Position numbers and translations under genes: made by a program
Shown: positions 1-64,000 of the stretch, in pieces
How positions within the stretch are numbered: the stretch's first letter is position 1
Layout of the letters: the number at the start of each line of letters is the position of its first letter
Origin: Paludisphaera borealis
GTDB lineage: Bacteria; Planctomycetota; Planctomycetia; Isosphaerales; Isosphaeraceae
Length of the DNA: 64,000 nucleotides
Direction: 5' to 3'
NCBI RefSeq assembly: GCF_001956985.1
Contig: NZ_CP019082.1
Location: 3,286,001 to 3,350,000, forward strand
The notes under the pieces: model-generated
Database searches by the model: none
The model's input: the letters and a program-made list of their open reading frames with translations, nothing else
Told to the model about the DNA's origin: nothing

Positions 1-63
1 ACCGCCTGATCCACGCGTCCCACCCCCGGCCGAATTCTCGAATTCTTTCGTAGGATGAACTTC

Positions 64-1161
<1,098 letters not shown>

Positions 1162-1204
1162 CCCCGATCGACCGCACGCACGCGACGACGCCCGAGGTTC
1201 TTTC

Positions 1205-1675
1205 ATGAGTACGCGGTATCGAATCCTCAGCCTTGCGATTCTGCTCTTTCCCCTCGCGGGATGCGGCTCGACCAGCGCGTTGCCGACCGCCGACGCGTCG
1301 GATGAGGCGGCGCTCCAGCAGGTCGGCGAGATGCTCCGGGACTACCAGTTGTCGAACGGCGCGCCGCCCCACACGCTCAAGCAGTTGCAAGCGAACGCCG
1401 GGGCGTCGCCCGGCGGCGTCGAGCAGCTCAGGTCGAGCGGGGTCGTCGTGATCTGGGGCGCGACGTTGCCCGACACCAAGGAAGAACCCGGCGGCAGCCC
1501 CGACGAAGACGTGCTCGCCTACGGCAAGGACGCGCCCGAGAAGGGGGGGGCCGTCCTCCTGCTCAACCGGACCGTCCGGACCATGACCGCCGACGAGTTC
1601 AAGGCGGCCCCCAAGGCCAAGTCGAGCGCCCCGCCGGCCAAGTCCCCCTCGAAAGCCCGGAGCAACGCTCGATGA
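1205..1675 (+). CDS. Small putative lipoprotein of unknown function
   Basis: A 156-aa protein with a lipoprotein signal: hydrophobic stretch then lipobox LAGC near residues 18-21, so it should be lipidated at the cysteine. The mature part is low complexity at the C-terminus (Ala/Lys/Ser/Pro rich) and contains a short region, LRDYQLSNGAPPHTLKQL, resembling peptides often found next to DUF1559 genes. The stop overlaps the start of the next gene (ATGA, 1672-1675), suggesting translational coupling. No enzymatic motif is visible. Confidence 0.8.
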   Translation: MSTRYRILSLAILLFPLAGCGSTSALPTADASDEAALQQVGEMLRDYQLSNGAPPHTLKQLQANAGASPGGVEQLRSSGVVVIWGATLPDTKEEPGGSPDEDVLAYGKDAPEKGGAVLLLNRTVRTMTADEFKAAPKAKSSAPPAKSPSKARSNAR

Positions 1676-2463
1676 ACAAACGTGGATGGACGCTCGCCCT
1701 CTGCTTGCTCGCTCACGCCGCCGCGCCGGCCTTCGCCGCCGAGCCGACCCGGATTCGAGTGCTCAGCTACAACATCCACCACGGCGAGGGGATGGACGGC
1801 AAACTCGACCTGGAGCGGATCGCCAAGGTGATCTTATCGGTCGATCCGCATGTCGTCGCGCTTCAGGAGGTCGATCGCGGCGTCAAGCGGACCGAAGGGG
1901 TGGACGAGCCCGGCGAGCTGGGCCGACTGACGAAGATGACGCCGATCTTCGAGCGGAACATCGTTTTCCAGGGGGGCGATTACGGCAACGCCGTGCTGAC
2001 CCGCCTGCCCGTGACCGGCCACCGCAACATCCCGGTCCCGTCACATTACGTCGGCGAACAGCGCGGCGTGCTCACGGTCGACCTGACCGCTCCCGACGCC
2101 CGCAAGACGCCGTTCCGGTTCATGGCGACGCACATCGACTACCGCACGTCGGACGCCGAACGCCTCGATTCGGTCAAGCGGATCGAGGAAGTCGCGCGCG
2201 AGCAGCCGAACCTCCCCACGCTGCTCGTCGGCGACCTCAACTCGATGCCAGACAGCCGCGTGATGAAGGCGTTCGGCGAGAATTGGACCCGCACCGATTC
2301 GACCTCGCTGCCGACCTACCCCGCCGACAAGCCGAACAGCCAGATCGACTACGTCCTGGTCCGCCCCGCCCCCCGCTGGAAGGTCGTCGAAACCCGCGTC
2401 CTCGACGAGCCCGTCGCCTCCGACCACCGCCCGCTGCTGGTCGTCCTCGAACTCGTCGACTGA
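1672..2463 (+). CDS. Secreted endonuclease/exonuclease/phosphatase (EEP) family protein
   Basis: A 263-aa protein with a cleavable signal peptide (about residues 1-22, ending AFAAE) followed by a DNase I-like EEP fold. Visible signatures are LSYNIHHGEG (first metal/His strand), LQEVDRG (catalytic Glu), VGDLNSMP (Asp/Asn) and ASDHRPL (catalytic Asp-His near the C-terminus). Substrate may be a phosphodiester, phospholipid headgroup or nucleic acid; sequence alone cannot decide. The start overlaps the upstream lipoprotein stop. All core catalytic residues seem intact. Confidence 0.9.
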   Translation: MNKRGWTLALCLLAHAAAPAFAAEPTRIRVLSYNIHHGEGMDGKLDLERIAKVILSVDPHVVALQEVDRGVKRTEGVDEPGELGRLTKMTPIFERNIVFQGGDYGNAVLTRLPVTGHRNIPVPSHYVGEQRGVLTVDLTAPDARKTPFRFMATHIDYRTSDAERLDSVKRIEEVAREQPNLPTLLVGDLNSMPDSRVMKAFGENWTRTDSTSLPTYPADKPNSQIDYVLVRPAPRWKVVETRVLDEPVASDHRPLLVVLELVD

Positions 2464-2517
2464 TAGGATGGGATGAACGGGCGGAGCGATCTGGTCTTTC
2501 GCGGAGGATGGTGCAGC

Positions 2518-3099
2518 GTGACGAACGACGACGCCGAATCGAACGCCTCGTGGTCCCGCGTGGACGGCGGAACGCATGACCGGACGATCGAGGAGAACTG
2601 GCTGTTCCGGCTTCGCAAGGAGCGGTTCCGGTCGCGCGCGTCGGGCCTGACGCATGATTTCTTCGTTATGCATCTAGCCGACGCGGTTCACGCGATCGCG
2701 CTGACGCCCGAGAACGAAATCCTCTGCGTGCGGCAGTTCCGGGCCGGTTCGGGGCGCGACAGTCTCGAAGTCCCCGGCGGGCTGATCGATCCCGGAGAAG
2801 ACCCGTGCGAGGCCGGCGCCCGCGAGCTGCTGGAGGAGACCGGTTACGCCGGCGACCCTCCCGAGCTGATCGGCTCGCTCTGGTCGAACCCCTCGATCGT
2901 CACGTCGCGGACGAGCACGATCGTCGTCCGCAACGTCCGCAAGATCGCCGAGCCGAAGCTCGACCACACCGAGGAGCTGACCGTCGAGCGCGTGCCCGCC
3001 GCCGACCTCCTCGGCTTGATTGAAATGGGACGCATCGACCACGCCCTGGTCGTCGCGGGCCTGCTCTGGTGGCTGTCGAAAGAGCCGCCGGCTCGCTGA
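2518..3099 (+). CDS. Nudix hydrolase (ADP-ribose pyrophosphatase-like)
   Basis: The Nudix box is visible as GGLIDPGEDPCEAGARELLE followed by ETGY, fitting GX5EX7REUXEEXGU, so it should hydrolyse a nucleoside diphosphate linked to another moiety with Mg2+. The surrounding sheet (LCVRQFRAG before; SNPSIVTSRTSTIVV after) resembles ADP-sugar pyrophosphatases. An ATG at 2473 is in frame, but gcggagg at 2501-2507 sits about 10 nt before a GTG at 2518, which I take as the start (193 aa). It converges with the protease gene, whose end lies 10 bp away. Confidence 0.88.
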   Translation: MTNDDAESNASWSRVDGGTHDRTIEENWLFRLRKERFRSRASGLTHDFFVMHLADAVHAIALTPENEILCVRQFRAGSGRDSLEVPGGLIDPGEDPCEAGARELLEETGYAGDPPELIGSLWSNPSIVTSRTSTIVVRNVRKIAEPKLDHTEELTVERVPAADLLGLIEMGRIDHALVVAGLLWWLSKEPPAR

Positions 3100-3109
3100 C
3101 GGCCGAGGG

Positions 3110-4354
3110 TCACGACTTGCCGAGCTGCACCACGACGTCCATCGGCTTGCCGTCGCGGACCACGGTGATCCGGGCGGACTGGCCGGGCTGGTGCTTCTCG
3201 ACCTCGGTCATCAGCTCGTCGAGCGTCTTCACCCGCTTGTGGTCGACGGCGACGATCAGGTCGGCCGAGTCGGGATCGAGCGACCGCCGCACGAAGCCGG
3301 GCCCGACGCGCTCGACCTTGACCTGGATCGGCCGGATTCCCGCCTGTTCGGCCGGCCCCCCCTCGGCGAGGGCCAGGACCAAAAGGCCCTCGTCGGTGGC
3401 GTAGAACCGCGTGACGCCCAGGTCGGCGCGGACCACGCGGCCGTGCTCAATCAGCGGCTGGAGAATGCGAGCGATGGAGTTGATCGGCACCGCGAAGCTG
3501 ACCCCCGCCGACTGGCCGACCGGGCTGATGATCGCCGTGTTCATGCCGATCACCTGGCCCTTGGTGTTCAGCAGCGGCCCCCCCGAATTGCCGGGGTTGA
3601 TCGCCGCGTCGGTCTGGATGATGCCCCGGATCATCCGCCCGTTCTTGGCCTTGAGCGACCGGTCGAGGCTGCTGACGATCCCCGTGGTAAGCGTCCGTTC
3701 CAGGCCGAAGGGGTTGCCGATCGCCATGATCTTCTGCCCGACCAGCAGCCTCGACGAGTCGCCGAAGGTGACCGGAATCAGCTTGTCGGCGGGGGCGTCG
3801 ATTTGCAGCAGGGCGACGTCGTTGGAGGCGTCGACGCCGACGACCTTGGCGGCATGGGCCGAGCCGTCGAACAGCGTGGCGCGAACCGTGTCGGCCCCCT
3901 GGACGACGTGGAAGTTGGTCAGGATGTGCCCCCGCTTGTCGGTCACGAAGCCCGATCCCGTGCCCGTCGAGGTCTCCTCGCCGAAGAACCCCTGGTTCTC
4001 GGCCTCGGTCGTGATGTTGACCACGCTCTTGTTGACCGCCGCGTACACGACGACGTTCTGCCGCTCCTCCGGGTCAAGCTCTTTGAGCGCATCCTCCGAC
4101 GGCGGAGACGCCAGGGCGACGACGGGGGCCGCGGCGTCGAACGCATCAAGCTCCGCCTCCTCGATGGGCGAGGGAGCGGGGGCGGGGGCAGGAGCGGGGG
4201 TCGGATTCGCGACGCCGATCGAGGGGATGCGGGGCGGGGGTTGGGGCCGTTCGAATCGGACGCTGAACAGCAGAGCGGTGAGGAGCAGGGTGAGCCCGAC
4301 GGCCGCCACATGGCTGATGATCGTTCCGCGGAAGGACGGCTGGTCGTACTCCAT
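3110..4354 (-). CDS. Membrane-anchored trypsin-like serine protease with PDZ domain (HtrA/DegP type)
   Basis: A 414-aa protein with an N-terminal transmembrane anchor (about residues 14-32), a Pro/Ala-rich linker (PTPAPAPAPAPS), then an S1C protease domain with the triad His149 (LTNFHVV), Asp179 (ASNDVALLQ) and Ser257 (NPGNSGGPL). A C-terminal PDZ domain starts near residue 310. HtrA proteases degrade or refold misfolded envelope proteins. The open frame continues far upstream antisense to the cytochrome gene, but gaggggaaag precedes the ATG at 4354 and the TM anchor begins right there, so the longer frame is not real. Divergent from the PVC cytochrome gene. Confidence 0.93.
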   Translation of the reverse strand: MEYDQPSFRGTIISHVAAVGLTLLLTALLFSVRFERPQPPPRIPSIGVANPTPAPAPAPAPSPIEEAELDAFDAAAPVVALASPPSEDALKELDPEERQNVVVYAAVNKSVVNITTEAENQGFFGEETSTGTGSGFVTDKRGHILTNFHVVQGADTVRATLFDGSAHAAKVVGVDASNDVALLQIDAPADKLIPVTFGDSSRLLVGQKIMAIGNPFGLERTLTTGIVSSLDRSLKAKNGRMIRGIIQTDAAINPGNSGGPLLNTKGQVIGMNTAIISPVGQSAGVSFAVPINSIARILQPLIEHGRVVRADLGVTRFYATDEGLLVLALAEGGPAEQAGIRPIQVKVERVGPGFVRRSLDPDSADLIVAVDHKRVKTLDELMTEVEKHQPGQSARITVVRDGKPMDVVVQLGKS

Positions 4355-4621
4355 GGCTTTCCCCTCGCCTGCTCGGGTTCTCGGTCCGGTCTCCGCCGAC
4401 GCCTGCGTCTGTTTACGCGCGGGACGTACCAGTATTGTAGGGAACCGAGGCGGTTGGACCAACTCTTCCCGGGAAACCGACGGCGGCGGCCGGCGACAGC
4501 GTCTGGACGGTCGTCGGCCGGTCGGCCAGAATGAGGAATCGCTGAACCGCAAAAGCCGACGCATCGGCGGTTTCCGACCGCAGCCGGACCGAACGTCGAG
4601 CCATCCCAGGAGCCGCCGCCG
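4355..4621. other. Intergenic region between divergent protease and cytochrome genes
   Basis: A 267-bp spacer between divergently transcribed genes, so it must hold both promoters or leaders. It is less GC-rich around 4425-4445 (accagtattgtaggg), where a -10-like TATTGT occurs without a convincing -35. I see no conserved RNA structure. Confidence 0.4.
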
Positions 4622-7600
4622 ATGACCTCCCTCTCTCCCTCGCCGCGCCATGGAGTCGCCGTCCTCCTCGCTCTGGCGTGGCTCGCCGCGTTCGCCCCCG
4701 AGGCCCGGGCGCAGGTGAGCGCCGCCGAGTCGGAACGCAAGCTCAAGCCGGCCGAAGGGCTGGAGGCGACGCTCTGGGCGGCCGAGCCGATGGTGGTCAA
4801 CCCGACGAATATGGACGTCGATTCCCGAGGCCGCGTCTGGGTCGCCGAGGGGCTCAACTACCGGCTGACGCGAGGCGGCAACAAGCGGTTCCCCCGGGTC
4901 GAGAACGACGACAAGATCAAGATCCTCGAAGACACCGACGGCGACGGCAAGGCCGACAAGATGACCGTCTTCGCCGACAAGATCTTCCCGGTGCCGATGG
5001 GCATCGCCGTCGAGGAATTCTACGACAAGGCCGGCAAGTACAAGGGCTGCCGGGTCTTCGTCGGCAACAGCCCCGACCTGCTGGTCCTGGAAGACACCGA
5101 CGGCGACGACAAGGCCGACAAGCGTTATCCGCTGCTCACCGGCTTCGGCGGCGTCGATTCCGACCACGGCGTCCACGGCATGACCCTCGGCCCCGACGGC
5201 AAGCTCTACTTCACCCACGGCGACGGCTGCTGCTCGGTCCAGAGCGACCGCTCGGAGCGCAAGGAGAACTTCGACGTCGTCGACAAGAGCGGCCGGCGCG
5301 TGAAGTCGGACCAGCTCGCCAACACCCTCCGCGTCAACCGCGACGGCACCGAGTTCGAGGTGGTCTGCGACCGCCAGCGGAACAACTACGAGACCTCGGT
5401 GAACGCCTTCGGCGACGTGTTCACCAGCGACAACGACGACGACGGCAACCGCGGCTGCCGCGTCATCTGGGCGATGGACGGCGGCCATTACGGCTACCAG
5501 ACGCCGGGCAGCCCGCGACACTGGGGCGAGGACGTCCCCGGCAACGTCCCCAAGATCGTCGGCACCGGCAACGGCAGCCCGACCGGGATCATGGTCTACG
5601 AAGGCCGGCTTCTGCCCGACGCCTATTTCGGCGGCCTGCTCGAAGTCGACGCCGGCAGTCGCCAGGTCAACTTCTTCCCAATCACCCGCAAGGGGGCCTC
5701 GTTCCGCACCGACTACAAGGTGTTCCTGACCAGCGACGACCCCTGGTTCCGCCCCGTCGACGCCACCACCGCGCCCGACGGCTCGGTCTTCGTGGCCGAC
5801 TGGTACGACGCCGGCGTCGGCGGCCACGCGTTCAGCGACCAGACCACCGGCCGGATCTACCGGGTCGTCCCGAAGGGGGCCAAGCCGAACGCCGCCAAGG
5901 CCGATTTCGGCACGATCGCCGGGCTGATCGAGGCCCTCAAGTCGCCCAACACCGCCACCCACGACGCCGCCCGCCGAGGCCTGATCGCGTGGGGAACGGA
6001 GGCGTCGCAAGCCTTGCTCAGCTTGATCCACCTGGGTACGCCCGAGGAAGCGGCCCGCGCGATCTGGACGGCGTCGGCCATGCCCAACTCGCCGGTCGTC
6101 GGCACGATCGCGACCGAGGTCGTCAAGCACCCCGACGCTTTCCACGACGGCGACCCTCGGCTCCGCGTGTTGGCCGTCCGCATCCTCGGCCGCGACTGCC
6201 GCGAGAACGGGACCGTCGAGTACAAGAACCCCGAGGCCAAGAAGCCCGCCCCGGCTCTTGCCAATCTCGACCTGCTGCTCACTCTGGTCGACGACCCCGA
6301 TCCGGCGGTCCGCCGCGAGCTGATCCTCGCCTTCCGCAACTTGCCGACGCCCAAGGTCGCCGACGCCCTCCGGAAGCTCGTCGCCTCGTGGGACGGCCAG
6401 GACCGCTGGTATCTTGAGGCCCTCGGCCTGGCGCTCGACGGCCGCGAGGCCGAGTACATCACCAGCCTGATGGACCCGGGGCTGTTCGGCGAATCGGGCG
6501 ACTTCTCGAAGGACGGCCGCAACGACCATGTCGCCCTGCCACCGTACTTCCCCGTCGATCGCAACGAGGCGTTCATCGCCGTCGGCGCCCCCGACCAGCC
6601 GACGACCGGCCTGAGCAAGTTCCTCGGCCTGTTGTGGCGGCTGCATCGCCCCGAGGCGCTGCCGGTGCTCGAACAGATCCTTCCGAACCTGAAGGCCCCG
6701 GGACTCCAGCAGGCCGGCGACGACATCTTGCGGCAGTTGGCCAGTCCCGCCGCCGCCGACGTCGTGGCGCATGTCGCCGACCGAACCGAAGATCCGGTCC
6801 GCCGCCGCGGCCTGCTCGCCATGCTCGCCGAAGGGCTCGCCGGCCCCTGGAAAGAGGCCAAGGATCGTCCGCCGGTGACCCGGGTGATCGCCAAGGCTCT
6901 CGATACCCCGGACCTGCGCTCCCAGGGCGTGGCGCTCGCCGCCGCGACCGGCGACGCCCGTTACCAGGCCGGCATCGAAGCGATCGCCCTCGCCGAGAAT
7001 CAGCCGGTGGAACTCGTGGTGGCCGCCGTCGAGGCCCTCGGCGTGTTCCGGTCGACCCCCAACCCCGTGCTCGGCCAGGTGATTGCCGACGTTCGCAACA
7101 AGCCCAGCTCGACCCCTCGGGCCGAGGCCGCCGTCCGGACGCTCCCCAAACTTTACGACGCCCGCGACCAGCTCCTGACGATGGTGACCGACCGCGCCTA
7201 TCCGCTCGGACTGCGTCGCGAGGCGTTGCGGACCGTCGCCCGGCTCAAGGACGGCGGGCTGAAGCTGCTCGACCTGGTCCGCGAGAAGAAGCTCCCCGAC
7301 GACCTCAAGACCGAGGCCACGACGGTTCTCCACAGCCAGACCGACCGCCGGGTCCGCGACCTGGCCGACGAACTGCTGCCGCAGCCCCTGTCGGCCAGTG
7401 GACGACCGCTGCCGTCGTTGTTCGAGCTGATCCGCCGCGACGGCGACGCCGGCCGAGGCGAGACGGTCTTCTTCCGCGCGGCGTCGAACGCCTGCGGCGC
7501 ATGCCATCGCGTCCAGGGACGCGGGCAGTGGATCGGCCCCGACCTCTCGACGATCGGCACCAAGTACGGCAAGGAGGAACTGCTCAAGTCGATCCTCAAC

Positions 7601-8356
7601 CCGAGCGCGGCCATCGGCTACAACTTCCGGTCGATGGTCGTCGGCCTGGCCGACGGCCGGGTGGTGACCGGGCTGCCGGTCGATGAGACCCCCGAGCGGC
7701 TGGTCCTCAAGACGGCCGAGGGCGAGCGGGTGACGATCCGCCCCGGCGACATTGAAGACCGCCGCGCCAGCGACGTCTCACTCATGCCCGAGAACCTCGC
7801 CCAGACGATGACCGACGGCGATCTGGTCGACCTGGTCGTCTACCTCGGCACGCTGAAACAGCCGGTCAGCATCATCGGCCAGTACCAGGTGGTCGGCCCG
7901 ATCGTCGAGCCGACCGCCGCCCACGCGATCGACCCCACGTCCCGCGTCGACCTCGACGCCGAGGTGTCCGACGGCGAGGGCCGCAAGCTCTCCTGGCGGC
8001 GGATCAACGCCAACGCCGAGGGGATCGTCGACCTCAGCCCGCTCCTGACGCCGGGCTCGCGGCAGGTCGCCTACGGGGTCGTGCCGATCGTTTCCTCGGC
8101 CGCCCAGAAGGCCCGGCTGGTCCTCGACACCCCGGCCGACGTGGCGGTCTGGCACAATGGCAAGCCGACGACGCTGACGCGGCCTCAGGGGGGCGGCCCG
8201 TTCTCCGCCGAGATCGAACTTCCCGAAGGGCCGAGCGCCCTTGTGATCCGGGTGACGGCCGGCAAGACCGGTTCGGCCGCCCCGCTCGTGACCACGATCG
8301 TCGCGCCGCGAACGGTCGACTTCAGCGCAGGGGCGTCCGGCCTCTCGGCGCGCTAA
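4622..8356 (+). CDS. PVC-type heme-binding CxxCH protein (membrane-bound dehydrogenase with HEAT-like repeats)
   Basis: A 1244-aa exported protein. A signal peptide (about 1-31, ending EARAQ) is followed by a sugar/sorbosone dehydrogenase-like beta-propeller domain (VNPTNMDVDSRGRVWVAEG, VHGMTLGPDGKLYFTHGDG), a helical HEAT-like middle, and a single c-type cytochrome site ACGACH (Cys958, Cys961, His962). A cytochrome-like segment with the sixth-ligand candidate MPENLAQTM follows, and the end is a beta-rich domain. This architecture is characteristic of Planctomycetes-Verrucomicrobia-Chlamydiae bacteria and is predicted to oxidise sugars or polyols in the periplasm. caggag precedes the ATG. Confidence 0.94.
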   Translation: MTSLSPSPRHGVAVLLALAWLAAFAPEARAQVSAAESERKLKPAEGLEATLWAAEPMVVNPTNMDVDSRGRVWVAEGLNYRLTRGGNKRFPRVENDDKIKILEDTDGDGKADKMTVFADKIFPVPMGIAVEEFYDKAGKYKGCRVFVGNSPDLLVLEDTDGDDKADKRYPLLTGFGGVDSDHGVHGMTLGPDGKLYFTHGDGCCSVQSDRSERKENFDVVDKSGRRVKSDQLANTLRVNRDGTEFEVVCDRQRNNYETSVNAFGDVFTSDNDDDGNRGCRVIWAMDGGHYGYQTPGSPRHWGEDVPGNVPKIVGTGNGSPTGIMVYEGRLLPDAYFGGLLEVDAGSRQVNFFPITRKGASFRTDYKVFLTSDDPWFRPVDATTAPDGSVFVADWYDAGVGGHAFSDQTTGRIYRVVPKGAKPNAAKADFGTIAGLIEALKSPNTATHDAARRGLIAWGTEASQALLSLIHLGTPEEAARAIWTASAMPNSPVVGTIATEVVKHPDAFHDGDPRLRVLAVRILGRDCRENGTVEYKNPEAKKPAPALANLDLLLTLVDDPDPAVRRELILAFRNLPTPKVADALRKLVASWDGQDRWYLEALGLALDGREAEYITSLMDPGLFGESGDFSKDGRNDHVALPPYFPVDRNEAFIAVGAPDQPTTGLSKFLGLLWRLHRPEALPVLEQILPNLKAPGLQQAGDDILRQLASPAAADVVAHVADRTEDPVRRRGLLAMLAEGLAGPWKEAKDRPPVTRVIAKALDTPDLRSQGVALAAATGDARYQAGIEAIALAENQPVELVVAAVEALGVFRSTPNPVLGQVIADVRNKPSSTPRAEAAVRTLPKLYDARDQLLTMVTDRAYPLGLRREALRTVARLKDGGLKLLDLVREKKLPDDLKTEATTVLHSQTDRRVRDLADELLPQPLSASGRPLPSLFELIRRDGDAGRGETVFFRAASNACGACHRVQGRGQWIGPDLSTIGTKYGKEELLKSILNPSAAIGYNFRSMVVGLADGRVVTGLPVDETPERLVLKTAEGERVTIRPGDIEDRRASDVSLMPENLAQTMTDGDLVDLVVYLGTLKQPVSIIGQYQVVGPIVEPTAAHAIDPTSRVDLDAEVSDGEGRKLSWRRINANAEGIVDLSPLLTPGSRQVAYGVVPIVSSAAQKARLVLDTPADVAVWHNGKPTTLTRPQGGGPFSAEIELPEGPSALVIRVTAGKTGSAAPLVTTIVAPRTVDFSAGASGLSAR

Positions 8357-8372
8357 TGAGAACCGCAAACTC

Positions 8373-9224
8373 GTGACAAGCTCCGTCGAACCCAGGCCGA
8401 CGCCGAAGATCGCCGTCGCCATCCCGTGTTACAACGAGGCCGCTGCCGTCGGGGCGGTCGTTGACCAGTTCCGCGCGGCCCTTCCAGATGCCGAGATCGT
8501 GGTCTTCGACAATAACTCGAACGACGGCACCGGCGCGATCGCCAGCGCCCGAGGCGTCCGGGTGGTCGTGGTGCCGAAGCAGGGCAAGGGCCACGCCGTC
8601 CGCGCCGCGTTCGCGGCGCTGCGCGGGTACGACGTCGTCATGATGGTCGACGGCGACGGCACCTATCCGGCCGAGGCGGCTCCGCTGCTGGCGGCCCCGA
8701 TCCTGGAAGGGGTGGCGGCGACGACCGTCGGCGCCCGCCAGCCCGTGCCGGGAGCCGGGGCCATGGCGCCGGTCCGAGCGTTGGGCAACGTCCTGATCCG
8801 CACGGCCTTCCGCGTCTTCATCGGTCCCGGCGCCGGCGACCTGCTGTCGGGCTACCGGGCGTTCAGCCGGGAGTTCGTCGAGTCGGTCGACCTGCGCTCC
8901 GAGGGCTTCGAGATCGAGACCGAGCTGACCGTCGCGACGGTCGCCCGGGGGTTCGCGGCGATCGAGGTCTCGGTGCCGTATCGCCCTCGGATCGCCGGAA
9001 CCGAGAGCAAGTTGCGGGCGTTTCGCGACGGCCGGCGGATTCTGACGAAGATCGTCGCCGAGGGGATTCGGCTCAAGCCCTGGCGCGCGGTCGCCGCGTA
9101 CGGCGTCCTCGCGGCGGTCGTCTGCGGGTCGCTCGTCGCCAGTCCGTCGACCCGCGCGATCGGTCTCGGCCTCGTCGCGACGGGCCTCGTCGGGCTCGCC
9201 GTCGCCAAGGCCCGGGTCGGCTGA
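8373..9224 (+). CDS. Glycosyltransferase family 2 (dolichyl-phosphate mannosyltransferase-like)
   Basis: A 283-aa GT-A fold enzyme: N-terminal AVAIPCYNEAAAVG, donor-binding FDNNSNDGTG, and the catalytic DxD-like MMVDGDGTYP. The motif LLSGYRAFSREFVES is typical of GT2 enzymes that glycosylate polyprenyl phosphates or envelope glycans. Two hydrophobic helices at the C-terminus (about residues 234-278) suggest membrane association. The start is a GTG at 8373, only 16 nt after the upstream stop, so it may be co-transcribed with the cytochrome gene. Acceptor unknown. Confidence 0.9.
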   Translation: MTSSVEPRPTPKIAVAIPCYNEAAAVGAVVDQFRAALPDAEIVVFDNNSNDGTGAIASARGVRVVVVPKQGKGHAVRAAFAALRGYDVVMMVDGDGTYPAEAAPLLAAPILEGVAATTVGARQPVPGAGAMAPVRALGNVLIRTAFRVFIGPGAGDLLSGYRAFSREFVESVDLRSEGFEIETELTVATVARGFAAIEVSVPYRPRIAGTESKLRAFRDGRRILTKIVAEGIRLKPWRAVAAYGVLAAVVCGSLVASPSTRAIGLGLVATGLVGLAVAKARVG

Positions 9225-9239
9225 AGGCGGTTCTATCTT

Positions 9240-12200
9240 CTATTGAAGGGGGGCTTCCCAGAGCCTCACGGTGCGGTCTCGGCTGGACGAGGCGAGGACG
9301 CGGCCGTCGGGGCTGAACGCCAGGCCGGTCACGGCCCCCGAGTGGCCGTTGAGCGAGAGCACCGACTGGCCGCTGGCCAGGTCCCAGATCCGGATGGTCT
9401 TGTCGAGACCGGCCGAGGCGAGGCGGTCGTCGGGGGCGAAGGCCAGGGCGTCGACCTCGCGGAGATGGCCCTTCAGGGTCTGTCGGAGCGTGCCGTCGGC
9501 GACGTTCCAGACCTGGATCGCGGCGTCGGCCGCGGCCGTCGCCAGCAGTCGGCCGTCGTGGTTGAAGGCGACCGCCACCCGTTCTCCGTGCCCGTCGATC
9601 GTGGCGCGCAGCGCGCCGCCGGGCAGTTCCCAGATCTTGGCGGTGCCGTCGCTGGAGGTGGACGCCAGAAGCTTGCCGTCGGGGCTGAGGGCCAGCCGGC
9701 GGACGTCCTCGCCGTGGCCCGACAGTGTCGCCCGCAGCTCGCCGTCGTCGACGTTCCAGATGTGGATCTTGCTCTGGCCGCCGGCGGAAGCCAGCCAGTG
9801 GCCGTCGCCGATGAAGACCAAGGCGTCGACCACGTTGTCGAATCCGGAATAGCTCGCAATCCGCCGACCGGTTTCGACCTCCCAGACGCAGACGACGTCG
9901 CGCCCCGGGGCGGGCTGGTCGGGCGAGCCGGCGGCGGAGGCGAGCAGACGGCCGTCGGGGCTGAAGGCCACGGCTCGAATCGGCTCGTTGTGGCCCGTCA
10001 GCAGGTAGAGCAGCCGGCCCTTGGCGACGTCCCAGATCCGCACCGCATGGTCGTCCTGCCCGGTGGCGAGGCGGCGGCCGTCGGGGCTGAGGGCCACGCA
10101 CTCGACGACGCCGCCGTAGGTCAGGACCGAGGGGCTGTAGAGGCTCCGGGGCCGCGGTGGACTCTCGGCGTCCCAGACCTTGATCGAGCCGTCGGTCGAC
10201 GCGGACAGGAGGTCGCAGCCGTCGGGGCTGAAGGCGACTGCGCGCACGCCCTCGGTGTGTCCCTTGAAGGTTCGCAGCTCGCGGCCCGAGGCGGGGTCCC
10301 AGATCTTCACGGTGTCGTCGTTGCCGGCGGACGCCAGCAGGCCGGTGGGGCAGTAGGCCAGGCAGTGCACGGCCGCGTCGTGGCCGCGAAGCACGGCGAC
10401 GGAGCGGCCCGACTCGGTCTCCCAGATCCGGACGGCGCCGTCCAGGCCGCCGGAGGCCACGTGCCGGCCGTCGGGGCTGAACACCACGGCCCGGATTTCC
10501 TCGCCGCGCCCGATCAACTGGCGGATGAGCTTCGGCTCGCCCTGGAAGTTCCAGATTTTGACGGCGCCGTCGAACCCTCCCGAGACGGCGAAGCGGCCGT
10601 CGCGGCTGACGTCGACCGAAGCCACGGGCCCCTCGTGCCCTCCCAGGTACGGCTCGATCGGCTTGCCGGTCTCGACGTTCCAGACGCGGACGATGTGCCT
10701 CGACTGAGCGGCCGCCAGCCGCTTGCCGTCGGGGCTCCAGGCAAGCGAGAGCACGGCCCCGCGACCGAACTCGATGGTCCGAACGAGCGCGCCGGTCGCG
10801 GCGTCGTAGAGGCTCAGCGAATCCTCATGGCCGGGGCCGGCGAGCCATCGGCCGTCGGGGCTGTACGCCAGGGCGTGGACCCCCGCGTAAAGCTCGGCAT
10901 GGCTGCGATTTTTGACGTTGATCGTCGTCCGGAGCTTCCCGTCCGCGCGATCCCAGAACCGGATCCGGTCGTCCATCTCAAGCGAGGCGATGGTGCGACC
11001 GTCGGGACTGATCGCCGCGTCGATGAACCCCTCGCCCGGCGATCGCAGGGTGAGCCGCTCCTCGTTGCCGAGCCGCTGAAGGTAGCGCCACTCCCATCCC
11101 CGAAGGTCGGGCTCTCCGGGGGCGGGCCGCAGCAGGTCGAGCAGGCTGTGCATTTGGCCGAAGTCGTTGGCGTCCCACGCCGACATGGCCAGGTTGGAGC
11201 GGGTGGCGTAGAGCGTGCCGCGAAGCACGTCGCGCACCGACTGGAGGCTCGTCAGGGCGGAATCGGCCAGGCGGTGCGCCTCGGCCTCCTCGTCGCGCGC
11301 CCGCTGGGCGTCGAGGCGTTCGGCCTCGCGATCCTCGGCGAGCTGGTGCTGGACCTCGGCCTGATCGCGGAACCGCCGGGCCGCCGCCAGCGACCCCACT
11401 GTGGCGAGCACGAGCACCGCCGCCAGCAATCCCCCGAGCGCGGCGACCGTCGGATTCCGCCAGGCCCACCGCAGATAGCGTTCCACAAGCGACGCCCTGC
11501 GGGCCTTGACCGGCTCGTCGTCGAGGAACCGCTGGAGGTCGGCGGCGAACTCGGCGGCGCTCGCGTAGCGGTTCGCCGGGGCGCGCTCGATCGCCTTCTG
11601 GACGACCGTCGCCAGGTCGCGGGGAATTCGGGGGTCGAGCTTGCCCAGCCGGGGCGGGTCGGCCTCGGTCACCTGCTTGATGAGCCGGGCGCGGTCCTTC
11701 TCGTCGAAGGCGGGCCGCCGCGCCAGCAGCTCGTAGAGCGTCAGCCCCAGCCCGTAGACGTCGCCGCACGGCCCGGAGACCCCCTCGAACGCCTCGGGGG
11801 GCATGTAGCGCAGCGTCCCGACCACGTCGCCGCTCTGGGTCAGATCCTGCTGATCACCGGCCTTGGCCAGCCCGAAATCGGTCACCCAGACGGCACCGCG
11901 CTCATCGAGCAGCAGGTTGGACGGCTTGATGTCGCGGTGCAAGACCCCCTGGCCGTGGGCGTAGTCGAGCCCCCGCGCGACCTCGGCGCCGATCCGCGCC
12001 ACGCGCTTCCAATAGCAGCCGCTGCCGGCACGGCCGAAGACGTCGGCGTGCGGGATCAGCGACGCCAGCGAGCCGCTTGAGGAATCCGAGGGCGCGGCCG
12101 GCTCGGCGTCGGTCGACTCCGACCTGCCATCGAGCAGCGCCCGAGCGATCGCGACGAGCGCGGGGTCGTCGGCCGTCCGGTTGAGCTCGTCCTCGACGGC

Positions 12201-12749
12201 GAGCGCGACGGGTTCGGGGGCGGACGCGGGATCGACGGTCGTCGGGTCGTGGTCGAAAACCAGGTCGGAGGCGTCGGCGACGGTCATGCCCATCGACGGC
12301 CCGTGCGCCTGGTCCACGGCGGCGATCGCGGTCTCGGCGGGAGGCGATTCGAGCTTCCGCAGCTCGTTGATCACGCCGTGCAACCCCACGCCGGCGATGA
12401 ACTGCATCACGTAGTAGGGCGTCCCATCGTGCTCGCCGACGCCGAAGACCGGCACGATGTGGGTGTGGTGCAGCCGCCCGGCGGCCTTGGCCTCGCGCTC
12501 GAACCGCCGGCGCTGCTTCGCGCTGGTCGTCACGTGCGAGAGGACCTTGAGCGCCACCCGCCGACCGAGCGAGATCTGCTCGGCCTCGTAGACCACCCCC
12601 ATTCCACCACGGCCGATCTCGCGGATGATTCGGAAGTCGCCGAACGAGGGGGGGCTCGCCGGCGTCGGCCCGGCCGAGCCGGAGTCAGCCTCGGTCGCCG
12701 AGTACACGGAGCTGGGATCGTCAGGAACCTGCCCGTCGCTGATCACCAT
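9240..12749 (-). CDS. Ser/Thr protein kinase fused to WD40 repeats
   Basis: About 1169 aa. The kinase domain carries a P-loop (IGRGGMGVVYEA), the VALKVL lysine, catalytic LHRDIKPSN and VTDFGLAK, and MPPEAFEG. An insertion of roughly 130 acidic/Ser-rich residues separates the hinge from the catalytic loop. A transmembrane helix follows (LGGLLAAVLVLATVGSLAAA), then a coiled coil and about 14 WD40 repeats (for example FSPDGRHVASGGLDGAVRIW), enough for two seven-bladed propellers outside the membrane. The family is abundant in planctomycetes and probably signals in response to envelope ligands or partners. The start is uncertain: ATG 12749 has a weak GAAG; an upstream ATG at 12827 is in frame. 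Confidence 0.92.
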   Translation of the reverse strand: MVISDGQVPDDPSSVYSATEADSGSAGPTPASPPSFGDFRIIREIGRGGMGVVYEAEQISLGRRVALKVLSHVTTSAKQRRRFEREAKAAGRLHHTHIVPVFGVGEHDGTPYYVMQFIAGVGLHGVINELRKLESPPAETAIAAVDQAHGPSMGMTVADASDLVFDHDPTTVDPASAPEPVALAVEDELNRTADDPALVAIARALLDGRSESTDAEPAAPSDSSSGSLASLIPHADVFGRAGSGCYWKRVARIGAEVARGLDYAHGQGVLHRDIKPSNLLLDERGAVWVTDFGLAKAGDQQDLTQSGDVVGTLRYMPPEAFEGVSGPCGDVYGLGLTLYELLARRPAFDEKDRARLIKQVTEADPPRLGKLDPRIPRDLATVVQKAIERAPANRYASAAEFAADLQRFLDDEPVKARRASLVERYLRWAWRNPTVAALGGLLAAVLVLATVGSLAAARRFRDQAEVQHQLAEDREAERLDAQRARDEEAEAHRLADSALTSLQSVRDVLRGTLYATRSNLAMSAWDANDFGQMHSLLDLLRPAPGEPDLRGWEWRYLQRLGNEERLTLRSPGEGFIDAAISPDGRTIASLEMDDRIRFWDRADGKLRTTINVKNRSHAELYAGVHALAYSPDGRWLAGPGHEDSLSLYDAATGALVRTIEFGRGAVLSLAWSPDGKRLAAAQSRHIVRVWNVETGKPIEPYLGGHEGPVASVDVSRDGRFAVSGGFDGAVKIWNFQGEPKLIRQLIGRGEEIRAVVFSPDGRHVASGGLDGAVRIWETESGRSVAVLRGHDAAVHCLAYCPTGLLASAGNDDTVKIWDPASGRELRTFKGHTEGVRAVAFSPDGCDLLSASTDGSIKVWDAESPPRPRSLYSPSVLTYGGVVECVALSPDGRRLATGQDDHAVRIWDVAKGRLLYLLTGHNEPIRAVAFSPDGRLLASAAGSPDQPAPGRDVVCVWEVETGRRIASYSGFDNVVDALVFIGDGHWLASAGGQSKIHIWNVDDGELRATLSGHGEDVRRLALSPDGKLLASTSSDGTAKIWELPGGALRATIDGHGERVAVAFNHDGRLLATAAADAAIQVWNVADGTLRQTLKGHLREVDALAFAPDDRLASAGLDKTIRIWDLASGQSVLSLNGHSGAVTGLAFSPDGRVLASSSRDRTVRLWEAPLQ

Positions 12750-12992
12750 CGTCGCTTCACTCTGGGTCGGCGGCGCACTCCCAGGATCGGGAGTCTGGCC
12801 GAGCGGACCGGAACGCTCCCCGCGCATCCCAGCGCGGCTCGCACGCCGGAACCGAGCTTCCCCTCGACTCGCGAGGGCGTCGGTTCCGATCAGGCGGCGC
12901 GGCTTGGGGCTAGTTCAATTATAGATGAAGTAGACCCATCGTCGCCTCACGATGCGTTTTTTGCAAGGCGCGTGGGAAGCGAGGGGCGGGGG

Positions 12993-14084
12993 TCAGCGCG
13001 ATTCGGTCGACGTGCTCGAGTTGCGGGACGCCAGCGCCAGGGCGGAATGGCCCCCCTCGCGAAGCCGCTCGTAGACGTCCTGCGTCGGGGCGAGCCAGAC
13101 CGAGCCGACGCCCCGAAACGTCTGGAGCAGCAGTTCGCCGCTGGTGAACACGCCCATCAGGCTTTTGGTCGAGCGTTCGACCGTGAAATCGATCCGGCCG
13201 GTGCGCATGAGGGCGAAGTTGCCGTCGACCTGAAGGGTCTCGTTCTTGAGATCGACGCGGATGATCTCGTCGGCGGGGACCGGCGATTCGAGCACGCAGA
13301 GCCCTCGCCCTCGAATCCGGGTCTGAAACCAGCCCTCGCCGCCGAACAGAGCCGAGGAGATCGACTTCTGGACCGCCGCGCCGACTTCGAGCGCGCCGTC
13401 GCAGCAGTAGAACAGGCCCTTGTCGGCGATGACCTCCTCGCCCGCCAGCCGGTGGATGAAGAAGTGGCTGAACGACGGTTCGAGGTAGATCTGGCCGGTG
13501 CCGTGGTAGCGGGGCAGGAACGCGGCCTCCTTGGTCAGGAACCGGTTCATCATCGCCCGGCCGATGCCGCCGACTCCGCCGACTTTGCTCTCCATGCGGA
13601 GCGCGCCGAGCATGAAGTGCAGCGCCCCAGCCTCGCTGAGAGCCTGGCCGTCCTTGAGCGTGATCCGCACCTGCTTGAGCTTCATCCCGGCGCGGTTGGC
13701 GAAAAACACCTGCTGCGCCGCGTGCGCGTCGCGCGAGCCCCCCAGCCGGGGATAGGCGAGGATCTCGACGCGGAAGCCGTCGTCCTCGGCCGAGTCGAGC
13801 ACCTCGAAGGCTTCGGCCGCCGAGGCCGAGACCATCGCGAACCCTCGACCCCGCGGCTCGGCGACGGCGGCCGACGCGGCGGAAAGCGGCGGCGGTTCGG
13901 CCCGGCGGCGGCCGACGCGGTCGGCCAGGCCGGGGACCGTCTCGGCCGCCACCCACGGCCCGTCCCCCTTGCGCACCGCGGCTCCCGGGGCGAGCTTTCC
14001 CGCAACTGCAAGCTCGACCAGATCCGACGACGACACGGGGCCGATGTCGGTCCCGTTGAGCTTGTAGAACCACTCGGCGGCCAT
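12993..14084 (-). CDS. GYF-domain and AIM24 (TIGR00266-like) protein
   Basis: A 363-aa protein in two parts. Residues 1-55 form a GYF_2-type domain (WFYKLNGTDIGPVSSSDL ... VRKGDGPWVAAE), a protein-binding module common in PVC bacteria. After a linker, residues about 95-350 match the AIM24 beta-helical family (VRITLKDGQALSEAGALHFM, KGLFYCCDGALEV, VFTSGELLLQTFRG). AIM24 homologues affect mitochondrial cristae in yeast; bacterial roles are unknown. Same strand as the bestrophin-like gene, 69 bp downstream of it. Confidence 0.85.
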   Translation of the reverse strand: MAAEWFYKLNGTDIGPVSSSDLVELAVAGKLAPGAAVRKGDGPWVAAETVPGLADRVGRRRAEPPPLSAASAAVAEPRGRGFAMVSASAAEAFEVLDSAEDDGFRVEILAYPRLGGSRDAHAAQQVFFANRAGMKLKQVRITLKDGQALSEAGALHFMLGALRMESKVGGVGGIGRAMMNRFLTKEAAFLPRYHGTGQIYLEPSFSHFFIHRLAGEEVIADKGLFYCCDGALEVGAAVQKSISSALFGGEGWFQTRIRGRGLCVLESPVPADEIIRVDLKNETLQVDGNFALMRTGRIDFTVERSTKSLMGVFTSGELLLQTFRGVGSVWLAPTQDVYERLREGGHSALALASRNSSTSTESR

Positions 14085-14153
14085 GATGCGGGCGTCCCTC
14101 GTTAGCGGTCGAAATCCTCGTCCTCACGCGCCGGTCGGCTCGTTTTCCTCTTT

Positions 14154-15155
14154 TCAAGAAAGAGGTTGCGACGTCGACAGGGCGACGGGCTTGGTCGCCG
14201 TCGACGAGCTATTCGGCGATGCGCCATGACTATTGAGCGTGGTCGTCGGATTCCAAGACGCCGCCGGCGGCAACGGGTCCAGCTCGTCGAGCAGGGCGAG
14301 CAGGTCGACTTCGATCTTGAGGCAGAGCTGATCGAGGGGAAGGTGGTTCAGGCTCGTCGTCGCGAACGGGAATTGCAGCTCGGTGCCGATCTTATCGAGG
14401 GCCAACACCGGCGCGGCCACGAGCATCACCGCCAGAGGCGTGAACCATTCGCAGTCATCCAAAAGTGCGAACGGCAAGGTCGTGAGGAACAGCACGAGGA
14501 AGCGACGGATCTCGATGCGATAGGCCAGCGGCAGCGGCGTGGATCGGATTCGCTCGCAAGCGCCCATGTGGTCGATCAGGCCCGCCCTCTGAGTTTCCGC
14601 TTGATGATATGCGAAGGGGCTCATGCCGTGGTTGTCGAGAGCGTCGCGAAGCAACGTCCCGAGGTGCATCGCCACGGCGTTCGGCATATGATGACAGGCC
14701 AGAAGGCGCTGCGAGGCCTTGTCTCCCAACAACGACTCCAACGACGTGCTCTCTCGCAGGTCGCGGAGGTCGAGGCGGGTCGCGTGGGGGAACGCGGCCG
14801 TCCACCGGATCATCTGTTCGCGCCAGGCTCGATCGGCCGGACCATAGGAAAGCGCTCCGATCACCAGATTGCGACTCTGGTTGATGATTCCGCCCCAGAG
14901 CCGCCGACCTTCCCACCAGCGGTCGTAACCGGCGTTGGTCCGCAGCACGAGCAGGAGGCCGAGCGCGGCGCCGGCGATCTCGTGGGGGCCGACGTTCGTA
15001 TGCAACGTCTCGACCGTCTCGCTCATATGGATCGCCGTGACCAGAAAAGCGAAGCTGCCGAGGACCAGTACCCGAAGCACGATGAGCGGGACCGCCGAGC
15101 CTTCGATGCCGAAGACCTCGGCCCAGAAGTGGATTTCCTTGTCACGGAGTCTCAC
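14154..15155 (-). CDS. Bestrophin-like (UPF0187) membrane channel
   Basis: A 333-aa membrane protein with bestrophin-family features: an early hydrophobic helix (residues 20-42), the signature LGLLLVLRTNAGYDRWWEGR followed by LWGGIINQSRN, and LPFALLDDCEWFTPL near the third helix. Bacterial bestrophins form pentameric ion channels in the inner membrane. The start is GTG at 15155 with gagaggtg upstream. The C-terminal 30 residues are Ser/Thr/Asn rich. Ion selectivity cannot be read from the sequence. Confidence 0.88.
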   Translation of the reverse strand: MRLRDKEIHFWAEVFGIEGSAVPLIVLRVLVLGSFAFLVTAIHMSETVETLHTNVGPHEIAGAALGLLLVLRTNAGYDRWWEGRRLWGGIINQSRNLVIGALSYGPADRAWREQMIRWTAAFPHATRLDLRDLRESTSLESLLGDKASQRLLACHHMPNAVAMHLGTLLRDALDNHGMSPFAYHQAETQRAGLIDHMGACERIRSTPLPLAYRIEIRRFLVLFLTTLPFALLDDCEWFTPLAVMLVAAPVLALDKIGTELQFPFATTSLNHLPLDQLCLKIEVDLLALLDELDPLPPAASWNPTTTLNSHGASPNSSSTATKPVALSTSQPLS

Positions 15156-15284
15156 GAAACAACACCTCTCAGATTCTCGGCGCCAGGGCCGATCGGGAAT
15201 AAGTCCGGACTCGCACCGGCGAGGACGGGCCGTCGCGAACGCCCTCGGACCGGGATCGCCGCCGATCGGCGACCCGGGCGAACC

Positions 15285-18146
15285 TCACTTGGCCGAGGGC
15301 TTCGACGACTCCTCGCGCAGAGCCTTGGCTTCGGGGTGTTCCGGGTCGGCCTTGAGCACCTCGTCGAGCGTCGCGCGGGCCGCGTCGTCTTTCTTGAGGC
15401 CGAGCTGCGCGCGGGCGAGCTTGACCTTCAGGTCGTTGGGTTTCTTGGGCTTCATCTTCAAACCGACCTCGTATTCCTCGACGGCCCGCTCGTACTTCTT
15501 GCCGGCCGACAGGGCGTCGCCCAACAGGACGTGGGCCGACGGGTCGTAGACGTCGACGTGGAGGCATTCCTCGGCCCATTTTTCGGCCTGGGCGGCGTCG
15601 CCGGCGGCCAGCCAACGCTCGGCCAGAACCTTGCGGACGCCGAGGTCGTCGGCGTCGTTGGCGGCGATCAGGGCCATGTCGTTCAGGAAGGCCTCGGTCT
15701 TCTTCTGCCGCAAGTGGACCCGGGCCAGGCCGGCGATCCACTTGGTGTGCTGGGGGTCGTCCTTGCGGGCCATCTCGTACAGCTTCTCGGCGGCGTCGAG
15801 CCGGCCGGCCTTGAGCGTCAGCTCGGCCATCAAATCGACGACCCGCTCGTTGGGATGCTTGGAGTCGAGAGCCGGTTCGATCAAGGCCAGTGCGGCGTCG
15901 TCGTCGCCGATCGACATCATCAAGCGAGCTTTCACGTAGCTGGCCAGCGGGTGGTTCGGCTTCAGCTTCAGGGCCTTGTCGGCCAGCGGGCGGGCCGCCT
16001 TGAGGTCGCGGCGCGCGTAGTGCTCGTAGGCCATCCGGGCGTTCAGGTCGGGGTCGTCGGGCTTCGCCTTGAGCTGCCGTTCCAGCTCCGAGAACTTGAC
16101 CGGCTTCTCCTGGTCGACGCGGGTCCGGATCGTCTGGACGACCTCGTCGAGATACGCCAGGTAGGCTTTCTCGAAATCGGCCTTGTCGACGTGGAAGCAC
16201 TCGTCGATCGCGCGTTCGGTCGTCAAGCCGCGGCGGTAGGCGGCGAGCATCTTGATCTGGGCGTCGGCGCCGAACCGCTTGGCCATGTAGCGAGCGTAAA
16301 GCTGCGCCTGACAGTAGGCCATTTGGCGGTCGTCGGGCTCGTTGGGACGGATGAAGCCGAGGTTGATCGTGTCGAGGTTCAACAGCTTCGACCGGCTGGG
16401 GACGCGGTCGAGGAGCATCTTGTTCCACTCCTGGGGCCGGGGGCCTCCCTCGCTCTCGACGGCCAGGGCCTCGGTGTACCAGTGGGGGATGTTGAACTCG
16501 GTCTGCTGAAGGGTGATCACGTGAACGACTTCGTGCTTGATCACCCGAGCCCAGTTGTACGGCTTGTTGGTGGCCTTCGGGCTCGCCATGGCGACGACCT
16601 TGCCGGTGCAGGCGCCAACGGTCGGGATGAACGGCAGGCCGATCGTCCGGCCGCTGAACCACTGGTGGTTCTTCATGATCTCGATCTTGGTCTTGCCCGG
16701 CGGCGCGTAGCCGAATCCGTCGGACAGCTCGGCGAAGACCGATTCGAGATAGCGGCCGAGGTAGCTGGCCAGGAGCGAATCCTGGGTCGGGTCGTACGTG
16801 ACGGTGAAGTGCTTGGTTTCGTAGGGCTGATAGGTCGCCATGTGCTTGAGCACGCGACGCATGTTGTCGGCCCGGACGTTGAACGGATCGGCGGCGAACG
16901 CCGATTCGAAGAGGCTGCCAGCCTCGTCCTCGCGGCCGATCTGCATGTAGAGCATCCCCAGGCCGATGGGGGCGTCGGCGCGGCTGGGGTCGGCCTGGGC
17001 GGCGAGCAGAAACGCGCGCTCGGCGGTGAAGTACTTGCGACGGTCGGCGAGCCGTTCGCCGAGGGCGGCGTAGAAGTTCGCGGGCCGGGGGTTGTTCATG
17101 AGGACCGAGAACTCGGCGGCGGCGGCCCCGGCGGGATCGACCCGGAGTCGGCAGGCGGCGGCGACGCGGGCCAGGGCGTCCTCGTCGCGCGGGTTGGCGA
17201 CGACGGCCTTCTGCGCCGCGGCCAGGGCGTCGGCGAACCGCTCGTCGGAGATGTTCAGGTCGGCCAGCAGAACGTGGGCCGGGCCGTAGTGGGGGTTCAC
17301 CGCCAGCGCCCGCTCGGCCTTCGACCGGCCGGCGGCCAGCCGATAGCCTTGAAGATCGGCCTGGCCGAGCGTCACCAGCACCTCGGGCGACAGCGGGTTG
17401 ATCTGCTGCGCCCGCGCCAACTCCTTGCTCGCGGCGCGCTCATTGTAGCCGGCGAGGAACAGCCGGCCTTCCAGCCACGGGGCCTTCCAGCAATTCGAGT
17501 CGGCCTTGAAGGCGGCCTCGTAGATCTCGTTGATCACGTCGTTGAGCGCGTCGCTCAGGTCTTCGCCCCGGGCCGTGGCGCGGTAGTAGCGCTCGGCCGC
17601 CTGGCCGATCAGGACCAGCCCCTCGGCGTCTTTCACCAGCTCGGCGTTGTGGGCGTTGAAATGGTCGACGAACCACTTGCAGGCGGCGACAGCTTTCTCA
17701 AGCTCGCCGCGGGCGTCGAGGAGCCGGACGGCGGTCCAGCGGGCGGACAGGTCGTCGGGAGCAGCGGCGAGGGCCTTGGCGACCCAGGCGTCGGCCTTCT
17801 CCCAGTCGCCTCGGTTGAACGCGATCTCGGCGAGCCGGGCGGCGGCTATAGGCGATTTGGGGTCCTTGGCCGCGATCGGCTCCAGTTCCTTCACGGCCTT
17901 GTCGTACTCGCCCTGGCCGACCAGGCTTTCGGCCCTGCCCAGCGCAAGAGCGCGCTCGAATTCGGGCGTCGGCCCGCCGGGCCGTTTCTTCGCGCCGGCC
18001 GCCACGGCGTCGAACGCCTCTTCGGCCTCGGCGTAGCGGCCGTTCTGCAAGAGCCGTCGCGCGGCGTCCAGGTCGCTCGACGTGTCGGTCGCCCCGGGCG
18101 CCTGACCTGCGAGACTCGCCGCCAGGAACAGAATCACGTAGCCCAT
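15285..18146 (-). CDS. Exported tetratricopeptide-repeat protein with MA-family metalloprotease motif
   Basis: About 953 aa. A signal peptide (about 1-16, GYVILFLAASLAGQ) is followed by many TPR units in the N-terminal half, then a gluzincin-like segment with zinc motif HEVVH (VIKHEVVHVITLQQTE) and downstream PHWYTEALAV, whose Glu can be the third ligand. Further TPRs fill the C-terminus. This fits the peptidase-MA-like group of TPR proteins. ggagggaggatt precedes the ATG at 18146, favouring it over the in-frame ATG ten codons upstream. Probably a periplasmic peptidase or scaffold; substrate unknown. Confidence 0.87.
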   Translation of the reverse strand: MGYVILFLAASLAGQAPGATDTSSDLDAARRLLQNGRYAEAEEAFDAVAAGAKKRPGGPTPEFERALALGRAESLVGQGEYDKAVKELEPIAAKDPKSPIAAARLAEIAFNRGDWEKADAWVAKALAAAPDDLSARWTAVRLLDARGELEKAVAACKWFVDHFNAHNAELVKDAEGLVLIGQAAERYYRATARGEDLSDALNDVINEIYEAAFKADSNCWKAPWLEGRLFLAGYNERAASKELARAQQINPLSPEVLVTLGQADLQGYRLAAGRSKAERALAVNPHYGPAHVLLADLNISDERFADALAAAQKAVVANPRDEDALARVAAACRLRVDPAGAAAAEFSVLMNNPRPANFYAALGERLADRRKYFTAERAFLLAAQADPSRADAPIGLGMLYMQIGREDEAGSLFESAFAADPFNVRADNMRRVLKHMATYQPYETKHFTVTYDPTQDSLLASYLGRYLESVFAELSDGFGYAPPGKTKIEIMKNHQWFSGRTIGLPFIPTVGACTGKVVAMASPKATNKPYNWARVIKHEVVHVITLQQTEFNIPHWYTEALAVESEGGPRPQEWNKMLLDRVPSRSKLLNLDTINLGFIRPNEPDDRQMAYCQAQLYARYMAKRFGADAQIKMLAAYRRGLTTERAIDECFHVDKADFEKAYLAYLDEVVQTIRTRVDQEKPVKFSELERQLKAKPDDPDLNARMAYEHYARRDLKAARPLADKALKLKPNHPLASYVKARLMMSIGDDDAALALIEPALDSKHPNERVVDLMAELTLKAGRLDAAEKLYEMARKDDPQHTKWIAGLARVHLRQKKTEAFLNDMALIAANDADDLGVRKVLAERWLAAGDAAQAEKWAEECLHVDVYDPSAHVLLGDALSAGKKYERAVEEYEVGLKMKPKKPNDLKVKLARAQLGLKKDDAARATLDEVLKADPEHPEAKALREESSKPSAK

Positions 18147-18271
18147 GAATCCTCCCTCCTCGATCTGTTCCCTCACGTTACCAGAATGCCGCCAACGATG
18201 GCACCGCGACTTGCCGACCGGCGGGTCCGCCGCGAAATCGCCGGCGACCGTTCTTGCCTTGCGTGGGGGCG

Positions 18272-18470
18272 GTGGTCGACGTTATAGTCCCGCTTACATT
18301 CGACAGGCGTCCAGCCCAACCGCTGGACAGGAAGCCGGTGAAATTCCGGCGCGGGACCGCCGCTGTAAGCGAGAAGGTCTCCGGACGAAAAGCCACTGCG
18401 AGCCACGGCTCGCGGGAAGGCGTCCGGCGACCGTTCGACTCGCGAGCCAGAATACGGCCTGACGAATGAC
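18272..18470 (+). ncRNA. Cobalamin (adenosylcobalamin-type) riboswitch
   Basis: The sequence shows the hallmark B12-box core: acaggaagccggtgaaat at 18327-18344 with the stem GCCGG/CCGGC at 18334-18338 and 18346-18350, then gcgggaccgc and cgctgtaagcg (18351-18371). Downstream come agccactg and cgcgggaaggcg (18400-18422) and the terminal element gcgagccagaatacggcctg (18443-18462). Order and spacing match the cobalamin aptamer consensus. It faces the PEP-CTERM gene at 18777. No intrinsic terminator is obvious right after the aptamer; a 7-bp hairpin (gatgctt/aagcatc) lies at 18477-18497 and a T-rich run at 18545-18554. Ends are approximate. Confidence 0.93.
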
Positions 18471-18776
18471 CCATTCGATGCTTCGGCCTCAAGCATCACG
18501 GGGGGCGGACCGCCATGCGTTCCCGAACGCTGCGCGCCATCGCCTTTTTCTTTTCGTGAGGCCGCGTCCCAAGGCCCCGGAAAGGTCCACTCCTTCGCCT
18601 CCTGACTCGCTCGCGGTCGCGATCCGTCGCGCCCACCGCGCACGGTTCGCCGCGACGTCCCGACGTCCGATACGCTCGGCCCCTTCGAAGTCACGCGAAG
18701 GGGATGCGAGGCGGGGACTTTCCGCGCCCTGAAGACGCGTTTTGTTCCCATTCGGTTCTTATTGAAAGGAAATTGC
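18471..18776 (+). other. Long leader between riboswitch and PEP-CTERM gene
   Basis: A 306-nt leader. It contains the hairpin at 18477-18497, a second small stem gcgtt/aacgc (18517-18530), a T-rich tract (ttttt, 18545-18549) and, at the end, the ribosome-binding site aaagga (18765-18770). It probably holds the riboswitch expression platform; whether that acts on termination or translation is not clear from inspection. No credible gene lies in it. Confidence 0.5.
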
Positions 18777-19664
18777 ATGCGATTGGCTTCACGCTTCTTC
18801 AAGGTGCTGGCCGGCGGCTTGGTTCTCGTCGTCTCGTCGTCGACGGCCCGGGCGGGCTTCGACCCGCAGGTGGGGCAGCCTGGCTCGCTCGGAATTCCGG
18901 CGTCGAGTCCGCTGTTCACTGAGTGGGCGTCGTCGGTGGTCTCATTCGATCCGGGGCCTCAAGACATCACCAATCCCAACAGCCCGCTCGTCACGTTCGG
19001 GTCGCCGTCCAACATTCTCGGCCCGCGCACGGGCGACTCGACCTATAGCGTGCTCTCGCTCGGCGACGGCGGCTCGATCACTCTGGGCTTCGACCGGCCG
19101 ATCACCAACGGCGCGGGGGCCGATTTCGCGGTCTTCGAGAACGGTTTCCTTTCGGGCGGAGCGGGCATGGCGTTTCTCGAACTGGCGTTCGTCGACGTCT
19201 CGTCCGACGGCGTGAACTTCTTCCGGTTCCCGTCGATCTCGCTGACGCAGACCGACACCCAGGTCGGCGGCTTCGGGCTCCTGGACGCGAGCAACCTGCA
19301 TAACCTCGCCGGCAAGTACATCGCCGGCTACGGCACGGGCTTCGATCTGGACGACCTCGTCGGCGTCTCCCCGCTGCTCGACGTCGACCACGTGTCGTTC
19401 GTACGAATCACCGACGTCGTCGGTTCGATCGATCCCCGGTACGGCAGCCGTGATTCGCTGGGCAACCTGATCAACGACCCGTTCAAGACCCCGTTCGGGT
19501 CGTCCGGCTTCGATCTCAGCGGCGTGGGAGTGATCCATGCGGCGAACGCGCCGGTGGCGGCCGTGCCGGAGCCGTCGAGCTTCGCACTCGGGTTCTGCGG
19601 AATCGCCATCGCGGCGGCGGCGGTCCGCGCCCGCTCCGCCAGGTCCGGCCGACTCGCCGCGTGA
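18777..19664 (+). CDS. Secreted PEP-CTERM protein under cobalamin riboswitch control
   Basis: A 295-aa protein with a signal peptide (residues 1-26, ending STARAG), a beta-rich body and a PEP-CTERM tail: VPEPSSFALGF, a hydrophobic helix, then basic residues (RARSARSGR). The body contains LGDGGSITLGFDRPI, GADFAVFENGF, FVDVSSDGVNFFRFPS and AGKYIAGYGTGFDLDDL. A similar 'VFENGF' cell-surface family occurs, from memory, near B12-regulated transport genes in other phyla; this is unconfirmed. With the riboswitch upstream, I infer a role in extracellular capture or handling of corrinoids. aaagga and ATG 18777 fix the start; the in-frame TTG at 18762 precedes the RBS. Confidence 0.85.
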   Translation: MRLASRFFKVLAGGLVLVVSSSTARAGFDPQVGQPGSLGIPASSPLFTEWASSVVSFDPGPQDITNPNSPLVTFGSPSNILGPRTGDSTYSVLSLGDGGSITLGFDRPITNGAGADFAVFENGFLSGGAGMAFLELAFVDVSSDGVNFFRFPSISLTQTDTQVGGFGLLDASNLHNLAGKYIAGYGTGFDLDDLVGVSPLLDVDHVSFVRITDVVGSIDPRYGSRDSLGNLINDPFKTPFGSSGFDLSGVGVIHAANAPVAAVPEPSSFALGFCGIAIAAAAVRARSARSGRLAA

Positions 19665-19695
19665 GCTGAGCACGGCCCCGAGATCAAGCGTCGAT

Positions 19696-19722
19696 CCCCT
19701 CGAAATCCGATATTCCGAGGGG
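19696..19722. terminator. Weak candidate bidirectional hairpin between convergent genes
   Basis: A 7-bp stem CCCCTCG (19696-19702) / CGAGGGG (19716-19722) with a 13-nt loop lies in the 72-bp space between the convergent PEP-CTERM and GT2 genes. There is no T-tract, so its role as a terminator is only a guess from position. Confidence 0.35.
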
Positions 19723-19736
19723 GCCGGCGCCCCGGC

Positions 19737-20776
<1,040 letters not shown>

Positions 20777-20780
<4 letters not shown>

Positions 20781-21751
20781 GAGCCGGCGTCGTTTCCGAT
20801 GGTCCGATAGGCCGACACGGCGGCGCTCGGGCGGTTTCCGATGATGAACTGTTCCAGGAACCGACGGCTGACGATCAGCGAATCGAGCCGCTTCTCCAGC
20901 GATCCCTCGAACGCCCGATCCTCGACCTCGATGGCGAGATGGCCGTCGTATCGGGCGTCGGCGAGCGCCCCGAGGAACGCGCCCCAGCGGACGTCCCCCT
21001 GGCCGGGAAGCTTGGGCGAGTGCCAGAGCTTGGGATAGGCGAACACGCCGTGCTCGTCGAGGCCCTTGCGGTCGATCCGGACGTCCTTGGCGTGGGCATG
21101 GAAGATCCGGTCGCGGAACTCGGCCAGCGGCGCGACGTAGTCCATGTGCTGAAGGACGAAGTGCGAGGGGTCGAAATTGAGCCCGAAGTTGGGGCTCGGG
21201 ATGTCGTGGAACATCCGCCGCCAGATCGCCGGGCTGGTCGCCAGGTTCTTGCCGCCGGGCCACTCGTCCGCGCCGAACGACATCGGGCAGTTCTCGATGC
21301 CGACTTTCACGTTGCGGGCGTCGGCGTGGGCCATCAGCGGCCGCCAGACTTCGAGGAACCTCGGCCAGTTGTCGTCGACCGACTTGGTGTAATCGCGGCC
21401 GACGAACGAGTTGACCCGGCCGACGCCGAGCGCCGCGGCGGCGTCGATCACGTGCCGCAGGTGCGCGGCGGCCGTGTCGGCCTCGTCGCGATCGGGGGAG
21501 AGGGGGTTGGGATAATAGCCGAGCCCGGAAATCTCGACCTGGTGCTTTTCGAGCAGGTCGTGGGTCTTCTTGATCGCTGCGGGCGACAGGTCAGTGACGT
21601 CGAGATGACTGACGCCCGCGTACCGCCGCTCGGCCTTGCCCGGCGGCCAGCACATCAGCTCGACACTCGCGAAGCCCGCCTCCTGGGCGAACCCGAGAAC
21701 CTGTTCCAGCGAGAATTCCGGCAAGATGGCCGAGACGAATCCCAGTTTCAT
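20777..21751 (-). CDS. Sugar phosphate isomerase/epimerase (xylose isomerase-like TIM barrel)
   Basis: A 324-aa TIM-barrel protein of the AP endonuclease 2/xylose isomerase-like superfamily. It begins [19 protein letters not shown] and contains metal-site segments [10 protein letters not shown] (Glu), [11 protein letters not shown] (Asp/His), IFHAHAKDV (His) and [11 protein letters not shown] (Glu). These usually bind a divalent metal and isomerise or epimerise a small sugar, inositol or ketose substrate. The longer frame adds 22 residues without homology-like character, so I start at ATG 21751. Overlaps and is coupled to the GT2 gene, hinting at sugar-precursor supply. Confidence 0.88.
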
Positions 21752-21839
21752 GGTCGATGGCCCTACAGACGCCGAGCGGAGCGCGATCCACGACGCGACG
21801 GCACCAGGATACCGCAATCGGCGGCGGAATCACCAGCGA

Positions 21840-22742
21840 TCAGAAACGCAACAAGCCCAAGGCGGCGCCCGCCACCAGCCCCCCGACGTGCGCGGCGTTG
21901 GCGATCGGTCCGACGGCCCCGGTCATGCAGACGAACAGCCAGACCATCATGAGCATCGTGTTTCTCGAATCGATGCTTAGCCCCTGCTCGGGCTGGTACT
22001 CGCCCTTCATCCAGACGTAGCCGAAGAGTGCATAGACCACCCCCGAGAGTCCGCCGAACAGGTGGGAGTCGCGGAGGAACCATTCCATGTACACGAATTC
22101 GGTCAGGTTGGAGAGGACGGCGGTGACCAGGATCAAGACAACCAGCCGCCAGGTGCCGCGCTGGCGCTCGATCGCGGTTCCGAGGACCAGCATCCACCAG
22201 ACATTGAAGAAGATGTGGAGGATTGAGAAGTGAAGGAAGATCGGCGTGACCAGCCGCCAGGCCTGGCCGTGGACGATGTCGGTCAGAGCATGATCGGGCC
22301 GAAGTTCGGGTTCGCCCTGGGTCCAAGCGAAGAAACCAAGCTGATCGACCACCTCGGGGCCGAATCGCTGGCTGTGCTGGAGCACGAAGACCACGACGGC
22401 GATCAGGACCATCGTGATCGTCGCCGGCCGGCGGCGGAAACGGACGCCGGACCACGCGTCAGCGACGTCGCGGGCGTTCTTGCGGTACTCGCGGTCGAGT
22501 TGCTTCTCGCGCCGGCGGCGCGCCTCGGCGGCCGGGGCCGATTCGCGGAACTTCGGGTCGTCGGGCCGGCTCAGATAGGCGTCAAGCTCTTGCTTGGCCC
22601 GGGCGACGTGGTCCTCGTTGAAGATCCAGACGGCCCATCCCTCGGGGTTCCGGTCGAACCGGGATTTCACCCCGAGGCTGAGCAGGTGGTCCTCGAAGAC
22701 CTTGGGATCGAGATTCGGGGGCAGGGCGCCGATCTGTCGCAA
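21840..22742 (-). CDS. Rhomboid family intramembrane serine protease
   Basis: A 300-aa protein. The cytosolic N-terminal region (about 1-105) includes a small alpha/beta part and a charged helix (RRRREKQLDREYRK). Six transmembrane helices follow. The catalytic dyad is Ser233 in FGGLSGVVYALFGY and His285 in ANAAHVGGLVAG; HFSILHIFFN (171-180) matches the conserved His/Asn region of helix 2. It cleaves membrane proteins within the bilayer; targets unknown. The start is TTG at 22742 with aagga 7 nt upstream. Confidence 0.92.
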   Translation of the reverse strand: MRQIGALPPNLDPKVFEDHLLSLGVKSRFDRNPEGWAVWIFNEDHVARAKQELDAYLSRPDDPKFRESAPAAEARRRREKQLDREYRKNARDVADAWSGVRFRRRPATITMVLIAVVVFVLQHSQRFGPEVVDQLGFFAWTQGEPELRPDHALTDIVHGQAWRLVTPIFLHFSILHIFFNVWWMLVLGTAIERQRGTWRLVVLILVTAVLSNLTEFVYMEWFLRDSHLFGGLSGVVYALFGYVWMKGEYQPEQGLSIDSRNTMLMMVWLFVCMTGAVGPIANAAHVGGLVAGAALGLLRF

Positions 22743-22963
22743 GGGATCGTCCTTCGAGCCGCGCGAAGCGAACCGCGCCCGCTCTCCGAAGCGACCCGCG
22801 CCCGTCCTCGTGGTGGAAACCCCGGATATTATGCCAGGACCGCCGCGCGCATGACACAGCCGTCCGGCCGGTCCGCTCGGCGAGTCGATTGGCGAACGAC
22901 CCGGGAGCGTGCTACGATTGGATCTCTCGGTAGGGTTGTCGTCGTCGCGGAGATCGACCGGCC

Positions 22964-23836
22964 ATGTCCAGCACGCCGCCGCGTTATCGCCTGGTGATCT
23001 TCGACGCGATCGACGATCCGAAAGAGCTGCGCGACCTGATCAGCAACGCCACTGGCGCGCATCCGACCGACGCCGTGCAGTGGCTCGCCAAGGCGCCGGG
23101 CGTCTGGCCCAAGGAACTCGACGAAGCGGCGATCCGAACGCTGCTCGACGGTCTCTACGAGTTCGGGGTCGCCGCCGAAGCCTGGCGGATCGACCAGTTC
23201 CCCGACCTGAGCCCTCCCCGGACGATCCATCGCGCGGCGTGCCTCGACGACGGCCTGCGGATCGAAGGTCTCCGCGGCGAGCCCACCCACTGGGTCCCCT
23301 GGGACCGGGTCGAAATGATCTGCGCCGGTTGCGTGGCGGCCGACGCCGGCCGCGCGCGGGGGACGCCGTTCTGGCCCTCGACCGTCGTCTCCGGCCTCCG
23401 GGCCATCGCCCTGCGAAAGCCCCGGCCGTTCGCCGTCGGCGGCCGTTCCCAGCGGACCCCGCGCGACCCGGTCGGCGAGGTCCTGGTCGTCCGCCGCGAC
23501 CCCCGGATCGTCTTCCGGTTCGTCGAGAACCAGATGAACTACGCCTACCTCGGCGACCGGCTGAAGGAGTCGGCGGCCGACAACTTCCCGATCTTCCTCG
23601 CCGACCTCTGCGCGCGATCGGCCCAGGCCTTTCTGACCGACTCGACGCGCGCGCTGCTCGAACGTCGCGAGTGTGGCGAGAACGACTTCCCCAGCTCGCA
23701 GGCGATCCTCGAACACGCAACCTTGCAATTGCTCTGGAGCTGGTACCGCCGCGACCGGGATTCGCGGAACCGGTCGCTGCTCGAAGACCCGACCGACCCC
23801 GACGTCGCCACGGACGTCGACGCCGAATCGCCCTAA
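22964..23836 (+). CDS. Hypothetical cytoplasmic protein
   Basis: A 290-aa soluble protein with no signal peptide or membrane segment. The N-terminus (PPRYRLVIFDAIDDPKELRD) suggests a small alpha/beta or ferredoxin-like module, perhaps a substrate- or regulator-binding domain as seen in other planctomycete hypotheticals. The middle has a beta segment (RIEGLRGEPTHWVPWDRVEM) reminiscent of a PH-like fold, which is speculative. I do not recognise a family. ggag lies upstream of the ATG. Confidence 0.75.
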   Translation: MSSTPPRYRLVIFDAIDDPKELRDLISNATGAHPTDAVQWLAKAPGVWPKELDEAAIRTLLDGLYEFGVAAEAWRIDQFPDLSPPRTIHRAACLDDGLRIEGLRGEPTHWVPWDRVEMICAGCVAADAGRARGTPFWPSTVVSGLRAIALRKPRPFAVGGRSQRTPRDPVGEVLVVRRDPRIVFRFVENQMNYAYLGDRLKESAADNFPIFLADLCARSAQAFLTDSTRALLERRECGENDFPSSQAILEHATLQLLWSWYRRDRDSRNRSLLEDPTDPDVATDVDAESP

Positions 23837-23911
23837 GAACCGGCCGATCCCAACCCTCGAAGGTCGGCCCCGGCCGCCGGGCGCTTGACATCGAAGGGCG
23901 CATCGATCTGC

Positions 23912-23940
23912 TTTTCAAAATCGCGACGTGCTGATACACT
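23912..23940 (+). promoter_or_regulatory. Candidate sigma-70 promoter for metK
   Basis: TTTTCA (23912-23917), a 17-bp spacer and TACACT (23935-23940) with an extended TG at 23932-23933. Each hexamer matches consensus at four of six bases. It lies about 180 bp before the metK start, in a locally AT-richer patch. A TTGACA at 23885 has no partner -10 at proper distance. I see no SAM riboswitch motif in the leader. Confidence 0.4.
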
Positions 23941-24120
23941 CGTAACCCGGCGCCGCCTCGACCCGCGCGCACGACCTCTCGACCGGCCCGCCGGCGAGAT
24001 TCGGCCCGGTGCGCCATCGCGGAGCATTCGGCAAGGATCCGGCTACAACGGGGGCATCGTCGGCGTTCTCGCCGGCGCCGGAAAGCACCCTTCGATCCGC
24101 ATGGTAGGAGACAATCGACC

Positions 24121-25317
24121 GTGTCACAGCACGACCGTTACCTGTTCACGAGCGAATCCGTGTCGATGGGCCATCCCGACAAGATGGCGGATCAGATCTC
24201 GGACAGCATCCTCGACGCGATCCTCGAGCAAGACCCCTACGGCCGCGTGGCCTGCGAGACGCTGCTGACCACCGGCCTGGTCTGCCTTGCGGGCGAGATC
24301 ACCACCAAGGCGATGATCGACTATCCCTCGATCGTCCGCCAGGTGGTTCGCGACATCGGCTTCACCTCGAGCGACATGGGGTTCGACGGCACGACCTGCG
24401 CGGTCATGGTGGCTCTGGGCAAGCAGTCGCCCGACATCGCCCAGGGGGTCGACGAGAACAGCGACAAGGGCAAGGACATCGGCGCCGGCGACCAGGGGAT
24501 GATGTTCGGCTTCGCCTGCAATGAGACGCCCGAGCTCATGCCGCTGCCGATCGCGCTGGCCCACCGGATCATCAACAAGATCACCGAGGTCCGCCAGAAC
24601 GGCCAGATTCCTTGGCTGCGTCCCGACGCCAAGAGCCAGGTGACGATCGAGTACGACGGCTTCACGCCGGTCCGCGTCAACACCGTGGTCGTCTCGACCC
24701 AGCACTCCCCCGACGTCTCCCACGAAGAGCTGTGCCGGCGAATCCGCAAAGAGGTGATCGACCCGGTCATCCCGGCGCACCTGGTCAGCGGCGACATCGT
24801 CTGCCACATCAACCCGACCGGCAAGTTCGTGATCGGCGGTCCGCACGGCGACGCGGGCGTGACGGGGCGGAAGATCATCGTCGACACCTACGGCGGCATG
24901 GGCCGTCACGGCGGCGGCGCCTTCAGCGGCAAGGACGCCACCAAGGTCGACCGCTCGGCCGCCTACATGGCGCGCTACGTGGCCAAGAACGTCGTCGCCG
25001 CCGGCCTGGCCGAACGTTGCGAGATTCAGCTCGCCTATGCGATCGGCGTGTCCGAACCGGTGAGCATCCACGTCGACACGTTCGGCACCGGCCAGCTTCC
25101 CGACGCGGCGATCGCCGAGATCGTCCGCAAGGGCTTCCCGCTGACCCCCGCCGGCATCATCAGGCACCTCGACCTGCGCCGGCCGATCTTCCGCAAGACG
25201 GCCAGCGGCGGCCACTTCGGCCGCTCCGAGCCGGAATTCACCTGGGAAAAGACCGACCGCGCGACCCTGCTCCGCGACGCGGCCAACCAGATCGCCCGCA
25301 CGGCGACCCTGGTCTGA
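24121..25317 (+). CDS. metK: S-adenosylmethionine synthetase
   Basis: A 398-aa protein, close to the usual length. It makes S-adenosylmethionine from ATP and methionine. Signatures include [17 protein letters not shown] (ATP site), the hexapeptide GAGDQG, and the glycine-rich [16 protein letters not shown] loop (second signature). The start is GTG at 24121 with aggag (24106-24110) upstream. A 284-bp leader precedes it. It is a housekeeping gene; the product works as a cytosolic tetramer. Confidence 0.98.
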
Positions 25318-25435
25318 TTCGATTCCGCGAGCCTGTTCCCAGCGGGCGGGGGCGATCGTCCCCGCCCGCCGGCACGACGGCCTCTCCCACCTCCCACGTC
25401 GACGCTCTCAGGATCCAGACCAGGAATCCCCGAAG

Positions 25436-26665
25436 ATGACGCCCGCAGAACTGGAAGCCGTCGCCGTGAAGGTGTTCGCGGAGCGGTACGGCTCGCAGCC
25501 TTCGGTCGCCTCGTGCGCGCCGGGCCGCGTCGAGCTGCTCGGCAACCATACCGACTACAACGGCGGCCTCGTCATGGCCGCGGCCATCGACCGCTACACC
25601 ACCGCCGTCGGCCTCGCCCAGCCGACCCGCGACGGCCAGGTCTACGCCGTCGATTTCGACGGCTCGCACCAGTTCCCGCTCGCCGACATCACCCGGGGCG
25701 AAGTCGGGACCTGGCCGAACTACGTCAAGGGGGTGGTCTGGGCGATCCAGGAAGCCCTCGACTCCGAACTGACCAGCGGCTTCGAGGTCGCCATCGCCGG
25801 CGACGTGCCGCTGGGCGCGGGGCTTTCCAGCTCGGCGAGCTTGCAGGCCGCTATCGCCTTCTTTCTGCTTCAAGCCGGCGTCGCGCCCGGCCGCACCATC
25901 GATCAATACGTCGGCGACGACTCCGACCCGGCCCGGATGGACCTGGCGATGGTCCTCAGACGCTCCGAGAACGCCTTCGTGGGGGTCTCGTCCGGTCTGC
26001 TCGACCAGTTTTCGAGCCTGTTCGGCAAGGCCGACCACGCGCTCTTCCTCGATTGCCAGTCGCTCGAATTCGACCGTCTGCCGCTGGGCGATCCCGGCCC
26101 GGCGATCATCGTCTGCGACTCCAAGACCTCGCGGCGGCTGGCCGACGGCATGTACAACCGGCGGTTCGCCGAGTGCCAGACGATCGTGTCCTACTTCCGC
26201 GACCGCGACGGCGGCGACGCCGTCAGCCTGCTCCGCGACGTCAGCCTGGCCGACCTCGAACGGTGCTGGGACGATCTCGACCCGATCGCCCGCAAGCGGG
26301 CGCGGCACGTCCTGACCGAGAACGAGCGGGTCCGCCAGGGAGTTTCCGCCCTCAAGGCCGGCGACCTCGTCGGCTTCGGCCGGCTGATTTCAGCCTCGCA
26401 CGCCTCCAGCCGCGACGACTTCGAGAACAGCTCCCCCGCGCTCGACGCTCTGGTCGAAGCCGCCGAGTCGGCCCCCGGCTTCCTCGGCGGCAAGCTCTCG
26501 GGAGCGGGCTGGGCCGGCTGCACGGTGAACCTCGTCGAAGCCGACAAGGCCGAGGCGTTCGCCGAGGCCGTCGCCGCCGGCTACTCGAAGCGACAGGGCG
26601 TCACGCCCGACGTCCACATCTGCCGCGCCGCCGAAGGCGCGTCGAGCCGGAGCCTTGCCCGCTGA
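25436..26665 (+). CDS. galK: Galactokinase
   Basis: A 409-aa GHMP kinase phosphorylating galactose to galactose-1-phosphate. The galactokinase signature GRVELLGNHTDYNGG is near the N-terminus, the GHMP ATP-binding motif PLGAGLSSSAS near residue 123, and the C-terminal motif GGKLSGAGWAGCTVN. No other Leloir pathway gene is nearby. It follows metK by 118 bp and may have its own promoter. Some members act on other sugars; GNHTDYN favours galactokinase. Confidence 0.95.
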   Translation: MTPAELEAVAVKVFAERYGSQPSVASCAPGRVELLGNHTDYNGGLVMAAAIDRYTTAVGLAQPTRDGQVYAVDFDGSHQFPLADITRGEVGTWPNYVKGVVWAIQEALDSELTSGFEVAIAGDVPLGAGLSSSASLQAAIAFFLLQAGVAPGRTIDQYVGDDSDPARMDLAMVLRRSENAFVGVSSGLLDQFSSLFGKADHALFLDCQSLEFDRLPLGDPGPAIIVCDSKTSRRLADGMYNRRFAECQTIVSYFRDRDGGDAVSLLRDVSLADLERCWDDLDPIARKRARHVLTENERVRQGVSALKAGDLVGFGRLISASHASSRDDFENSSPALDALVEAAESAPGFLGGKLSGAGWAGCTVNLVEADKAEAFAEAVAAGYSKRQGVTPDVHICRAAEGASSRSLAR

Positions 26666-26687
26666 AATAGGTCCGAGGACTGTCGCC

Positions 26688-27119
26688 ATGAACCCGCTTA
26701 TCATGCTGGCCGACCTGATCGTGGTGATTCACTTCGCCCTGATGGCGTTCATCGTCTTTGGCCTCCTGGTCGTCTTGCTGGGGGTCGTCTTCCGCTGGGC
26801 GTGGGTGCGAAACATCTGGTTTCGGGCGATCCACCTGTTCGTGATTCTGGTCATCGTCGGCGAGGCGCTCGCGGGGGTTCGCTGTCCGCTGACGGTCTGG
26901 GAGCACGACCTCCGCGTCCGGGCCGGGCAGACGACCTTCGAAGGCGACTTCATCGCGCACTGGGTCCACCGGCTGATGTTCTTCCGGGCCGAGCCCTGGG
27001 TCTTCACCGTCGCCTACATCACGTTCGGCCTCGTCGTGCTGGCGACGTTCCTCCTCGCGCCGCCACGCTTCAAGCGCGACGCGAAACCGACCGTCGCGCC
27101 GGAACCGGCCGATGCCTGA
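26688..27119 (+). CDS. DUF2784 family membrane protein
   Basis: A 143-aa protein with about four hydrophobic helices (residues 5-30, 38-58, 85-100, 105-125) and the family-like segments DLIVVIHFALMAFIVFG and PLTVWEHDLR. Function unknown. It starts 22 bp after galK (gagga upstream of ATG 26688) and its end overlaps the DUF488 start (27112), so the three are probably one transcript. Confidence 0.87.
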   Translation: MNPLIMLADLIVVIHFALMAFIVFGLLVVLLGVVFRWAWVRNIWFRAIHLFVILVIVGEALAGVRCPLTVWEHDLRVRAGQTTFEGDFIAHWVHRLMFFRAEPWVFTVAYITFGLVVLATFLLAPPRFKRDAKPTVAPEPADA

Positions 27120-27543
27120 GCGGCGGGAATTCTTCACCATCGGCTACGGCGGCCGGCCGCCGGAGGAGTTCGTCGGGCTGCTGTCGGCTCACGGCGTGAA
27201 GACGGTCGCCGACGTCCGTATCCGGCCCGAGCGGGCCAGCATGGGGGCGTACACGAAGGCCAGGACGCCCGATAAGGGGATCGAGAAGCTGCTGGGCGAT
27301 CGGGGGATCGGCTACCGGTCGATCCTCGAACTCGGCAACGTGTTCCTCGACCGGGGCGACTGGCCGGTGATCTACCACGACCTGATGGAGCGCGCGGGCG
27401 ACCTGCTCGTGGCGCGGCTCGTCGATCTGCCGGGACCGTTCTGCTTGCTCTGCGCCGAGAAGCGCGTGGCCGACTGCCACCGGCGAATCATCGCCGATTA
27501 CCTGGTCGCACACCGGGGCTGGGCGGTCGAGCACATCGAGTGA
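27112..27543 (+). CDS. DUF488 family protein
   Basis: A 143-aa protein beginning FFTIGYGGRPPEEFVGLL with ADVRIRP, typical of DUF488, and ending with the cysteine/histidine motif LLCAEKRVADCHRRIIADYL. DUF488 proteins are of uncertain function, possibly nucleic-acid or redox related. Eight bases overlap the DUF2784 gene, implying coupling. Confidence 0.9.
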   Translation: MPERREFFTIGYGGRPPEEFVGLLSAHGVKTVADVRIRPERASMGAYTKARTPDKGIEKLLGDRGIGYRSILELGNVFLDRGDWPVIYHDLMERAGDLLVARLVDLPGPFCLLCAEKRVADCHRRIIADYLVAHRGWAVEHIE

Positions 27544-27567
27544 CGACCGAGACCGCACGGGGGCGGC

Positions 27568-28104
27568 TCAGTCCTTGCCGATCCGCAAGCCGACGACTTG
27601 CCGAACCCATCGCGAGTGCCGCTTCTCGCCGGGCACGATGATCTGGTACGGCCCCTCGCGGGCGGTCAGCGGTTGGCCGTCGCGACGGTCGGCCAGCAGG
27701 ATCGTCCGGTCGGTGTACGCCGGGTCGAGTTCGGGCAGGGCGAAGAGGGCCTGATAGCCGTCGGCGGCCTCGACGATCAGGTACAGCGAGACCGCCTTGC
27801 CGCGGAGATCCTTGCCGGCCGGAAGCACGGCTTTCTGGAGCACGTCGTGGAGCGCGACGCCTTCATACCGCGACTCGCGATTGTCGTGCGCCCGGGCCGT
27901 GACGGTCTGCCGCTTCAGGCCGGCGAGATCGGCGGCGGACAGTTCGAGCGGCTTGGCGACCTCGCCGTGAACCCGCAGCGCGACCGTCGGCTTCGCGTCC
28001 TTGGCCGGCGTCGGCGCCTGCCCGAAGGCCGCCCGGCCCGCGCCCGTCGCGACGACGCCGATCGCCAGGGCCAGAACGAGTCGACTGGAACGGGAACGGT
28101 TCAT
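27568..28104 (-). CDS. Secreted molybdopterin-binding-fold protein (SUOX-like domain)
   Basis: A 178-aa protein with a signal peptide (about residues 1-28, ending AAFGQ) and a single oxidoreductase molybdopterin-binding-like domain: VHGEVAKPLELSAADLAG, SRYEGVALHDVLQKA, ADGYQALFALPELD and PYQIIVPGEKRHSRWVRQV. It is much shorter than sulfite oxidase and lacks the usual cysteine ligand to molybdenum, so it may bind the cofactor structurally or be catalytically inert. ATG 28104 is chosen; an in-frame ATG lies three codons upstream. Confidence 0.85.
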   Translation of the reverse strand: MNRSRSSRLVLALAIGVVATGAGRAAFGQAPTPAKDAKPTVALRVHGEVAKPLELSAADLAGLKRQTVTARAHDNRESRYEGVALHDVLQKAVLPAGKDLRGKAVSLYLIVEAADGYQALFALPELDPAYTDRTILLADRRDGQPLTAREGPYQIIVPGEKRHSRWVRQVVGLRIGKD

Positions 28105-28145
28105 GATCGTCACTCGCGAGGAAGAGGGAAGCGGCGACGGACGGG

Positions 28146-28874
28146 TCAGCCCGCAGGCGGAGTCGGCTTGCCGCTGTGGCGGATGATCGATCCTTCTTCG
28201 AGGAAGACGACCGTCTCGGCGATGCCCGTGGCGTGGTCGGCGATCCGTTCCAGGTTGCGCGCGGAGTTGAGCAGCAGGAGCCAGCCGTCGAGCTGCTCGG
28301 CGTCGCGGGCCAGCTCGTCTTTGATCTGGCGGCGGAGCCGGCGGTAGAACTGGTCGATCGGCTTGTCGCCGGCGATGATCGCGCGGGCCAGCACAGCGTC
28401 GCGGGTGGCGAGCGCCTCATGAGTGGCCTTCACCTGGGCCAGGACGTCGCGAGCCAGGGTCTTGAGATCCTCGGGCACGACGATGGTGCTGAACCGCCGG
28501 CTGAGCTTCCGCACCCGGCGGGCGACCCGCAAGGCGAGGTCGGCGATCCGCTCCCAGTCGCGATTGACCTTGAGGATCGTCGCCATCCGCCGCAGGTCGG
28601 ACGCCACCGGCTCGAACAGGGCCAGGATGCGCAGGCACTCCTGCTCGATCTGGACCTCCCGGCGGTCCGACTCCTCTTCCTCTTCCTTCACCTCGGCGAT
28701 GAGTTCGAGCCGCCCGTCGCAGACCGCCTGAACGCACTTTTCCAGCGAGCTGACGACCGAACTTCCCATGTTCAACAGATCCGCCCACACGGCGTCTTGC
28801 TCTCGGAGCGCATGACGGGGAGCGCCCGGCGGCCTCGTGGCGGAACGCTCATCCTGAGGCTGGCTCGGCGCCAT
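28146..28874 (-). CDS. phoU: PhoU-domain protein
   Basis: A 242-aa helical protein made of two PhoU-type three-helix bundles: VNRDWERIADLALRVARRVR and NLERIADHATGIAETVVFLE are the paired metal-binding signatures. PhoU represses the Pho regulon and limits Pst-driven phosphate uptake; no pst or phoBR gene lies nearby. aaggaga sits about 8 nt before ATG 28874. It is divergent from the BlaI-type gene. Confidence 0.92.
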   Translation of the reverse strand: MAPSQPQDERSATRPPGAPRHALREQDAVWADLLNMGSSVVSSLEKCVQAVCDGRLELIAEVKEEEEESDRREVQIEQECLRILALFEPVASDLRRMATILKVNRDWERIADLALRVARRVRKLSRRFSTIVVPEDLKTLARDVLAQVKATHEALATRDAVLARAIIAGDKPIDQFYRRLRRQIKDELARDAEQLDGWLLLLNSARNLERIADHATGIAETVVFLEEGSIIRHSGKPTPPAG

Positions 28875-29038
28875 GGATCGGTCTCCTTGACCTGGGTGGT
28901 CCATTCGGGTCGCGGCGATCTCGCATCGCGTCGCTTGATTGACTTCCGAACCATTGTTTTCCCGCCGGAGCGGGGATTCAAGTCCGAATCAAACCCCGAC
29001 GCCTCGGCAAGTGTTTTTCCCCTCGACCGAACGACCGC

Positions 29039-29066
29039 TTGACAACGCCTCGGCCCGCGTTACTAT
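29039..29066 (+). promoter_or_regulatory. Strong sigma-70 promoter for the BlaI-type repressor
   Basis: TTGACA (29039-29044), a 16-bp spacer and TACTAT (29061-29066). The -35 is a perfect consensus and the -10 matches at four of six. It reads toward the repressor gene 315 bp downstream. Confidence 0.7.
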
Positions 29067-29074
29067 GCACCGAA

Positions 29075-29093
29075 GTACTACCACATATAGTAC
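29075..29093 (+). promoter_or_regulatory. Putative BlaI/MecI-type operator overlapping the start of transcription
   Basis: Inverted repeat GTACTA (29075-29080), 7-bp centre, TAGTAC (29088-29093). BlaI/MecI dimers typically bind TACTA...TAGTA-like dyads. It begins 9 bp after the -10, so it would cover the initiation site, an arrangement expected for autorepression. Confidence 0.6.
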
Positions 29094-29138
29094 GACGCAT
29101 GTCAGGACGACGACCAGACACTTATTCCATTCCGGACG

Positions 29139-29167
29139 CACTCGCTGGCGCTTCGGGCTCGTTTCGG
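29139..29167 (+). repeat. Palindromic-family repeat, copy 1 (imperfect)
   Basis: The first 21 bp (29139-29159, starting cactcgctggcgcttcgg) are identical to copies 2 and 3. The 3' part then diverges. Confidence 0.8.
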
Positions 29168-29193
29168 AAGCCGCCCGCGGGATCATCGGGGAG

Positions 29194-29223
29194 CGAAATA
29201 CAAGCCCGAAGCGCCAGCGAGTG
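29194..29223 (-). repeat. Palindromic-family repeat, copy 2 (inverted)
   Basis: A 30-bp element, the exact reverse complement of copy 3 (29266-29295). The pair could form a 30-bp stem with a 42-nt loop. It reads cgaaatacaagcccgaagcg at its start on the plus strand. Confidence 0.85.
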
Positions 29224-29265
29224 TATTCCCCGTCAGCATGCCGAGTCAGCAAACGCAAAACAATG

Positions 29266-29295
29266 CACTCGCTGGCGCTTCGGGCTTGTATTTCG
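29266..29295 (+). repeat. Palindromic-family repeat, copy 3
   Basis: A 30-bp element identical in reverse complement to copy 2. It lies about 85 bp before the repressor start codon, within the presumed leader transcript. Confidence 0.85.
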
Positions 29296-29380
29296 AAGGT
29301 CGCCCGCGTCACTTCTCGACACCGCATTTTCATGAAGTCGGGTGTCCTCAGGCGTCATGTGTGGGAGGAGGAGACCGGCG

Positions 29381-29779
29381 ATGGCCCGTGAATCGATCGA
29401 CGATCTGGGCGAGCTTCAAAAGGCGGTGATGGAATCCGTCTGGGAGCTGGGCGAGGGGACGGTGCAGCAGGTGCGCGACCGGCTCGACCGCGAGCCGCAG
29501 CCGGCTTACACGACGGTCCTCTCGGTGATGCAGAAGCTGGAGAAGGCCGGCTGGCTGAGCCACCGGCCAGAGGGGAGGAGCTACGTCTACCTCCCCACCA
29601 GGAGCCGCGACGAGGCCGGCTCGTCGACGCTCCGCACGTTCATCGACCGCGCCTTTCGGGGCGATCCCATGCTCCTGTTTCAGCGCCTGCTCGACGACAA
29701 GCAGTTGAGCGAACACGACCTGTCGGAAATCAAGCGGATGATCGACCAGAAGCGGCGAAAGGAGGGACGTCATGTTTGA
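29381..29779 (+). CDS. BlaI/MecI/CopY-family transcriptional repressor
   Basis: A 132-aa winged-helix regulator: LGELQKAVMESVWELGEGTV (helix 1), YTTVLSVMQKLEKAGWLS (recognition helix) and RSYVYLPTRSRDEA (wing), then a dimerisation helix ending KRMIDQKRRKEGR. In characterised systems the repressor is cleaved after signalling by a membrane M56 protease (BlaR1). Here the ATG at 29772 of that partner overlaps this gene, but the partner is disrupted. ggaggaggag precedes ATG 29381. Promoter and operator suggest autoregulation. Confidence 0.93.
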   Translation: MARESIDDLGELQKAVMESVWELGEGTVQQVRDRLDREPQPAYTTVLSVMQKLEKAGWLSHRPEGRSYVYLPTRSRDEAGSSTLRTFIDRAFRGDPMLLFQRLLDDKQLSEHDLSEIKRMIDQKRRKEGRHV

Positions 29780-30609
29780 GTATCTTCGACCGGCGGATTC
29801 CCTGTCGTTGACTATCGCCTGGCAGTCGTCGATGTTTCTGGCCCTCGGCCTGGCGGCGGTCGTCGCCTGCCGCCTCGACGACTCGGTCTCCCGGGCCTCC
29901 CCGTGATTCATGCCCAGGGGTTCACCACGATCGACGTTCCCGAGAACGGGGAGCCAAAGCCGGTGAGGTCGCGTTGCGAAAGGGAGTGCGCCTCATAGCC
30001 CTCGTGGTCGCGCCCGACGGTCGGCCCGTCGACGTCGTCACGGCCGCCTATGCGGGAATCAACGCCGCCCTGCGCGACACCTGCGACCAGGGCTACGAGT
30101 TCGCCGACGGCGAGTTCGAGATTCCCGATGCTGATCCCGAGCGAACGTATCGCGTCTTCTTCGTCGCGCCCGACAAACACCTCGGCGGGGTCGCCAATCT
30201 GAAGTACGACCCCGCCGACAACCCGCGCGTCGTCCGCCTCCAGCCGACGGGCGTCATTCGCGGCCGGATCGGCTCGCCGGCTGACGCGCCCACGGAGAAG
30301 GCGAATCTCATGGTGAAGCTGCTCCTCAGCCCGGAGCGGAAGGATTACACGCGCGACGACCTGATGGACGAGAGCAGCAACATGCAGTCTTACGCCGCTA
30401 TCCTGGGCCGTCACTACTTCGACCACCAGGGCCAGCCCAACGAGCGTGGGGAGTTCCAACTCGACGCCATGATCCCAGGCGTAGGCTACTACGTCATGGC
30501 CTGGAAAGACGTTCGAAGGTTCTCCGAGCTGGTCTGGGACCTGAAGCCCGGCGAGGTCCGCGACCTGGGTGCCGTCAAGGTGAGCGAGCCAGCCCGACGA
30601 GACCGTTGA
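29772..30609 (+). pseudogene. Decayed BlaR1-like M56 peptidase remnant
   Basis: An intact start (overlapping the repressor stop) encodes 44 residues, MFEYLRPADSLSLTIAWQSS plus a hydrophobic helix, typical of the first membrane segment of M56 sensors, then a stop at 29904-29906. Downstream reading continues in other frames: GFTTIDVPENGEPKPV (frame of 29906), then GEVALRKGVRLIALVVAPDG in a different frame up to 30609. The join looks like loss of one G from a gtggaggtc-like sequence near 29962. The 3' part (about 210 codons) resembles the carboxypeptidase-regulatory-like C-terminus of planctomycete M56 fusions. The HExxH protease core is absent, so an internal deletion plus frameshift is inferred. 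Confidence 0.75.
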
Positions 30610-31923
30610 TCAGCAGAACGGCTTGAGCGCCCGCCGCATCGAGCTGGCGTCCGGGTAGCGCTCGCTCGGCTCGCGGGTGAGGCACTTGGAGATGACCGTG
30701 GCGAGGCCCACCGGGATGTCGGGGCGGCGGGAGCGGACCGGAACGGGTTCTTCTTCGAGAAGCATGCGGATCAGGTCGCCGCCGCCGGCGGGCTCGTCGT
30801 AGATGTACTGGCAGGTGAGCAAGTAATAGAGCGTCGCGGCCGTCGCATAGAGGTCGGCCAGGGGGGTGACGGTCTTGAAGTCGCGCATCTGCTCGGGGGG
30901 CATGAACGGAACGGTGCCGCGCATCTCTCCGGAGAACGTGAGGCCCGAGAGACCGACGCCTCGAAAGCTCTTGGCCAGCCCGAAGTCGGAGATCTTCGCC
31001 GTCATGCCTTCGGGGTTGTGCGCGATCAAGACGTTCTCGGGCTTGATGTCGCGGTGGACGAAGCCGAGGCGGTGGGCCTGATCCAGCCCCTTGAGGATCT
31101 GGCAGGTCAGGCGGCAGGCTTGCTCGGTCGGATAGCCGTTCGGGGTCGACTTGGCCAGCGCCTCGAGGTTGTCGCCGGCGACGAACTCCATCGCGAACCA
31201 GAACTGGCCGCGGGTCATCCCCTGCTCGTACCACTCGACGATGTTGGGGTGACGAAGCTGGCTGATGACCGACATCTCGCGGAGGAAGCGGTCGATGGCC
31301 GCCTGGGTGGTCGCGGTCTCGGGCACGATCAGCTTGAGCGCCACGAGCTTGCCGGTCGTGTTGTGCCGGGCCTGGTAAACCACGCCCATGGCCCCCTTGC
31401 CCAGCTCGCGGAGGGTCGTGTAATGCGGCACCGGCTGCGGCAAGACCGCCGCCTCGGATCGGCAGGACGAACACCACCACTCGATCTTGTCCAGCGAACC
31501 GGTCTGAGCCGGCCCCGCCACGGTGATGTTCAAGGGGGCGTTCGTGCCGCAGCCCGTACAGCGGATCTGGCCGTGGGTCGCCAGCTCGCTGTTCGAAGAC
31601 GCCGGAGGCTCGCCGCTGGCGGGGGGGGCGTGCTCGACCCGAACCCGAAAGATGCTCTGCCCGGCGGCGATCACGTCGCCCGAGATCAACCGCGCCCGGT
31701 CCGTCCGCGCGTTGTTCACGAAGGTGCCGTTGGTGCTCTCCAGGTCGCGCAGCTCGCACTGGGGCGGATTGACCTCGATCATGAAATGATCGCGCGACAA
31801 CGCCATGTCCTCGATCGGACAATGAACGAAACGAGAGCGGCCCACGATGAACGTGTCGTGCCGGTCGAAGATGAACGACCTTCCCGCTCGTGGACCCTGA
31901 AGCACCTCCAAGATCACTCGCAT
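30610..31923 (-). CDS. FHA-domain Ser/Thr protein kinase with central zinc ribbon
   Basis: A 437-aa protein. Residues about 1-98 are an FHA domain (FIVGRSRFVHC, LSRDHFMIE, LESTNGTFVNN) that binds phosphothreonine. A zinc ribbon follows (CTGCG at 122-126 and CSSC at 151-154). The kinase domain starts near 168 (LGKGAMGVVYQA, Lys197, VHRDIKPENV, SDFGLAK, MPPEQM) and runs to the end; there is no membrane segment. All kinase catalytic motifs are present. ATG 31923 is chosen because the FHA domain begins there; the frame extends 64 codons upstream. Confidence 0.92.
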   Translation of the reverse strand: MRVILEVLQGPRAGRSFIFDRHDTFIVGRSRFVHCPIEDMALSRDHFMIEVNPPQCELRDLESTNGTFVNNARTDRARLISGDVIAAGQSIFRVRVEHAPPASGEPPASSNSELATHGQIRCTGCGTNAPLNITVAGPAQTGSLDKIEWWCSSCRSEAAVLPQPVPHYTTLRELGKGAMGVVYQARHNTTGKLVALKLIVPETATTQAAIDRFLREMSVISQLRHPNIVEWYEQGMTRGQFWFAMEFVAGDNLEALAKSTPNGYPTEQACRLTCQILKGLDQAHRLGFVHRDIKPENVLIAHNPEGMTAKISDFGLAKSFRGVGLSGLTFSGEMRGTVPFMPPEQMRDFKTVTPLADLYATAATLYYLLTCQYIYDEPAGGGDLIRMLLEEEPVPVRSRRPDIPVGLATVISKCLTREPSERYPDASSMRRALKPFC

Positions 31924-32412
31924 GGCTGCTTTCCGTGAATCATGAACGCCTTCCTCCTTCACGAAACGCCTCCGACCCGACCCGCGCTCTGTATACGGAA
32001 AACCTGGAGCCGCATGACGCAAGATTCGCTTCTGTTCGCGTTTCAGCGCAATGCTCGCCGTTGACGCCGTCGTTTCGGCCTCTTCGGCGCAACCATGCGT
32101 GCGTCGACAACGCAAGGGCTCAACGTGGTTCGGGGCGAAGTCCCCCTCGTTCCCGTGAGCTTCCCACGTTAATAGTATGTACGAGTCAGGGTAGAAACGG
32201 CTTGATCCGTCATTTTCTCAACCTGATCACGCAATCATTGACGCTTGACACGTCCTGGCGGCCGACCACAGAGCGACTTTCGACCCACGCCTCCCAGCAA
32301 GCAACCATGCACTGACGAGCACCGCGAGCCGGAGCCTTCCCATCGCCCGAACCCGTTGCGACGTCAAGGGTTAAGAACAGCAACCTCGGCGTGGGTCGCG
32401 TCGCCCCAAGCC
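31924..32412. other. Intergenic region upstream of FHA kinase
   Basis: A 489-bp spacer before the kinase gene on the minus strand and after the end of the next minus-strand gene. AT-richer patches occur around 32165-32180 and 32205-32245. I see no convincing promoter pair, RNA structure or gene. Confidence 0.4.
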
Positions 32413-34143
32413 TCAGCGCGGGGGAGCCTGCGAACCGGCGGGGATGGGAACGGCGGCTGGCTCGGCGGCGACGGCGGCGGGGCCCTCCGAGGGGCCCAGG
32501 AGGAACTTCTGGATCGTGGTCTCGACCTGAGCGCGGAATTGCAAGTGCGGGTCCTGGGTCGTCGTCGCCATCACGATGAGCGTCTCGTTGCGGGCGAACT
32601 GGACGACGTAATAGTCGAGGTAGACCCGCCCGGCCTTACCGCCCGGATCGTCGGCGTCCTCGGGCTTGAGGGCGGCCTCGATCCGGTAGACCTTGAGGTT
32701 GAGCTGCGCCCACACGGGCTCCTTGAGCCAGCCGGAGGGGCCCAGGATGACGTTCTGCCCCTGGGCCTTCCACTGGTCCATGAGAGCCTTCTTCTGCTCC
32801 ATGGGATCGGTGGCGAGGCGGTCGTGGGCGGGGTCGTCAGTCTTGGGGACGAGATTGAGCTGAACCAAGTCATAGCCGTTCGGCCTGGATCCCAGGAGGT
32901 CGACGCCTCCTCCGGCATAGGACTGGTTCACCTGAAGCTCCTGGGGATGGGCGACGTGGAAGGCGCCCTCGGGGTCGTCGTAGGTCACCCAGGTGTACGC
33001 CGGCTCGTCGGCCGGCGCGTCGGGGACGGCCAGCGGCAGACCGCCTGTGTCGCCCGCGGGGACTCGGCGAGCCACGACCAGCTCGCGTGTGGTGGTCTGC
33101 TTCAGGCGGCCCTCGCCTTCGCCCGTGGAGACCGAGCGCACTTCGGTCAGGCGGATCTCGCTGATATAGCCGCGCGCTTCGACGATCCCCTCGCGAGGCT
33201 TGCGCGCGGGGGTGCCGGAGGAAGCCGTCTCAGGTGTCGCGGCGGGCGCCGGGGCGGGGGTGACGGGCGAGAACAAGAAATGGACGCGGGCGTTGAACGC
33301 GATCGGCCCTTCGGTTGCGACGACCTGTCCCTTGAGGCTGACGACGGCCGTCATGCTGGTCGCTCCGGGCGCCGCGCCGCGGACCTCGACGAGCTCGCCT
33401 TCAACTTTGTAATCCGGGTCGTCGATCAGGGGCTCGCTGATCAACAGCGACGTCATCGCCCGCGGGACATCCCAGATGTCGCCGACCCGTCGAGGCTGCA
33501 TCGGCAGGTACATGGCGAGCAGCGGCAGGAACGGGTTCCTGGTGATCCGATCGAACTCGAACTGACGGAACCGCCGGCCCTCGCTCAGGTTGAAGACCCG
33601 GACGGGCTTGCCGGGCGCGAGCCGGTAGAGGATGGAGAGATCTTCAAGCAGTCCAGGCTTCTGGTACTGACGGTTGGAGAGCGTCGTGGTGAACTGGCTC
33701 TTGTCGTAGCGGCGGACGACCTCGCTCGCGGTCTTCTTCGGGCTCAGCTTCCCCACTCGCTCAGTGTAAATCGTATGGAGGCTGGTCTCGACCCGCTCGG
33801 GCGCGCCTTGAGGCCTCTCTCGCATCATCTTGACCTTCTCGCGGCTGCCCACCTGGTACTGGGTGAGCAACTCGGGATGGGTCGGATCGAGGACGTCGCT
33901 GTACTGCTCGACGAACTTGTAGCGGAGGCTGATCGGCTGGGTCTCGCCCAGGTTTGAATCGGCGTCCCGCGCCGGGTCGGCGGCCGTGGCGGGATCGGCC
34001 GCCGGGGACTGCGCCCGAGCCAGGCCGCAGAGGCTGGAGGCGGCCAGAACGACCGCGACCGCGACCGCCCGCGACTCGTGACGAGCGCCGAAGAGGAGAA
34101 TCTGGCGGCTTCGCCCCCACGCTCGGATTCGGAACTCACCCAT
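32413..34143 (-). CDS. Secreted protein of unknown function
   Basis: A 576-aa protein with a signal peptide ending CGLARAQ (about residue 45, long basic N-region). The body has beta-rich segments with SILYRLAPGKPVRVFNLSEG and EGPIAFNARVHFLFSP, a Pro/Ala linker near residue 290, and a C-terminal domain (YTWVTYDDPEGAFHVAHPQE ... VYLDYYVVQFARNETLIVMA) like PsbP/DUF1795-type modules. gaaggtg precedes ATG 34143. Probably related in architecture to the next gene upstream. Confidence 0.75.
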   Translation of the reverse strand: MGEFRIRAWGRSRQILLFGARHESRAVAVAVVLAASSLCGLARAQSPAADPATAADPARDADSNLGETQPISLRYKFVEQYSDVLDPTHPELLTQYQVGSREKVKMMRERPQGAPERVETSLHTIYTERVGKLSPKKTASEVVRRYDKSQFTTTLSNRQYQKPGLLEDLSILYRLAPGKPVRVFNLSEGRRFRQFEFDRITRNPFLPLLAMYLPMQPRRVGDIWDVPRAMTSLLISEPLIDDPDYKVEGELVEVRGAAPGATSMTAVVSLKGQVVATEGPIAFNARVHFLFSPVTPAPAPAATPETASSGTPARKPREGIVEARGYISEIRLTEVRSVSTGEGEGRLKQTTTRELVVARRVPAGDTGGLPLAVPDAPADEPAYTWVTYDDPEGAFHVAHPQELQVNQSYAGGGVDLLGSRPNGYDLVQLNLVPKTDDPAHDRLATDPMEQKKALMDQWKAQGQNVILGPSGWLKEPVWAQLNLKVYRIEAALKPEDADDPGGKAGRVYLDYYVVQFARNETLIVMATTTQDPHLQFRAQVETTIQKFLLGPSEGPAAVAAEPAAVPIPAGSQAPPR

Positions 34144-34362
34144 GGCGCACCTTCAATGGAACATGGCTTGGCGGAATCGGGCGCCGACCAGCTCCCGAGC
34201 GACGGATTCGCCCCCCAAAGACGCCCCCCATTCCTTGAGCATAGTTTCCAGGCCCGGTCAGGGGGAGTCCCCGCGTCGGCTTTTTTTGGTGGAAGCCGAT
34301 GCGCGCGGTCGTTTCTGAGGATCACGCAAACCACGCTGAGGCTTGCCGATCCGACGACCGAC

Positions 34363-35793
34363 TCAGTGCTTCACGGGGAGCGGAGGATCATTCCACTGGA
34401 GCGAGCCGACGAGCGCGACGTCGTCCTCGGCGAAGTCCTTGGCGTCGCTCTCGGCGAGCGTGAACGTCGCCAGGAGCTGCTCCCCGCGCGGGCTGGCGAT
34501 CAAATAGTAATACCAGAGGAGGCCGAGGTCCCCCTCGCGGCCCTGGACCCCGAGCTTGTAGCGAAACCCGCCGTCGGGCTCCCCTTCGACCTCGCCGGCG
34601 CCCAGAAACTGGACGAAGCGATCCTTCATCGCCCGGCGGACGTCGGCCCGAAACTCCTCGACGTCCTGATGCTTGCCCTTGCCCGCCGGCGGCCCGTTCG
34701 AGAAATTGCACTGCGCGGTGATGCGGTCCTTCTGGAACCGCTTGAGGACGACCAGCTTGGGATCGTCCCAGTAGGTGTGCCAGGTCCGGTCGTGCAGCAG
34801 GTTGTACCGGCCGTCGAAGGCGATGAGCTGGAGCAGCTTGCGCGCGGGGGTCAGGTCGAGCGAGGTCCCGTCGAGGGCGGCGTCGGACAGCTCGGCGGGC
34901 GTCGCGGTTTCGCGGCGGGCGATCGTCAGCGTGCTCTTGAGGTCGAGCCCCGCCTCGATCGGGCCCGGCTGTCGGCTCTCGTTCCGCGTCAGCTCCACCC
35001 GGTCGATCAGGGCGGACCTGCGATCGAACGTCGCGAAGCCCTCGCACGTCAACGTCCCCGGCCCCCCCAGGACCATCCCCTGGATTTCGCCGGTGATCTC
35101 GATCCACACGTGGTCGGCCGTGATCGACTCGACGACGGCCTCGACCTTCGACGATTTGATCGCGTCGTAACCCGAGATCGCCGCCAGAGCCGACTTCCGG
35201 ACCGGCCACTTCGCCCCCTTGGCCACCGGCCCCTCGGGGAGCAGGTCGCCGAGACTGAGCGGATCGCCCAGGCCCTGCACCAGCTCAAGCTCGGCCCTCG
35301 TCAGCGATCCCGACGGGCTGACGACCGTCACCGTCCCCTCGGGATCGTCGCGTGCCGCGATCAACAGCGACAACTCCTTGCGCAGCTCCAGGGCCGTCGG
35401 CCGGATCTCGCCGTTGATCGCCGAGGCCGCCTGGCTCACGAGCCGGACCGCCCGCGACGACCTCGCGCCGCCGGCTTCGGCCGCCTTCGGCGTCGCGAGC
35501 AGCCGTTCACGGAAGATCAGCCGCGTCTGGATGTCGATGTCCAGCGGCTTGGGCATCTTGGCTTCGTCCGTCATGGCGTCGGGAGGGAGCCCCGGCCGGA
35601 ACAGACCGCCCGCCTTCAGCTCGATGCGAACCACGGTGGCCCGATCCGTCGCCGACGACTCCTTGAGCACCACCGTCGCATCGTCGGCGGCCGCCGCTCC
35701 CCCCAACACGCCGAGGCCGACCATCACCCTGCCCCAGACCGCCCCGACGCCCCCGCGCCGGTTGGCCTCCGTGCGCATCGCGGTATCCATCAT
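34363..35793 (-). CDS. Secreted protein of unknown function, related to its downstream neighbour
   Basis: A 476-aa protein with a signal peptide ending GGAAAADD (about residue 36). The N-terminal part contains RLIFRERLLATPKAAEAGGA and an extended beta domain (DHVWIEITGEIQGMVLGGPG). The C-terminal 150 residues (WYYYLIASPRGEQLLATFTL ... VALVGSLQW) resemble the C-terminal module of the following gene. gaggagg precedes the double ATG. No catalytic motif recognised; an envelope or exported role is likely. Confidence 0.75.
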   Translation of the reverse strand: MMDTAMRTEANRRGGVGAVWGRVMVGLGVLGGAAAADDATVVLKESSATDRATVVRIELKAGGLFRPGLPPDAMTDEAKMPKPLDIDIQTRLIFRERLLATPKAAEAGGARSSRAVRLVSQAASAINGEIRPTALELRKELSLLIAARDDPEGTVTVVSPSGSLTRAELELVQGLGDPLSLGDLLPEGPVAKGAKWPVRKSALAAISGYDAIKSSKVEAVVESITADHVWIEITGEIQGMVLGGPGTLTCEGFATFDRRSALIDRVELTRNESRQPGPIEAGLDLKSTLTIARRETATPAELSDAALDGTSLDLTPARKLLQLIAFDGRYNLLHDRTWHTYWDDPKLVVLKRFQKDRITAQCNFSNGPPAGKGKHQDVEEFRADVRRAMKDRFVQFLGAGEVEGEPDGGFRYKLGVQGREGDLGLLWYYYLIASPRGEQLLATFTLAESDAKDFAEDDVALVGSLQWNDPPLPVKH

Positions 35794-36576
35794 CCATCCT
35801 CCTCCTGATCCACGCTCTCGACCCGGTCGGCTCCTGCGCGGCCATTATCCTCGGCACGCGCAAGCTGTCAATTTAGCAGCGGCCGCCTCATAACTGGACA
35901 GCGAGCGGTCCGCCGACCCCAGAGGTTGTTTTTTCTCCCCGCCGCAAGCACGCTCGCAACGCCCTTCGATCCAACTTCGGGATTTTGAGGCCCCAGACCG
36001 TCCAGTTCACCCGTCAAACCGAGTAGGAACGGGGGAATCGACTTTTTCGATGGGGATCGACCGAACAAACCGCCGACTTCAAACGTCTGTTTAAAACGAG
36101 CGTTCGACGCAAACGGTGAAGCCTGAGCGTCGGCGACCGCTTCCGGAACCGGACCAAACCGACTGGTACATGATTTGCTGATATTGCTGAATCCGGTGGA
36201 GAAGCGGGACGTACCGGGAACCTTTGGGGGTCGACGAGGCTCTGTGTAGAAAAGGAAAAGGGGTGTGACTCGGGAGAATCCTCGATCTCTTTTGCTCGAC
36301 GGACGTAAAGCAGGGAGGTCCGATTTTTCGAATCGGCGGGATTTTCCGGGCCTCGGCGGAATTCGACGGCATACTTCTTAAATATGTGGGTGGTCGTCGA
36401 CGAATGCTTGAGTCAAGAGCCGGCGAGAACCGATTTCCGTTGATCTCGCGCCCTGGTCTTAATTTCATCGTCGTGGCGAGAGCTTGGAATTCGACTTATA
36501 GGGAATTGGGTAGGTAGGGGCGTGCGCGAAGTCATCTTGAATCCAGGGCAGGTGGGTCGCGTCGAGGAGGTGGAGC
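35794..36576. other. Long spacer and leader before the sigma factor gene
   Basis: A 783-bp region with several lower-GC stretches (36030-36115, 36370-36390, 36480-36510), serving the divergent secreted-protein and sigma genes. The sigma gene leader may be several hundred nucleotides. -10-like candidates include ttatag (36496-36501), but no clear -35 or structured RNA is recognised. Short ORFs here are not supported. Confidence 0.45.
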
Positions 36577-38256
36577 ATGGGTAAAGCGTATTGCCACCCC
36601 GCGATGAAGCAGCTCAAGGATCAGCAGACGCGCTACGCTCCCAAAGAGCGGCGGCTCGAGCAGGTGGAAAAGGCCGAGCAGTTGCTGAGCGAGATCGATC
36701 AGGCGAAGCGATACCCGTACGACTACGTCTGTTTCCGGATCACGGGCTTCCGGCCCGACGCCTGGTCGGCCTTGATGCTCGAGGGCCACGAGGTTCAGCG
36801 CGACTTGCGGTTGTTCGTCGAGGACCTGTCGGCGACCGTCCGGCAACCCGTCGAGCAGGCGACCGAGCCGGTGCTGACGGTCGGCGAAGTGAGCAAGAAA
36901 TACAACGTCTCCACGCGGACGGTGACGCGGTGGCGGCGGCAGGGCCTGGTAGCTCGTCGGTTCGTGATCGACGGGCGGGCCAAAGTCGGTTTTCTGGAAT
37001 CCAGCCTGGAACGGTTTGTGGCCGATCATCGCGGCCAGGTGGAACGAGGCTCGAAGTTTCGACAACTGACCGACGCGGAGCGCGATGAAATCATCCGCCG
37101 CGCCCGTCGCATGTCGCAATTTCGGCCGGGCGAGGTGGGCCTGGTCGAGATCGCGCGGAGGATTGCTCGTAAGATGGCACGCTCAACCGAAACCGTGAGA
37201 CTGACGCTCAAGTCGTACGATCGCGAGCACCCGGACCGGGCGATCTTCGGCCCCTCCACGACTCCACTGGACGACGACGCCAAGGCTCAGATTTATCTCC
37301 GCCACAAGATGGGGGTCTCGGCCGAAGTTCTCGCGACCCAGTACCACCGCACCCGGACGAGCATCTACCGACTGATCAACGAGGTTCGCGCCACGCGGCT
37401 CCTCGAAACCAAGCTCGAGTTCATCGACAACGAGAGTTTCGGCCTGACCTCGTCCCGGAAGACGATCCTGGCGCCCTTGCCCGCTCCCGCCGACGGCAAG
37501 CCCCCGCGCCGGCCCCGGGCCCCCAAGGGTTTGCCCCCGTACCTGGCGAGCCTCTACGAGGTCCCGCTGCTCGACCGCGAGCAGGAAGCTCACCTGTTCC
37601 GCCAGATGAATTATCTCAAGCATCAGGCCGTCGCCCTCCGCGAGAAGATCGACCCCGCTAAGGTCAAAACGACCGATCTCGACCGGATCGAGGAGTTGCA
37701 GGAACAGGCCCTGGCGGTCAAGAACCAGATCATCCGGTCGAACCTGCGGCTGGTGGTCTCGATCGCCAAGCGGCACGTCGGCCCGTCGAACAACTTCTTC
37801 GAGCTGGTCTCCGACGGCAACATGAGCTTGATCCGCGCGGTCGAGAAGTTCGACTACGCTCGCGGCAACAAGTTCAGCACGTACGCGTCATGGGCGATCA
37901 TGAAGAACTACGCCCGGACGATCCCCGAGGAGAACTACCGCCGGGATCGGTTCGTCACCGGCCACGAAGAGATGTTCGAGGCCGCCGCCGACAACCGGAT
38001 GGACGAGCACGAATACGAGAGCGCCCTCAAGCGGATGCAAGAGGCCATCAAGGGGATGCTCGACCGCCTCGACGACCGCGAGCGGTTGATCATCACCAGC
38101 CGGTTCGGCCTCGGCGGCGCCGCCGAACGGACCCTCGAACAGCTCGGCCGCGAGCTGGGCATCACCAAGGAGCGCGTCCGCCAGATCGAATCGCGCGGCG
38201 TCGACAAGCTTCGCAAGATCGCCGGCGAACAGAAGCTCGACCTGCCTATGCTTTGA
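36577..38256 (+). CDS. Sigma-70 family RNA polymerase sigma factor with N-terminal HTH extensions
   Basis: A 559-aa protein. Region 2 is at about 385-455 (RSNLRLVVSIAKRHVG, FSTYASWAIMKNYAR) and region 4 at about 495-550 (DRERLIITSRFGLGG, LGRELGITKERVRQIESRGV). Region 1.2-like residues lie near 320-350. The first 300 residues are unlike standard sigma factors: a MerR/excisionase-like HTH at 98-124 (LTVGEVSKKYNVSTRTVTRW) and two more HTH-like stretches at about 188-212 and 245-272. Region 2.4 lacks the usual WWIRQAI. It probably directs a specialised regulon. ggagg precedes ATG 36577. Confidence 0.9.
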   Translation: MGKAYCHPAMKQLKDQQTRYAPKERRLEQVEKAEQLLSEIDQAKRYPYDYVCFRITGFRPDAWSALMLEGHEVQRDLRLFVEDLSATVRQPVEQATEPVLTVGEVSKKYNVSTRTVTRWRRQGLVARRFVIDGRAKVGFLESSLERFVADHRGQVERGSKFRQLTDAERDEIIRRARRMSQFRPGEVGLVEIARRIARKMARSTETVRLTLKSYDREHPDRAIFGPSTTPLDDDAKAQIYLRHKMGVSAEVLATQYHRTRTSIYRLINEVRATRLLETKLEFIDNESFGLTSSRKTILAPLPAPADGKPPRRPRAPKGLPPYLASLYEVPLLDREQEAHLFRQMNYLKHQAVALREKIDPAKVKTTDLDRIEELQEQALAVKNQIIRSNLRLVVSIAKRHVGPSNNFFELVSDGNMSLIRAVEKFDYARGNKFSTYASWAIMKNYARTIPEENYRRDRFVTGHEEMFEAAADNRMDEHEYESALKRMQEAIKGMLDRLDDRERLIITSRFGLGGAAERTLEQLGRELGITKERVRQIESRGVDKLRKIAGEQKLDLPML

Positions 38257-38282
38257 GCCGGCCCGGTCGACCATCCCCCCGA

Positions 38283-38336
38283 AAACAACCGAGGCCCGGC
38301 GTCGATCGCGAGATTGGCGCCGGGCCTCGGTTGTTT
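38283..38336 (+). terminator. Rho-independent terminator after the sigma gene
   Basis: A perfect 19-bp stem: 38283-38301 pairs with 38318-38336 around a 16-nt loop. The 3' arm ends ggttgttt and the 5' arm starts aaacaacc, so it can work on both strands. It lies 27 bp after the sigma stop codon. Confidence 0.88.
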
Positions 38337-38386
38337 AAGAACTCTCCCATGGGCCAGCAACCCCGGCGACCGGCGATACAACATTA

Positions 38387-38461
38387 GTAGGGTGAGCACT
38401 GCCAACCATCCGAAAGGGTTACGCCGTCATGGGTTGGAACGGCGGGCGATGCCCACCCTAC
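38387..38461. repeat. 75-bp palindromic repeat (gtagggtg...caccctac)
   Basis: Outer arms gtagggtgagca (38387-38398) and tgcccaccctac (38450-38461) pair with one mismatch; inner arms ccaaccat and atgggttgg extend the hairpin. Minus-strand translation reads VGWASPAVPTH, a peptide I recall as a common artefact of dispersed repeats in planctomycete annotations. Likely a REP/MITE-type element. Confidence 0.75.
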
Positions 38462-38499
38462 AAAACTGTGGTCGGCCCAGCCCCAAGGAGATGGACGAA

Positions 38500-38793
38500 A
38501 TGCCCTCGCCTCCCCTACAACTCGACGGTTCGAACGTTCTCTTCTGGACGGAGAGTCGCCTGGGTCGGTTTCACACGATTCCGTATGGTGCCGACCCGGC
38601 CGACATTGGCGTGATCTCCGTGGCGGCGATGGCCATCTGCCGCTATCCGGACGTAGGACCATACTACCTGTTTAAGTGCGACCGGAACTGGGAAGTAGTC
38701 TCCGATTGGGACGCCGAGAGCATAGAGAAAGCCCAAGAAATTGCATCCAGACACGCGATCGACGAGGTGATCGAGTGGTATGCCGCCGTCTGA
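38500..38793 (+). CDS. Small hypothetical protein
   Basis: A 97-aa acidic soluble protein (SVAAMAICRYPDVGPYYLFK, AQEIASRHAIDEVIEWYAAV) with a beta-alpha pattern. aaggag at 38485-38490 supports ATG 38500 rather than the longer frame, which runs into the repeat and terminator. The layout resembles small planctomycete hypotheticals of about 80-100 aa; family not recognised. Confidence 0.7.
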   Translation: MPSPPLQLDGSNVLFWTESRLGRFHTIPYGADPADIGVISVAAMAICRYPDVGPYYLFKCDRNWEVVSDWDAESIEKAQEIASRHAIDEVIEWYAAV

Positions 38794-38916
38794 CGACACT
38801 CCTCAAAACGAGTCTGGCGGACTACTAGGGCCTGTCCACGAACAACGACCTATTTTGGACGTGTCGCGATGATCTTTCCCACCAGACCTCGCGGACGGGC
38901 CAGGAACCCGTAACGC

Positions 38917-39022
38917 TGTAGGGGCGTCCCTTGGGGGTGCCCTCAGCGCAAGGCAGGCACACAGATCGTGGGTCGCCGTGGCCGCCGACGCGGACCGGGC
39001 ACCCCCAAGGGACGCCCCTACA
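38917..39022. repeat. 26-bp perfect inverted repeat, MITE/REP-like element
   Basis: Arms 38917-38942 (tgtaggggcgtcccttgggg...) and 38997-39022 are exact reverse complements separated by 54 bp. Size and symmetry are compatible with a non-autonomous mobile element or a REP doublet. No transposase is present in the window. Confidence 0.85.
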
Positions 39023-39191
39023 TCCGTTCGTGGACCCCCGCGAACGAGAAAGCCACGATCCAACACCGCGATCCGGTAGTAGACTTATCGTGGAGGACTC
39101 CCCAAGTCGTCCGGCGTCTTTGGCAACTCGGCTGTTTAATGAAATGGGGAAAGGCCATCCGCAACGTGCCGACGGTTCGCAAAAAACGCGC

Positions 39192-39490
39192 GAAGGAACC
39201 CAATCCGTCGGAACCGACGGCGGGACGGTCGCTCGGCGGATCGACGGCCGGGACAGGAGACGAGCGAACCCAAACAGGAAGCTTTTCGGCCGAAGGAAGC
39301 CAGTCGCGACGATAACCCTAAAGCCTGTATAGCAAAGGACTTGATCGGACTGGCCGAAAGCAGGGCGAGCTACGAACGAACCCAATCGCCGCGGCACGCC
39401 AGGAGGGCCGCGACGGGGCTTCCAGGCCGTCGAGAGGCGCTGCGGAGCAGTGGGCCTCCGGGACTTTCGGCGCGAACGAAGCCAATGGCG
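39192..39490 (+). repeat. Dispersed short motif, roughly gaa(c/g)gaa(c/g)ccaat
   Basis: Copies seen at about 39192 (gcgaaggaacccaatccg), 39262 (gagcgaacccaaac), 39291 (cgaaggaagccagtcgcg), 39373 (acgaacgaacccaatcgccg) and 39470 (gcgaacgaagccaatggcgg). Spacing is irregular. Function unknown. Confidence 0.5.
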
Positions 39491-39589
39491 GAGGAGATTC
39501 GGCCTTGAAGATTGGGCCGTTCCCCTCCGTGTCCTCCAATTCCTCCGTGGTGAGTCGTCGCGAGGTCCAATCGGAGCCAGGGCCGCGCG

Positions 39590-39994
39590 TCACCGCCGGA
39601 GCATGGCGATTTCTTTTTCGCGGCGGAGGTTGCGCAGGGTGGGCTCGTCCCAGTCGATGGCTTCGGCTTCGAGGAAGGCGGCGGCGGTCGCCTTAAGGTC
39701 GTCGGCGACGGCGACGCCCAGCTCAACGTGACGGACGACGATCCCGGCGTAGCCCAGGCGGTCGAGGTCGTCCCAGAGTTCGCGGTTCGAGCCGGCTTCT
39801 TCCTCGAACAAGTCCATCGCGGCGGCGAGGGTCTCGGGGCTGGCCAGTTGCTTCTGGACCTGGTCGAACGACAGCGGGTTGCCGTCGTCCATCAGGTCGT
39901 CGTAGACGTCGCCGTGGACCCGCTCGAAGCCCCGGTCGAGGGCGTCGTGGGCGTCGTCGTTCTCGTAACTCTTCACTCCCCAACATCCGGTCAT
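39590..39994 (-). CDS. DUF4259-like small protein
   Basis: A 134-aa acidic protein beginning MTGCWGVKSYENDDAHDALD, similar to the MGAWG..FENDDA start of DUF4259 proteins. The rest is helical and charged. Its ATG is directly adjacent to the stop of the upstream DUF4188 gene (TGA then ATG), so they are coupled. Function unknown. Confidence 0.7.
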   Translation of the reverse strand: MTGCWGVKSYENDDAHDALDRGFERVHGDVYDDLMDDGNPLSFDQVQKQLASPETLAAAMDLFEEEAGSNRELWDDLDRLGYAGIVVRHVELGVAVADDLKATAAAFLEAEAIDWDEPTLRNLRREKEIAMLRR

Positions 39995-40465
39995 TCAGCG
40001 CCTCATCATTCCCAGCCGGCCGCGGGCCGTCGTCGACGGCCCGACCGGTTCGCCAAGCTTTCCGAACCGGGCCAATCCGGCCGGCTCGCAGTCGAGATAA
40101 ATTGATTCCAGGTTCGCCGCCGGAACCAGGAAGACTTCGTGGTAGACGCCCAGGTCCTGCTTCCGCCTCATCCGGTCGACGGCCGCCCGCCACCATTCCG
40201 AGTGCGGAGGCCGGTGCGACCAGGCGTCAAGGGCGTCGAAGCTTCTCCAGTATTGCAGGACGCCGAAATGGCCGCGAGCGATCGTGAACGATTCCGAGCC
40301 CAGCAGCCCCGCGCCTTCGGCGACGGCCCGGTCGGCGTCGCGCGCGATCGCGGCGCGCAGCGTCCGGGCATGGAACCAGCCGGAGAGGCCGCGGACCTGG
40401 AACCCCATGCGGACGAGGCAAAGCTCGGCGTTGCCGTCGGGCAAGCTGGCGACCACCCGGCGCAT
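39995..40465 (-). CDS. DUF4188-like (dimeric alpha/beta barrel) protein
   Basis: A 156-aa protein with LCLVRMGFQVRGLSGWFHAR at the N-terminus, FGVLQYWRSFDALDAWSHRP and YHEVFLVPAANLESIYLDCE, a pattern of DUF4188, a monooxygenase-like ferredoxin fold. Whether it has heme-degrading or oxygenase activity is unknown. Starts two bases from the stop of the monophosphatase gene; part of a three-gene run. Confidence 0.85.
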   Translation of the reverse strand: MRRVVASLPDGNAELCLVRMGFQVRGLSGWFHARTLRAAIARDADRAVAEGAGLLGSESFTIARGHFGVLQYWRSFDALDAWSHRPPHSEWWRAAVDRMRRKQDLGVYHEVFLVPAANLESIYLDCEPAGLARFGKLGEPVGPSTTARGRLGMMRR

Positions 40466-40467
40466 GG

Positions 40468-41274
40468 TCAGGACCGCTCCGTCGCGGCGGGGTAGAGGCG
40501 GGCCTTGCTCAGGATCGCCTCCAGCCGTCTCGGCGGTGCGACGAACGTCGGGGTGGCGACCGGCGTGCGGCGGACCATCTCGGCCGGGTCGAGCCGTTCG
40601 CCCGCGAGCGTGCCGAACACGCAGCCGGCCTCGCTGGAGATCACGACCCCGGCGGCGACGTCGTGCGTCTGCTCGCCCAGGAACACGCACGCCTGAAGCC
40701 GGTTGGCGGCTACGAACACCTGCTCGCAGCAAGCGCTTCCCAGATCGCGAAGCCGGCCCTTGATCGAACGCGGGTCGACCGTGCGCATGGCGTTCGTGCC
40801 CAGGCAGACGTTGTCCTGAGTGTGGAAGACCTCGGCGTCGCGGGCATGCAGGCGTTCGCCGTCGCGCCAGGCGCCATGGCCCTTGACGGCCCAGAACAGC
40901 TCGCCGAGCGGGGGGATCGCGATCACGCCGAGGACGGGCACGCCGTCTTCGATCAGGCCAATGCTGACGGCCCAGAGGGGCAGGCCGTGGACGAGGTTGC
41001 CGGTGCCGTCGATGGGGTCGATCGACCAGCGCCGGCGGCCCTCGCCCCCGGACGCGGCGAATTCCTCGCCGGTAAGCCGATCATCGGGGTAGGCCTCTCC
41101 CAGCCGCTTCCGGATCAACTGTTCGAGGTCCTTGTCGAGGTCGGTCACGTAGCTGTGGTTGGCCTTCTCCTCGGGCTTGACCAGCTTCGCTCGCCGCATC
41201 GCCACGGCCGCCGCCTCGATCGCCAGGGCCTTGACCAGTTCAAGTTCGCCTTCGTATCGCGTCTTGTCCGTCAT
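40468..41274 (-). CDS. Inositol monophosphatase family protein
   Basis: A 268-aa Mg-dependent phosphatase fold. The signatures are YPDDRLTGEEF (Glu), WSIDPIDGTGNLVHGLP (catalytic Asp pair) and EQTHDVAAGVVISSEAG (third metal-site Asp; His replaces the usual Trp). Substrate may be inositol phosphate, histidinol phosphate or PAP. First gene of a minus-strand run with DUF4188 and DUF4259-like genes. Confidence 0.92.
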   Translation of the reverse strand: MTDKTRYEGELELVKALAIEAAAVAMRRAKLVKPEEKANHSYVTDLDKDLEQLIRKRLGEAYPDDRLTGEEFAASGGEGRRRWSIDPIDGTGNLVHGLPLWAVSIGLIEDGVPVLGVIAIPPLGELFWAVKGHGAWRDGERLHARDAEVFHTQDNVCLGTNAMRTVDPRSIKGRLRDLGSACCEQVFVAANRLQACVFLGEQTHDVAAGVVISSEAGCVFGTLAGERLDPAEMVRRTPVATPTFVAPPRRLEAILSKARLYPAATERS

Positions 41275-41346
41275 TGCGAAATCGTCCCGCCGTCGTCTTG
41301 TTGTTCATCTCCCATCATCTTCGGATTCGGGGCGTGGGCCGACAAG

Positions 41347-42903
41347 TCACAAATCCCAGACCCGCTCGCCCCCCAGGAAACAGGAGACGATGCCATCCTC
41401 GCTCACCTTGAGAACCGGGCCGTACCGGCTGGCGACGATCGCGGCGGTGGTGCGCGCTCCTTCCGCCGTCGCCTGGATGCTGCTGTGCGCGTCGTGGCGG
41501 AGGATCGCGCCAAAGGCCAGCAGCCGCCCGTCGCCGTCGGTCACGAGCGCGCCGTCGAGCGAGGCGAGGGCCTCGACCACCGAGGCGTCGAGCGACAGCA
41601 GCGAGCGGTTTCCGGCGAGGTAACGGATCGACCCCTTGGTCAATGCCTCGACCACCGGCTCGCCGGCCGTCGCCGCGTCGCTCCACGGGTCGACCACCTG
41701 GAGAGCCGTCGGTCCCGGCTCCGGGTCCGGCTCGGGTTCCCCCCCAGCCTCCGTCTCGAAGTCGAGGACGTCCTGCGGGGCCAGCAGCCGGCCGATCGCC
41801 TGCGACGAGTCGTCGACGACGACCAGCAGGCCCCCCTGCCGCTCTTCTGCCAGGTCGAGGGCCGCCTGGAAGAGGATGCGGGCGAGGCGAGGGTTCGAGA
41901 GGGCCGCTTGCCAGACGGCGAACTTCGACTCGGGGTCGAGCACCCGCCAGCGGCCGTGGGCGAAAACGAACGCCTGCATGCCGTCGGCGAAGACCTTGAT
42001 CTCCTGGTTCGGGCTCAAGACCAGGCAGACGTCGCCCCCTCCACGCGTCGCCCGAGCGTGCGCCGAATACGACCGGGCGCAGGGGACGTCGCGCGCCGGC
42101 GTCTCGTCGGCCAGTGCTTGATCGTCGCGGCCCGCCCAGCGGCGGATGTCGACGACGTCGGCCAGCTTGCCGTCGCGGTCGACGAGGAAGAGGGTGCGGC
42201 GGCCGTCGCAAAGCCGGTGCAGGCTCTTGAGGCTCGTCAGCTCGACGCCGAAGTCGAGCGCCTCGGGGGGCGCCGGACGGCGGTCCTCGCCTTCTCCCCG
42301 GTCGCCGACCAAGCCGAGAATCAGCGCGCCGGTGGTCACGCGGCGGTTCTCGTAGGTCGAGAGGGCCATGGTGCGAAGGGTCAGGATCGCCTCGGCGATC
42401 CGGCTCGTGGCCGAGGCCGCCGGGGCGTAGGCCGACGGCTCCAGGCAGGCCGCAACGTAGTGGTCTTCCGGCATACCCCGGCGCAACTGGAGGATCGACA
42501 TCCGCGACCGGCGGAAGAGGATCTGGAAGTTCAGTTCCAGCACCGCGGCGACCGCCCGGATCAACCGACGGTCCTGCGCGCCCAGGCCCAGCGGACGCTC
42601 CGGGACCAGCCGATGCCACGTCCCGAACAGCGAGACCCAGACCGCCGTCGTCCGATCTCCGTCCTCGTCGGCCATCTCAAATCCGAGTCCGTCGCCGGGA
42701 TTCGACCGACCGGACGCGACCGTCAGCCGGCCCGCGCCGGGCGCGGGAACCGGCTCGATCCGACAGCCGGGATAGAACGAATGGACGTCGCGGAGGAACG
42801 CGCCGACGAAAACGCGCACGAACGTGCGGGGATCGCGGAACGTCCCGAAGCCGGGCTCGTCGCCGCCCGAAGACGACGACGGAGGGTGGATCGAGAGTGA
42901 CAT
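41347..42903 (-). CDS. Protein with a divergent diadenylate cyclase (DisA_N/DAC)-like domain
   Basis: A 518-aa soluble protein. The C-terminal part matches DAC order: GGLLVVVDDSSQA (358-370), the DGA motif at 450-452 (LDGALVTDGDGRLLAFGAIL) and GARTTAAIVASRYGPVLKVS (482-501) where cyclases have G(T)RHRAA. DAC enzymes make c-di-AMP from two ATP. The RHR triad residues are replaced, and an acidic/Pro insert (385-400) interrupts the domain, so activity is doubtful. The N-terminal half is helical with no known family. gggaggag precedes ATG 42903. Confidence 0.75.
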   Translation of the reverse strand: MSLSIHPPSSSSGGDEPGFGTFRDPRTFVRVFVGAFLRDVHSFYPGCRIEPVPAPGAGRLTVASGRSNPGDGLGFEMADEDGDRTTAVWVSLFGTWHRLVPERPLGLGAQDRRLIRAVAAVLELNFQILFRRSRMSILQLRRGMPEDHYVAACLEPSAYAPAASATSRIAEAILTLRTMALSTYENRRVTTGALILGLVGDRGEGEDRRPAPPEALDFGVELTSLKSLHRLCDGRRTLFLVDRDGKLADVVDIRRWAGRDDQALADETPARDVPCARSYSAHARATRGGGDVCLVLSPNQEIKVFADGMQAFVFAHGRWRVLDPESKFAVWQAALSNPRLARILFQAALDLAEERQGGLLVVVDDSSQAIGRLLAPQDVLDFETEAGGEPEPDPEPGPTALQVVDPWSDAATAGEPVVEALTKGSIRYLAGNRSLLSLDASVVEALASLDGALVTDGDGRLLAFGAILRHDAHSSIQATAEGARTTAAIVASRYGPVLKVSEDGIVSCFLGGERVWDL

Positions 42904-43019
42904 CGCCGGCTCCTCCCTGAGCGTTCCCGAAGCACGCCGCCTCCCCTTCCCAGGGTCCGGGATGGTACATCGAAGCGAGAGAACAGGAAAGGGCGATCGC
43001 ATGAATTATTAAATTTCAT

Positions 43020-44276
43020 TCATGCCGAAGCCGAAACCCGAACCCCTCCCCGCCAGGCGGGCCTTGCCTGGCGAGCACCGGCACGCTCCGGCCGTGCGAC
43101 GAGCGCCGTCGAACGGGCCGGGAGGAACGCGGCGGCCTGGCTCTGCGCGCGGCGGCCGGGAGTGCGAGGGATGGCGGCGGATCGCGTGGCGATCTTGTGG
43201 GTCGTTAGAGGGAGGCTGACGTACTGGTCGCCGTGGGGCCCCGAGCCTGAGACGCCGACCGCCTGCGCGGCGTCGACGATCCCGCCGGTCACCGTCTTGC
43301 CCGTGAGGCCGGGCAGAGGCTTGACCGTCGCGAGCACCTGCTGGACCAGTTGCTCGGCCGACCAGTCGGGATGGAGGCCGACAAGGAGCGAGACGACCCC
43401 TGTCACGTACGGGGCGGCCATCGAGGTTCCCGAGAGCAGCCCGTAGGTGCGCGGCGGGTACGTGCTGTAGATGGTCACGCCGGGGGCGGCGAGGTCGACC
43501 GAATGGAGCCCGTAGTTGGAGAACGAGGCGAGGTTGCCGGCGGGGTCGACCGCCGCGACCACCAGGACGTTGGGCAGATGGTACGCGGCCGGGTAGATCG
43601 GCACGACGTCGGAGTTCACTCCGTCATTGCCGGCGGCCGTGACGAAAACCACCCCCTTCTGATCGGCGTAGGCGATTGCATTGTACAGGTCGTCGTCGGG
43701 CAAGTCGGAGCCCCAGCTCGCGTTGATCACCCGCGCCCCGTTGTCGACCGCGAACCGGATCGCCGCGACGGCGTTCTCCAGAGTGCCCGAGCCGTCGGCG
43801 GCGAGCGTCCTCAGCGGCATGATCCGCGCGTTCCAGTCGAGGCCGACGACCCCCTTGCGATTGTCGGCCGCGGCGGCGATGACGCCCGCGACGTGCGTGC
43901 CGTGGCCGAACTGGTCCTGAACGTTGCCGTTGTTGTTGACGAAGTTCCAGCCGTAGACGATCTTGCCGCGCCGCGAGGCCGCCGGATTGACCCAGAGCCG
44001 GCCGACGAGGTCGGGGTTGCGCAGGTCGACGCCCGAGTCGATGACCGCCACGATGGTCGAGGGGCTGCCGGTCGTCACCGTCCAGGCTTCGGGGGCGTCG
44101 ACGTCGATGTCGGAAGGGCTGTTGAGCCCCCACTGCTGGTTGAACTGGGGATCGTTCGGATAGGTCGGCCCGACCACGGGCAGATTGCTCACGCTCAGGA
44201 GCAGCCGGCCGTCGAGGCTCTCAACCTGGAGGTCGGCCCGGCGCGCGGCGCGGCGAGATGCGATGGATCGGGCCAT
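43020..44276 (-). CDS. Secreted subtilisin-family serine protease (S8)
   Basis: A 418-aa protein. Catalytic triad Asp80 (VAVIDSGVD), His125 (FGHGTHVAG), Ser285 (LSGTSMAAPYVTG) with oxyanion Asn217 (AAGN). The N-terminus LQVESLDGRLLLS is the LExLExRxLLS-type export motif frequent in planctomycete secreted proteins; there is no classical signal peptide. The C-terminal 60 residues after the fold are basic and low complexity. Intact. Confidence 0.92.
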   Translation of the reverse strand: MARSIASRRAARRADLQVESLDGRLLLSVSNLPVVGPTYPNDPQFNQQWGLNSPSDIDVDAPEAWTVTTGSPSTIVAVIDSGVDLRNPDLVGRLWVNPAASRRGKIVYGWNFVNNNGNVQDQFGHGTHVAGVIAAAADNRKGVVGLDWNARIMPLRTLAADGSGTLENAVAAIRFAVDNGARVINASWGSDLPDDDLYNAIAYADQKGVVFVTAAGNDGVNSDVVPIYPAAYHLPNVLVVAAVDPAGNLASFSNYGLHSVDLAAPGVTIYSTYPPRTYGLLSGTSMAAPYVTGVVSLLVGLHPDWSAEQLVQQVLATVKPLPGLTGKTVTGGIVDAAQAVGVSGSGPHGDQYVSLPLTTHKIATRSAAIPRTPGRRAQSQAAAFLPARSTALVARPERAGARQARPAWRGGVRVSASA

Positions 44277-44448
44277 GTCCGGGGTGTCTCGTCGATGGTG
44301 CGGAATTCGAGGACGCGGGCGAGCCGGGAGCGCGACGATCGAGCGACGTCGGCGACGTGGACGCCCGCTTGCACGGCCTCACGGCAGCGAATTCTACACC
44401 ATGGATGGACCCCGCACCACTCGCTTCGCTGGAATCAGCGAGGCGGGC

Positions 44449-45432
44449 TCAGCGCGTCCGGGAAGGCGTCCGCGACGGCCGTCGGGTTGGTCCGTCGTCC
44501 CGGGTCGCGGCCACGGCGGCGTCGTCGCGCGGGGCGCGACGGCGGGCCAGGGGGGAGGAGACGACGTTCCAGGTCTCGCCGTTGCTGACCAGGGTGATCG
44601 TCCCCTGCTGATCGGTCCGCAACAGCGGCACTTTGTACTTGCGCAAGAGCGCGATCGTCTCAGAGTGGGGATGCCCGTAGCTGTTCCCTTTGGCGAGGCT
44701 GGCGACGGCGAGGTCGGGCTGGACGAGTTCGAGCCAACGGGCATCGGTGCCGTTGCGGCTGCCGTGGTGTGCCAGCTTGAGGATCGAGCAATCGCCGACC
44801 AGCTCCGGACAATGAGCCAACCACCATCGCCGCTCGTCGGTCTCACTGTCGCCGGTCAACAGCATCGCGAAGCCGCCATACTGAACGCGGAGGCCGATCG
44901 AGTTCTCGTTCTCTTCTTTCGTGTTCTCGGGCGGCTGAGGGAGAATCGTGAGCGTCACCGAGCCGAGTTCGATCTTCCTCGGCTTGGCGGTCGGCTGCAC
45001 GGCGGTGATCCCTTCGTCCTTCACGACCTGGAGCACCTTGAGGTAGCTCTTGGTCGTGTGCGACGAGCCCGTGGCTACGAAGTACTTGGGCTTGAAGTCG
45101 CGGAGGATCGGCTCCATGCCGCCGTAGTGGTCGCTGTGGTGGTGCGAGACCACGACCAGATCGATCGCCGTGATCCCCTTGCTCTTGAGCAGCTTCGCGG
45201 CGGCGTCGCGCGAGGGGCCGGCGTCGACCAGGGCCGTCTTGCCCTCGGGCGACCGGATCAGGATCGAGTCGCCCTGGCCGACGTCGAGGATTTCGATCGT
45301 CACCATCGGGCGCGACGGCGACGACCCGGAACGGCCGGTGAACCACTGGGCGTCGGCCGGTGCGGCGAACCACGAGACGGCGAACACGAAGGCGGCGACC
45401 ACCCGTAGGCGGCGGGAGAGTTTGGCGGTCAC
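44449..45432 (-). CDS. Secreted ComEC/Rec2-like metallo-beta-lactamase-fold hydrolase
   Basis: A 327-aa protein with a signal peptide (ending AAPADAQ), a metal motif HHHSDH (VVVSHHHSDHYGG), LTGDSETDERR and LKLAHHGSRNGTD, as in the ComEC C-terminal domain and related hydrolases. It may act on extracellular nucleic acid or another phosphoester. The start is GTG at 45432 overlapping the DUF3006 stop (GTGA), so the gene is translated as part of the operon 46486 to 44449. Confidence 0.9.
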   Translation of the reverse strand: MTAKLSRRLRVVAAFVFAVSWFAAPADAQWFTGRSGSSPSRPMVTIEILDVGQGDSILIRSPEGKTALVDAGPSRDAAAKLLKSKGITAIDLVVVSHHHSDHYGGMEPILRDFKPKYFVATGSSHTTKSYLKVLQVVKDEGITAVQPTAKPRKIELGSVTLTILPQPPENTKEENENSIGLRVQYGGFAMLLTGDSETDERRWWLAHCPELVGDCSILKLAHHGSRNGTDARWLELVQPDLAVASLAKGNSYGHPHSETIALLRKYKVPLLRTDQQGTITLVSNGETWNVVSSPLARRRAPRDDAAVAATRDDGPTRRPSRTPSRTR

Positions 45433-45704
45433 AATTTGATGTCTCCGCCGGGGTCGGTCGCCTTGAGTTCGTCCTGAACCTTGCGCGTGTCGTCGGCCAG
45501 CTTCTTGGTGGCGGCCTCGTCACGTTTGAGGGTCATCGTGAGCACGTCGCCGGCCTTCGCGCCCGGCGGCAAGAGCGCCTTGGGGACGTTGATCGTCGCG
45601 CCGTCGTCGGCGACGAGGACGGCGATCGACTTGTCGTCGCCCTCGAACCGATCAACCGATAAGTGGATGGCCACGTCCGGCCTCCTTGGTTTGAAGCGGC
45701 TCAT
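45429..45704 (-). CDS. DUF3006 domain protein
   Basis: A 91-aa protein: IHLSVDRFEGDDKSIAVLVA, NVPKALLPPGAKAGDVL and a charged tail. DUF3006 proteins are often paired with MBL-fold hydrolases, as here. ATG at 45704 overlaps the upstream gene stop (ATGA). Confidence 0.88.
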   Translation of the reverse strand: MSRFKPRRPDVAIHLSVDRFEGDDKSIAVLVADDGATINVPKALLPPGAKAGDVLTMTLKRDEAATKKLADDTRKVQDELKATDPGGDIKL

Positions 45705-46486
45705 TTGATGATGATCGGTCGCTCGGCGACGTCGACGGCCGGACGGTCCGAGCCCCTCCGCGCGACAGTCGGCCGGTCGGCGGCATCGCCGGTGCGCTGG
45801 CTGTCGAAGACGATCCGGTTGAGCGTCGACTGATCCGCCGACCGGCTCGACACGACGGCCAGGACATGCGGTCCCGAGGCCAGCGGGAAGGTGTCGGGCT
45901 CGGGAAGCGCCATCTTGAAAGTCTTGGGGCTGAAGAAGCCGGCCTTGCGATCCCACGCCGCGACGACGATCTGATCGCCGGACCGCCACTCGATCTCGAA
46001 GGGGCGTTTGTTCCAGTCGACCGACAGGTCGTCGCGGCCGACCACTGCGAGGTTCTCGCCGAACGACTTGCTCTCCCAGACGAGGACGCTCTTCCCCTCG
46101 GCGTCGATCTTGCGGACCTCGGCCTGGATGTCGACCGTCTTGCCGGCGGTGAACTGCTTGGGGTCGAGCCTGAGTTCCGTGATCCGGACCTTGTAGACGC
46201 CGGGCCGCTTGGGGTCTCGCGTCAGCACCTGGGAAACCGCCGTCGCCAGCCGTTCCTTGATCTCGCTCCCATCGCCCTGACCGATCTCATCGACGGACTT
46301 GCCCAGCACCGCTTCGGTCAGCGCCTGAAGCTGGGGGTAGTCCTTGAAGAACCAGCCGCCGATCCCCGCGCTTCCTCCGGTCATCACCATGACGATGAAA
46401 TACACGAGGCGACGGAACAACGGCTGTTGCTTTTTCGATTGTCTGGTCACGTGAGAAGGGCCCCCATCCCTGGCTGTAGTGTTCAA
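45701..46486 (-). CDS. Membrane-anchored hypothetical protein heading the MBL/DUF3006 operon
   Basis: A 261-aa protein with a basic N-terminus (RQSKKQQPLFRRL), one transmembrane helix (about 28-46) and an extracytoplasmic domain with beta strands (VYKVRITELRLDPKQFTAGK, GPHVLAVVSSRSADQSTLN). No family recognised. The start is TTG at 46486 with aggac upstream, but GTG at codon 13 is possible. The three overlapping genes imply a joint extracytoplasmic function. Confidence 0.75.
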   Translation of the reverse strand: MNTTARDGGPSHVTRQSKKQQPLFRRLVYFIVMVMTGGSAGIGGWFFKDYPQLQALTEAVLGKSVDEIGQGDGSEIKERLATAVSQVLTRDPKRPGVYKVRITELRLDPKQFTAGKTVDIQAEVRKIDAEGKSVLVWESKSFGENLAVVGRDDLSVDWNKRPFEIEWRSGDQIVVAAWDRKAGFFSPKTFKMALPEPDTFPLASGPHVLAVVSSRSADQSTLNRIVFDSQRTGDAADRPTVARRGSDRPAVDVAERPIIIK

Positions 46487-46676
46487 CCGGCCGTCCTGGG
46501 CGGTCGAAGTCGACTTGTCCGAGAGTCCTCAACGAAGCGGCCGACGGAAAGGCTCCGGCGCCGCGCTCCAGGTCGCAAGACGTGATATGCGGAAGCGGAG
46601 GAACGCCGCTCTTTTAGCAGGATGGCGACGAGGGTCAAGTCGAGTTCCGGTCGGGCGGACGCGGCGACGCGGCTGG

Positions 46677-48308
46677 TCAGGGAAGGATGCGGAGACCCAC
46701 GGCGGTGTTGAGCTTCAGCATGTTCCGCCGCTGTCGGGTCAGGGTGTCGCGATAGAAGCGAACCAGCGAAGTCGTCTCGCGTTCGACCTTCAGGAAGTCT
46801 TCGGGGTGGATTTCTCCCGAATTGAGCCGGCGCTGGGCGCGGTCCCGCTTGCGACGAATGGCCGGAAGGGTCGCCTTCTCGAACCGCTCAAGATCGCCGA
46901 GCGAATGCTCGAGGTCCTTGTACGCATGGCGGACCTCGCCGACGGCGCGGTCCTCGGCGACGTCCGCCTCAATCTGACTCTGGATCACGTTGATCTCGGC
47001 CCGACGCACATTCCCCTGATTGCGGTTGAACAGCGGCACCGAGACGAAGACCCCCGCGCCCCAGGTGTTCACGCTCCGCTCCTGCGATTGCGACCGGTCG
47101 AGGTAGTTCATCGGGGAGTAGAGGAAGTAGGCGTCCGACAGCCGCTCGGATTTCTCCTGGGACCATTCGGCTCGGGCACGGTCGACCCCGATTCGGTGCG
47201 CGACCACATCCGGTCGGCGCTCCTTCGCCATCGCGATCAACTCGTCGAGCGGCGGCGGCTTGGGGCTGGGGACGAGAATCTTGCCGCGCAGTTCCAGCGA
47301 CTCCGCCTCCTCAGGCGCCAGTTCCAAGAGGTCTGCAAGTTGTTGCCGCGCCTTGCCGTACCGCTCGTACGTGTCTTCGACGGCCATCTCGGTGACGTCG
47401 CGTTCGACGGTCAGATCGTCGAGTTCCTCGCGTTCCTTCTCGGTCGGCGAAGCGACGGCGGCGTGGGCCTTGAGCAACTCGTCGATGAGCCGGAGGCTGT
47501 CCTCGGCGGCCCGGATCGCCTGACGGGCGACCAGGGCGTCCACGTAGGCGGTGTAAAGGCCGTCGATGGCGACGCGAACGGCGTCCTGGTACTGGGCGCG
47601 CAACACGCATTGCTCTTTCTTCGCCAGCTCGACTCTCCGTCGACGCTTGCCCGTGTAGTCGATCGGCAAGACGAGGCTGATCCCGTGTTCGACTTCGCCC
47701 GACCGGGCCGGCGAGTACGAGCCGTACGCGATGTCGTCCGTTCCGTAGAACACCAAAGGGTTCTCGCGAAGCCCCGCGGTCAGGATGTCGGCCTCGGCCT
47801 GGGGGAGTTCCAGGGCCTTGACCCGGAGGTCGCGATTGACGTCGATGAGCCGCCGGATCGAGGCGTCAAGCGTCAGGCCGTCGGGCGGTCCTTCCTCATC
47901 ATAGGCCGCCAGGTCTTCCTCCGAGTTGTGCGACGGCCCGCGACGAAGGGGAAGTGGCAGCCGCTCGATGCTCGGCGCGACGCCCTGCTCGTAACGGCCC
48001 GGCTCCTGGGGAGGGGGGCTGAACGCCGACGTGCTCGTTCGCAGCCGGGCCAGCCTCGGCAACACGGCGCGGCGGGGCGGGGCGCCGCCCAGATTGATGT
48101 CCGTCGACCCCGGCTTGCGGCGGTAGGGGCTCTCGGCTGTCCCCAGCGACCGCCCCAGGCTCGAATGGTGTCGCTTCTCGGTCTCATTCTTCGCCTGAGC
48201 GGCGGCGATGATGTCGTCAGAGAGCGAGACCTGAGCCCTGGCGACTTCCGCCCGGCACCCCGCCGCGCATGCGACGACGATCGCGAGCCAAACGCTTCGT
48301 CCGCTCAT
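46677..48308 (-). CDS. TolC-family outer membrane efflux protein
   Basis: A 543-aa protein with a signal peptide, possibly lipidated at the Cys in AAGC (about residue 18). It has two long helical repeats (AEADILTAGLRENPLVFYGT, KKEQCVLRAQYQDAVRVAID, YGKARQQLADLLELAPEEAE, SVPLFNRNQGNVRRAEINVI) typical of CusC/TolC-type channels. RND and membrane-fusion partners are not in the window. aggagg precedes ATG 48308. Confidence 0.92.
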   Translation of the reverse strand: MSGRSVWLAIVVACAAGCRAEVARAQVSLSDDIIAAAQAKNETEKRHHSSLGRSLGTAESPYRRKPGSTDINLGGAPPRRAVLPRLARLRTSTSAFSPPPQEPGRYEQGVAPSIERLPLPLRRGPSHNSEEDLAAYDEEGPPDGLTLDASIRRLIDVNRDLRVKALELPQAEADILTAGLRENPLVFYGTDDIAYGSYSPARSGEVEHGISLVLPIDYTGKRRRRVELAKKEQCVLRAQYQDAVRVAIDGLYTAYVDALVARQAIRAAEDSLRLIDELLKAHAAVASPTEKEREELDDLTVERDVTEMAVEDTYERYGKARQQLADLLELAPEEAESLELRGKILVPSPKPPPLDELIAMAKERRPDVVAHRIGVDRARAEWSQEKSERLSDAYFLYSPMNYLDRSQSQERSVNTWGAGVFVSVPLFNRNQGNVRRAEINVIQSQIEADVAEDRAVGEVRHAYKDLEHSLGDLERFEKATLPAIRRKRDRAQRRLNSGEIHPEDFLKVERETTSLVRFYRDTLTRQRRNMLKLNTAVGLRILP

Positions 48309-48660
48309 GCGTAGGACCTCCTGTCCCTTCCACCGCCGCGATCATCCGGCCAAGCGACGCGCGAGAGCTTCCCGCCCCCTGTTCCGCTTGTTCTGTTTAT
48401 CGGAGTTCGGCGTGCGCCGGGTCTCCCGAACTCGGTCCGCCGACCGGCCGAAGCCGGCCAATCGCTTTGTTCGTTAATCTCAACGCAATCGACGTATGGT
48501 TCCCCGAACGACCCGTCCTCGATCCATCCTGACACGCGAGAGAGCGAATGCCGCGGAAGTTTACCGGCCGTTTCATTTTTCGTGAGATTCATCATCCCGG
48601 TTCGGGCAGCGACTTGAAATCGCTACCCGGCCGGGAGAAACGCGGCGATGTTTCGCGGCT
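48309..48660. other. Intergenic region between TolC and oxidoreductase genes
   Basis: A 352-bp spacer upstream of TolC and downstream of the oxidoreductase (both minus strand). A hairpin-forming segment, gggcagcga/tcgctaccc (one mismatch), lies at about 48604-48628, after the oxidoreductase stop, and could stop transcription, but it has no T-tract. Otherwise nothing clear. Confidence 0.4.
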
Positions 48661-49581
48661 TCAGACCGTCTCGTCGACGGGTTCGGGGTGGTTCTTCGAG
48701 GCGAAGGCGTCGTCCTCGGGGAGGTAGCCGAGGACTTCGGCGGCGTCGGAGAGGTCCCAGGGGGTTCCGTGGTTCCGCGAAACGCCGTTAACGACCAGGA
48801 ACAGCCGGTCCTCAATCTCGGCTTCGACGGCGGCGTCGAAGAGACGGACGAGGTCGCCGTTGGAGAGCCACATTTTGCGGCTCCAGTCGTCCTCAAGCGT
48901 CTCGGGACGGTTCGCGCCCTCCTGGATATAGCCCAGGCGGAGGCCGATGAACGTCACGTCGAACGCGTGGGCGAGGCTCTGGCCGAACCGTTCGCCGACG
49001 TACTTCAAGATTCCGTACGGGCCCGAGGGCTTCGGCGGCAGGTCGACTCCGATCAGCTCGGGCTCGTCGTCGCGGCACCCCGACATCACATGGTTGGAGC
49101 TGGCGTAGACGATCCGCTCGATCCCCGCGAGGGCCGACGCGTTGAAGACGTTGGCCAGCGCGTCGACGTTCGGTCCCGCCAGGTCTTCGAGCGAGGCGGT
49201 CGAGTCGGGGTTGGCCGCCAGGTGGACCACCGTGTCGACGCCGTGGAAATGGGTGATCCAGTCCTCGTCGAAGACGCTCAGGTCGACCTTGAAGACGTCC
49301 GGGTCGTCCTCGCCGGGCTCGACGTCCAGGAGGATCAGGTCGTAGACGTCGGCCCACGCGGCGCGCAGCTTGCGGCCGAGGTTGCCGCAGGCGCCGGTGA
49401 TCAGCACCGTGCGCGGCTCGTCGTCGCCGTCGAGACCGTCCATCTCGTCGTCCGAATCGAACTCGCCGTCGTCTTCCAGGAAATCGTCGTCCGGGTCGAT
49501 GATCGGCAGGCCGCCGTTGAGCGGGGGGGGGAACGGAATGGTCTCGTCGCCCAGGTTGTCGTTCGTCGAGTCGGGCCGCAT
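48661..49581 (-). CDS. NAD-dependent epimerase/dehydratase-type oxidoreductase (uronate dehydrogenase-like)
   Basis: A 306-aa short-chain protein. The Rossmann motif LITGACGNLGRKL is at 60-72, the HLAANPDST loop follows, and the catalytic pair is YGILKYVGERF. It closely resembles uronate dehydrogenases, which oxidise galacturonate or glucuronate. Unusually the fold is preceded by an acidic 25-residue stretch (29-55, rich in Asp/Glu). aaggatctgg precedes ATG 49581. It lies 145 bp downstream of a GH88 gene on the same strand, consistent with uronic acid catabolism. Confidence 0.85.
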   Translation of the reverse strand: MRPDSTNDNLGDETIPFPPPLNGGLPIIDPDDDFLEDDGEFDSDDEMDGLDGDDEPRTVLITGACGNLGRKLRAAWADVYDLILLDVEPGEDDPDVFKVDLSVFDEDWITHFHGVDTVVHLAANPDSTASLEDLAGPNVDALANVFNASALAGIERIVYASSNHVMSGCRDDEPELIGVDLPPKPSGPYGILKYVGERFGQSLAHAFDVTFIGLRLGYIQEGANRPETLEDDWSRKMWLSNGDLVRLFDAAVEAEIEDRLFLVVNGVSRNHGTPWDLSDAAEVLGYLPEDDAFASKNHPEPVDETV

Positions 49582-49726
49582 GATCCAGATCCTTTCGGCA
49601 CGGGGGTCCAGGCGCGGATCGGAGACAGCGCGAGGCCGGGACGAAAACCGTATCTTACCATGCCTTAAGAGATATTGCACCTAGGCGACGACCAAACGAC
49701 CGAAACGGCGGCCCTCAGCTCCTTCG

Positions 49727-50857
49727 TCAGACTCCCCGCAGCACCTTGTCGACCGCTTCCAGAAAGAAGAAATCGCCCCACATGACCGACTCGTCGACGC
49801 CGAGCCGCTTGTGGAAGTGGTAGACCCCGTGGCGGACGACGCCCTCCCAGCCCGGCGTGTTCGAGGCCAGGTAGGCGTCGGAGCAAAGACTGTCGAGGAT
49901 GGTGATTGCGGCGTTTCGGTAGCGGTCGGCGGCGGCCGGGTCGGCGGGCTCGCAGGCGCGGGCGAGGTCCCAGAGGCCCGACGCGGCGATCGCGCCCGCC
50001 GAGCTGTCGTCGATCCTGTCGGGGCCGTCGGGAACGTCGAAGTCCCAGGGGGGGACCAGACTCTCGGGGCATCGAGCGAGATAATAGTCGGCGTTCCGTC
50101 TGGCGATCGCCAGGTCGGCCGGATCGCCGGTGTAGGAATAGACAGTCGTGAAGCCATAAAGCGACCAGGCCAACCCCCGCGTCCAGGCCGAATCGGCCCG
50201 CAAGCCCTGGTGAGTCGTCTGGCGGAGGAACGCGCCGGTGCCGAGGTCGAAGATCCCCTCGTGCGCCGTCGAACCGTCGGGCCGCACGAGCGTCCGCTCC
50301 GTCGTCCGGCAATGAGCGTCGGCGACTTCCCGAAGGCCCGCGTCGCCGGTCTCGCGCGCGGCGTAGTAGATGATCGGCACGTTCATCATGATGTCGATGA
50401 ACAGGCTCTCTGGCGCGACGAACGAGCGGAGATACCGCCCCTTGGGGTTGAACCGCAGGGCCAGCGTACGCCCCGCCTGGATCAGCACCTGGCGCAGCCG
50501 CTCGTCGCCGGTCAGGCGATACCAGGGCAGATAGGTGTTCAGGAAGATGAACCCCAGGTCGTGGACGTCGCGGTCGATCTGGCGATGTTCCAGCAGCTTC
50601 GCGTAATGCTCGGCCTGAGCGCGCCACCAGGATTCGCCGGTCCGCTCGGCCAGAATCCACATCATCCCGGCGTGGAACCCGCCGCACCAGTCGGTCCACA
50701 GCTCGCCCTGGTGAAACCAACGACCGTCGACCGTGTAGATCGGGAAGTAGTCGGGCCGCCGCTCGATCGTCGCGCGCACCTGCTGCGCGGCGAATTCGAC
50801 GGCGGCTTCGAGACGGGGCTTCAGAGACTCCAGTTCGACGACTCGCGATCCAGTCAC
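49727..50857 (-). CDS. Glycoside hydrolase family 88 (unsaturated glucuronyl hydrolase-like)
   Basis: A 376-aa (alpha/alpha)6 barrel enzyme. The hallmark is VHDLGFIFLNTYLPW (first catalytic Asp) and APESLFIDIMMNVPIIYYAA (second Asp), with DDSSAGAIAASGLWDLA and VMWGDFFFLEA at the C-terminus. Such enzymes release unsaturated uronic acid from oligosaccharides by hydration. I prefer GTG 50857 (gagg 9 nt upstream) to the long frame from 51055, whose first residues are low complexity. No signal peptide is seen with this start, so action is cytoplasmic. Pairs with the uronate-dehydrogenase-like gene. Confidence 0.87.
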   Translation of the reverse strand: MTGSRVVELESLKPRLEAAVEFAAQQVRATIERRPDYFPIYTVDGRWFHQGELWTDWCGGFHAGMMWILAERTGESWWRAQAEHYAKLLEHRQIDRDVHDLGFIFLNTYLPWYRLTGDERLRQVLIQAGRTLALRFNPKGRYLRSFVAPESLFIDIMMNVPIIYYAARETGDAGLREVADAHCRTTERTLVRPDGSTAHEGIFDLGTGAFLRQTTHQGLRADSAWTRGLAWSLYGFTTVYSYTGDPADLAIARRNADYYLARCPESLVPPWDFDVPDGPDRIDDSSAGAIAASGLWDLARACEPADPAAADRYRNAAITILDSLCSDAYLASNTPGWEGVVRHGVYHFHKRLGVDESVMWGDFFFLEAVDKVLRGV

Positions 50858-51109
50858 GGCGTGATCCTCAAAAAGCGAGAAGACTAAGACCCGTTCATGT
50901 TCTACGGTTCCGGAGGATGAGGCGTCGGCCCGAAGGTTCATCGTACCAGGGGGTACGGAAGGACGCACCGGATTCGCCGCTCGGTTTGGAAACCACCGCA
51001 ACGCATGACTGCAATCCACGGCGAACTCGACCACGATCTGCACTTCGCCGAACAAATTCGTCCGATTCCGTCGACCGTTTCCACTCCACTACTCGTTTGA
51101 GGACGCACC

Positions 51110-51784
51110 ATGAAGGCAGCACGTTTCGGTCTCAACGCCCGCGCGGGGCGGATCACACTCGGCGTATTCCTGTTCGGCGCCCTGATCGTCGGGGGGTTCC
51201 TGGTCTTCCAGGCCGTCCCGTCCAAGACGGTCATGGCGTTCGTGCAGGTGGCCAGCGAGAAAAAGAAGATCACCGCCGAGGAGATCTACGCTCGCTACCC
51301 GAAGGCGAAGCACGAAGAGTTCATGAAGCGGGCGATCGCCAATTCCCGCAAGGCCGGCGTCGAGTACAAGACGGGCGGCGCCTTCGGAGCCGTGATCGTC
51401 GACAAGGACGGCAAGGTCATCGCCGACGGCATGAACCACGTCGTCGCTCAGAACGACCCCACCTGGCACGCCGAGATGCACGCGATCCGTCAGGCCTGCG
51501 CCTTGCTGAAGTCGCCGAAGCTCGAAGGCTGCGTCCTCTACACGTCGGCGGAACCCTGTCCGATGTGCCTGGCGACGGTCTACTGGGCGGGCCTCGACGG
51601 CGTCTTCTTCGGCGCGGTCGTCGCCGACTCGAAGAAGTACGGCAACTTCGACGACGATTTCATCTACGAGCAGTTCGCCAAGCCCACGAAGGACCGCGCG
51701 ATCTCCGAGCAAATGTTCATGCGGCCCGAGGCCGTCGAAGTCTGGAAGGAATACTACAACCGCAAGGACAAGGTCGACTACTGA
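51110..51784 (+). CDS. Membrane-anchored nucleoside/guanine deaminase-like protein
   Basis: A 224-aa protein with one N-terminal transmembrane helix (16-35) after a positive segment, then a cytidine-deaminase-fold domain (65-215). The zinc site is intact: His120 and Glu122 in TWHAEMHAIR, Cys150 and Cys153 in EPCPMC. The order resembles guanine deaminase GuaD. The positive-inside rule places the domain outside the cytoplasm, odd for a nucleobase deaminase. A predicted terminator follows. Confidence 0.85.
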   Translation: MKAARFGLNARAGRITLGVFLFGALIVGGFLVFQAVPSKTVMAFVQVASEKKKITAEEIYARYPKAKHEEFMKRAIANSRKAGVEYKTGGAFGAVIVDKDGKVIADGMNHVVAQNDPTWHAEMHAIRQACALLKSPKLEGCVLYTSAEPCPMCLATVYWAGLDGVFFGAVVADSKKYGNFDDDFIYEQFAKPTKDRAISEQMFMRPEAVEVWKEYYNRKDKVDY

Positions 51785-51839
51785 CGGCCGACGACGACGG
51801 CGGGTGATTGAGCCTCGCCCCTTGATTGAACAAAAATAA

Positions 51840-51875
51840 ACCGTCCCTCGCGAGCAACGGCTCGTGCGGGACGGT
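51840..51875. terminator. Bidirectional terminator hairpin between convergent genes
   Basis: Stem 51840-51855 pairs with 51860-51875 around the loop aacg, with one mismatch and one G-T pair. An A-rich tract (aaaaataaa) precedes it, acting as a T-tract for the minus-strand flavin oxidase gene. The two genes converge here. Confidence 0.8.
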
Positions 51876-51898
51876 CGTTCGTTTCTCGGCTCTCGGCT

Positions 51899-53398
51899 TC
51901 AGCCCAGCTCGACGTCGACCTCGCGCCCCACCTGTTCGCCCGCGTGAATGGCGCCTTCGAGGTAGCCCACCCAGTCTTTGGCCAGGTCGGACGACGCCCA
52001 CCAGACGCGCCCGAAGCGGGGCATCCGCTCGCCGCCGAACGCGGGCCCCAGCGTGCTCCACAAGCCGGGGCTGAGGTGGCAGCCGTGCCCGCATCGGATG
52101 AACGTCTCGGCCGGCCAGTTCATCTCGAAATAGTCGATCGGCGCGAGGGCCGGTTCGCCGTAGACCCGCGACCACGTCGCAAGGATGGCGGCCTTCCGCA
52201 GTTCGGGAGCCAGACGGCTCCATTTCGTCGCCTGGTCCGCGCTGATGAAGCCTAACAGCACGCCCGGCGAACCGCCCCTCGGCGTGTTGTCGAAGGTGAA
52301 GGCTTGAGGACCTTCGAACGCGATCCCGTTTCCCGACCAGCCCAGCTCGCGCCAGAAGGGCCGATCGTAGACCGCCTGCACCTTGACCGTCATCCCGGCC
52401 TGCAAGCCGTCGAACGCGCGGTAGAGGTCGGAGGGCAGGGGCGGGTCGAACCGCACCGTGTTGGTCAATTGAGGAGGAAGGCAGACCACCGCCGCGCGGG
52501 CCCGGAACGAGCCCTGGGCCGTGTCGACCGAGACGGTCCGATCGTCCTGCGTGACGCTCCGCACGGCGCGGCCGACGCGGACGTCATCCCCGAGGAGCTT
52601 GGCGAGCCGCTCGCCCAGCAGTCCCGTGCCGCCGTCGACGCGATCGGCCTGCGGGCCGCCCAACGCCCATCCCGGGAGGCCGTGGCTGGTTTTCAAGAAC
52701 CAGAGCATCTGAAGGAACGAGATCTCGGACGGCTCGACCGAGAAGGCCTGGTTCGTCATGAGCGTGAGGAACCGGAGGGCCGCGCTGGTCTTGAGTCGGT
52801 CGCCGAGCCACGACTCGAACATCAGACCGTCCCACTCCTGGGCCTTGGGATGGGTCCAGGGCGTGGCCGCCGAAACCGCGGGGTACAACTCGGACAGCGC
52901 CTGCACCGTCGTCTCGATCTCGGTGCGAACCTCGGGCGGCTGCCCCAGCGCGTCCACGAGGCACTGGCCGGGCGAGGTGCGGTAACGAGCGGTGCGGCCC
53001 TCAAAGTCGAGGAACCAATCCCCCTCGTTCCACGAGGCGTACATCTCCAGGCCCATCTCGCGGGCGAGGTCGTGGACGCGAGTCTGGTCCGGGACGATGT
53101 ACTGCCCGCCCAGCTCGACGCGGCGGCCTCCCGCCAAGATCCGGTCCCGCGTCCTCCCTCCTGTTCGATCGTTGGCTTCGAGGACGACCACCTTCCGACC
53201 GCGCAATCTCAAGTGTCGAGCGGCCGAGAGCCCCGCATAGCCTCCGCCGAGGATCAACACGTCGACGAGATCGCCACCGGCCTCAGCCGCCGGTTGCGCC
53301 GAGGCGGCCCCGGATGCGCTCTCAAGGCCCGAGGCCAGCCCGGCGGCTCCCACAATCCCCGCGACTCCGAGGAAATCTCGACGGCTCGACGGCACCAT
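51899..53398 (-). CDS. Tat-exported flavin amine oxidase
   Basis: A 499-aa FAD enzyme. The Tat signal SSRRDFLGVAGIVGAAG is at the N-terminus. Dinucleotide-binding VLILGGGYAGLSAARHLR and VVVLEANDRTGGRTRD are amine-oxidase hallmarks, with RVELGGQYI and RVWWASSDLAKDWVGYLEGA at the FAD-binding C-terminus. It likely oxidises amines or amino acids in the periplasm. caggag precedes ATG 53398; the frame runs 27 codons further upstream without signal. Confidence 0.9.
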   Translation of the reverse strand: MVPSSRRDFLGVAGIVGAAGLASGLESASGAASAQPAAEAGGDLVDVLILGGGYAGLSAARHLRLRGRKVVVLEANDRTGGRTRDRILAGGRRVELGGQYIVPDQTRVHDLAREMGLEMYASWNEGDWFLDFEGRTARYRTSPGQCLVDALGQPPEVRTEIETTVQALSELYPAVSAATPWTHPKAQEWDGLMFESWLGDRLKTSAALRFLTLMTNQAFSVEPSEISFLQMLWFLKTSHGLPGWALGGPQADRVDGGTGLLGERLAKLLGDDVRVGRAVRSVTQDDRTVSVDTAQGSFRARAAVVCLPPQLTNTVRFDPPLPSDLYRAFDGLQAGMTVKVQAVYDRPFWRELGWSGNGIAFEGPQAFTFDNTPRGGSPGVLLGFISADQATKWSRLAPELRKAAILATWSRVYGEPALAPIDYFEMNWPAETFIRCGHGCHLSPGLWSTLGPAFGGERMPRFGRVWWASSDLAKDWVGYLEGAIHAGEQVGREVDVELG

Positions 53399-53531
53399 GT
53401 CTCGTGCTCCTGATCGAATTCGGCCAGACTTCGGAATATTGATCTTCATTCGTTTCAAAGGCAACGACGATCGGCTCAATACCTCGCGGCATGTCGCGGC
53501 GAGACGACGACAGCCGCCGATTGGGGTTCTT

Positions 53532-55073
53532 TTAGAACAAGGCGATGATCCGGAAGCTGATTGCGAGGGCGTTGGGCAACGTCGCGTTCTGGCCGGGGGT
53601 GGGGATGTCGGTCAGAGCCGTCTGGGCGAACACGCCGTTCACCAGCTTCATCTGGTAGTACGCCTGGAACATGAGCTGGCTGGGACTGAGTTGGAGCGGC
53701 CCCGTCGCGTCCGGGAAGAAGAGATTTCCGGCATGGTCGCCCCGGTTGAGCCACGTCCACGCCATGCCGCAGCCGAACGAGTCGGCTGGCCGGCCGGGAA
53801 CCAGGCCGAAGGCCGTGAAGCCGCCGCCGAAGTACTGGCGAGCGAGCAGGGCGTTGGAGTTGTTGGCCCCGAACTGGTAGAAGCCGCTGACGCCGCTGCT
53901 GTCGACGCCCGGATGGCGGAACCACAACCGCTGGCTGCCGAACAGATAGACGCCGTTCGCGCCATTGTCCTGAATGGGTTTGCCATTCGCCCCGAGGTCG
54001 TACGTGTCGAGCTTTCCGGTCTGTCCCCAGACGCCGACCCCGATATTGCCGGGCTTCTCCTGCGGGCCGAGCCGATACGCGTAGCCCACCTCGCCGATGT
54101 GGAAGTAGTAGCCGTTGAACCGCGGGCCTTCCAGGCCGGTCTGGCGATGATTGGCGAGGTTGCCGTCATAGAAGCCGTAGTTCATGTAAAGCGACTTCGT
54201 CGGCGCGAACGTCGTCGTGATCCCGGTGGCCGAGTTGTAATAGCCGGGGATCACGCCGAGCATCGTCGGGTTGACGAAGACCGGCGTGAAGATCAAGCCC
54301 GTGACGGCCGGGATCGCGGCCGAGGGGTCGCTGACGGGCACCGGCCTGACCACGTTGTTGAAGTCGAAGGTCGGCACCGACTTGCCGATCCGGAAGACCA
54401 GCTTGCCGTCGAAAAGCTCCTGCCGATACCAGAGTTGGTAGAGTTCCTGCCGCGTGAGCGGCGGCGTCACTTCGAGCGAGTCGAAGCCCGGGAAGGCGCC
54501 GGCCAGGCTGTTGGTCTTCTGTCCGGTGAATTGGAGGAACTCGGTTCCGAACGAACCGCCTTTCACGCCCAACAGCTTCTCGGCGTCGAGGTTGATGTCG
54601 AAGATCGTCAGGCTGTTGAGCCCCCAGTGCCCGGGGTCGCGACCGCCGGACAGCACGCCGCTGGCGTCGCCGACCCAGAGCCCGCCGAACCGGATTCCCG
54701 AGTCTTCTTCGAGCCCCAGCCACCGCCCGAGCGCCCCGGTGCCGGCGATGATGTTGACGGCCGCCGGGTTCGCGCTGACGGGCTGGCTCCCTCTCGGCGG
54801 TCCCGCGTCGGCGCCCGGCCCGGCCGCCGGCGCTCCTTCTGCGTCCGTCGGTTCATCCGCCGACACCCTCCGGAACCATCGGCTGAACAGCCCCCGAGAC
54901 AGGAAGCCGACGCGGGGTCGAGGGGCGCTGGGTAATGGGCTCACGGCGGCCGGCGCCACGGCTTCGCCTTCCGAGACGGCCGAAGCGAGGTCGGGCGGGG
55001 CGTCGGGCGCTTGCGCGGCCGCGATTCGGCAGGTCAGAACCATGGCGATCGCAATGACCCAGGGTATCCGCAT
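53532..55073 (-). CDS. OprB-like carbohydrate porin
   Basis: A 513-aa outer-membrane beta-barrel with a signal peptide (about 1-20) and a Pro/Ala-rich N-terminal region. Barrel strands include LNSLTIFDINLDAEKLLG, QLWYRQELFDGKLVFRIGK, GPRFNGYYFHIGEVGYAYRL and FQAYYQMKLVNGVFAQTALT; it ends in ALAISFRIIALF with the terminal Phe typical of barrel proteins. Segments match OprB-family carbohydrate porins. aggacgactgg precedes ATG 55073. Confidence 0.87.
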   Translation of the reverse strand: MRIPWVIAIAMVLTCRIAAAQAPDAPPDLASAVSEGEAVAPAAVSPLPSAPRPRVGFLSRGLFSRWFRRVSADEPTDAEGAPAAGPGADAGPPRGSQPVSANPAAVNIIAGTGALGRWLGLEEDSGIRFGGLWVGDASGVLSGGRDPGHWGLNSLTIFDINLDAEKLLGVKGGSFGTEFLQFTGQKTNSLAGAFPGFDSLEVTPPLTRQELYQLWYRQELFDGKLVFRIGKSVPTFDFNNVVRPVPVSDPSAAIPAVTGLIFTPVFVNPTMLGVIPGYYNSATGITTTFAPTKSLYMNYGFYDGNLANHRQTGLEGPRFNGYYFHIGEVGYAYRLGPQEKPGNIGVGVWGQTGKLDTYDLGANGKPIQDNGANGVYLFGSQRLWFRHPGVDSSGVSGFYQFGANNSNALLARQYFGGGFTAFGLVPGRPADSFGCGMAWTWLNRGDHAGNLFFPDATGPLQLSPSQLMFQAYYQMKLVNGVFAQTALTDIPTPGQNATLPNALAISFRIIALF

Positions 55074-55465
55074 CCAGTCGTCCTGACGTCTTGGGAGGAA
55101 TGCACGAATCTCGAAAAATTCGGCGCGGCCTTCGCGCGGACCCACCCACGTTGAATTGATCCGTTTCAATCTATGGCGAAGATCGACTGCATGGATTCAC
55201 GGCTTGAGCCGGATTCGGCGATCGCCCGAATTGTCCGGCCGGACGTCGCCGAGCCGATCCGTATGTTCATTCGAAGCCACGAGGGGGAGTGAGAGTCGGA
55301 AAGTGCTTTCCGCCCGTGGTGGTCAAATGTTATCTTCAGTGATTGATGGTCGCGAGCGGGGGGATTCCCCGCACGCGGCGGACGCCTGAAGACGCGATTC
55401 CGGGGGTTCCGGACCCAATATTGGCGGGCGACGGCCGAAAGGCATGTCGAGGAGGTATCCTGACC
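55074..55465. other. Leader and promoter region of the ubiquitin-like operon
   Basis: A 392-bp spacer between the divergent porin and operon. A candidate extended -10, TGTTATCTT (55328-55336), lies 130 bp before the first gene with only a weak -35 (tttccg, 55307-55312). No riboswitch or gene is recognised. Confidence 0.4.
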
Positions 55466-55759
55466 ATGTCATACGGCGGAAATGCCGATCCCACGGGCAC
55501 GCAGGTCACGTTTCTGGACCAGACCGGGGCCAAATCGGTCAAGGCGGTCATCGCATTCAGCGTGCCTGTAAGCCGGATCATCCCGAACATCATCACCAAG
55601 ATGAACTTGCCGGCGACCAGCCCCGACGGCCAGCCGATGAGCTACGCCCTCGACCATAAAGAGGGAGGTAGACGGCTGCTGGAGACCTGGACGCTCGTTG
55701 AAGCCGGCATCCACGACGGCGACCATCTGATCGTCTATCCCGAGGTGGTCGCCGGCTAG
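55466..55759 (+). CDS. Ubiquitin-like beta-grasp modifier protein
   Basis: A 97-aa protein with a beta-grasp pattern: TQVTFLDQTGAKSVKAVIAF (strand-turn-strand), a helix (SRIIPNIITKMN), then SYALDHKEGGRRLLETWTLV and DGDHLIVYPE. It ends in PEVVAG, so its natural C-terminus is glycine, ready for adenylation without processing. YukD/EsaB-type Ub-like proteins look similar, but the E2, E1 and JAB genes directly downstream argue for a conjugated modifier. cgaggagg precedes ATG 55466; the longer frame to 55343 has no homologous character. Confidence 0.85.
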   Translation: MSYGGNADPTGTQVTFLDQTGAKSVKAVIAFSVPVSRIIPNIITKMNLPATSPDGQPMSYALDHKEGGRRLLETWTLVEAGIHDGDHLIVYPEVVAG

Positions 55760-55817
55760 CGGTCCGGCGTCGCCTCCTCGCAACGAAGGCCCGATCCGAC
55801 TCCCTAACGCGAGAGGA

Positions 55818-55839
55818 CGCGCCGCCGATCGGCGGCGCG
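55818..55839 (+). promoter_or_regulatory. 22-bp perfect GC palindrome occluding the E2 start region
   Basis: The stem runs 55818-55828 with 55829-55839 (self-complementary gcgccgccgatcggcggcgc at its core). It ends 4 bp before the E2 ATG, in place of a purine-rich ribosome-binding site. It could limit translation of E2 and the genes beyond, or act as an RNA processing barrier. No T-tract, so not a classical terminator. Confidence 0.5.
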
Positions 55840-55843
55840 CGGC

Positions 55844-56659
55844 ATGGCCATGCACGATTCGCCTCGAACCCGACGCCTTCACAACGATCTGGCCGCACTC
55901 GACCGCGTCCGCTCGGAAAGCTCGGTCTTCGAATTCCAGACTTCGGGAAATCCACCGCATCATTACCAGATCGCTTTCAAGGGCAAGGGCCTGTGGCGCG
56001 ACCGGGGCAAGGTGAAGTTGATCCAGACGCATCGGGTCGAGATCAAGCTCGGCTCGTCCTACCCCCGGACGATCCCGGAAATCCGCTGGCTGACGCCGAT
56101 CTACCACCCCAACATCTCCGAAATCGGCATGGTCTGCCTGGGAGGTTATGGCACGCACTGGGCCCCGAGCGTCCAGCTCGACGAGCTTTGCACGATGCTC
56201 TGGGACATGGCCCGCTACCACAACTACGACATCCGCAGCCCCTACAACCGCGACGCCGCCCTGTGGGTCGCCAACCAGACGACGATCCTGTTCCCGACCG
56301 ACCCGCGCTCGATCCGCGACCTCCGCGCGGCCAAGGGGTGGCTCGATCCTGACGGTCGATCCGACCATCCGAAGCCGCTGGACGACGCCAAGCCGAAGTC
56401 GGCCTGGCGGTTCCTGTCGGCGGCTTCCGACGGGCCGACGCCGGTCTCGCGGGTCCGCCAGTTCATCGAGCGGTACGGCCGGCCGCCGGACGACGCCCCG
56501 GCCTCGCCCCCCGAACCACCATCCCGGACCGCCGCCGCCGTCGCCGACGGTGACGACGACGGGATGGTGATTCTGGAGACCACCACCACCAGCCCCGCGG
56601 CCGAGAGCCGCGCGGTGGAACCGTCGCGAGGGGAGGAAGACATCCTCTTCATCGATTGA
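55844..56659 (+). CDS. E2-like ubiquitin-conjugating enzyme
   Basis: A 271-aa protein with an UBC-like fold at residues 1-150: KVKLIQTHRVEIKLGSSYPR, then IRWLTPIYHPNISEIGMVCL with the HPN motif (88-90) and the catalytic Cys98 (VCLGGYG), and LDELCTMLWDMARYHNYDIR, where canonical E2s have HPN-(x)n-C-(x)n-W. It should accept the modifier as a thioester from E1. After residue 160 comes a region ending in an acidic, low-complexity tail (VILETTTTSP ... EEDILFID). It overlaps the next gene (TTGA). Start at 55844 or 55850; neither has a strong RBS. Confidence 0.87.
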   Translation: MAMHDSPRTRRLHNDLAALDRVRSESSVFEFQTSGNPPHHYQIAFKGKGLWRDRGKVKLIQTHRVEIKLGSSYPRTIPEIRWLTPIYHPNISEIGMVCLGGYGTHWAPSVQLDELCTMLWDMARYHNYDIRSPYNRDAALWVANQTTILFPTDPRSIRDLRAAKGWLDPDGRSDHPKPLDDAKPKSAWRFLSAASDGPTPVSRVRQFIERYGRPPDDAPASPPEPPSRTAAAVADGDDDGMVILETTTTSPAAESRAVEPSRGEEDILFID

Positions 56660-57870
56660 CGAAGCCCGACCATCCCGACCCATCGACGCCCGACGACGAC
56701 GTCCTGCGGATCGACGACGACGACCGCTACGGCCGGCTCCGGCTGATCTCATGGTGGCGGCAAGAACGCCTGGCGGCCGCCAAGGTGCTGGTCGTCGGCG
56801 CGGGGGCGCTCGGCAACGAGGTGATCAAGAACCTGGCGCTCGTCGGCCTGGGGACGATCTACGTGATCGACCTCGACGACGTCGAGCCCTCGAACCTGTC
56901 GCGGTCGGTCCTCTTCCGGGCGGCCGACGGCGGCCTTCCCAAGGCGCGCGTGGCGGCCCGACGGGCCGGCGAGATCAATCCCGACGTCCGGTTCGTGCCG
57001 ATGCGCGGCGACGTGCTCAACGACGTCGGCCTGGGGCTGTTCGCCGAGGTCGACGTGGTCATCGGCTGCCTCGACAACCGCGAGGCCCGGCTCTGGGTCA
57101 ACCGCCAGTGCTGGAAAACGAGCACCCCGTGGGTCGACGCCGGCATCCAGGAAATTCAAGGCGTGGTCAAGGTCTTCACGCCGCCGCATTCGGCCTGCTA
57201 CGAGTGCGCGATGACCGAGCGCGACTACCAGCTCTTGAACCTGCGGTACAGTTGCCCGCTGCTCAAGCGCGACGAGATCCTGGCGGGCAAGGTTCCCACC
57301 GCGCCCACGATCGCGTCGATGATGGGGGCGCTCCAGGTGCAAGAAGCGCTCAAGCTGCTGCACGACATGCCGGTGGCGGGGGGCTCGGCGTTGGTCTTCA
57401 ACGGGGTCGGCAACCAGTTCTACACGACCAAGCTGCCGTTCCGCGACGACTGCCTGAGCCACGAGACGTACCCCGAGCCGATCGCGCTTCCGCTCGGCCG
57501 CGGGGCGACGGTCGCCGCGCTGTTCGACGCGGCCCGGCCCGCGCTTTCCGGCCCGCTCCACCTGACGCTCGACCGCGAGCTGGTCGAGGCCGTCGAGTGC
57601 CCGCGCTGCGGGGGCCGCGAGGAGGTCATGCGGCCGAGGACGCGGGTCCGCCAGGCCGATGCGGTCTGCCCGAAATGCCGCGAGGCCGGACGCCCGGTGG
57701 TCGTCAGCCGGATCGACGAGGGGACTCCCCTGGCCGGGCGGACGCTGGCCGAGGTCGGCGTTCCGCCGTTCGACGTCGTCCGCGTCGATGAAGAAGACGG
57801 TGACGCGCGGTTCTTCCTGCTGGCCGGCGACCGCGACGGGCTCGCCTCGGGATGGGGGCTCGACTCTTGA
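56656..57870 (+). CDS. E1-like ThiF/MoeB-type activating enzyme with C-terminal zinc region
   Basis: A 404-aa protein. The adenylation domain shows VLVVGAGALGNEVIKNLAL, LDDVEPSNLSRSVLFRAADG with conserved Lys96 (GLPKARVA), and Asp140 (GCLDNREARLWVN). A candidate catalytic/metal region follows: Cys181, Cys184 (CYEC), Cys200 (YSCPLL) and TIASMMGALQVQEALK, like MoeB/Uba3. C-terminally, CPRC (315-318) and CPKC (338-341) form a probable zinc site, then a beta-rich tail (RTLAEVGVPPFDVVRV) perhaps binding E2. Start TTG at 56656 overlaps the E2 stop. Confidence 0.9.
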   Translation: MTKPDHPDPSTPDDDVLRIDDDDRYGRLRLISWWRQERLAAAKVLVVGAGALGNEVIKNLALVGLGTIYVIDLDDVEPSNLSRSVLFRAADGGLPKARVAARRAGEINPDVRFVPMRGDVLNDVGLGLFAEVDVVIGCLDNREARLWVNRQCWKTSTPWVDAGIQEIQGVVKVFTPPHSACYECAMTERDYQLLNLRYSCPLLKRDEILAGKVPTAPTIASMMGALQVQEALKLLHDMPVAGGSALVFNGVGNQFYTTKLPFRDDCLSHETYPEPIALPLGRGATVAALFDAARPALSGPLHLTLDRELVEAVECPRCGGREEVMRPRTRVRQADAVCPKCREAGRPVVVSRIDEGTPLAGRTLAEVGVPPFDVVRVDEEDGDARFFLLAGDRDGLASGWGLDS

Positions 57871-59249
57871 GCGGCGACGACATGGTCTTCGGCGAGATCA
57901 AGTATCGCGAGCCGGCGCGGGTGAAGCGTCCCGACCGCGACCCGCGGCACGCCTGCGTCGCCTGCCAGACCCCCGGCCCGAACGACCTGCCGATCTTCCT
58001 CGACCGGGGCCCGGCCGACCTGATCGAGCGTCACGCGCTCTCCGACGTCTCGGTCGAGCTGGGGGGCATCCTGCTGGGCAAGGAGTGCGTCGACCCGGCG
58101 ACCGGCGACCACTTCGCCTGGATCACCCAGGCCCTCGAAGCCAAGCACTACGCCAACACCCAGGCGAGCTTCACCTACACGCACGACTCGTGGGAGGAGA
58201 TCACCCGCGACCGCGATCGGCTGTACCCCGACCTCGACATAGTGGGCTGGTATCATACGCATCCCAGCTTCGGGATCTTTCTTTCACATCACGATCTGTT
58301 CATCCACCAGAATTTTTTCGCGCAGCCGCTGCAAGTCGCTTACGTCGTCGACCCGATCCAGTCGACCCGTGGATTCTTCCGCTGGTCCGACGGCAAGATG
58401 GTCCAGGTGGGCGGATTCCATCTGTGCGCCGAGCGGACGGAACGGCTGGCGCTCTCGAAGCTGGCCAACGATCTCGAAAACCTCCCCAGCCCGTCGGGGC
58501 AGGGGGGCTCGGCCCTCTCACCTCGCCTTGAGGCGGAGCTCATCAAGATGCTCAGTCGTCCCGCTCATCCCCACGCCGGCGGCCCCGCCGAACGGCTGTC
58601 GATCATGGCGCTGCTCGCGATGCTCGGCAGTTTTCTCGGGGTGGTCGGCCTGGCCGCCGCCCTCTGGCTGTTCCAGCTCAACACCCGGCTCGGCGAGCAG
58701 ACCGAGGCGCTCGTCGCCCTTCAGCGTCACCTCGACGACGCGGCGGGGGGCCAGCGGCTGGCCGTCGACACGTTGCTCGACAAGGTCGGGGGCGAAGACC
58801 CGAGCAAGTTCATCGCCCGCTACGAACGGACCGCCAAGGCCCGCGACGAGTCGCACAATCGGCTGCTCGCCGAACTCGCGATCAACGAGACCCTCGGCCT
58901 TCGCGCCAAGGAGCTCGCCGCCGACCTCGACGCCGCCCGCGCCAGCCTCAAGGAGTCCGAAGCCGACGCCAAGGAAGCGCCCGCCCTCCGCAAGCGGCTC
59001 GGTGAGCTGGAGAAGGCCAACACGCTCCAGGAACGCGAACTCGAAGAGAAGCGGCCGATCGTCGAGGCGACCGACGGCGAGAAGGCCAAGGAGCTGGTCG
59101 ACGCGCTCAAGCTCTACCGTACCACCACCTGGGCCGGCGCGCTCGCCAGCTTGCTCCTGGGGCTGACCGCCGTTTACTTCTATTTCAAATCGCTCCCCGA
59201 ACCCCAGTCGACGATTCAACCCAGCCCGACCACGCATCGGATCGTTTGA
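57867..59249 (+). CDS. Membrane-embedded JAB/JAMM isopeptidase with coiled coil
   Basis: About 460 aa. A CxxC (CVAC) lies near residue 30. The JAB1/MPN domain has the complete JAMM signature: Glu64 (VELGGILLGKE), His130-x-His132 (GWYHTHPSF), Ser140 and Asp143 (LSHHD). A transmembrane helix follows at about 246-270, then a coiled coil to about 420 (ELEKANTLQERELEEK) and a second TM near 427-448. JAMM proteases cleave isopeptide bonds to remove ubiquitin-like tags. The start is TTG 57867 overlapping the E1 stop, or ATG 57882. Catalytic residues are intact. Confidence 0.9.
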   Translation: MSGDDMVFGEIKYREPARVKRPDRDPRHACVACQTPGPNDLPIFLDRGPADLIERHALSDVSVELGGILLGKECVDPATGDHFAWITQALEAKHYANTQASFTYTHDSWEEITRDRDRLYPDLDIVGWYHTHPSFGIFLSHHDLFIHQNFFAQPLQVAYVVDPIQSTRGFFRWSDGKMVQVGGFHLCAERTERLALSKLANDLENLPSPSGQGGSALSPRLEAELIKMLSRPAHPHAGGPAERLSIMALLAMLGSFLGVVGLAAALWLFQLNTRLGEQTEALVALQRHLDDAAGGQRLAVDTLLDKVGGEDPSKFIARYERTAKARDESHNRLLAELAINETLGLRAKELAADLDAARASLKESEADAKEAPALRKRLGELEKANTLQERELEEKRPIVEATDGEKAKELVDALKLYRTTTWAGALASLLLGLTAVYFYFKSLPEPQSTIQPSPTTHRIV

Positions 59250-59282
59250 AGCGTCGAGCGATACGACAGGAGCGAGGGACGG

Positions 59283-60215
59283 ATGCCGATCGATCGCGAG
59301 AAGTTCTTTTCGCCGAAGCGACGGCGCCGCTGGCTGATTTTCGCGATGGTCGGCCTGACGTCGTGGCTGCTCGTCTCGTTCGCCGTCGCGCACCGGCTCA
59401 CGCAGCGTCGACGGGCTCCGTTCCCCGAACCGGCTCCGCAGGTCGCCTGGGGGCGGCTGGAGGAGCATCGGCTGGCGACCCGCGACGGCCATCAGATCGG
59501 CGCGTGGTACGCCGACGGGCGCGACGACGCCCCGTCGATCCTCTTCCTGCACGGCAACAAGGGGAGTCGGTCGCACTGCCTGAACCGCGCCGCGATCGTG
59601 GCCGGCGAAGGCGGCTGCGCCGTCCTCTTGATCTCGCTCCGCGCCCATGGCGACTCGACCGGCGACTTCAACGACATCGGCTACAGCGCGCGTCATGACG
59701 TCGTCGCGGCGGTCGATTTCCTCCACAACCGTCGTCCCGGCAAGCCGGTGATCGTCTTCGGCGTCTCGCTGGGCTCGGCGGCGGCGGCGTTCGCGGCCGA
59801 GGAGCTTGGCGACCGGGTCCAGGGCTACGTCCTCGAAAGCCCGTATCAGGATCTGAAGACGGCCGTCCGGCATCGAACCGCCGCGTACCTGCCGCCGCTC
59901 CTCGATCGCGCGGCCTACCTGGGTCTGCGGATCGCCGCATTCCTGGTCGTTCCCGACTTCGAGGCGATCTCCCCGCTGCGGGCCGTCGACCACATCCCCG
60001 CCACGACGCCGGTCTTGATCCTCGCGGGCGGCGCGGACGATCTGGCGTGGCCCGAGGAGGCGCTCGCCCTCTACGACCGCGTCCGATCCCACGGTCGGAT
60101 CGAGACCTTCCCGGGAGCCGGCCACCACAATCTCACGGCCGTCGACCCGCCCCGGTACCGACGGCTGATCCTCGATTTCTGCGGCGGCTCGCCCGGGGTC
60201 GGGGCGGTCGATTAA
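59283..60215 (+). CDS. Membrane-anchored alpha/beta hydrolase
   Basis: A 310-aa protein with an N-terminal TM helix (about 17-36), an alpha/beta hydrolase fold (ILFLHGNKGSRSHCLNRAA), nucleophile elbow FGVSLGSAAAA, and a C-terminal Asp/His region (AGGADDLAWPEEA, FPGAGHHNLTAV). Ester or acyl hydrolase; substrate unknown. It begins 33 bp after the JAB gene, so it may be the last gene of the same operon. Confidence 0.87.
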   Translation: MPIDREKFFSPKRRRRWLIFAMVGLTSWLLVSFAVAHRLTQRRRAPFPEPAPQVAWGRLEEHRLATRDGHQIGAWYADGRDDAPSILFLHGNKGSRSHCLNRAAIVAGEGGCAVLLISLRAHGDSTGDFNDIGYSARHDVVAAVDFLHNRRPGKPVIVFGVSLGSAAAAFAAEELGDRVQGYVLESPYQDLKTAVRHRTAAYLPPLLDRAAYLGLRIAAFLVVPDFEAISPLRAVDHIPATTPVLILAGGADDLAWPEEALALYDRVRSHGRIETFPGAGHHNLTAVDPPRYRRLILDFCGGSPGVGAVD

Positions 60216-60345
60216 GCCTCGGCGCGTGGCCCACTCGCCACTCGCCGGCGCGGGTTCCTCGAAACCAGCTTGAAAACGAGGTCGAGGGCGGGTCAACATG
60301 GTGGGTAGAGTTCCGCGGACGCACTCTGACCCACGGCGAGCCGAC

Positions 60346-61290
60346 ATGCGGACCACGATTGCGCTGGCTTTCCTGCTGATCGCGCCGGCCTTCTTGCACG
60401 CCCAGGACGCGGGCCCGACCGAGCCCTCGCCCGCGGCCGAGCCGGCGGTTCGGATTCGACGCGCGCCGGCGACGTCGCCGAAGCCCGCCGCCAGGGCCGG
60501 GAAGCGGCAACTCGACCCGGTCGCGCCGGGCGACGACGGCACATTTCGACCGACGGTCATCATCCGGCGCGGCACCTCGCAAGGGAGCGGCACGGTCGTC
60601 GCCTCGGTCGACGACGACACCCTCGTCTTGACCGCCGCCCACGTCGTCCGCTCCGAGGGGCCGATCCTCGTCGAGCTGCATCGCTACAACCTGGGGCTTG
60701 AGCGGCGGACGAACGCGCCGGGCCGCTGGCCGCGCCGGGTTCCCGCCCAACTCGTCGGCGCCGACGCCTCGGCCGACGTGGCGGTCCTCCGGGTCCGCCA
60801 GATGGTCGCCTTGCCGTACGTTGCGAAGCTCTCCGAGGACGACCAGGACGCCTTGCCCGACGACTCGATCCTGACCTCGGTGGGGATCGACCTGGGCGCG
60901 AAGCTGTCGAGCTGGAAGACCGAGCTGGTCGAGACCGCCTCGTTTCAGCTCAACGAGAGCGACGTCGACCGTCCCTTCCTCATCACCGACAAGATCCCCG
61001 AACACGGCCGGTCGGGGGGCGGCCTCTTCACCGGGAAGGGCCGGCTCGTCGGCGTCTGCGTCGGCCACGCCGAGATGATCCAGGGTCGGCGGATGGGGGT
61101 CTTCGCCTCGATCGACAGCATCCACCGCATCCTCCGCGAGCACGACCTCAACGCCGTCGTCGATCGCTCGTCGGCCCGGCACGAGAAGTTGCGTCGCCCC
61201 CGCCCCGATCTCCCCCGCCAGGCACGCCGGCCGTCGTCCCCCTCTCTGACGCCGACCGAGGCGAGCGACCCGGCCCCCGCCCGTCCTTGA
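60346..61290 (+). CDS. Secreted trypsin-like serine protease
   Basis: A 314-aa protein with a signal peptide (ending AFLHAQ), a Pro/Ala-rich linker and an S1C-type domain: His in VLTAAHVV, Asp in ASADVAVL, and Ser in EHGRSGGGLF. No PDZ domain is visible; the tail (RRPRPDLPRQARRPSSPSL) is basic. The in-frame start at 60298 precedes the signal peptide, so I choose ATG 60346. Envelope proteolysis is likely. Confidence 0.87.
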   Translation: MRTTIALAFLLIAPAFLHAQDAGPTEPSPAAEPAVRIRRAPATSPKPAARAGKRQLDPVAPGDDGTFRPTVIIRRGTSQGSGTVVASVDDDTLVLTAAHVVRSEGPILVELHRYNLGLERRTNAPGRWPRRVPAQLVGADASADVAVLRVRQMVALPYVAKLSEDDQDALPDDSILTSVGIDLGAKLSSWKTELVETASFQLNESDVDRPFLITDKIPEHGRSGGGLFTGKGRLVGVCVGHAEMIQGRRMGVFASIDSIHRILREHDLNAVVDRSSARHEKLRRPRPDLPRQARRPSSPSLTPTEASDPAPARP

Positions 61291-61292
61291 CC

Positions 61293-61718
61293 CTATCTCC
61301 TCTTCCCAACCATCGCGAGCAGGCAGCAGAGGGCGAGGGCCAAGAGACCGTGCATAACCGTGCCCGCGCTGAACTGATTCTGGTACACGATCCATGCCAG
61401 CGGGCCCAAGACCAGCAAGCCAATCGCGGCGGCCACGTGGGCGATGCTTGACCGCGAGGACTGGTTCGCAACCGGCCGGGTTACGAAAACGCCCTGGGCC
61501 GGCGCTGGGCGCGGGCTGGATTTACCATCGAACCAGCCGTGACCGACCGCCTTCCGCGACCATCGCGAGACGCGGTCCTTCGACGGCTCCGGCGGCATTC
61601 CGGGACGCCCGCAACGGGGGCAGAGCAGCCAGCCGCGCCAGGGGCCGGCCCGCGCCTCCAGCGGTTCCCGGCAGTGCGGGCAGTCGTAAGAGGCGCGATG
61701 GGTCTGTTGCATTCTCAT
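61293..61718 (-). CDS. Zinc-ribbon membrane protein of unknown function
   Basis: A 141-aa protein with an N-terminal zinc ribbon (CPHC at 13-16, CPRC at 33-36) and two C-terminal transmembrane helices (about 93-112 and 121-138). No family is recognised, but small zinc-ribbon/TM proteins are common in planctomycetes. Convergent with the upstream protease gene. Confidence 0.72.
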   Translation of the reverse strand: MRMQQTHRASYDCPHCREPLEARAGPWRGWLLCPRCGRPGMPPEPSKDRVSRWSRKAVGHGWFDGKSSPRPAPAQGVFVTRPVANQSSRSSIAHVAAAIGLLVLGPLAWIVYQNQFSAGTVMHGLLALALCCLLAMVGKRR

Positions 61719-61827
61719 TTCCCGCCCTCCCCGCGCTCGAAGTCGGCTCGACGGCGATAGGCACTTCAGAACGGGTCATGGACCGCTTATCATGTTACTC
61801 CCCCCACCTGGTCTTACGGAGAGTACC

Positions 61828-63048
61828 ATGCGAAGCCTCCCTCTCGCAGTCGCGCTGGTCGTTTTCAGCATCCCATTCGCCTCCGGGGCGGAATTCCCTC
61901 GGTTCGAGCCCCTGGAGATCGACCCGCACATCGGCGAGGTCTGTTACGCCGTGACGACCGCCGACGTCAACGGCGACGGCAAGCTCGACGTCGTCGCGGT
62001 CTCGGAAGACGCCGTGATCTGGTACGAGAACCCGTCCTGGCGGAAGCACGAAGCCGTCCGGGGGGCGACGAAGCGCGACAACGTCTGCATCCAGGCCCAC
62101 GACGTCGACGGCGACGGCCGCATCGACTTCACGGTCGGCGCGGGCTGGAAGCCTCCCGACACCGCCCACGCCGGCACCCTCCAGTGGATCGGCCGCGACG
62201 CCGCCGGCGAGTGGCAGGTCCACCCGATCGACTACGACGAACCCTCGCTCCATCGCCTTCGCTGGGGAGACGTGAAGGGGAACGGCAAGAAGCAACTCGT
62301 CGTCGCCCCGCTCCAGGGGCGCGGAACCAAGCCGCCGAACTGGGACGCCGGCCACGAGGTGCGCGTGCTCGTCCTCGACGTCCCCGGCGACCCCGCCCAC
62401 CCGCACTGGCCGACGGAAGTCGCCGACGCCTCGCTGCACACGATCCACAACCTCCAGCTCGTCGACATGCTGGGCGCCGGCCGCGATCAGATCGTTCTGG
62501 CCGCATGGGAAGGCGTCTACCGACTCGAACGCTCCGAGAAAGGCAAGTGGACCAAGGCCAAGCTCGGCTCGGGCGACCAGGAGAGCGCACCGTTCAAGGG
62601 GGCCAGCGAAGTCAAGGTGGGACGGCTCGCGGACGGCTCGCACTACCTGGCGACCATCGAGCCCTGGCACGGAAACCAGGTCGTGGTCTACACGCCCCCG
62701 AAGCAAGACGGAGCCCTCTGGCAACGGCAGGTGGTCGCCGCGCCCCTCGCCTGGGGCCACGCCGTCTGGTGCGCCAACCTTGACGGCGATGGCGACGACG
62801 AGCTGATCATCGGCCAGCGCGACCGCAATCCGGCCGACGCCAAAGCCCCGCGCGGGCCGGGCGTCTTCGCCTTCGACCCCCGTCCGAGCGCCGACGGCCT
62901 CGCGTTCGAGCGACACGCGATCGACGACGGCGGCATGGCCTGCGAAGACGCCGTGGCCGCCGACCTCGACGGCGACGGCCGAATCGACGTCGTCGCCGGC
63001 GGCCGCGCCACCCACAACCTGCGAATCTACTGGAACCAGCCGCGTTGA
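61828..63048 (+). CDS. Secreted VCBS/FG-GAP repeat protein
   Basis: A 406-aa protein with a signal peptide (ending FASGAE) and at least four calcium-binding-type repeats: VTTADVNGDGKLDVVAVS, QAHDVDGDGRIDFTVGAG, CANLDGDGDDELIIG and AADLDGDGRIDVVAGG. These fold as a beta-propeller, often with extracellular binding. ggagag precedes ATG 61828; the upstream frame is excluded because the signal peptide starts there. Confidence 0.9.
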   Translation: MRSLPLAVALVVFSIPFASGAEFPRFEPLEIDPHIGEVCYAVTTADVNGDGKLDVVAVSEDAVIWYENPSWRKHEAVRGATKRDNVCIQAHDVDGDGRIDFTVGAGWKPPDTAHAGTLQWIGRDAAGEWQVHPIDYDEPSLHRLRWGDVKGNGKKQLVVAPLQGRGTKPPNWDAGHEVRVLVLDVPGDPAHPHWPTEVADASLHTIHNLQLVDMLGAGRDQIVLAAWEGVYRLERSEKGKWTKAKLGSGDQESAPFKGASEVKVGRLADGSHYLATIEPWHGNQVVVYTPPKQDGALWQRQVVAAPLAWGHAVWCANLDGDGDDELIIGQRDRNPADAKAPRGPGVFAFDPRPSADGLAFERHAIDDGGMACEDAVAADLDGDGRIDVVAGGRATHNLRIYWNQPR

Positions 63049-63579
63049 CGAAACGCGACGGCGGGCCGTCCCGAGGCCCGCCTACGTCCGAAAAACACTG
63101 CCGCCTCCCAAAATTCCCACAATCCCTCCCTTGCTTTTTGTTCATGAATTTTATTTAATCTTAAGAGCCTCCGTTTCGATGGGGGTCTTAAGCGGTACGA
63201 TTAGGGTTGCAACGAAGCAGGTTTCGGCGAAACGCCGCGTGTGAAAATCCTGCCCGTTCATCGGTGGATCGGCTGCTTCAGTCACCAACCGCAATCAGGC
63301 ACTACCAGCCTTGGATCGTTGAACAGACGACCTCCTTCGTGGAAAGCCGCGCCGAGACGGCCATCGGATCGGGCGGCGCTATTGCATTTGTCTGGTCGCT
63401 GCGCTCACCGAGTACTCCGAATACTTTCGTTCTTTCCGGGACGACGGCCCGACCTCGCCTGCTTCTCTCCCAGCGGCTTGAAGAACGGCCCATCAGGGGG
63501 GTTATGTCGCTTTTTGTATGAGATGGACGGCGGCGTCATGCGACTTTCCCGGACTTTCTGGAAAGGAAGGGCGTTTTCC
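63049..63579. other. Spacer upstream of the terminal Gly/Met-rich gene
   Basis: A 531-bp spacer with an AT-rich stretch at 63130-63190 containing two CTTAAG sites (63163-63168 and 63187-63192). It may hold the promoter of the last gene; -10-like sequences are present but no convincing -35 pair. The ORF at 63207-63521 is not supported. Confidence 0.4.
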
Positions 63580-64000
63580 ATGTCTCTGACACGTTTCGAT
63601 GTTCGACATCTCGCGATCGCGGTGCTGCTCGGCGTCGCGCCGCTCTCCGTGGCGGCCGCCGACGATTCGGCGCCCAAGGCGAAGCCCGCTTCCGCGACGC
63701 AACCGCAACCCTCGCCTGAAGTTGATGACGTTCCGATGTACAACCTGCTCGACGCCATGCGCGACGGCCTGGTGAACGTCGAGGCCGAGGGGCGCGGCAA
63801 CGGCCGCATGACCGTCTCGGTCACCAACACCTCGAAACGCAAGCTTCGCGTCGTCCTGCCGCCGGGCCTCATCGCGCAGGGTGCCACCGGCCAGATGGGC
63901 GGCATGGGCGGAATGGGCGGCGGTATGGGTGGCATGGGCGGCGGCGGAATGGGCGGAATGGGCGGCGGCCGAGGCGGCATGGGCGGCGGCATGGGCGGAA
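63580..64000 (+). CDS. Secreted Gly/Met-rich protein, truncated by the window end
   Basis: Only the first 140 codons are visible. It has a signal peptide (about 1-26, ending SVAAAD), a domain with YNLLDAMRDGLVNVEAEGRG, TVSVTNTSKRKLRVVLPPGL, and then a repeat region of GGMGGMGG-type motifs extending past the end. ggaaagg precedes ATG 63580. The low-complexity region and the structured domain resemble recurrent planctomycete exported proteins. The C-terminus is not in the window. Confidence 0.75.
   Translation, partial: MSLTRFDVRHLAIAVLLGVAPLSVAAADDSAPKAKPASATQPQPSPEVDDVPMYNLLDAMRDGLVNVEAEGRGNGRMTVSVTNTSKRKLRVVLPPGLIAQGATGQMGGMGGMGGGMGGMGGGGMGGMGGGRGGMGGGMGG

Follow-up and report, generated by a model that had tools for sequence, protein, structure and literature searches.

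A predicted membrane-associated ubiquitin-like conjugation operon in Paludisphaera borealis and related planctomycetes

Gene content and layout of the operon

The window, a 64-kb stretch of the Paludisphaera borealis chromosome, carries four intact ORFs on its plus strand at 55466-59249, arranged head-to-tail in the order UBL-E2-E1-JAB. The first (55466..55759, +) encodes a ubiquitin-like (UBL) modifier of the YukD family, 97 aa long and ending in VVAG, with GAGGAGG upstream. It is followed by an E2 of the UQ_con fold (55844..56659, +; 271 aa) with an HPN motif and Cys98, an E1 with a ThiF/UBA adenylation domain (56656..57870, +; 404 aa, TTG start), and a membrane JAMM protease with a JAB domain (57852..59249, +; 465 aa). 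The E2 and E1 genes overlap by TTGA, and the E1 and JAB genes overlap by 19 bases if JAB starts at the ATG at 57852, or by TTGA if it starts at the TTG at 57867. A TTG-type JAB start of the latter kind was seen in several relatives. All four proteins scored above the Pfam cut-offs (YukD 3e-14, UQ_con 8.1e-13, ThiF 2.7e-54, JAB 2.1e-7), and, judged from the sequence, a chance origin of the four-gene set is excluded. An earlier note on this DNA had described the four ORFs, both overlaps, the C-terminal Gly of the UBL, HPN and Cys98, and an intact JAMM motif, and ORF reading, Pfam searches and alignments confirmed each of these. The promoter scan returned no promoter-like sites, the terminator scan three terminator-like sites against 2.2 expected, and the repeat scan no tandem repeats.

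The UBL modifier

The UBL was assigned to the YukD family by a PF08817 match of 53.9 bits (cut-off 27), with a single YukD domain in its 97 residues, and it is this profile that points to a beta-grasp fold; searched against solved structures, the UBL profile gave no match at 0.01. The VVAG codons occupy 55745-55756, and Gly97 is the predicted site of conjugation. This residue was kept in all 31 loci that were read among the 35 matches of a whole-protein search, and also in 80/80 later loci, the retrieval of which was partly biased toward Gly97. The core of the modifier ends in an invariant Ala-Gly rather than GG, and 42 of the 80 loci extend it by a variable tail. Two MAGs encode an in-frame fusion with the UBL in front and the E2 after it, and Pfam confirmed one of these fusions. 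Together the tails and in-frame fusions suggest that UBL precursors are processed in the style of ubiquitin. Within the operon, constraint is strongest on the UBL gene, with dN/dS of 0.06-0.10 versus 0.22-0.51 for the enzymes.

The YukD match raises the question of type VII secretion, in which the protein would act non-covalently, as EsaB does, and the E1, E2 and JAB genes would be incidental. A weak T7SS_EccD similarity of the UBL (5.7e-4) is consistent with such a role, as are two WXG100 matches just above the cut-off elsewhere in the P. borealis genome; among 14 control genomes the same profile matched 13 at a lax E-value and one above the cut-off. These WXG100 matches lie more than 1.7 Mb from the operon, however, and the UBL gene is not beside WXG100 genes. 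Type VII secretion is not known to make use of an invariant C-terminal Gly, of linkage to E1, E2 and JAB, or of precursor tails, and we consider this role very improbable.

The conjugating enzymes

The E2 has the features of a classical enzyme, all of them conserved: the UQ_con fold, HPN (residues 88-90, 56105-56113) and the predicted catalytic Cys98 within VCLGG (56132-56146), together with an invariant Trp106. Comparison with known folds, which the earlier note had proposed, agreed with the assignment of both E2 and E1. For the E2 model the best structural match had Z 11.7 (rmsd 3.4, 129 residues aligned), 50/50 rows among the structure matches listed were E2 entries or E2-containing complexes, and the best PDB match of the E2 profile was Ubc13 (2.2e-13). 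The C-terminal tail was modelled with low confidence and is probably disordered. At +6, +8 and +13 from Cys98, offsets derived for BilB from PMC11354881, the E2 has Thr104, Trp106 and Gln111, which is not the BilB spacing. Some relatives add a second, UEV-like E2 that lacks the Cys.

In the E1, the ThiF domain comes with a nucleotide loop, the Asp and a zinc CxxC, and a Cys is conserved where the catalytic one is expected. Cys200 (RYSCP, 57244-57258) is the candidate catalytic residue, and the invariant CxxC at 181/184 together with C266 and H269 are probable zinc ligands. A four-Cys ribbon (315/318/338/341) was conserved in at least 90% of 24 rows in the alignment with paralogues and in 60-90% in the main-set alignment. 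The E1 model (pLDDT 86) was closest to MoeB (Z 31.5, rmsd 2.2, 230 aligned), followed by UBA3 and SAE2 at about Z 29, and the best PDB match of the sequence was UBA7 (8oif, 2.6e-33). Its C-terminal region aligns with the UFD-holding part of eukaryotic E1s; in comparisons of the whole E1 model the SAE2 and Uba1 rows extend to residue 389-392 at rmsd of about 4.7-8. We take this E1 to be without the separate inactive adenylation domain and the large Cys domain of canonical E1s.

That MoeB/ThiF is the closest fold by Z would fit a ThiS/MoaD-like sulfur carrier, in which a UBL thiocarboxylate serves cofactor or metabolite synthesis, and JAB proteins do serve in some sulfur-carrier pathways. Such a carrier, however, needs no HPN/Cys E2 with invariant catalytic residues, no RING protein and no UEV-like partners; the modifier ends in AG, not GG; and none of the few conserved neighbours with an assigned identity is a biosynthetic gene. 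We regard sulfur transfer as quite unlikely.

The membrane protease and a candidate RING E3

The JAMM motif of the JAB protein, HTHPSFGIFLSHHD (residues 135-148, 58254-58295), is completed by Glu69. The pattern E...HxHP(x6)SxxD was present throughout, with Glu69, His135, His137, Ser145 and Asp148 invariant in 25/25 sequences, and in 22/22 when paralogues were included. A strong hydrophobic segment lies at residues 251-269 (58596-58673, +), and a second, weaker one at about 425-445 (59124-59186, +) falls under the threshold in the window protein and over it in most relatives. The protein also has a charged, coiled-coil-like stretch. It is the only PF01398 match in the P. borealis genome, and some relatives carry an additional soluble JAB.

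The earlier note had seen no E3 and had supposed that the E2 might be self-sufficient. The window indeed encodes no E3, but the P. borealis genome encodes a membrane-anchored Prok-RING protein at 3136629-3137462, 204 kb from the operon and not linked to it, and relatives of this protein lie near the operon in 51/80 loci. Its match to PF14446 (Prok-RING_1) reached 4e-11 and 43.1 bits (cut-off 29.1). Above the cut-off no match was found in the 14 control genomes, 13 of which gave matches in the same scan at a lax E-value of 10; the first two operon-linked RING proteins scanned were at or under the Pfam cut-off. Across 59 genomes, with the E3 counted at E up to 1e-30, UBL and E3 occurred together in 29, the UBL alone in 2, the E3 alone in 4 and neither in 24. 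Within the host family the co-occurrence is weak (29/2/3/3; p 0.02, uncorrected for ancestry). The E3 occurs without the UBL in one genus, known from a single genome that is 85% complete. We consider the RING protein a likely membrane-anchored E3 of the UBL system. Its hydrophobic segments and those of JAB support the idea, put forward in the earlier note, that the system acts at or near the membrane.

Those same segments would also be explained by Atg8-like conjugation to lipid instead of protein, which would account for a membrane JAB. The E2, however, is of the classical HPN type and not Atg3-like, and partners of the RING and UEV-like kinds speak for proteins as the targets, making lipid conjugation scarcely credible.

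Conservation and distribution

Gene order was compared across relatives, as the earlier note had suggested for planctomycetes: UBL-E2-E1-JAB was kept in 64 of 80 loci, most of them planctomycete (76 labelled Planctomycetota). The catalytic residues were invariant in the main-set alignments, which leave out diverged paralogues (28 UBL, 28 E2, 27 E1 and 25 JAB sequences), and also in alignments that include them (20, 24, 24 and 22 rows). The UBL was found in only 31/392 sampled planctomycete genomes, yet in 31/37 genomes of the host family, and the cultured genera Paludisphaera, Singulisphaera, Aquisphaera and Tautonia are among the relatives. In counts that take in more diverged cassettes, all but one of the 31 genomes with a UBL also had the E2 (30 genomes), which lay within 10 kb in 28. 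The flanks are only partly kept within the genus, so it is the distribution of the operon, and not its place, that argues for resident status. At E 1e-3 the UBL matched none of 50,697 phage records and none of 72,556 plasmid records, and none of 36 pattern-matching stretches in viral contigs was confirmed as a UBL relative; at these thresholds a mobile or phage origin was rejected.

This distribution bears on whether the operon could be an immune or stress system of the Bil or Bub kind, attaching the UBL to phage or damage-related proteins. The same four functions are present in both, and the E1 partly matches the PADLOC E1-E2 and BilD models (2.1e-14 and 1.7e-9). Weaker matches are those of the JAB to the JAB models of PADLOC (2.2e-4) and of the E1 to the NCBIfam anti-phage 6A-MBL protein (8e-13, far under the cut-off). 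In contrast, no PADLOC model was matched by the UBL, and a single one, at 0.059, by the E2; the E2 has HPN and lacks the BilB residue spacing. Presence in 31 of 37 family genomes and absence of UBL relatives from the phage, plasmid and viral sequences at the thresholds used also speak against immunity, and a near-invariant UBL is unlike an arms-race gene. An immune role thus appears unlikely. We know of no RING in Bil systems. According to PMC11354881, the anti-phage BilABCD systems share UBL, E2, E1 and a JAMM protease that exposes the C-terminal Gly of the UBL; they differ in that BilA has two UBL domains and BilB a Cys-Glu-His-His set. For Bub (bacterial ubiquitination-like) operons, PMC13373217 gives 544 operons, many linked to the regulators CapW, CapH+CapP or CapK+CapS, with phage protection not shown there.

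Relation to previously predicted systems

The possibility raised in the earlier note that the gene set is undescribed is not tenable in general. In 2011 Burroughs, Iyer and Aravind reportedly predicted YukD-type UBL systems in prokaryotes with RING E3, HPN E2, UFD-bearing E1 and JAB, and Prok-RING_1 is a Pfam family that we believe stems from that work. Those systems reportedly share with this one a YukD-like UBL, an HPN/Cys E2, an E1 with an added C-terminal region, JAB and Prok-RING_1, and the planctomycete operon would then be a variant of an already predicted YukD-type conjugation with bacterial RING proteins. No paper on the operon itself was found in the accessible open-access literature (e.g. 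PMC1949818, PMC3482391).

Two other described operons are similar in content. That of Caldiarchaeum subterraneum likewise comprises UBL, E1, E2, RING and a JAMM protease, which matures the tailed precursor, and the cascade was reconstituted in vitro; it differs in being archaeal, with a ubiquitin-homologue UBL bearing GG and a nine-residue tail, a small RING and an Rpn11-like JAMM (PMC5654768). The same paper describes bacterial E2/E3 homologues as sporadic, with some complete operons. Operon type 6d of Iyer 2006 also places UBL, JAB, E1 and E2 genes together, whereas its E2 lacks the classical His and it has an alpha-helical partner, according to PMC1779556.

Proposed mechanism

Conservation, modelled folds and catalytic residues support well the conjugation/deconjugation operon that the earlier note predicted, and we think it probable that this is a chromosomal, resident, membrane-associated and reversible UBL-conjugation system working as follows. 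Its best reading is as neither Bil nor a part of type VII secretion. In tailed forms the JAMM protease would trim the UBL to Ala-Gly97, a step superfluous in P. borealis, where the gene ends at Gly97. The E1 would adenylate Gly97 and then load the UBL on Cys200, from which it would be handed to Cys98 of the E2. The membrane-anchored RING protein, acting as E3, would steer the UBL to putative substrates that are membrane or membrane-near proteins, and the membrane-anchored JAMM protease would take it off again. Against conjugation counts the report in PMC1779556 that the characterised YukD is non-conjugated.

A short acidic-hydrophobic motif, its function assigned by inference, recurs in free ends of all three enzymes, E2, E1 and JAB, and was also counted in relatives. 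It occurs in the E2 tail (DGMVILE, residues 239-245, 56558..56578, +), at the E2 C-terminus (EEDILFID, 264-271, 56633..56656, +), near the E1 N-terminus (VLRIDDDD, 16-23, 56701..56724, +) and at the JAB N-terminus (DDMVFGE, 57876..57896, +). Counted as a pattern only, and defined after the sequences had been seen, it stands at the C-terminus of 63/76 E2s versus 1/352 other conserved ORFs. The pattern resembles the SUMO-interacting motif, and our guess by analogy is that these ends might bind the UBL without a covalent bond, in the way that SIMs bind SUMO.

More tentatively, and with some doubt, planctomycetes might run a housekeeping, membrane-centred UBL system parallel to eukaryotic SUMO/ubiquitin and distinct from Bil. 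Taken over all its members, the full set would include an E1, an E2 and a UEV-like E2 variant, together with a RING E3 and a JAMM protease that both sit in the membrane. The modifier, as constrained as ubiquitin, would arise from precursors that carry a tail or a fusion, and E2, E1 and JAB would share a docking code resembling that of SIMs. To our knowledge, the bacterial UBL systems that have been tested (Bil, CBASS) are phage defences; a near-invariant, family-wide chromosomal system that has a classical E2 as well as RING and UEV-like components, and that occurs in cultured genera, would open a non-defence role to test in bacteria. It also bears on the origin of parts of the eukaryotic cascade, namely the HPN E2, E2/UEV pairing, RING, precursor processing and SIM-like docking, which may predate eukaryotes or have evolved twice.

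The 20S proteasome profile PF00227 has one match in the P. borealis genome, an open frame of 216 aa. Because the profile matches E. coli and B. subtilis too, we take this protein to be HslV, and a 20S proteasome as sink was rejected.

Gene content and predicted folds

The position and order that the earlier note had claimed for four consecutive forward-strand genes were borne out by ORF reading of the window. These encode a ubiquitin-like protein (UBL; 55466-55759, 97 aa), an E2 (55844-56659, 271 aa), a ThiF/UBA-type E1 (56656-57870, 404 aa) and a membrane JAMM protease (JAB; 57852-59249, 465 aa), with matches over the Pfam cut-offs to YukD (3e-14), UQ_con (8.1e-13), ThiF (2.7e-54) and JAB (2.1e-7), respectively. 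GAGGAGG lies directly 5' of the UBL gene. The E2 and E1 genes overlap by TTGA; between E1 and JAB the overlap is 19 bases if JAB starts at ATG, or by TTGA if it starts at a downstream TTG, the kind of start found in several relatives' JAB genes. Searches of the genome (7.65 Mb, three contigs) with the E2 profile and the JAB profile PF01398 gave one match each. The gene after the operon is closely followed by a trypsin-like protease (60298-61290) with relatives near the operon, at a different place, in two same-genus loci.

Comparison with known E1 and E2 structures, a check proposed with the original annotation, agreed with both assignments. The structures matched by the predicted E1 model (mean pLDDT 86) include MoeB (Z 31.5, rmsd 2.2, 230 aligned) and ThiF as well as two E1 subunits, UBA3 and SAE2; its alignments with Uba1 and SAE2 reach residue 389-392, consistent with a putative E2-presenting UFD in the C-terminal region. 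By sequence, the best PDB match of E1 was UBA7 (2.6e-33), with ThiF (3.2e-28) and MoeB (2.8e-22) behind it. The E2 model (mean pLDDT 74), in which the helix/strand core is well predicted and the Cys98 region and tail less so, matched eukaryotic E2s, at best with a Z of 11.7 (rmsd 3.4, 129 aligned), and its best sequence match was Ubc13.

Conservation and distribution

In main-set alignments, from which diverged paralogues were left out, the invariant residues included His88, Asn90, Cys98 and Trp106 of E2 (28 sequences), the loop glycines, Asp140, Cys181, Cys184, Cys200, Cys266 and His269 of E1 (27 sequences), and Glu69, His135, His137, Ser145 and Asp148 of JAB (25 sequences); all stayed invariant once paralogues were added. 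Against five same-genus genomes, dN/dS was 0.06-0.10 for UBL, 0.22-0.31 for E1, 0.28-0.45 for E2 and 0.37-0.51 for JAB. The modifier, like ubiquitin, is the operon's most constrained part.

A single-protein search found UBL relatives in 31 of 59 genomes, comprising 31/37 of the same family and 0/22 of others in the class. Across a phylum-wide sample of 392 genomes, the E2 profile matched 36 and the UBL profile 31; E2 was also present in 30 of the 31 UBL genomes, and in 28 the two lay within 10 kb on one contig, a tally that takes in more diverged cassettes with UBL-E2 distances of 5-10 kb. With 31/37 family genomes UBL-positive versus 31/392 in the phylum, the cassette is patchy across the phylum and near-universal within its own family.

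A scan of named genomes for UBL gave 324 encoding stretches, the best 80 of which served as the locus sample; 76 of these are labelled Planctomycetota and the rest Abditibacteriales, Wallbacteria, Riflebacteria or "bacterium". The earlier note had called for a search of this gene order across Planctomycetes, and UBL, E2 and E1 in order, with JAB after E1, were present in 64/80 loci. Eight had UBL-E2-E1 with no JAB afterwards within the stretch analysed, E1 came first in three, and five had E1, or E1 and E2, absent from the stretch. The UBL copies on MAG contigs L150 (Wallbacteria label), L182 (Riflebacteria) and L148 (Abditibacteriales) may reflect transfer or mis-binning; the order in L150 and L182 is E1-UBL-E2-short JAB.

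Relatives also carry additional parts. Two or more JAMM ORFs occur in 21/80 loci, the additional one typically soluble (~170-195 aa) and between E2 and E1, alongside the membrane JAB. A second E2-fold gene follows the membrane JAB in 20/80 loci, with UQ_con found in both members scanned. These proteins retain HPN in 18/20 and have no Cys (0/20) within 22 residues from HPN, where the catalytic Cys is expected, an absence they share with UEV proteins. Some Isosphaeraceae have a second, longer cassette, read fully at L040:9791-17629 and with relatives in L039 and L042; it has a diverged UBL ending ITAG, which in L040 carries a fused zinc ribbon and membrane part, then E1 and JAB, an FHA protein, two Prok-RING proteins, the second of them also with a trypsin-like protease, and E2 in last place. 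A family (f9) found in 16/80 loci, mostly directly after JAB, though not after JAB in the window, had one member scanned (L116:11728-13044), an M48 (CAAX-type) membrane peptidase. The family of L139:6098-7735, in 17/81 loci and upstream of UBL in the maps examined, is transglutaminase-like in the member scanned.

UBL C-terminus

In all 31 loci read from 35 whole-protein search matches, Ala-Gly closes the UBL body at position 97. The tails that follow are 0-21 residues long and show no evident similarity; in one paralogue of the 31 a zinc ribbon and membrane part follow. The same end was found in 80/80 later loci (best 80 of 324), a count that shares some genomes with the first 31 and for which one of two retrieval patterns already required AG at its end. 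UBL stops at Ala-Gly in 38 of these and continues in 42 (one runs off its contig). In L174 and L177 it reads in frame into E2, and the single ORF of L174 has Pfam YukD and UQ_con. Because conservation is sharp up to Gly and variation free beyond it, the pattern suggests a processed modifier. In the Caldiarchaeum system, a UBL tail of this kind prevents E1 activation until a JAMM protease takes it off (PMC5654768).

A candidate RING E3 and a proposed mechanism

The earlier statement that no E3 was visible holds for the window but not for the genome, which encodes a Prok-RING membrane protein ~204 kb from UBL (G000:C1:3136629-3137462, 277 aa, hydrophobic segment 5-23), our E3 candidate. It scored 43.1 (4e-11) against Prok-RING_1 (PF14446; cut-off 29.1), and in a genome scan the cut-off was exceeded in this genome and in 0/14 controls, 13 of which match at the lax E-value used. 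The first two operon-linked members scanned scored 23.1 and 29.1. RING-family proteins (~280 aa) lie near the operon in at least 51/80 loci, searched up to 8 kb each side with many stretches shorter, and in the maps examined are mostly upstream of UBL in Isosphaeraceae and downstream of JAB in Pirellulaceae-type loci. A hydrophobic segment lies at the N-terminus of 52 of the 61 members, and the RING pattern is present in 59 (loose) or 42 (strict). This segment is followed by an arginine-rich stretch, suggesting a RING on the cytoplasmic side. A second place in the genome (G000:C1:749870-750271, E 8.9e-9) matches the RING-family profile over positions 27-155, outside its RING.

Across the 59 genomes, UBL and E3 were both present in 29, UBL only in 2, E3 only in 4 and neither in 24 (Fisher 2.5e-10), and within the family the counts were 29/2/3/3 (p 0.02), both tests ignoring shared ancestry. 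E3 was counted present at E up to 1e-30, with weak matches in G034, G037 and G058 scored absent and that in G029, where the contig ends before the RING, scored present. Both genes are absent in 3/3 genomes of one genus; another genus, represented by a single 85% complete genome, has E3 and lacks UBL.

We propose that the JAMM protease would trim the UBL precursor where needed, after which Gly97 would be adenylated by E1, carried on E1 Cys200 and passed to Cys98 of E2. The membrane RING protein would deliver the charged E2 (E2~UBL) to its targets on the cytoplasmic side of the membrane, and the membrane JAMM would remove UBL. Since removal and probable ligation are both membrane-bound, the substrates would probably be membrane proteins.

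Acidic-hydrophobic motif

Free E2 tails end in (D/E)-hydrophobic(3-4)-(D/E), here EEDILFID. This motif lies in the last 14 residues of 63/76 E2 tails (shuffled tails, mean 0.2, maximum 2), with 98 copies in all (shuffled mean 1.5), in 17/20 UEV-like tails and in 1/352 other conserved ORFs of these loci; the patterns were written post hoc from related sequences, so all motif counts are descriptive. A looser pattern occurs in the first 25 residues of 21/24 JAB proteins (shuffles mean 0.6), the first 40 of 18/26 E1 proteins (shuffles mean 1.65) and the first 25 of 2/352 background ORFs. The motif resembles SUMO-interacting motifs, and we propose that it may bind the operon's own UBL.

Relation to known systems

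Burroughs is said to have proposed in 2011 that YukD-like UBLs are conjugated with RING proteins. The operon does not lie beside the genome's WXG100 matches. UBL-E2-E1-JAB operons with other UBLs have been described in a paper that cites YukD as unconjugated (Iyer 2006, PMC1779556). Identity with Bil was rejected: the UBL is single-domain, and E2 is without the residue set that belongs to the Bil E2, BilB (PMC11354881). Among the PADLOC models listed for UBL or E2, none bore the name BilA or BilB, though E1 partly matched a BilD model. As similar UBL operons are known, and a search of mainly open-access literature found no paper on the present planctomycete operon, we regard it as a variant of an already known kind of system.
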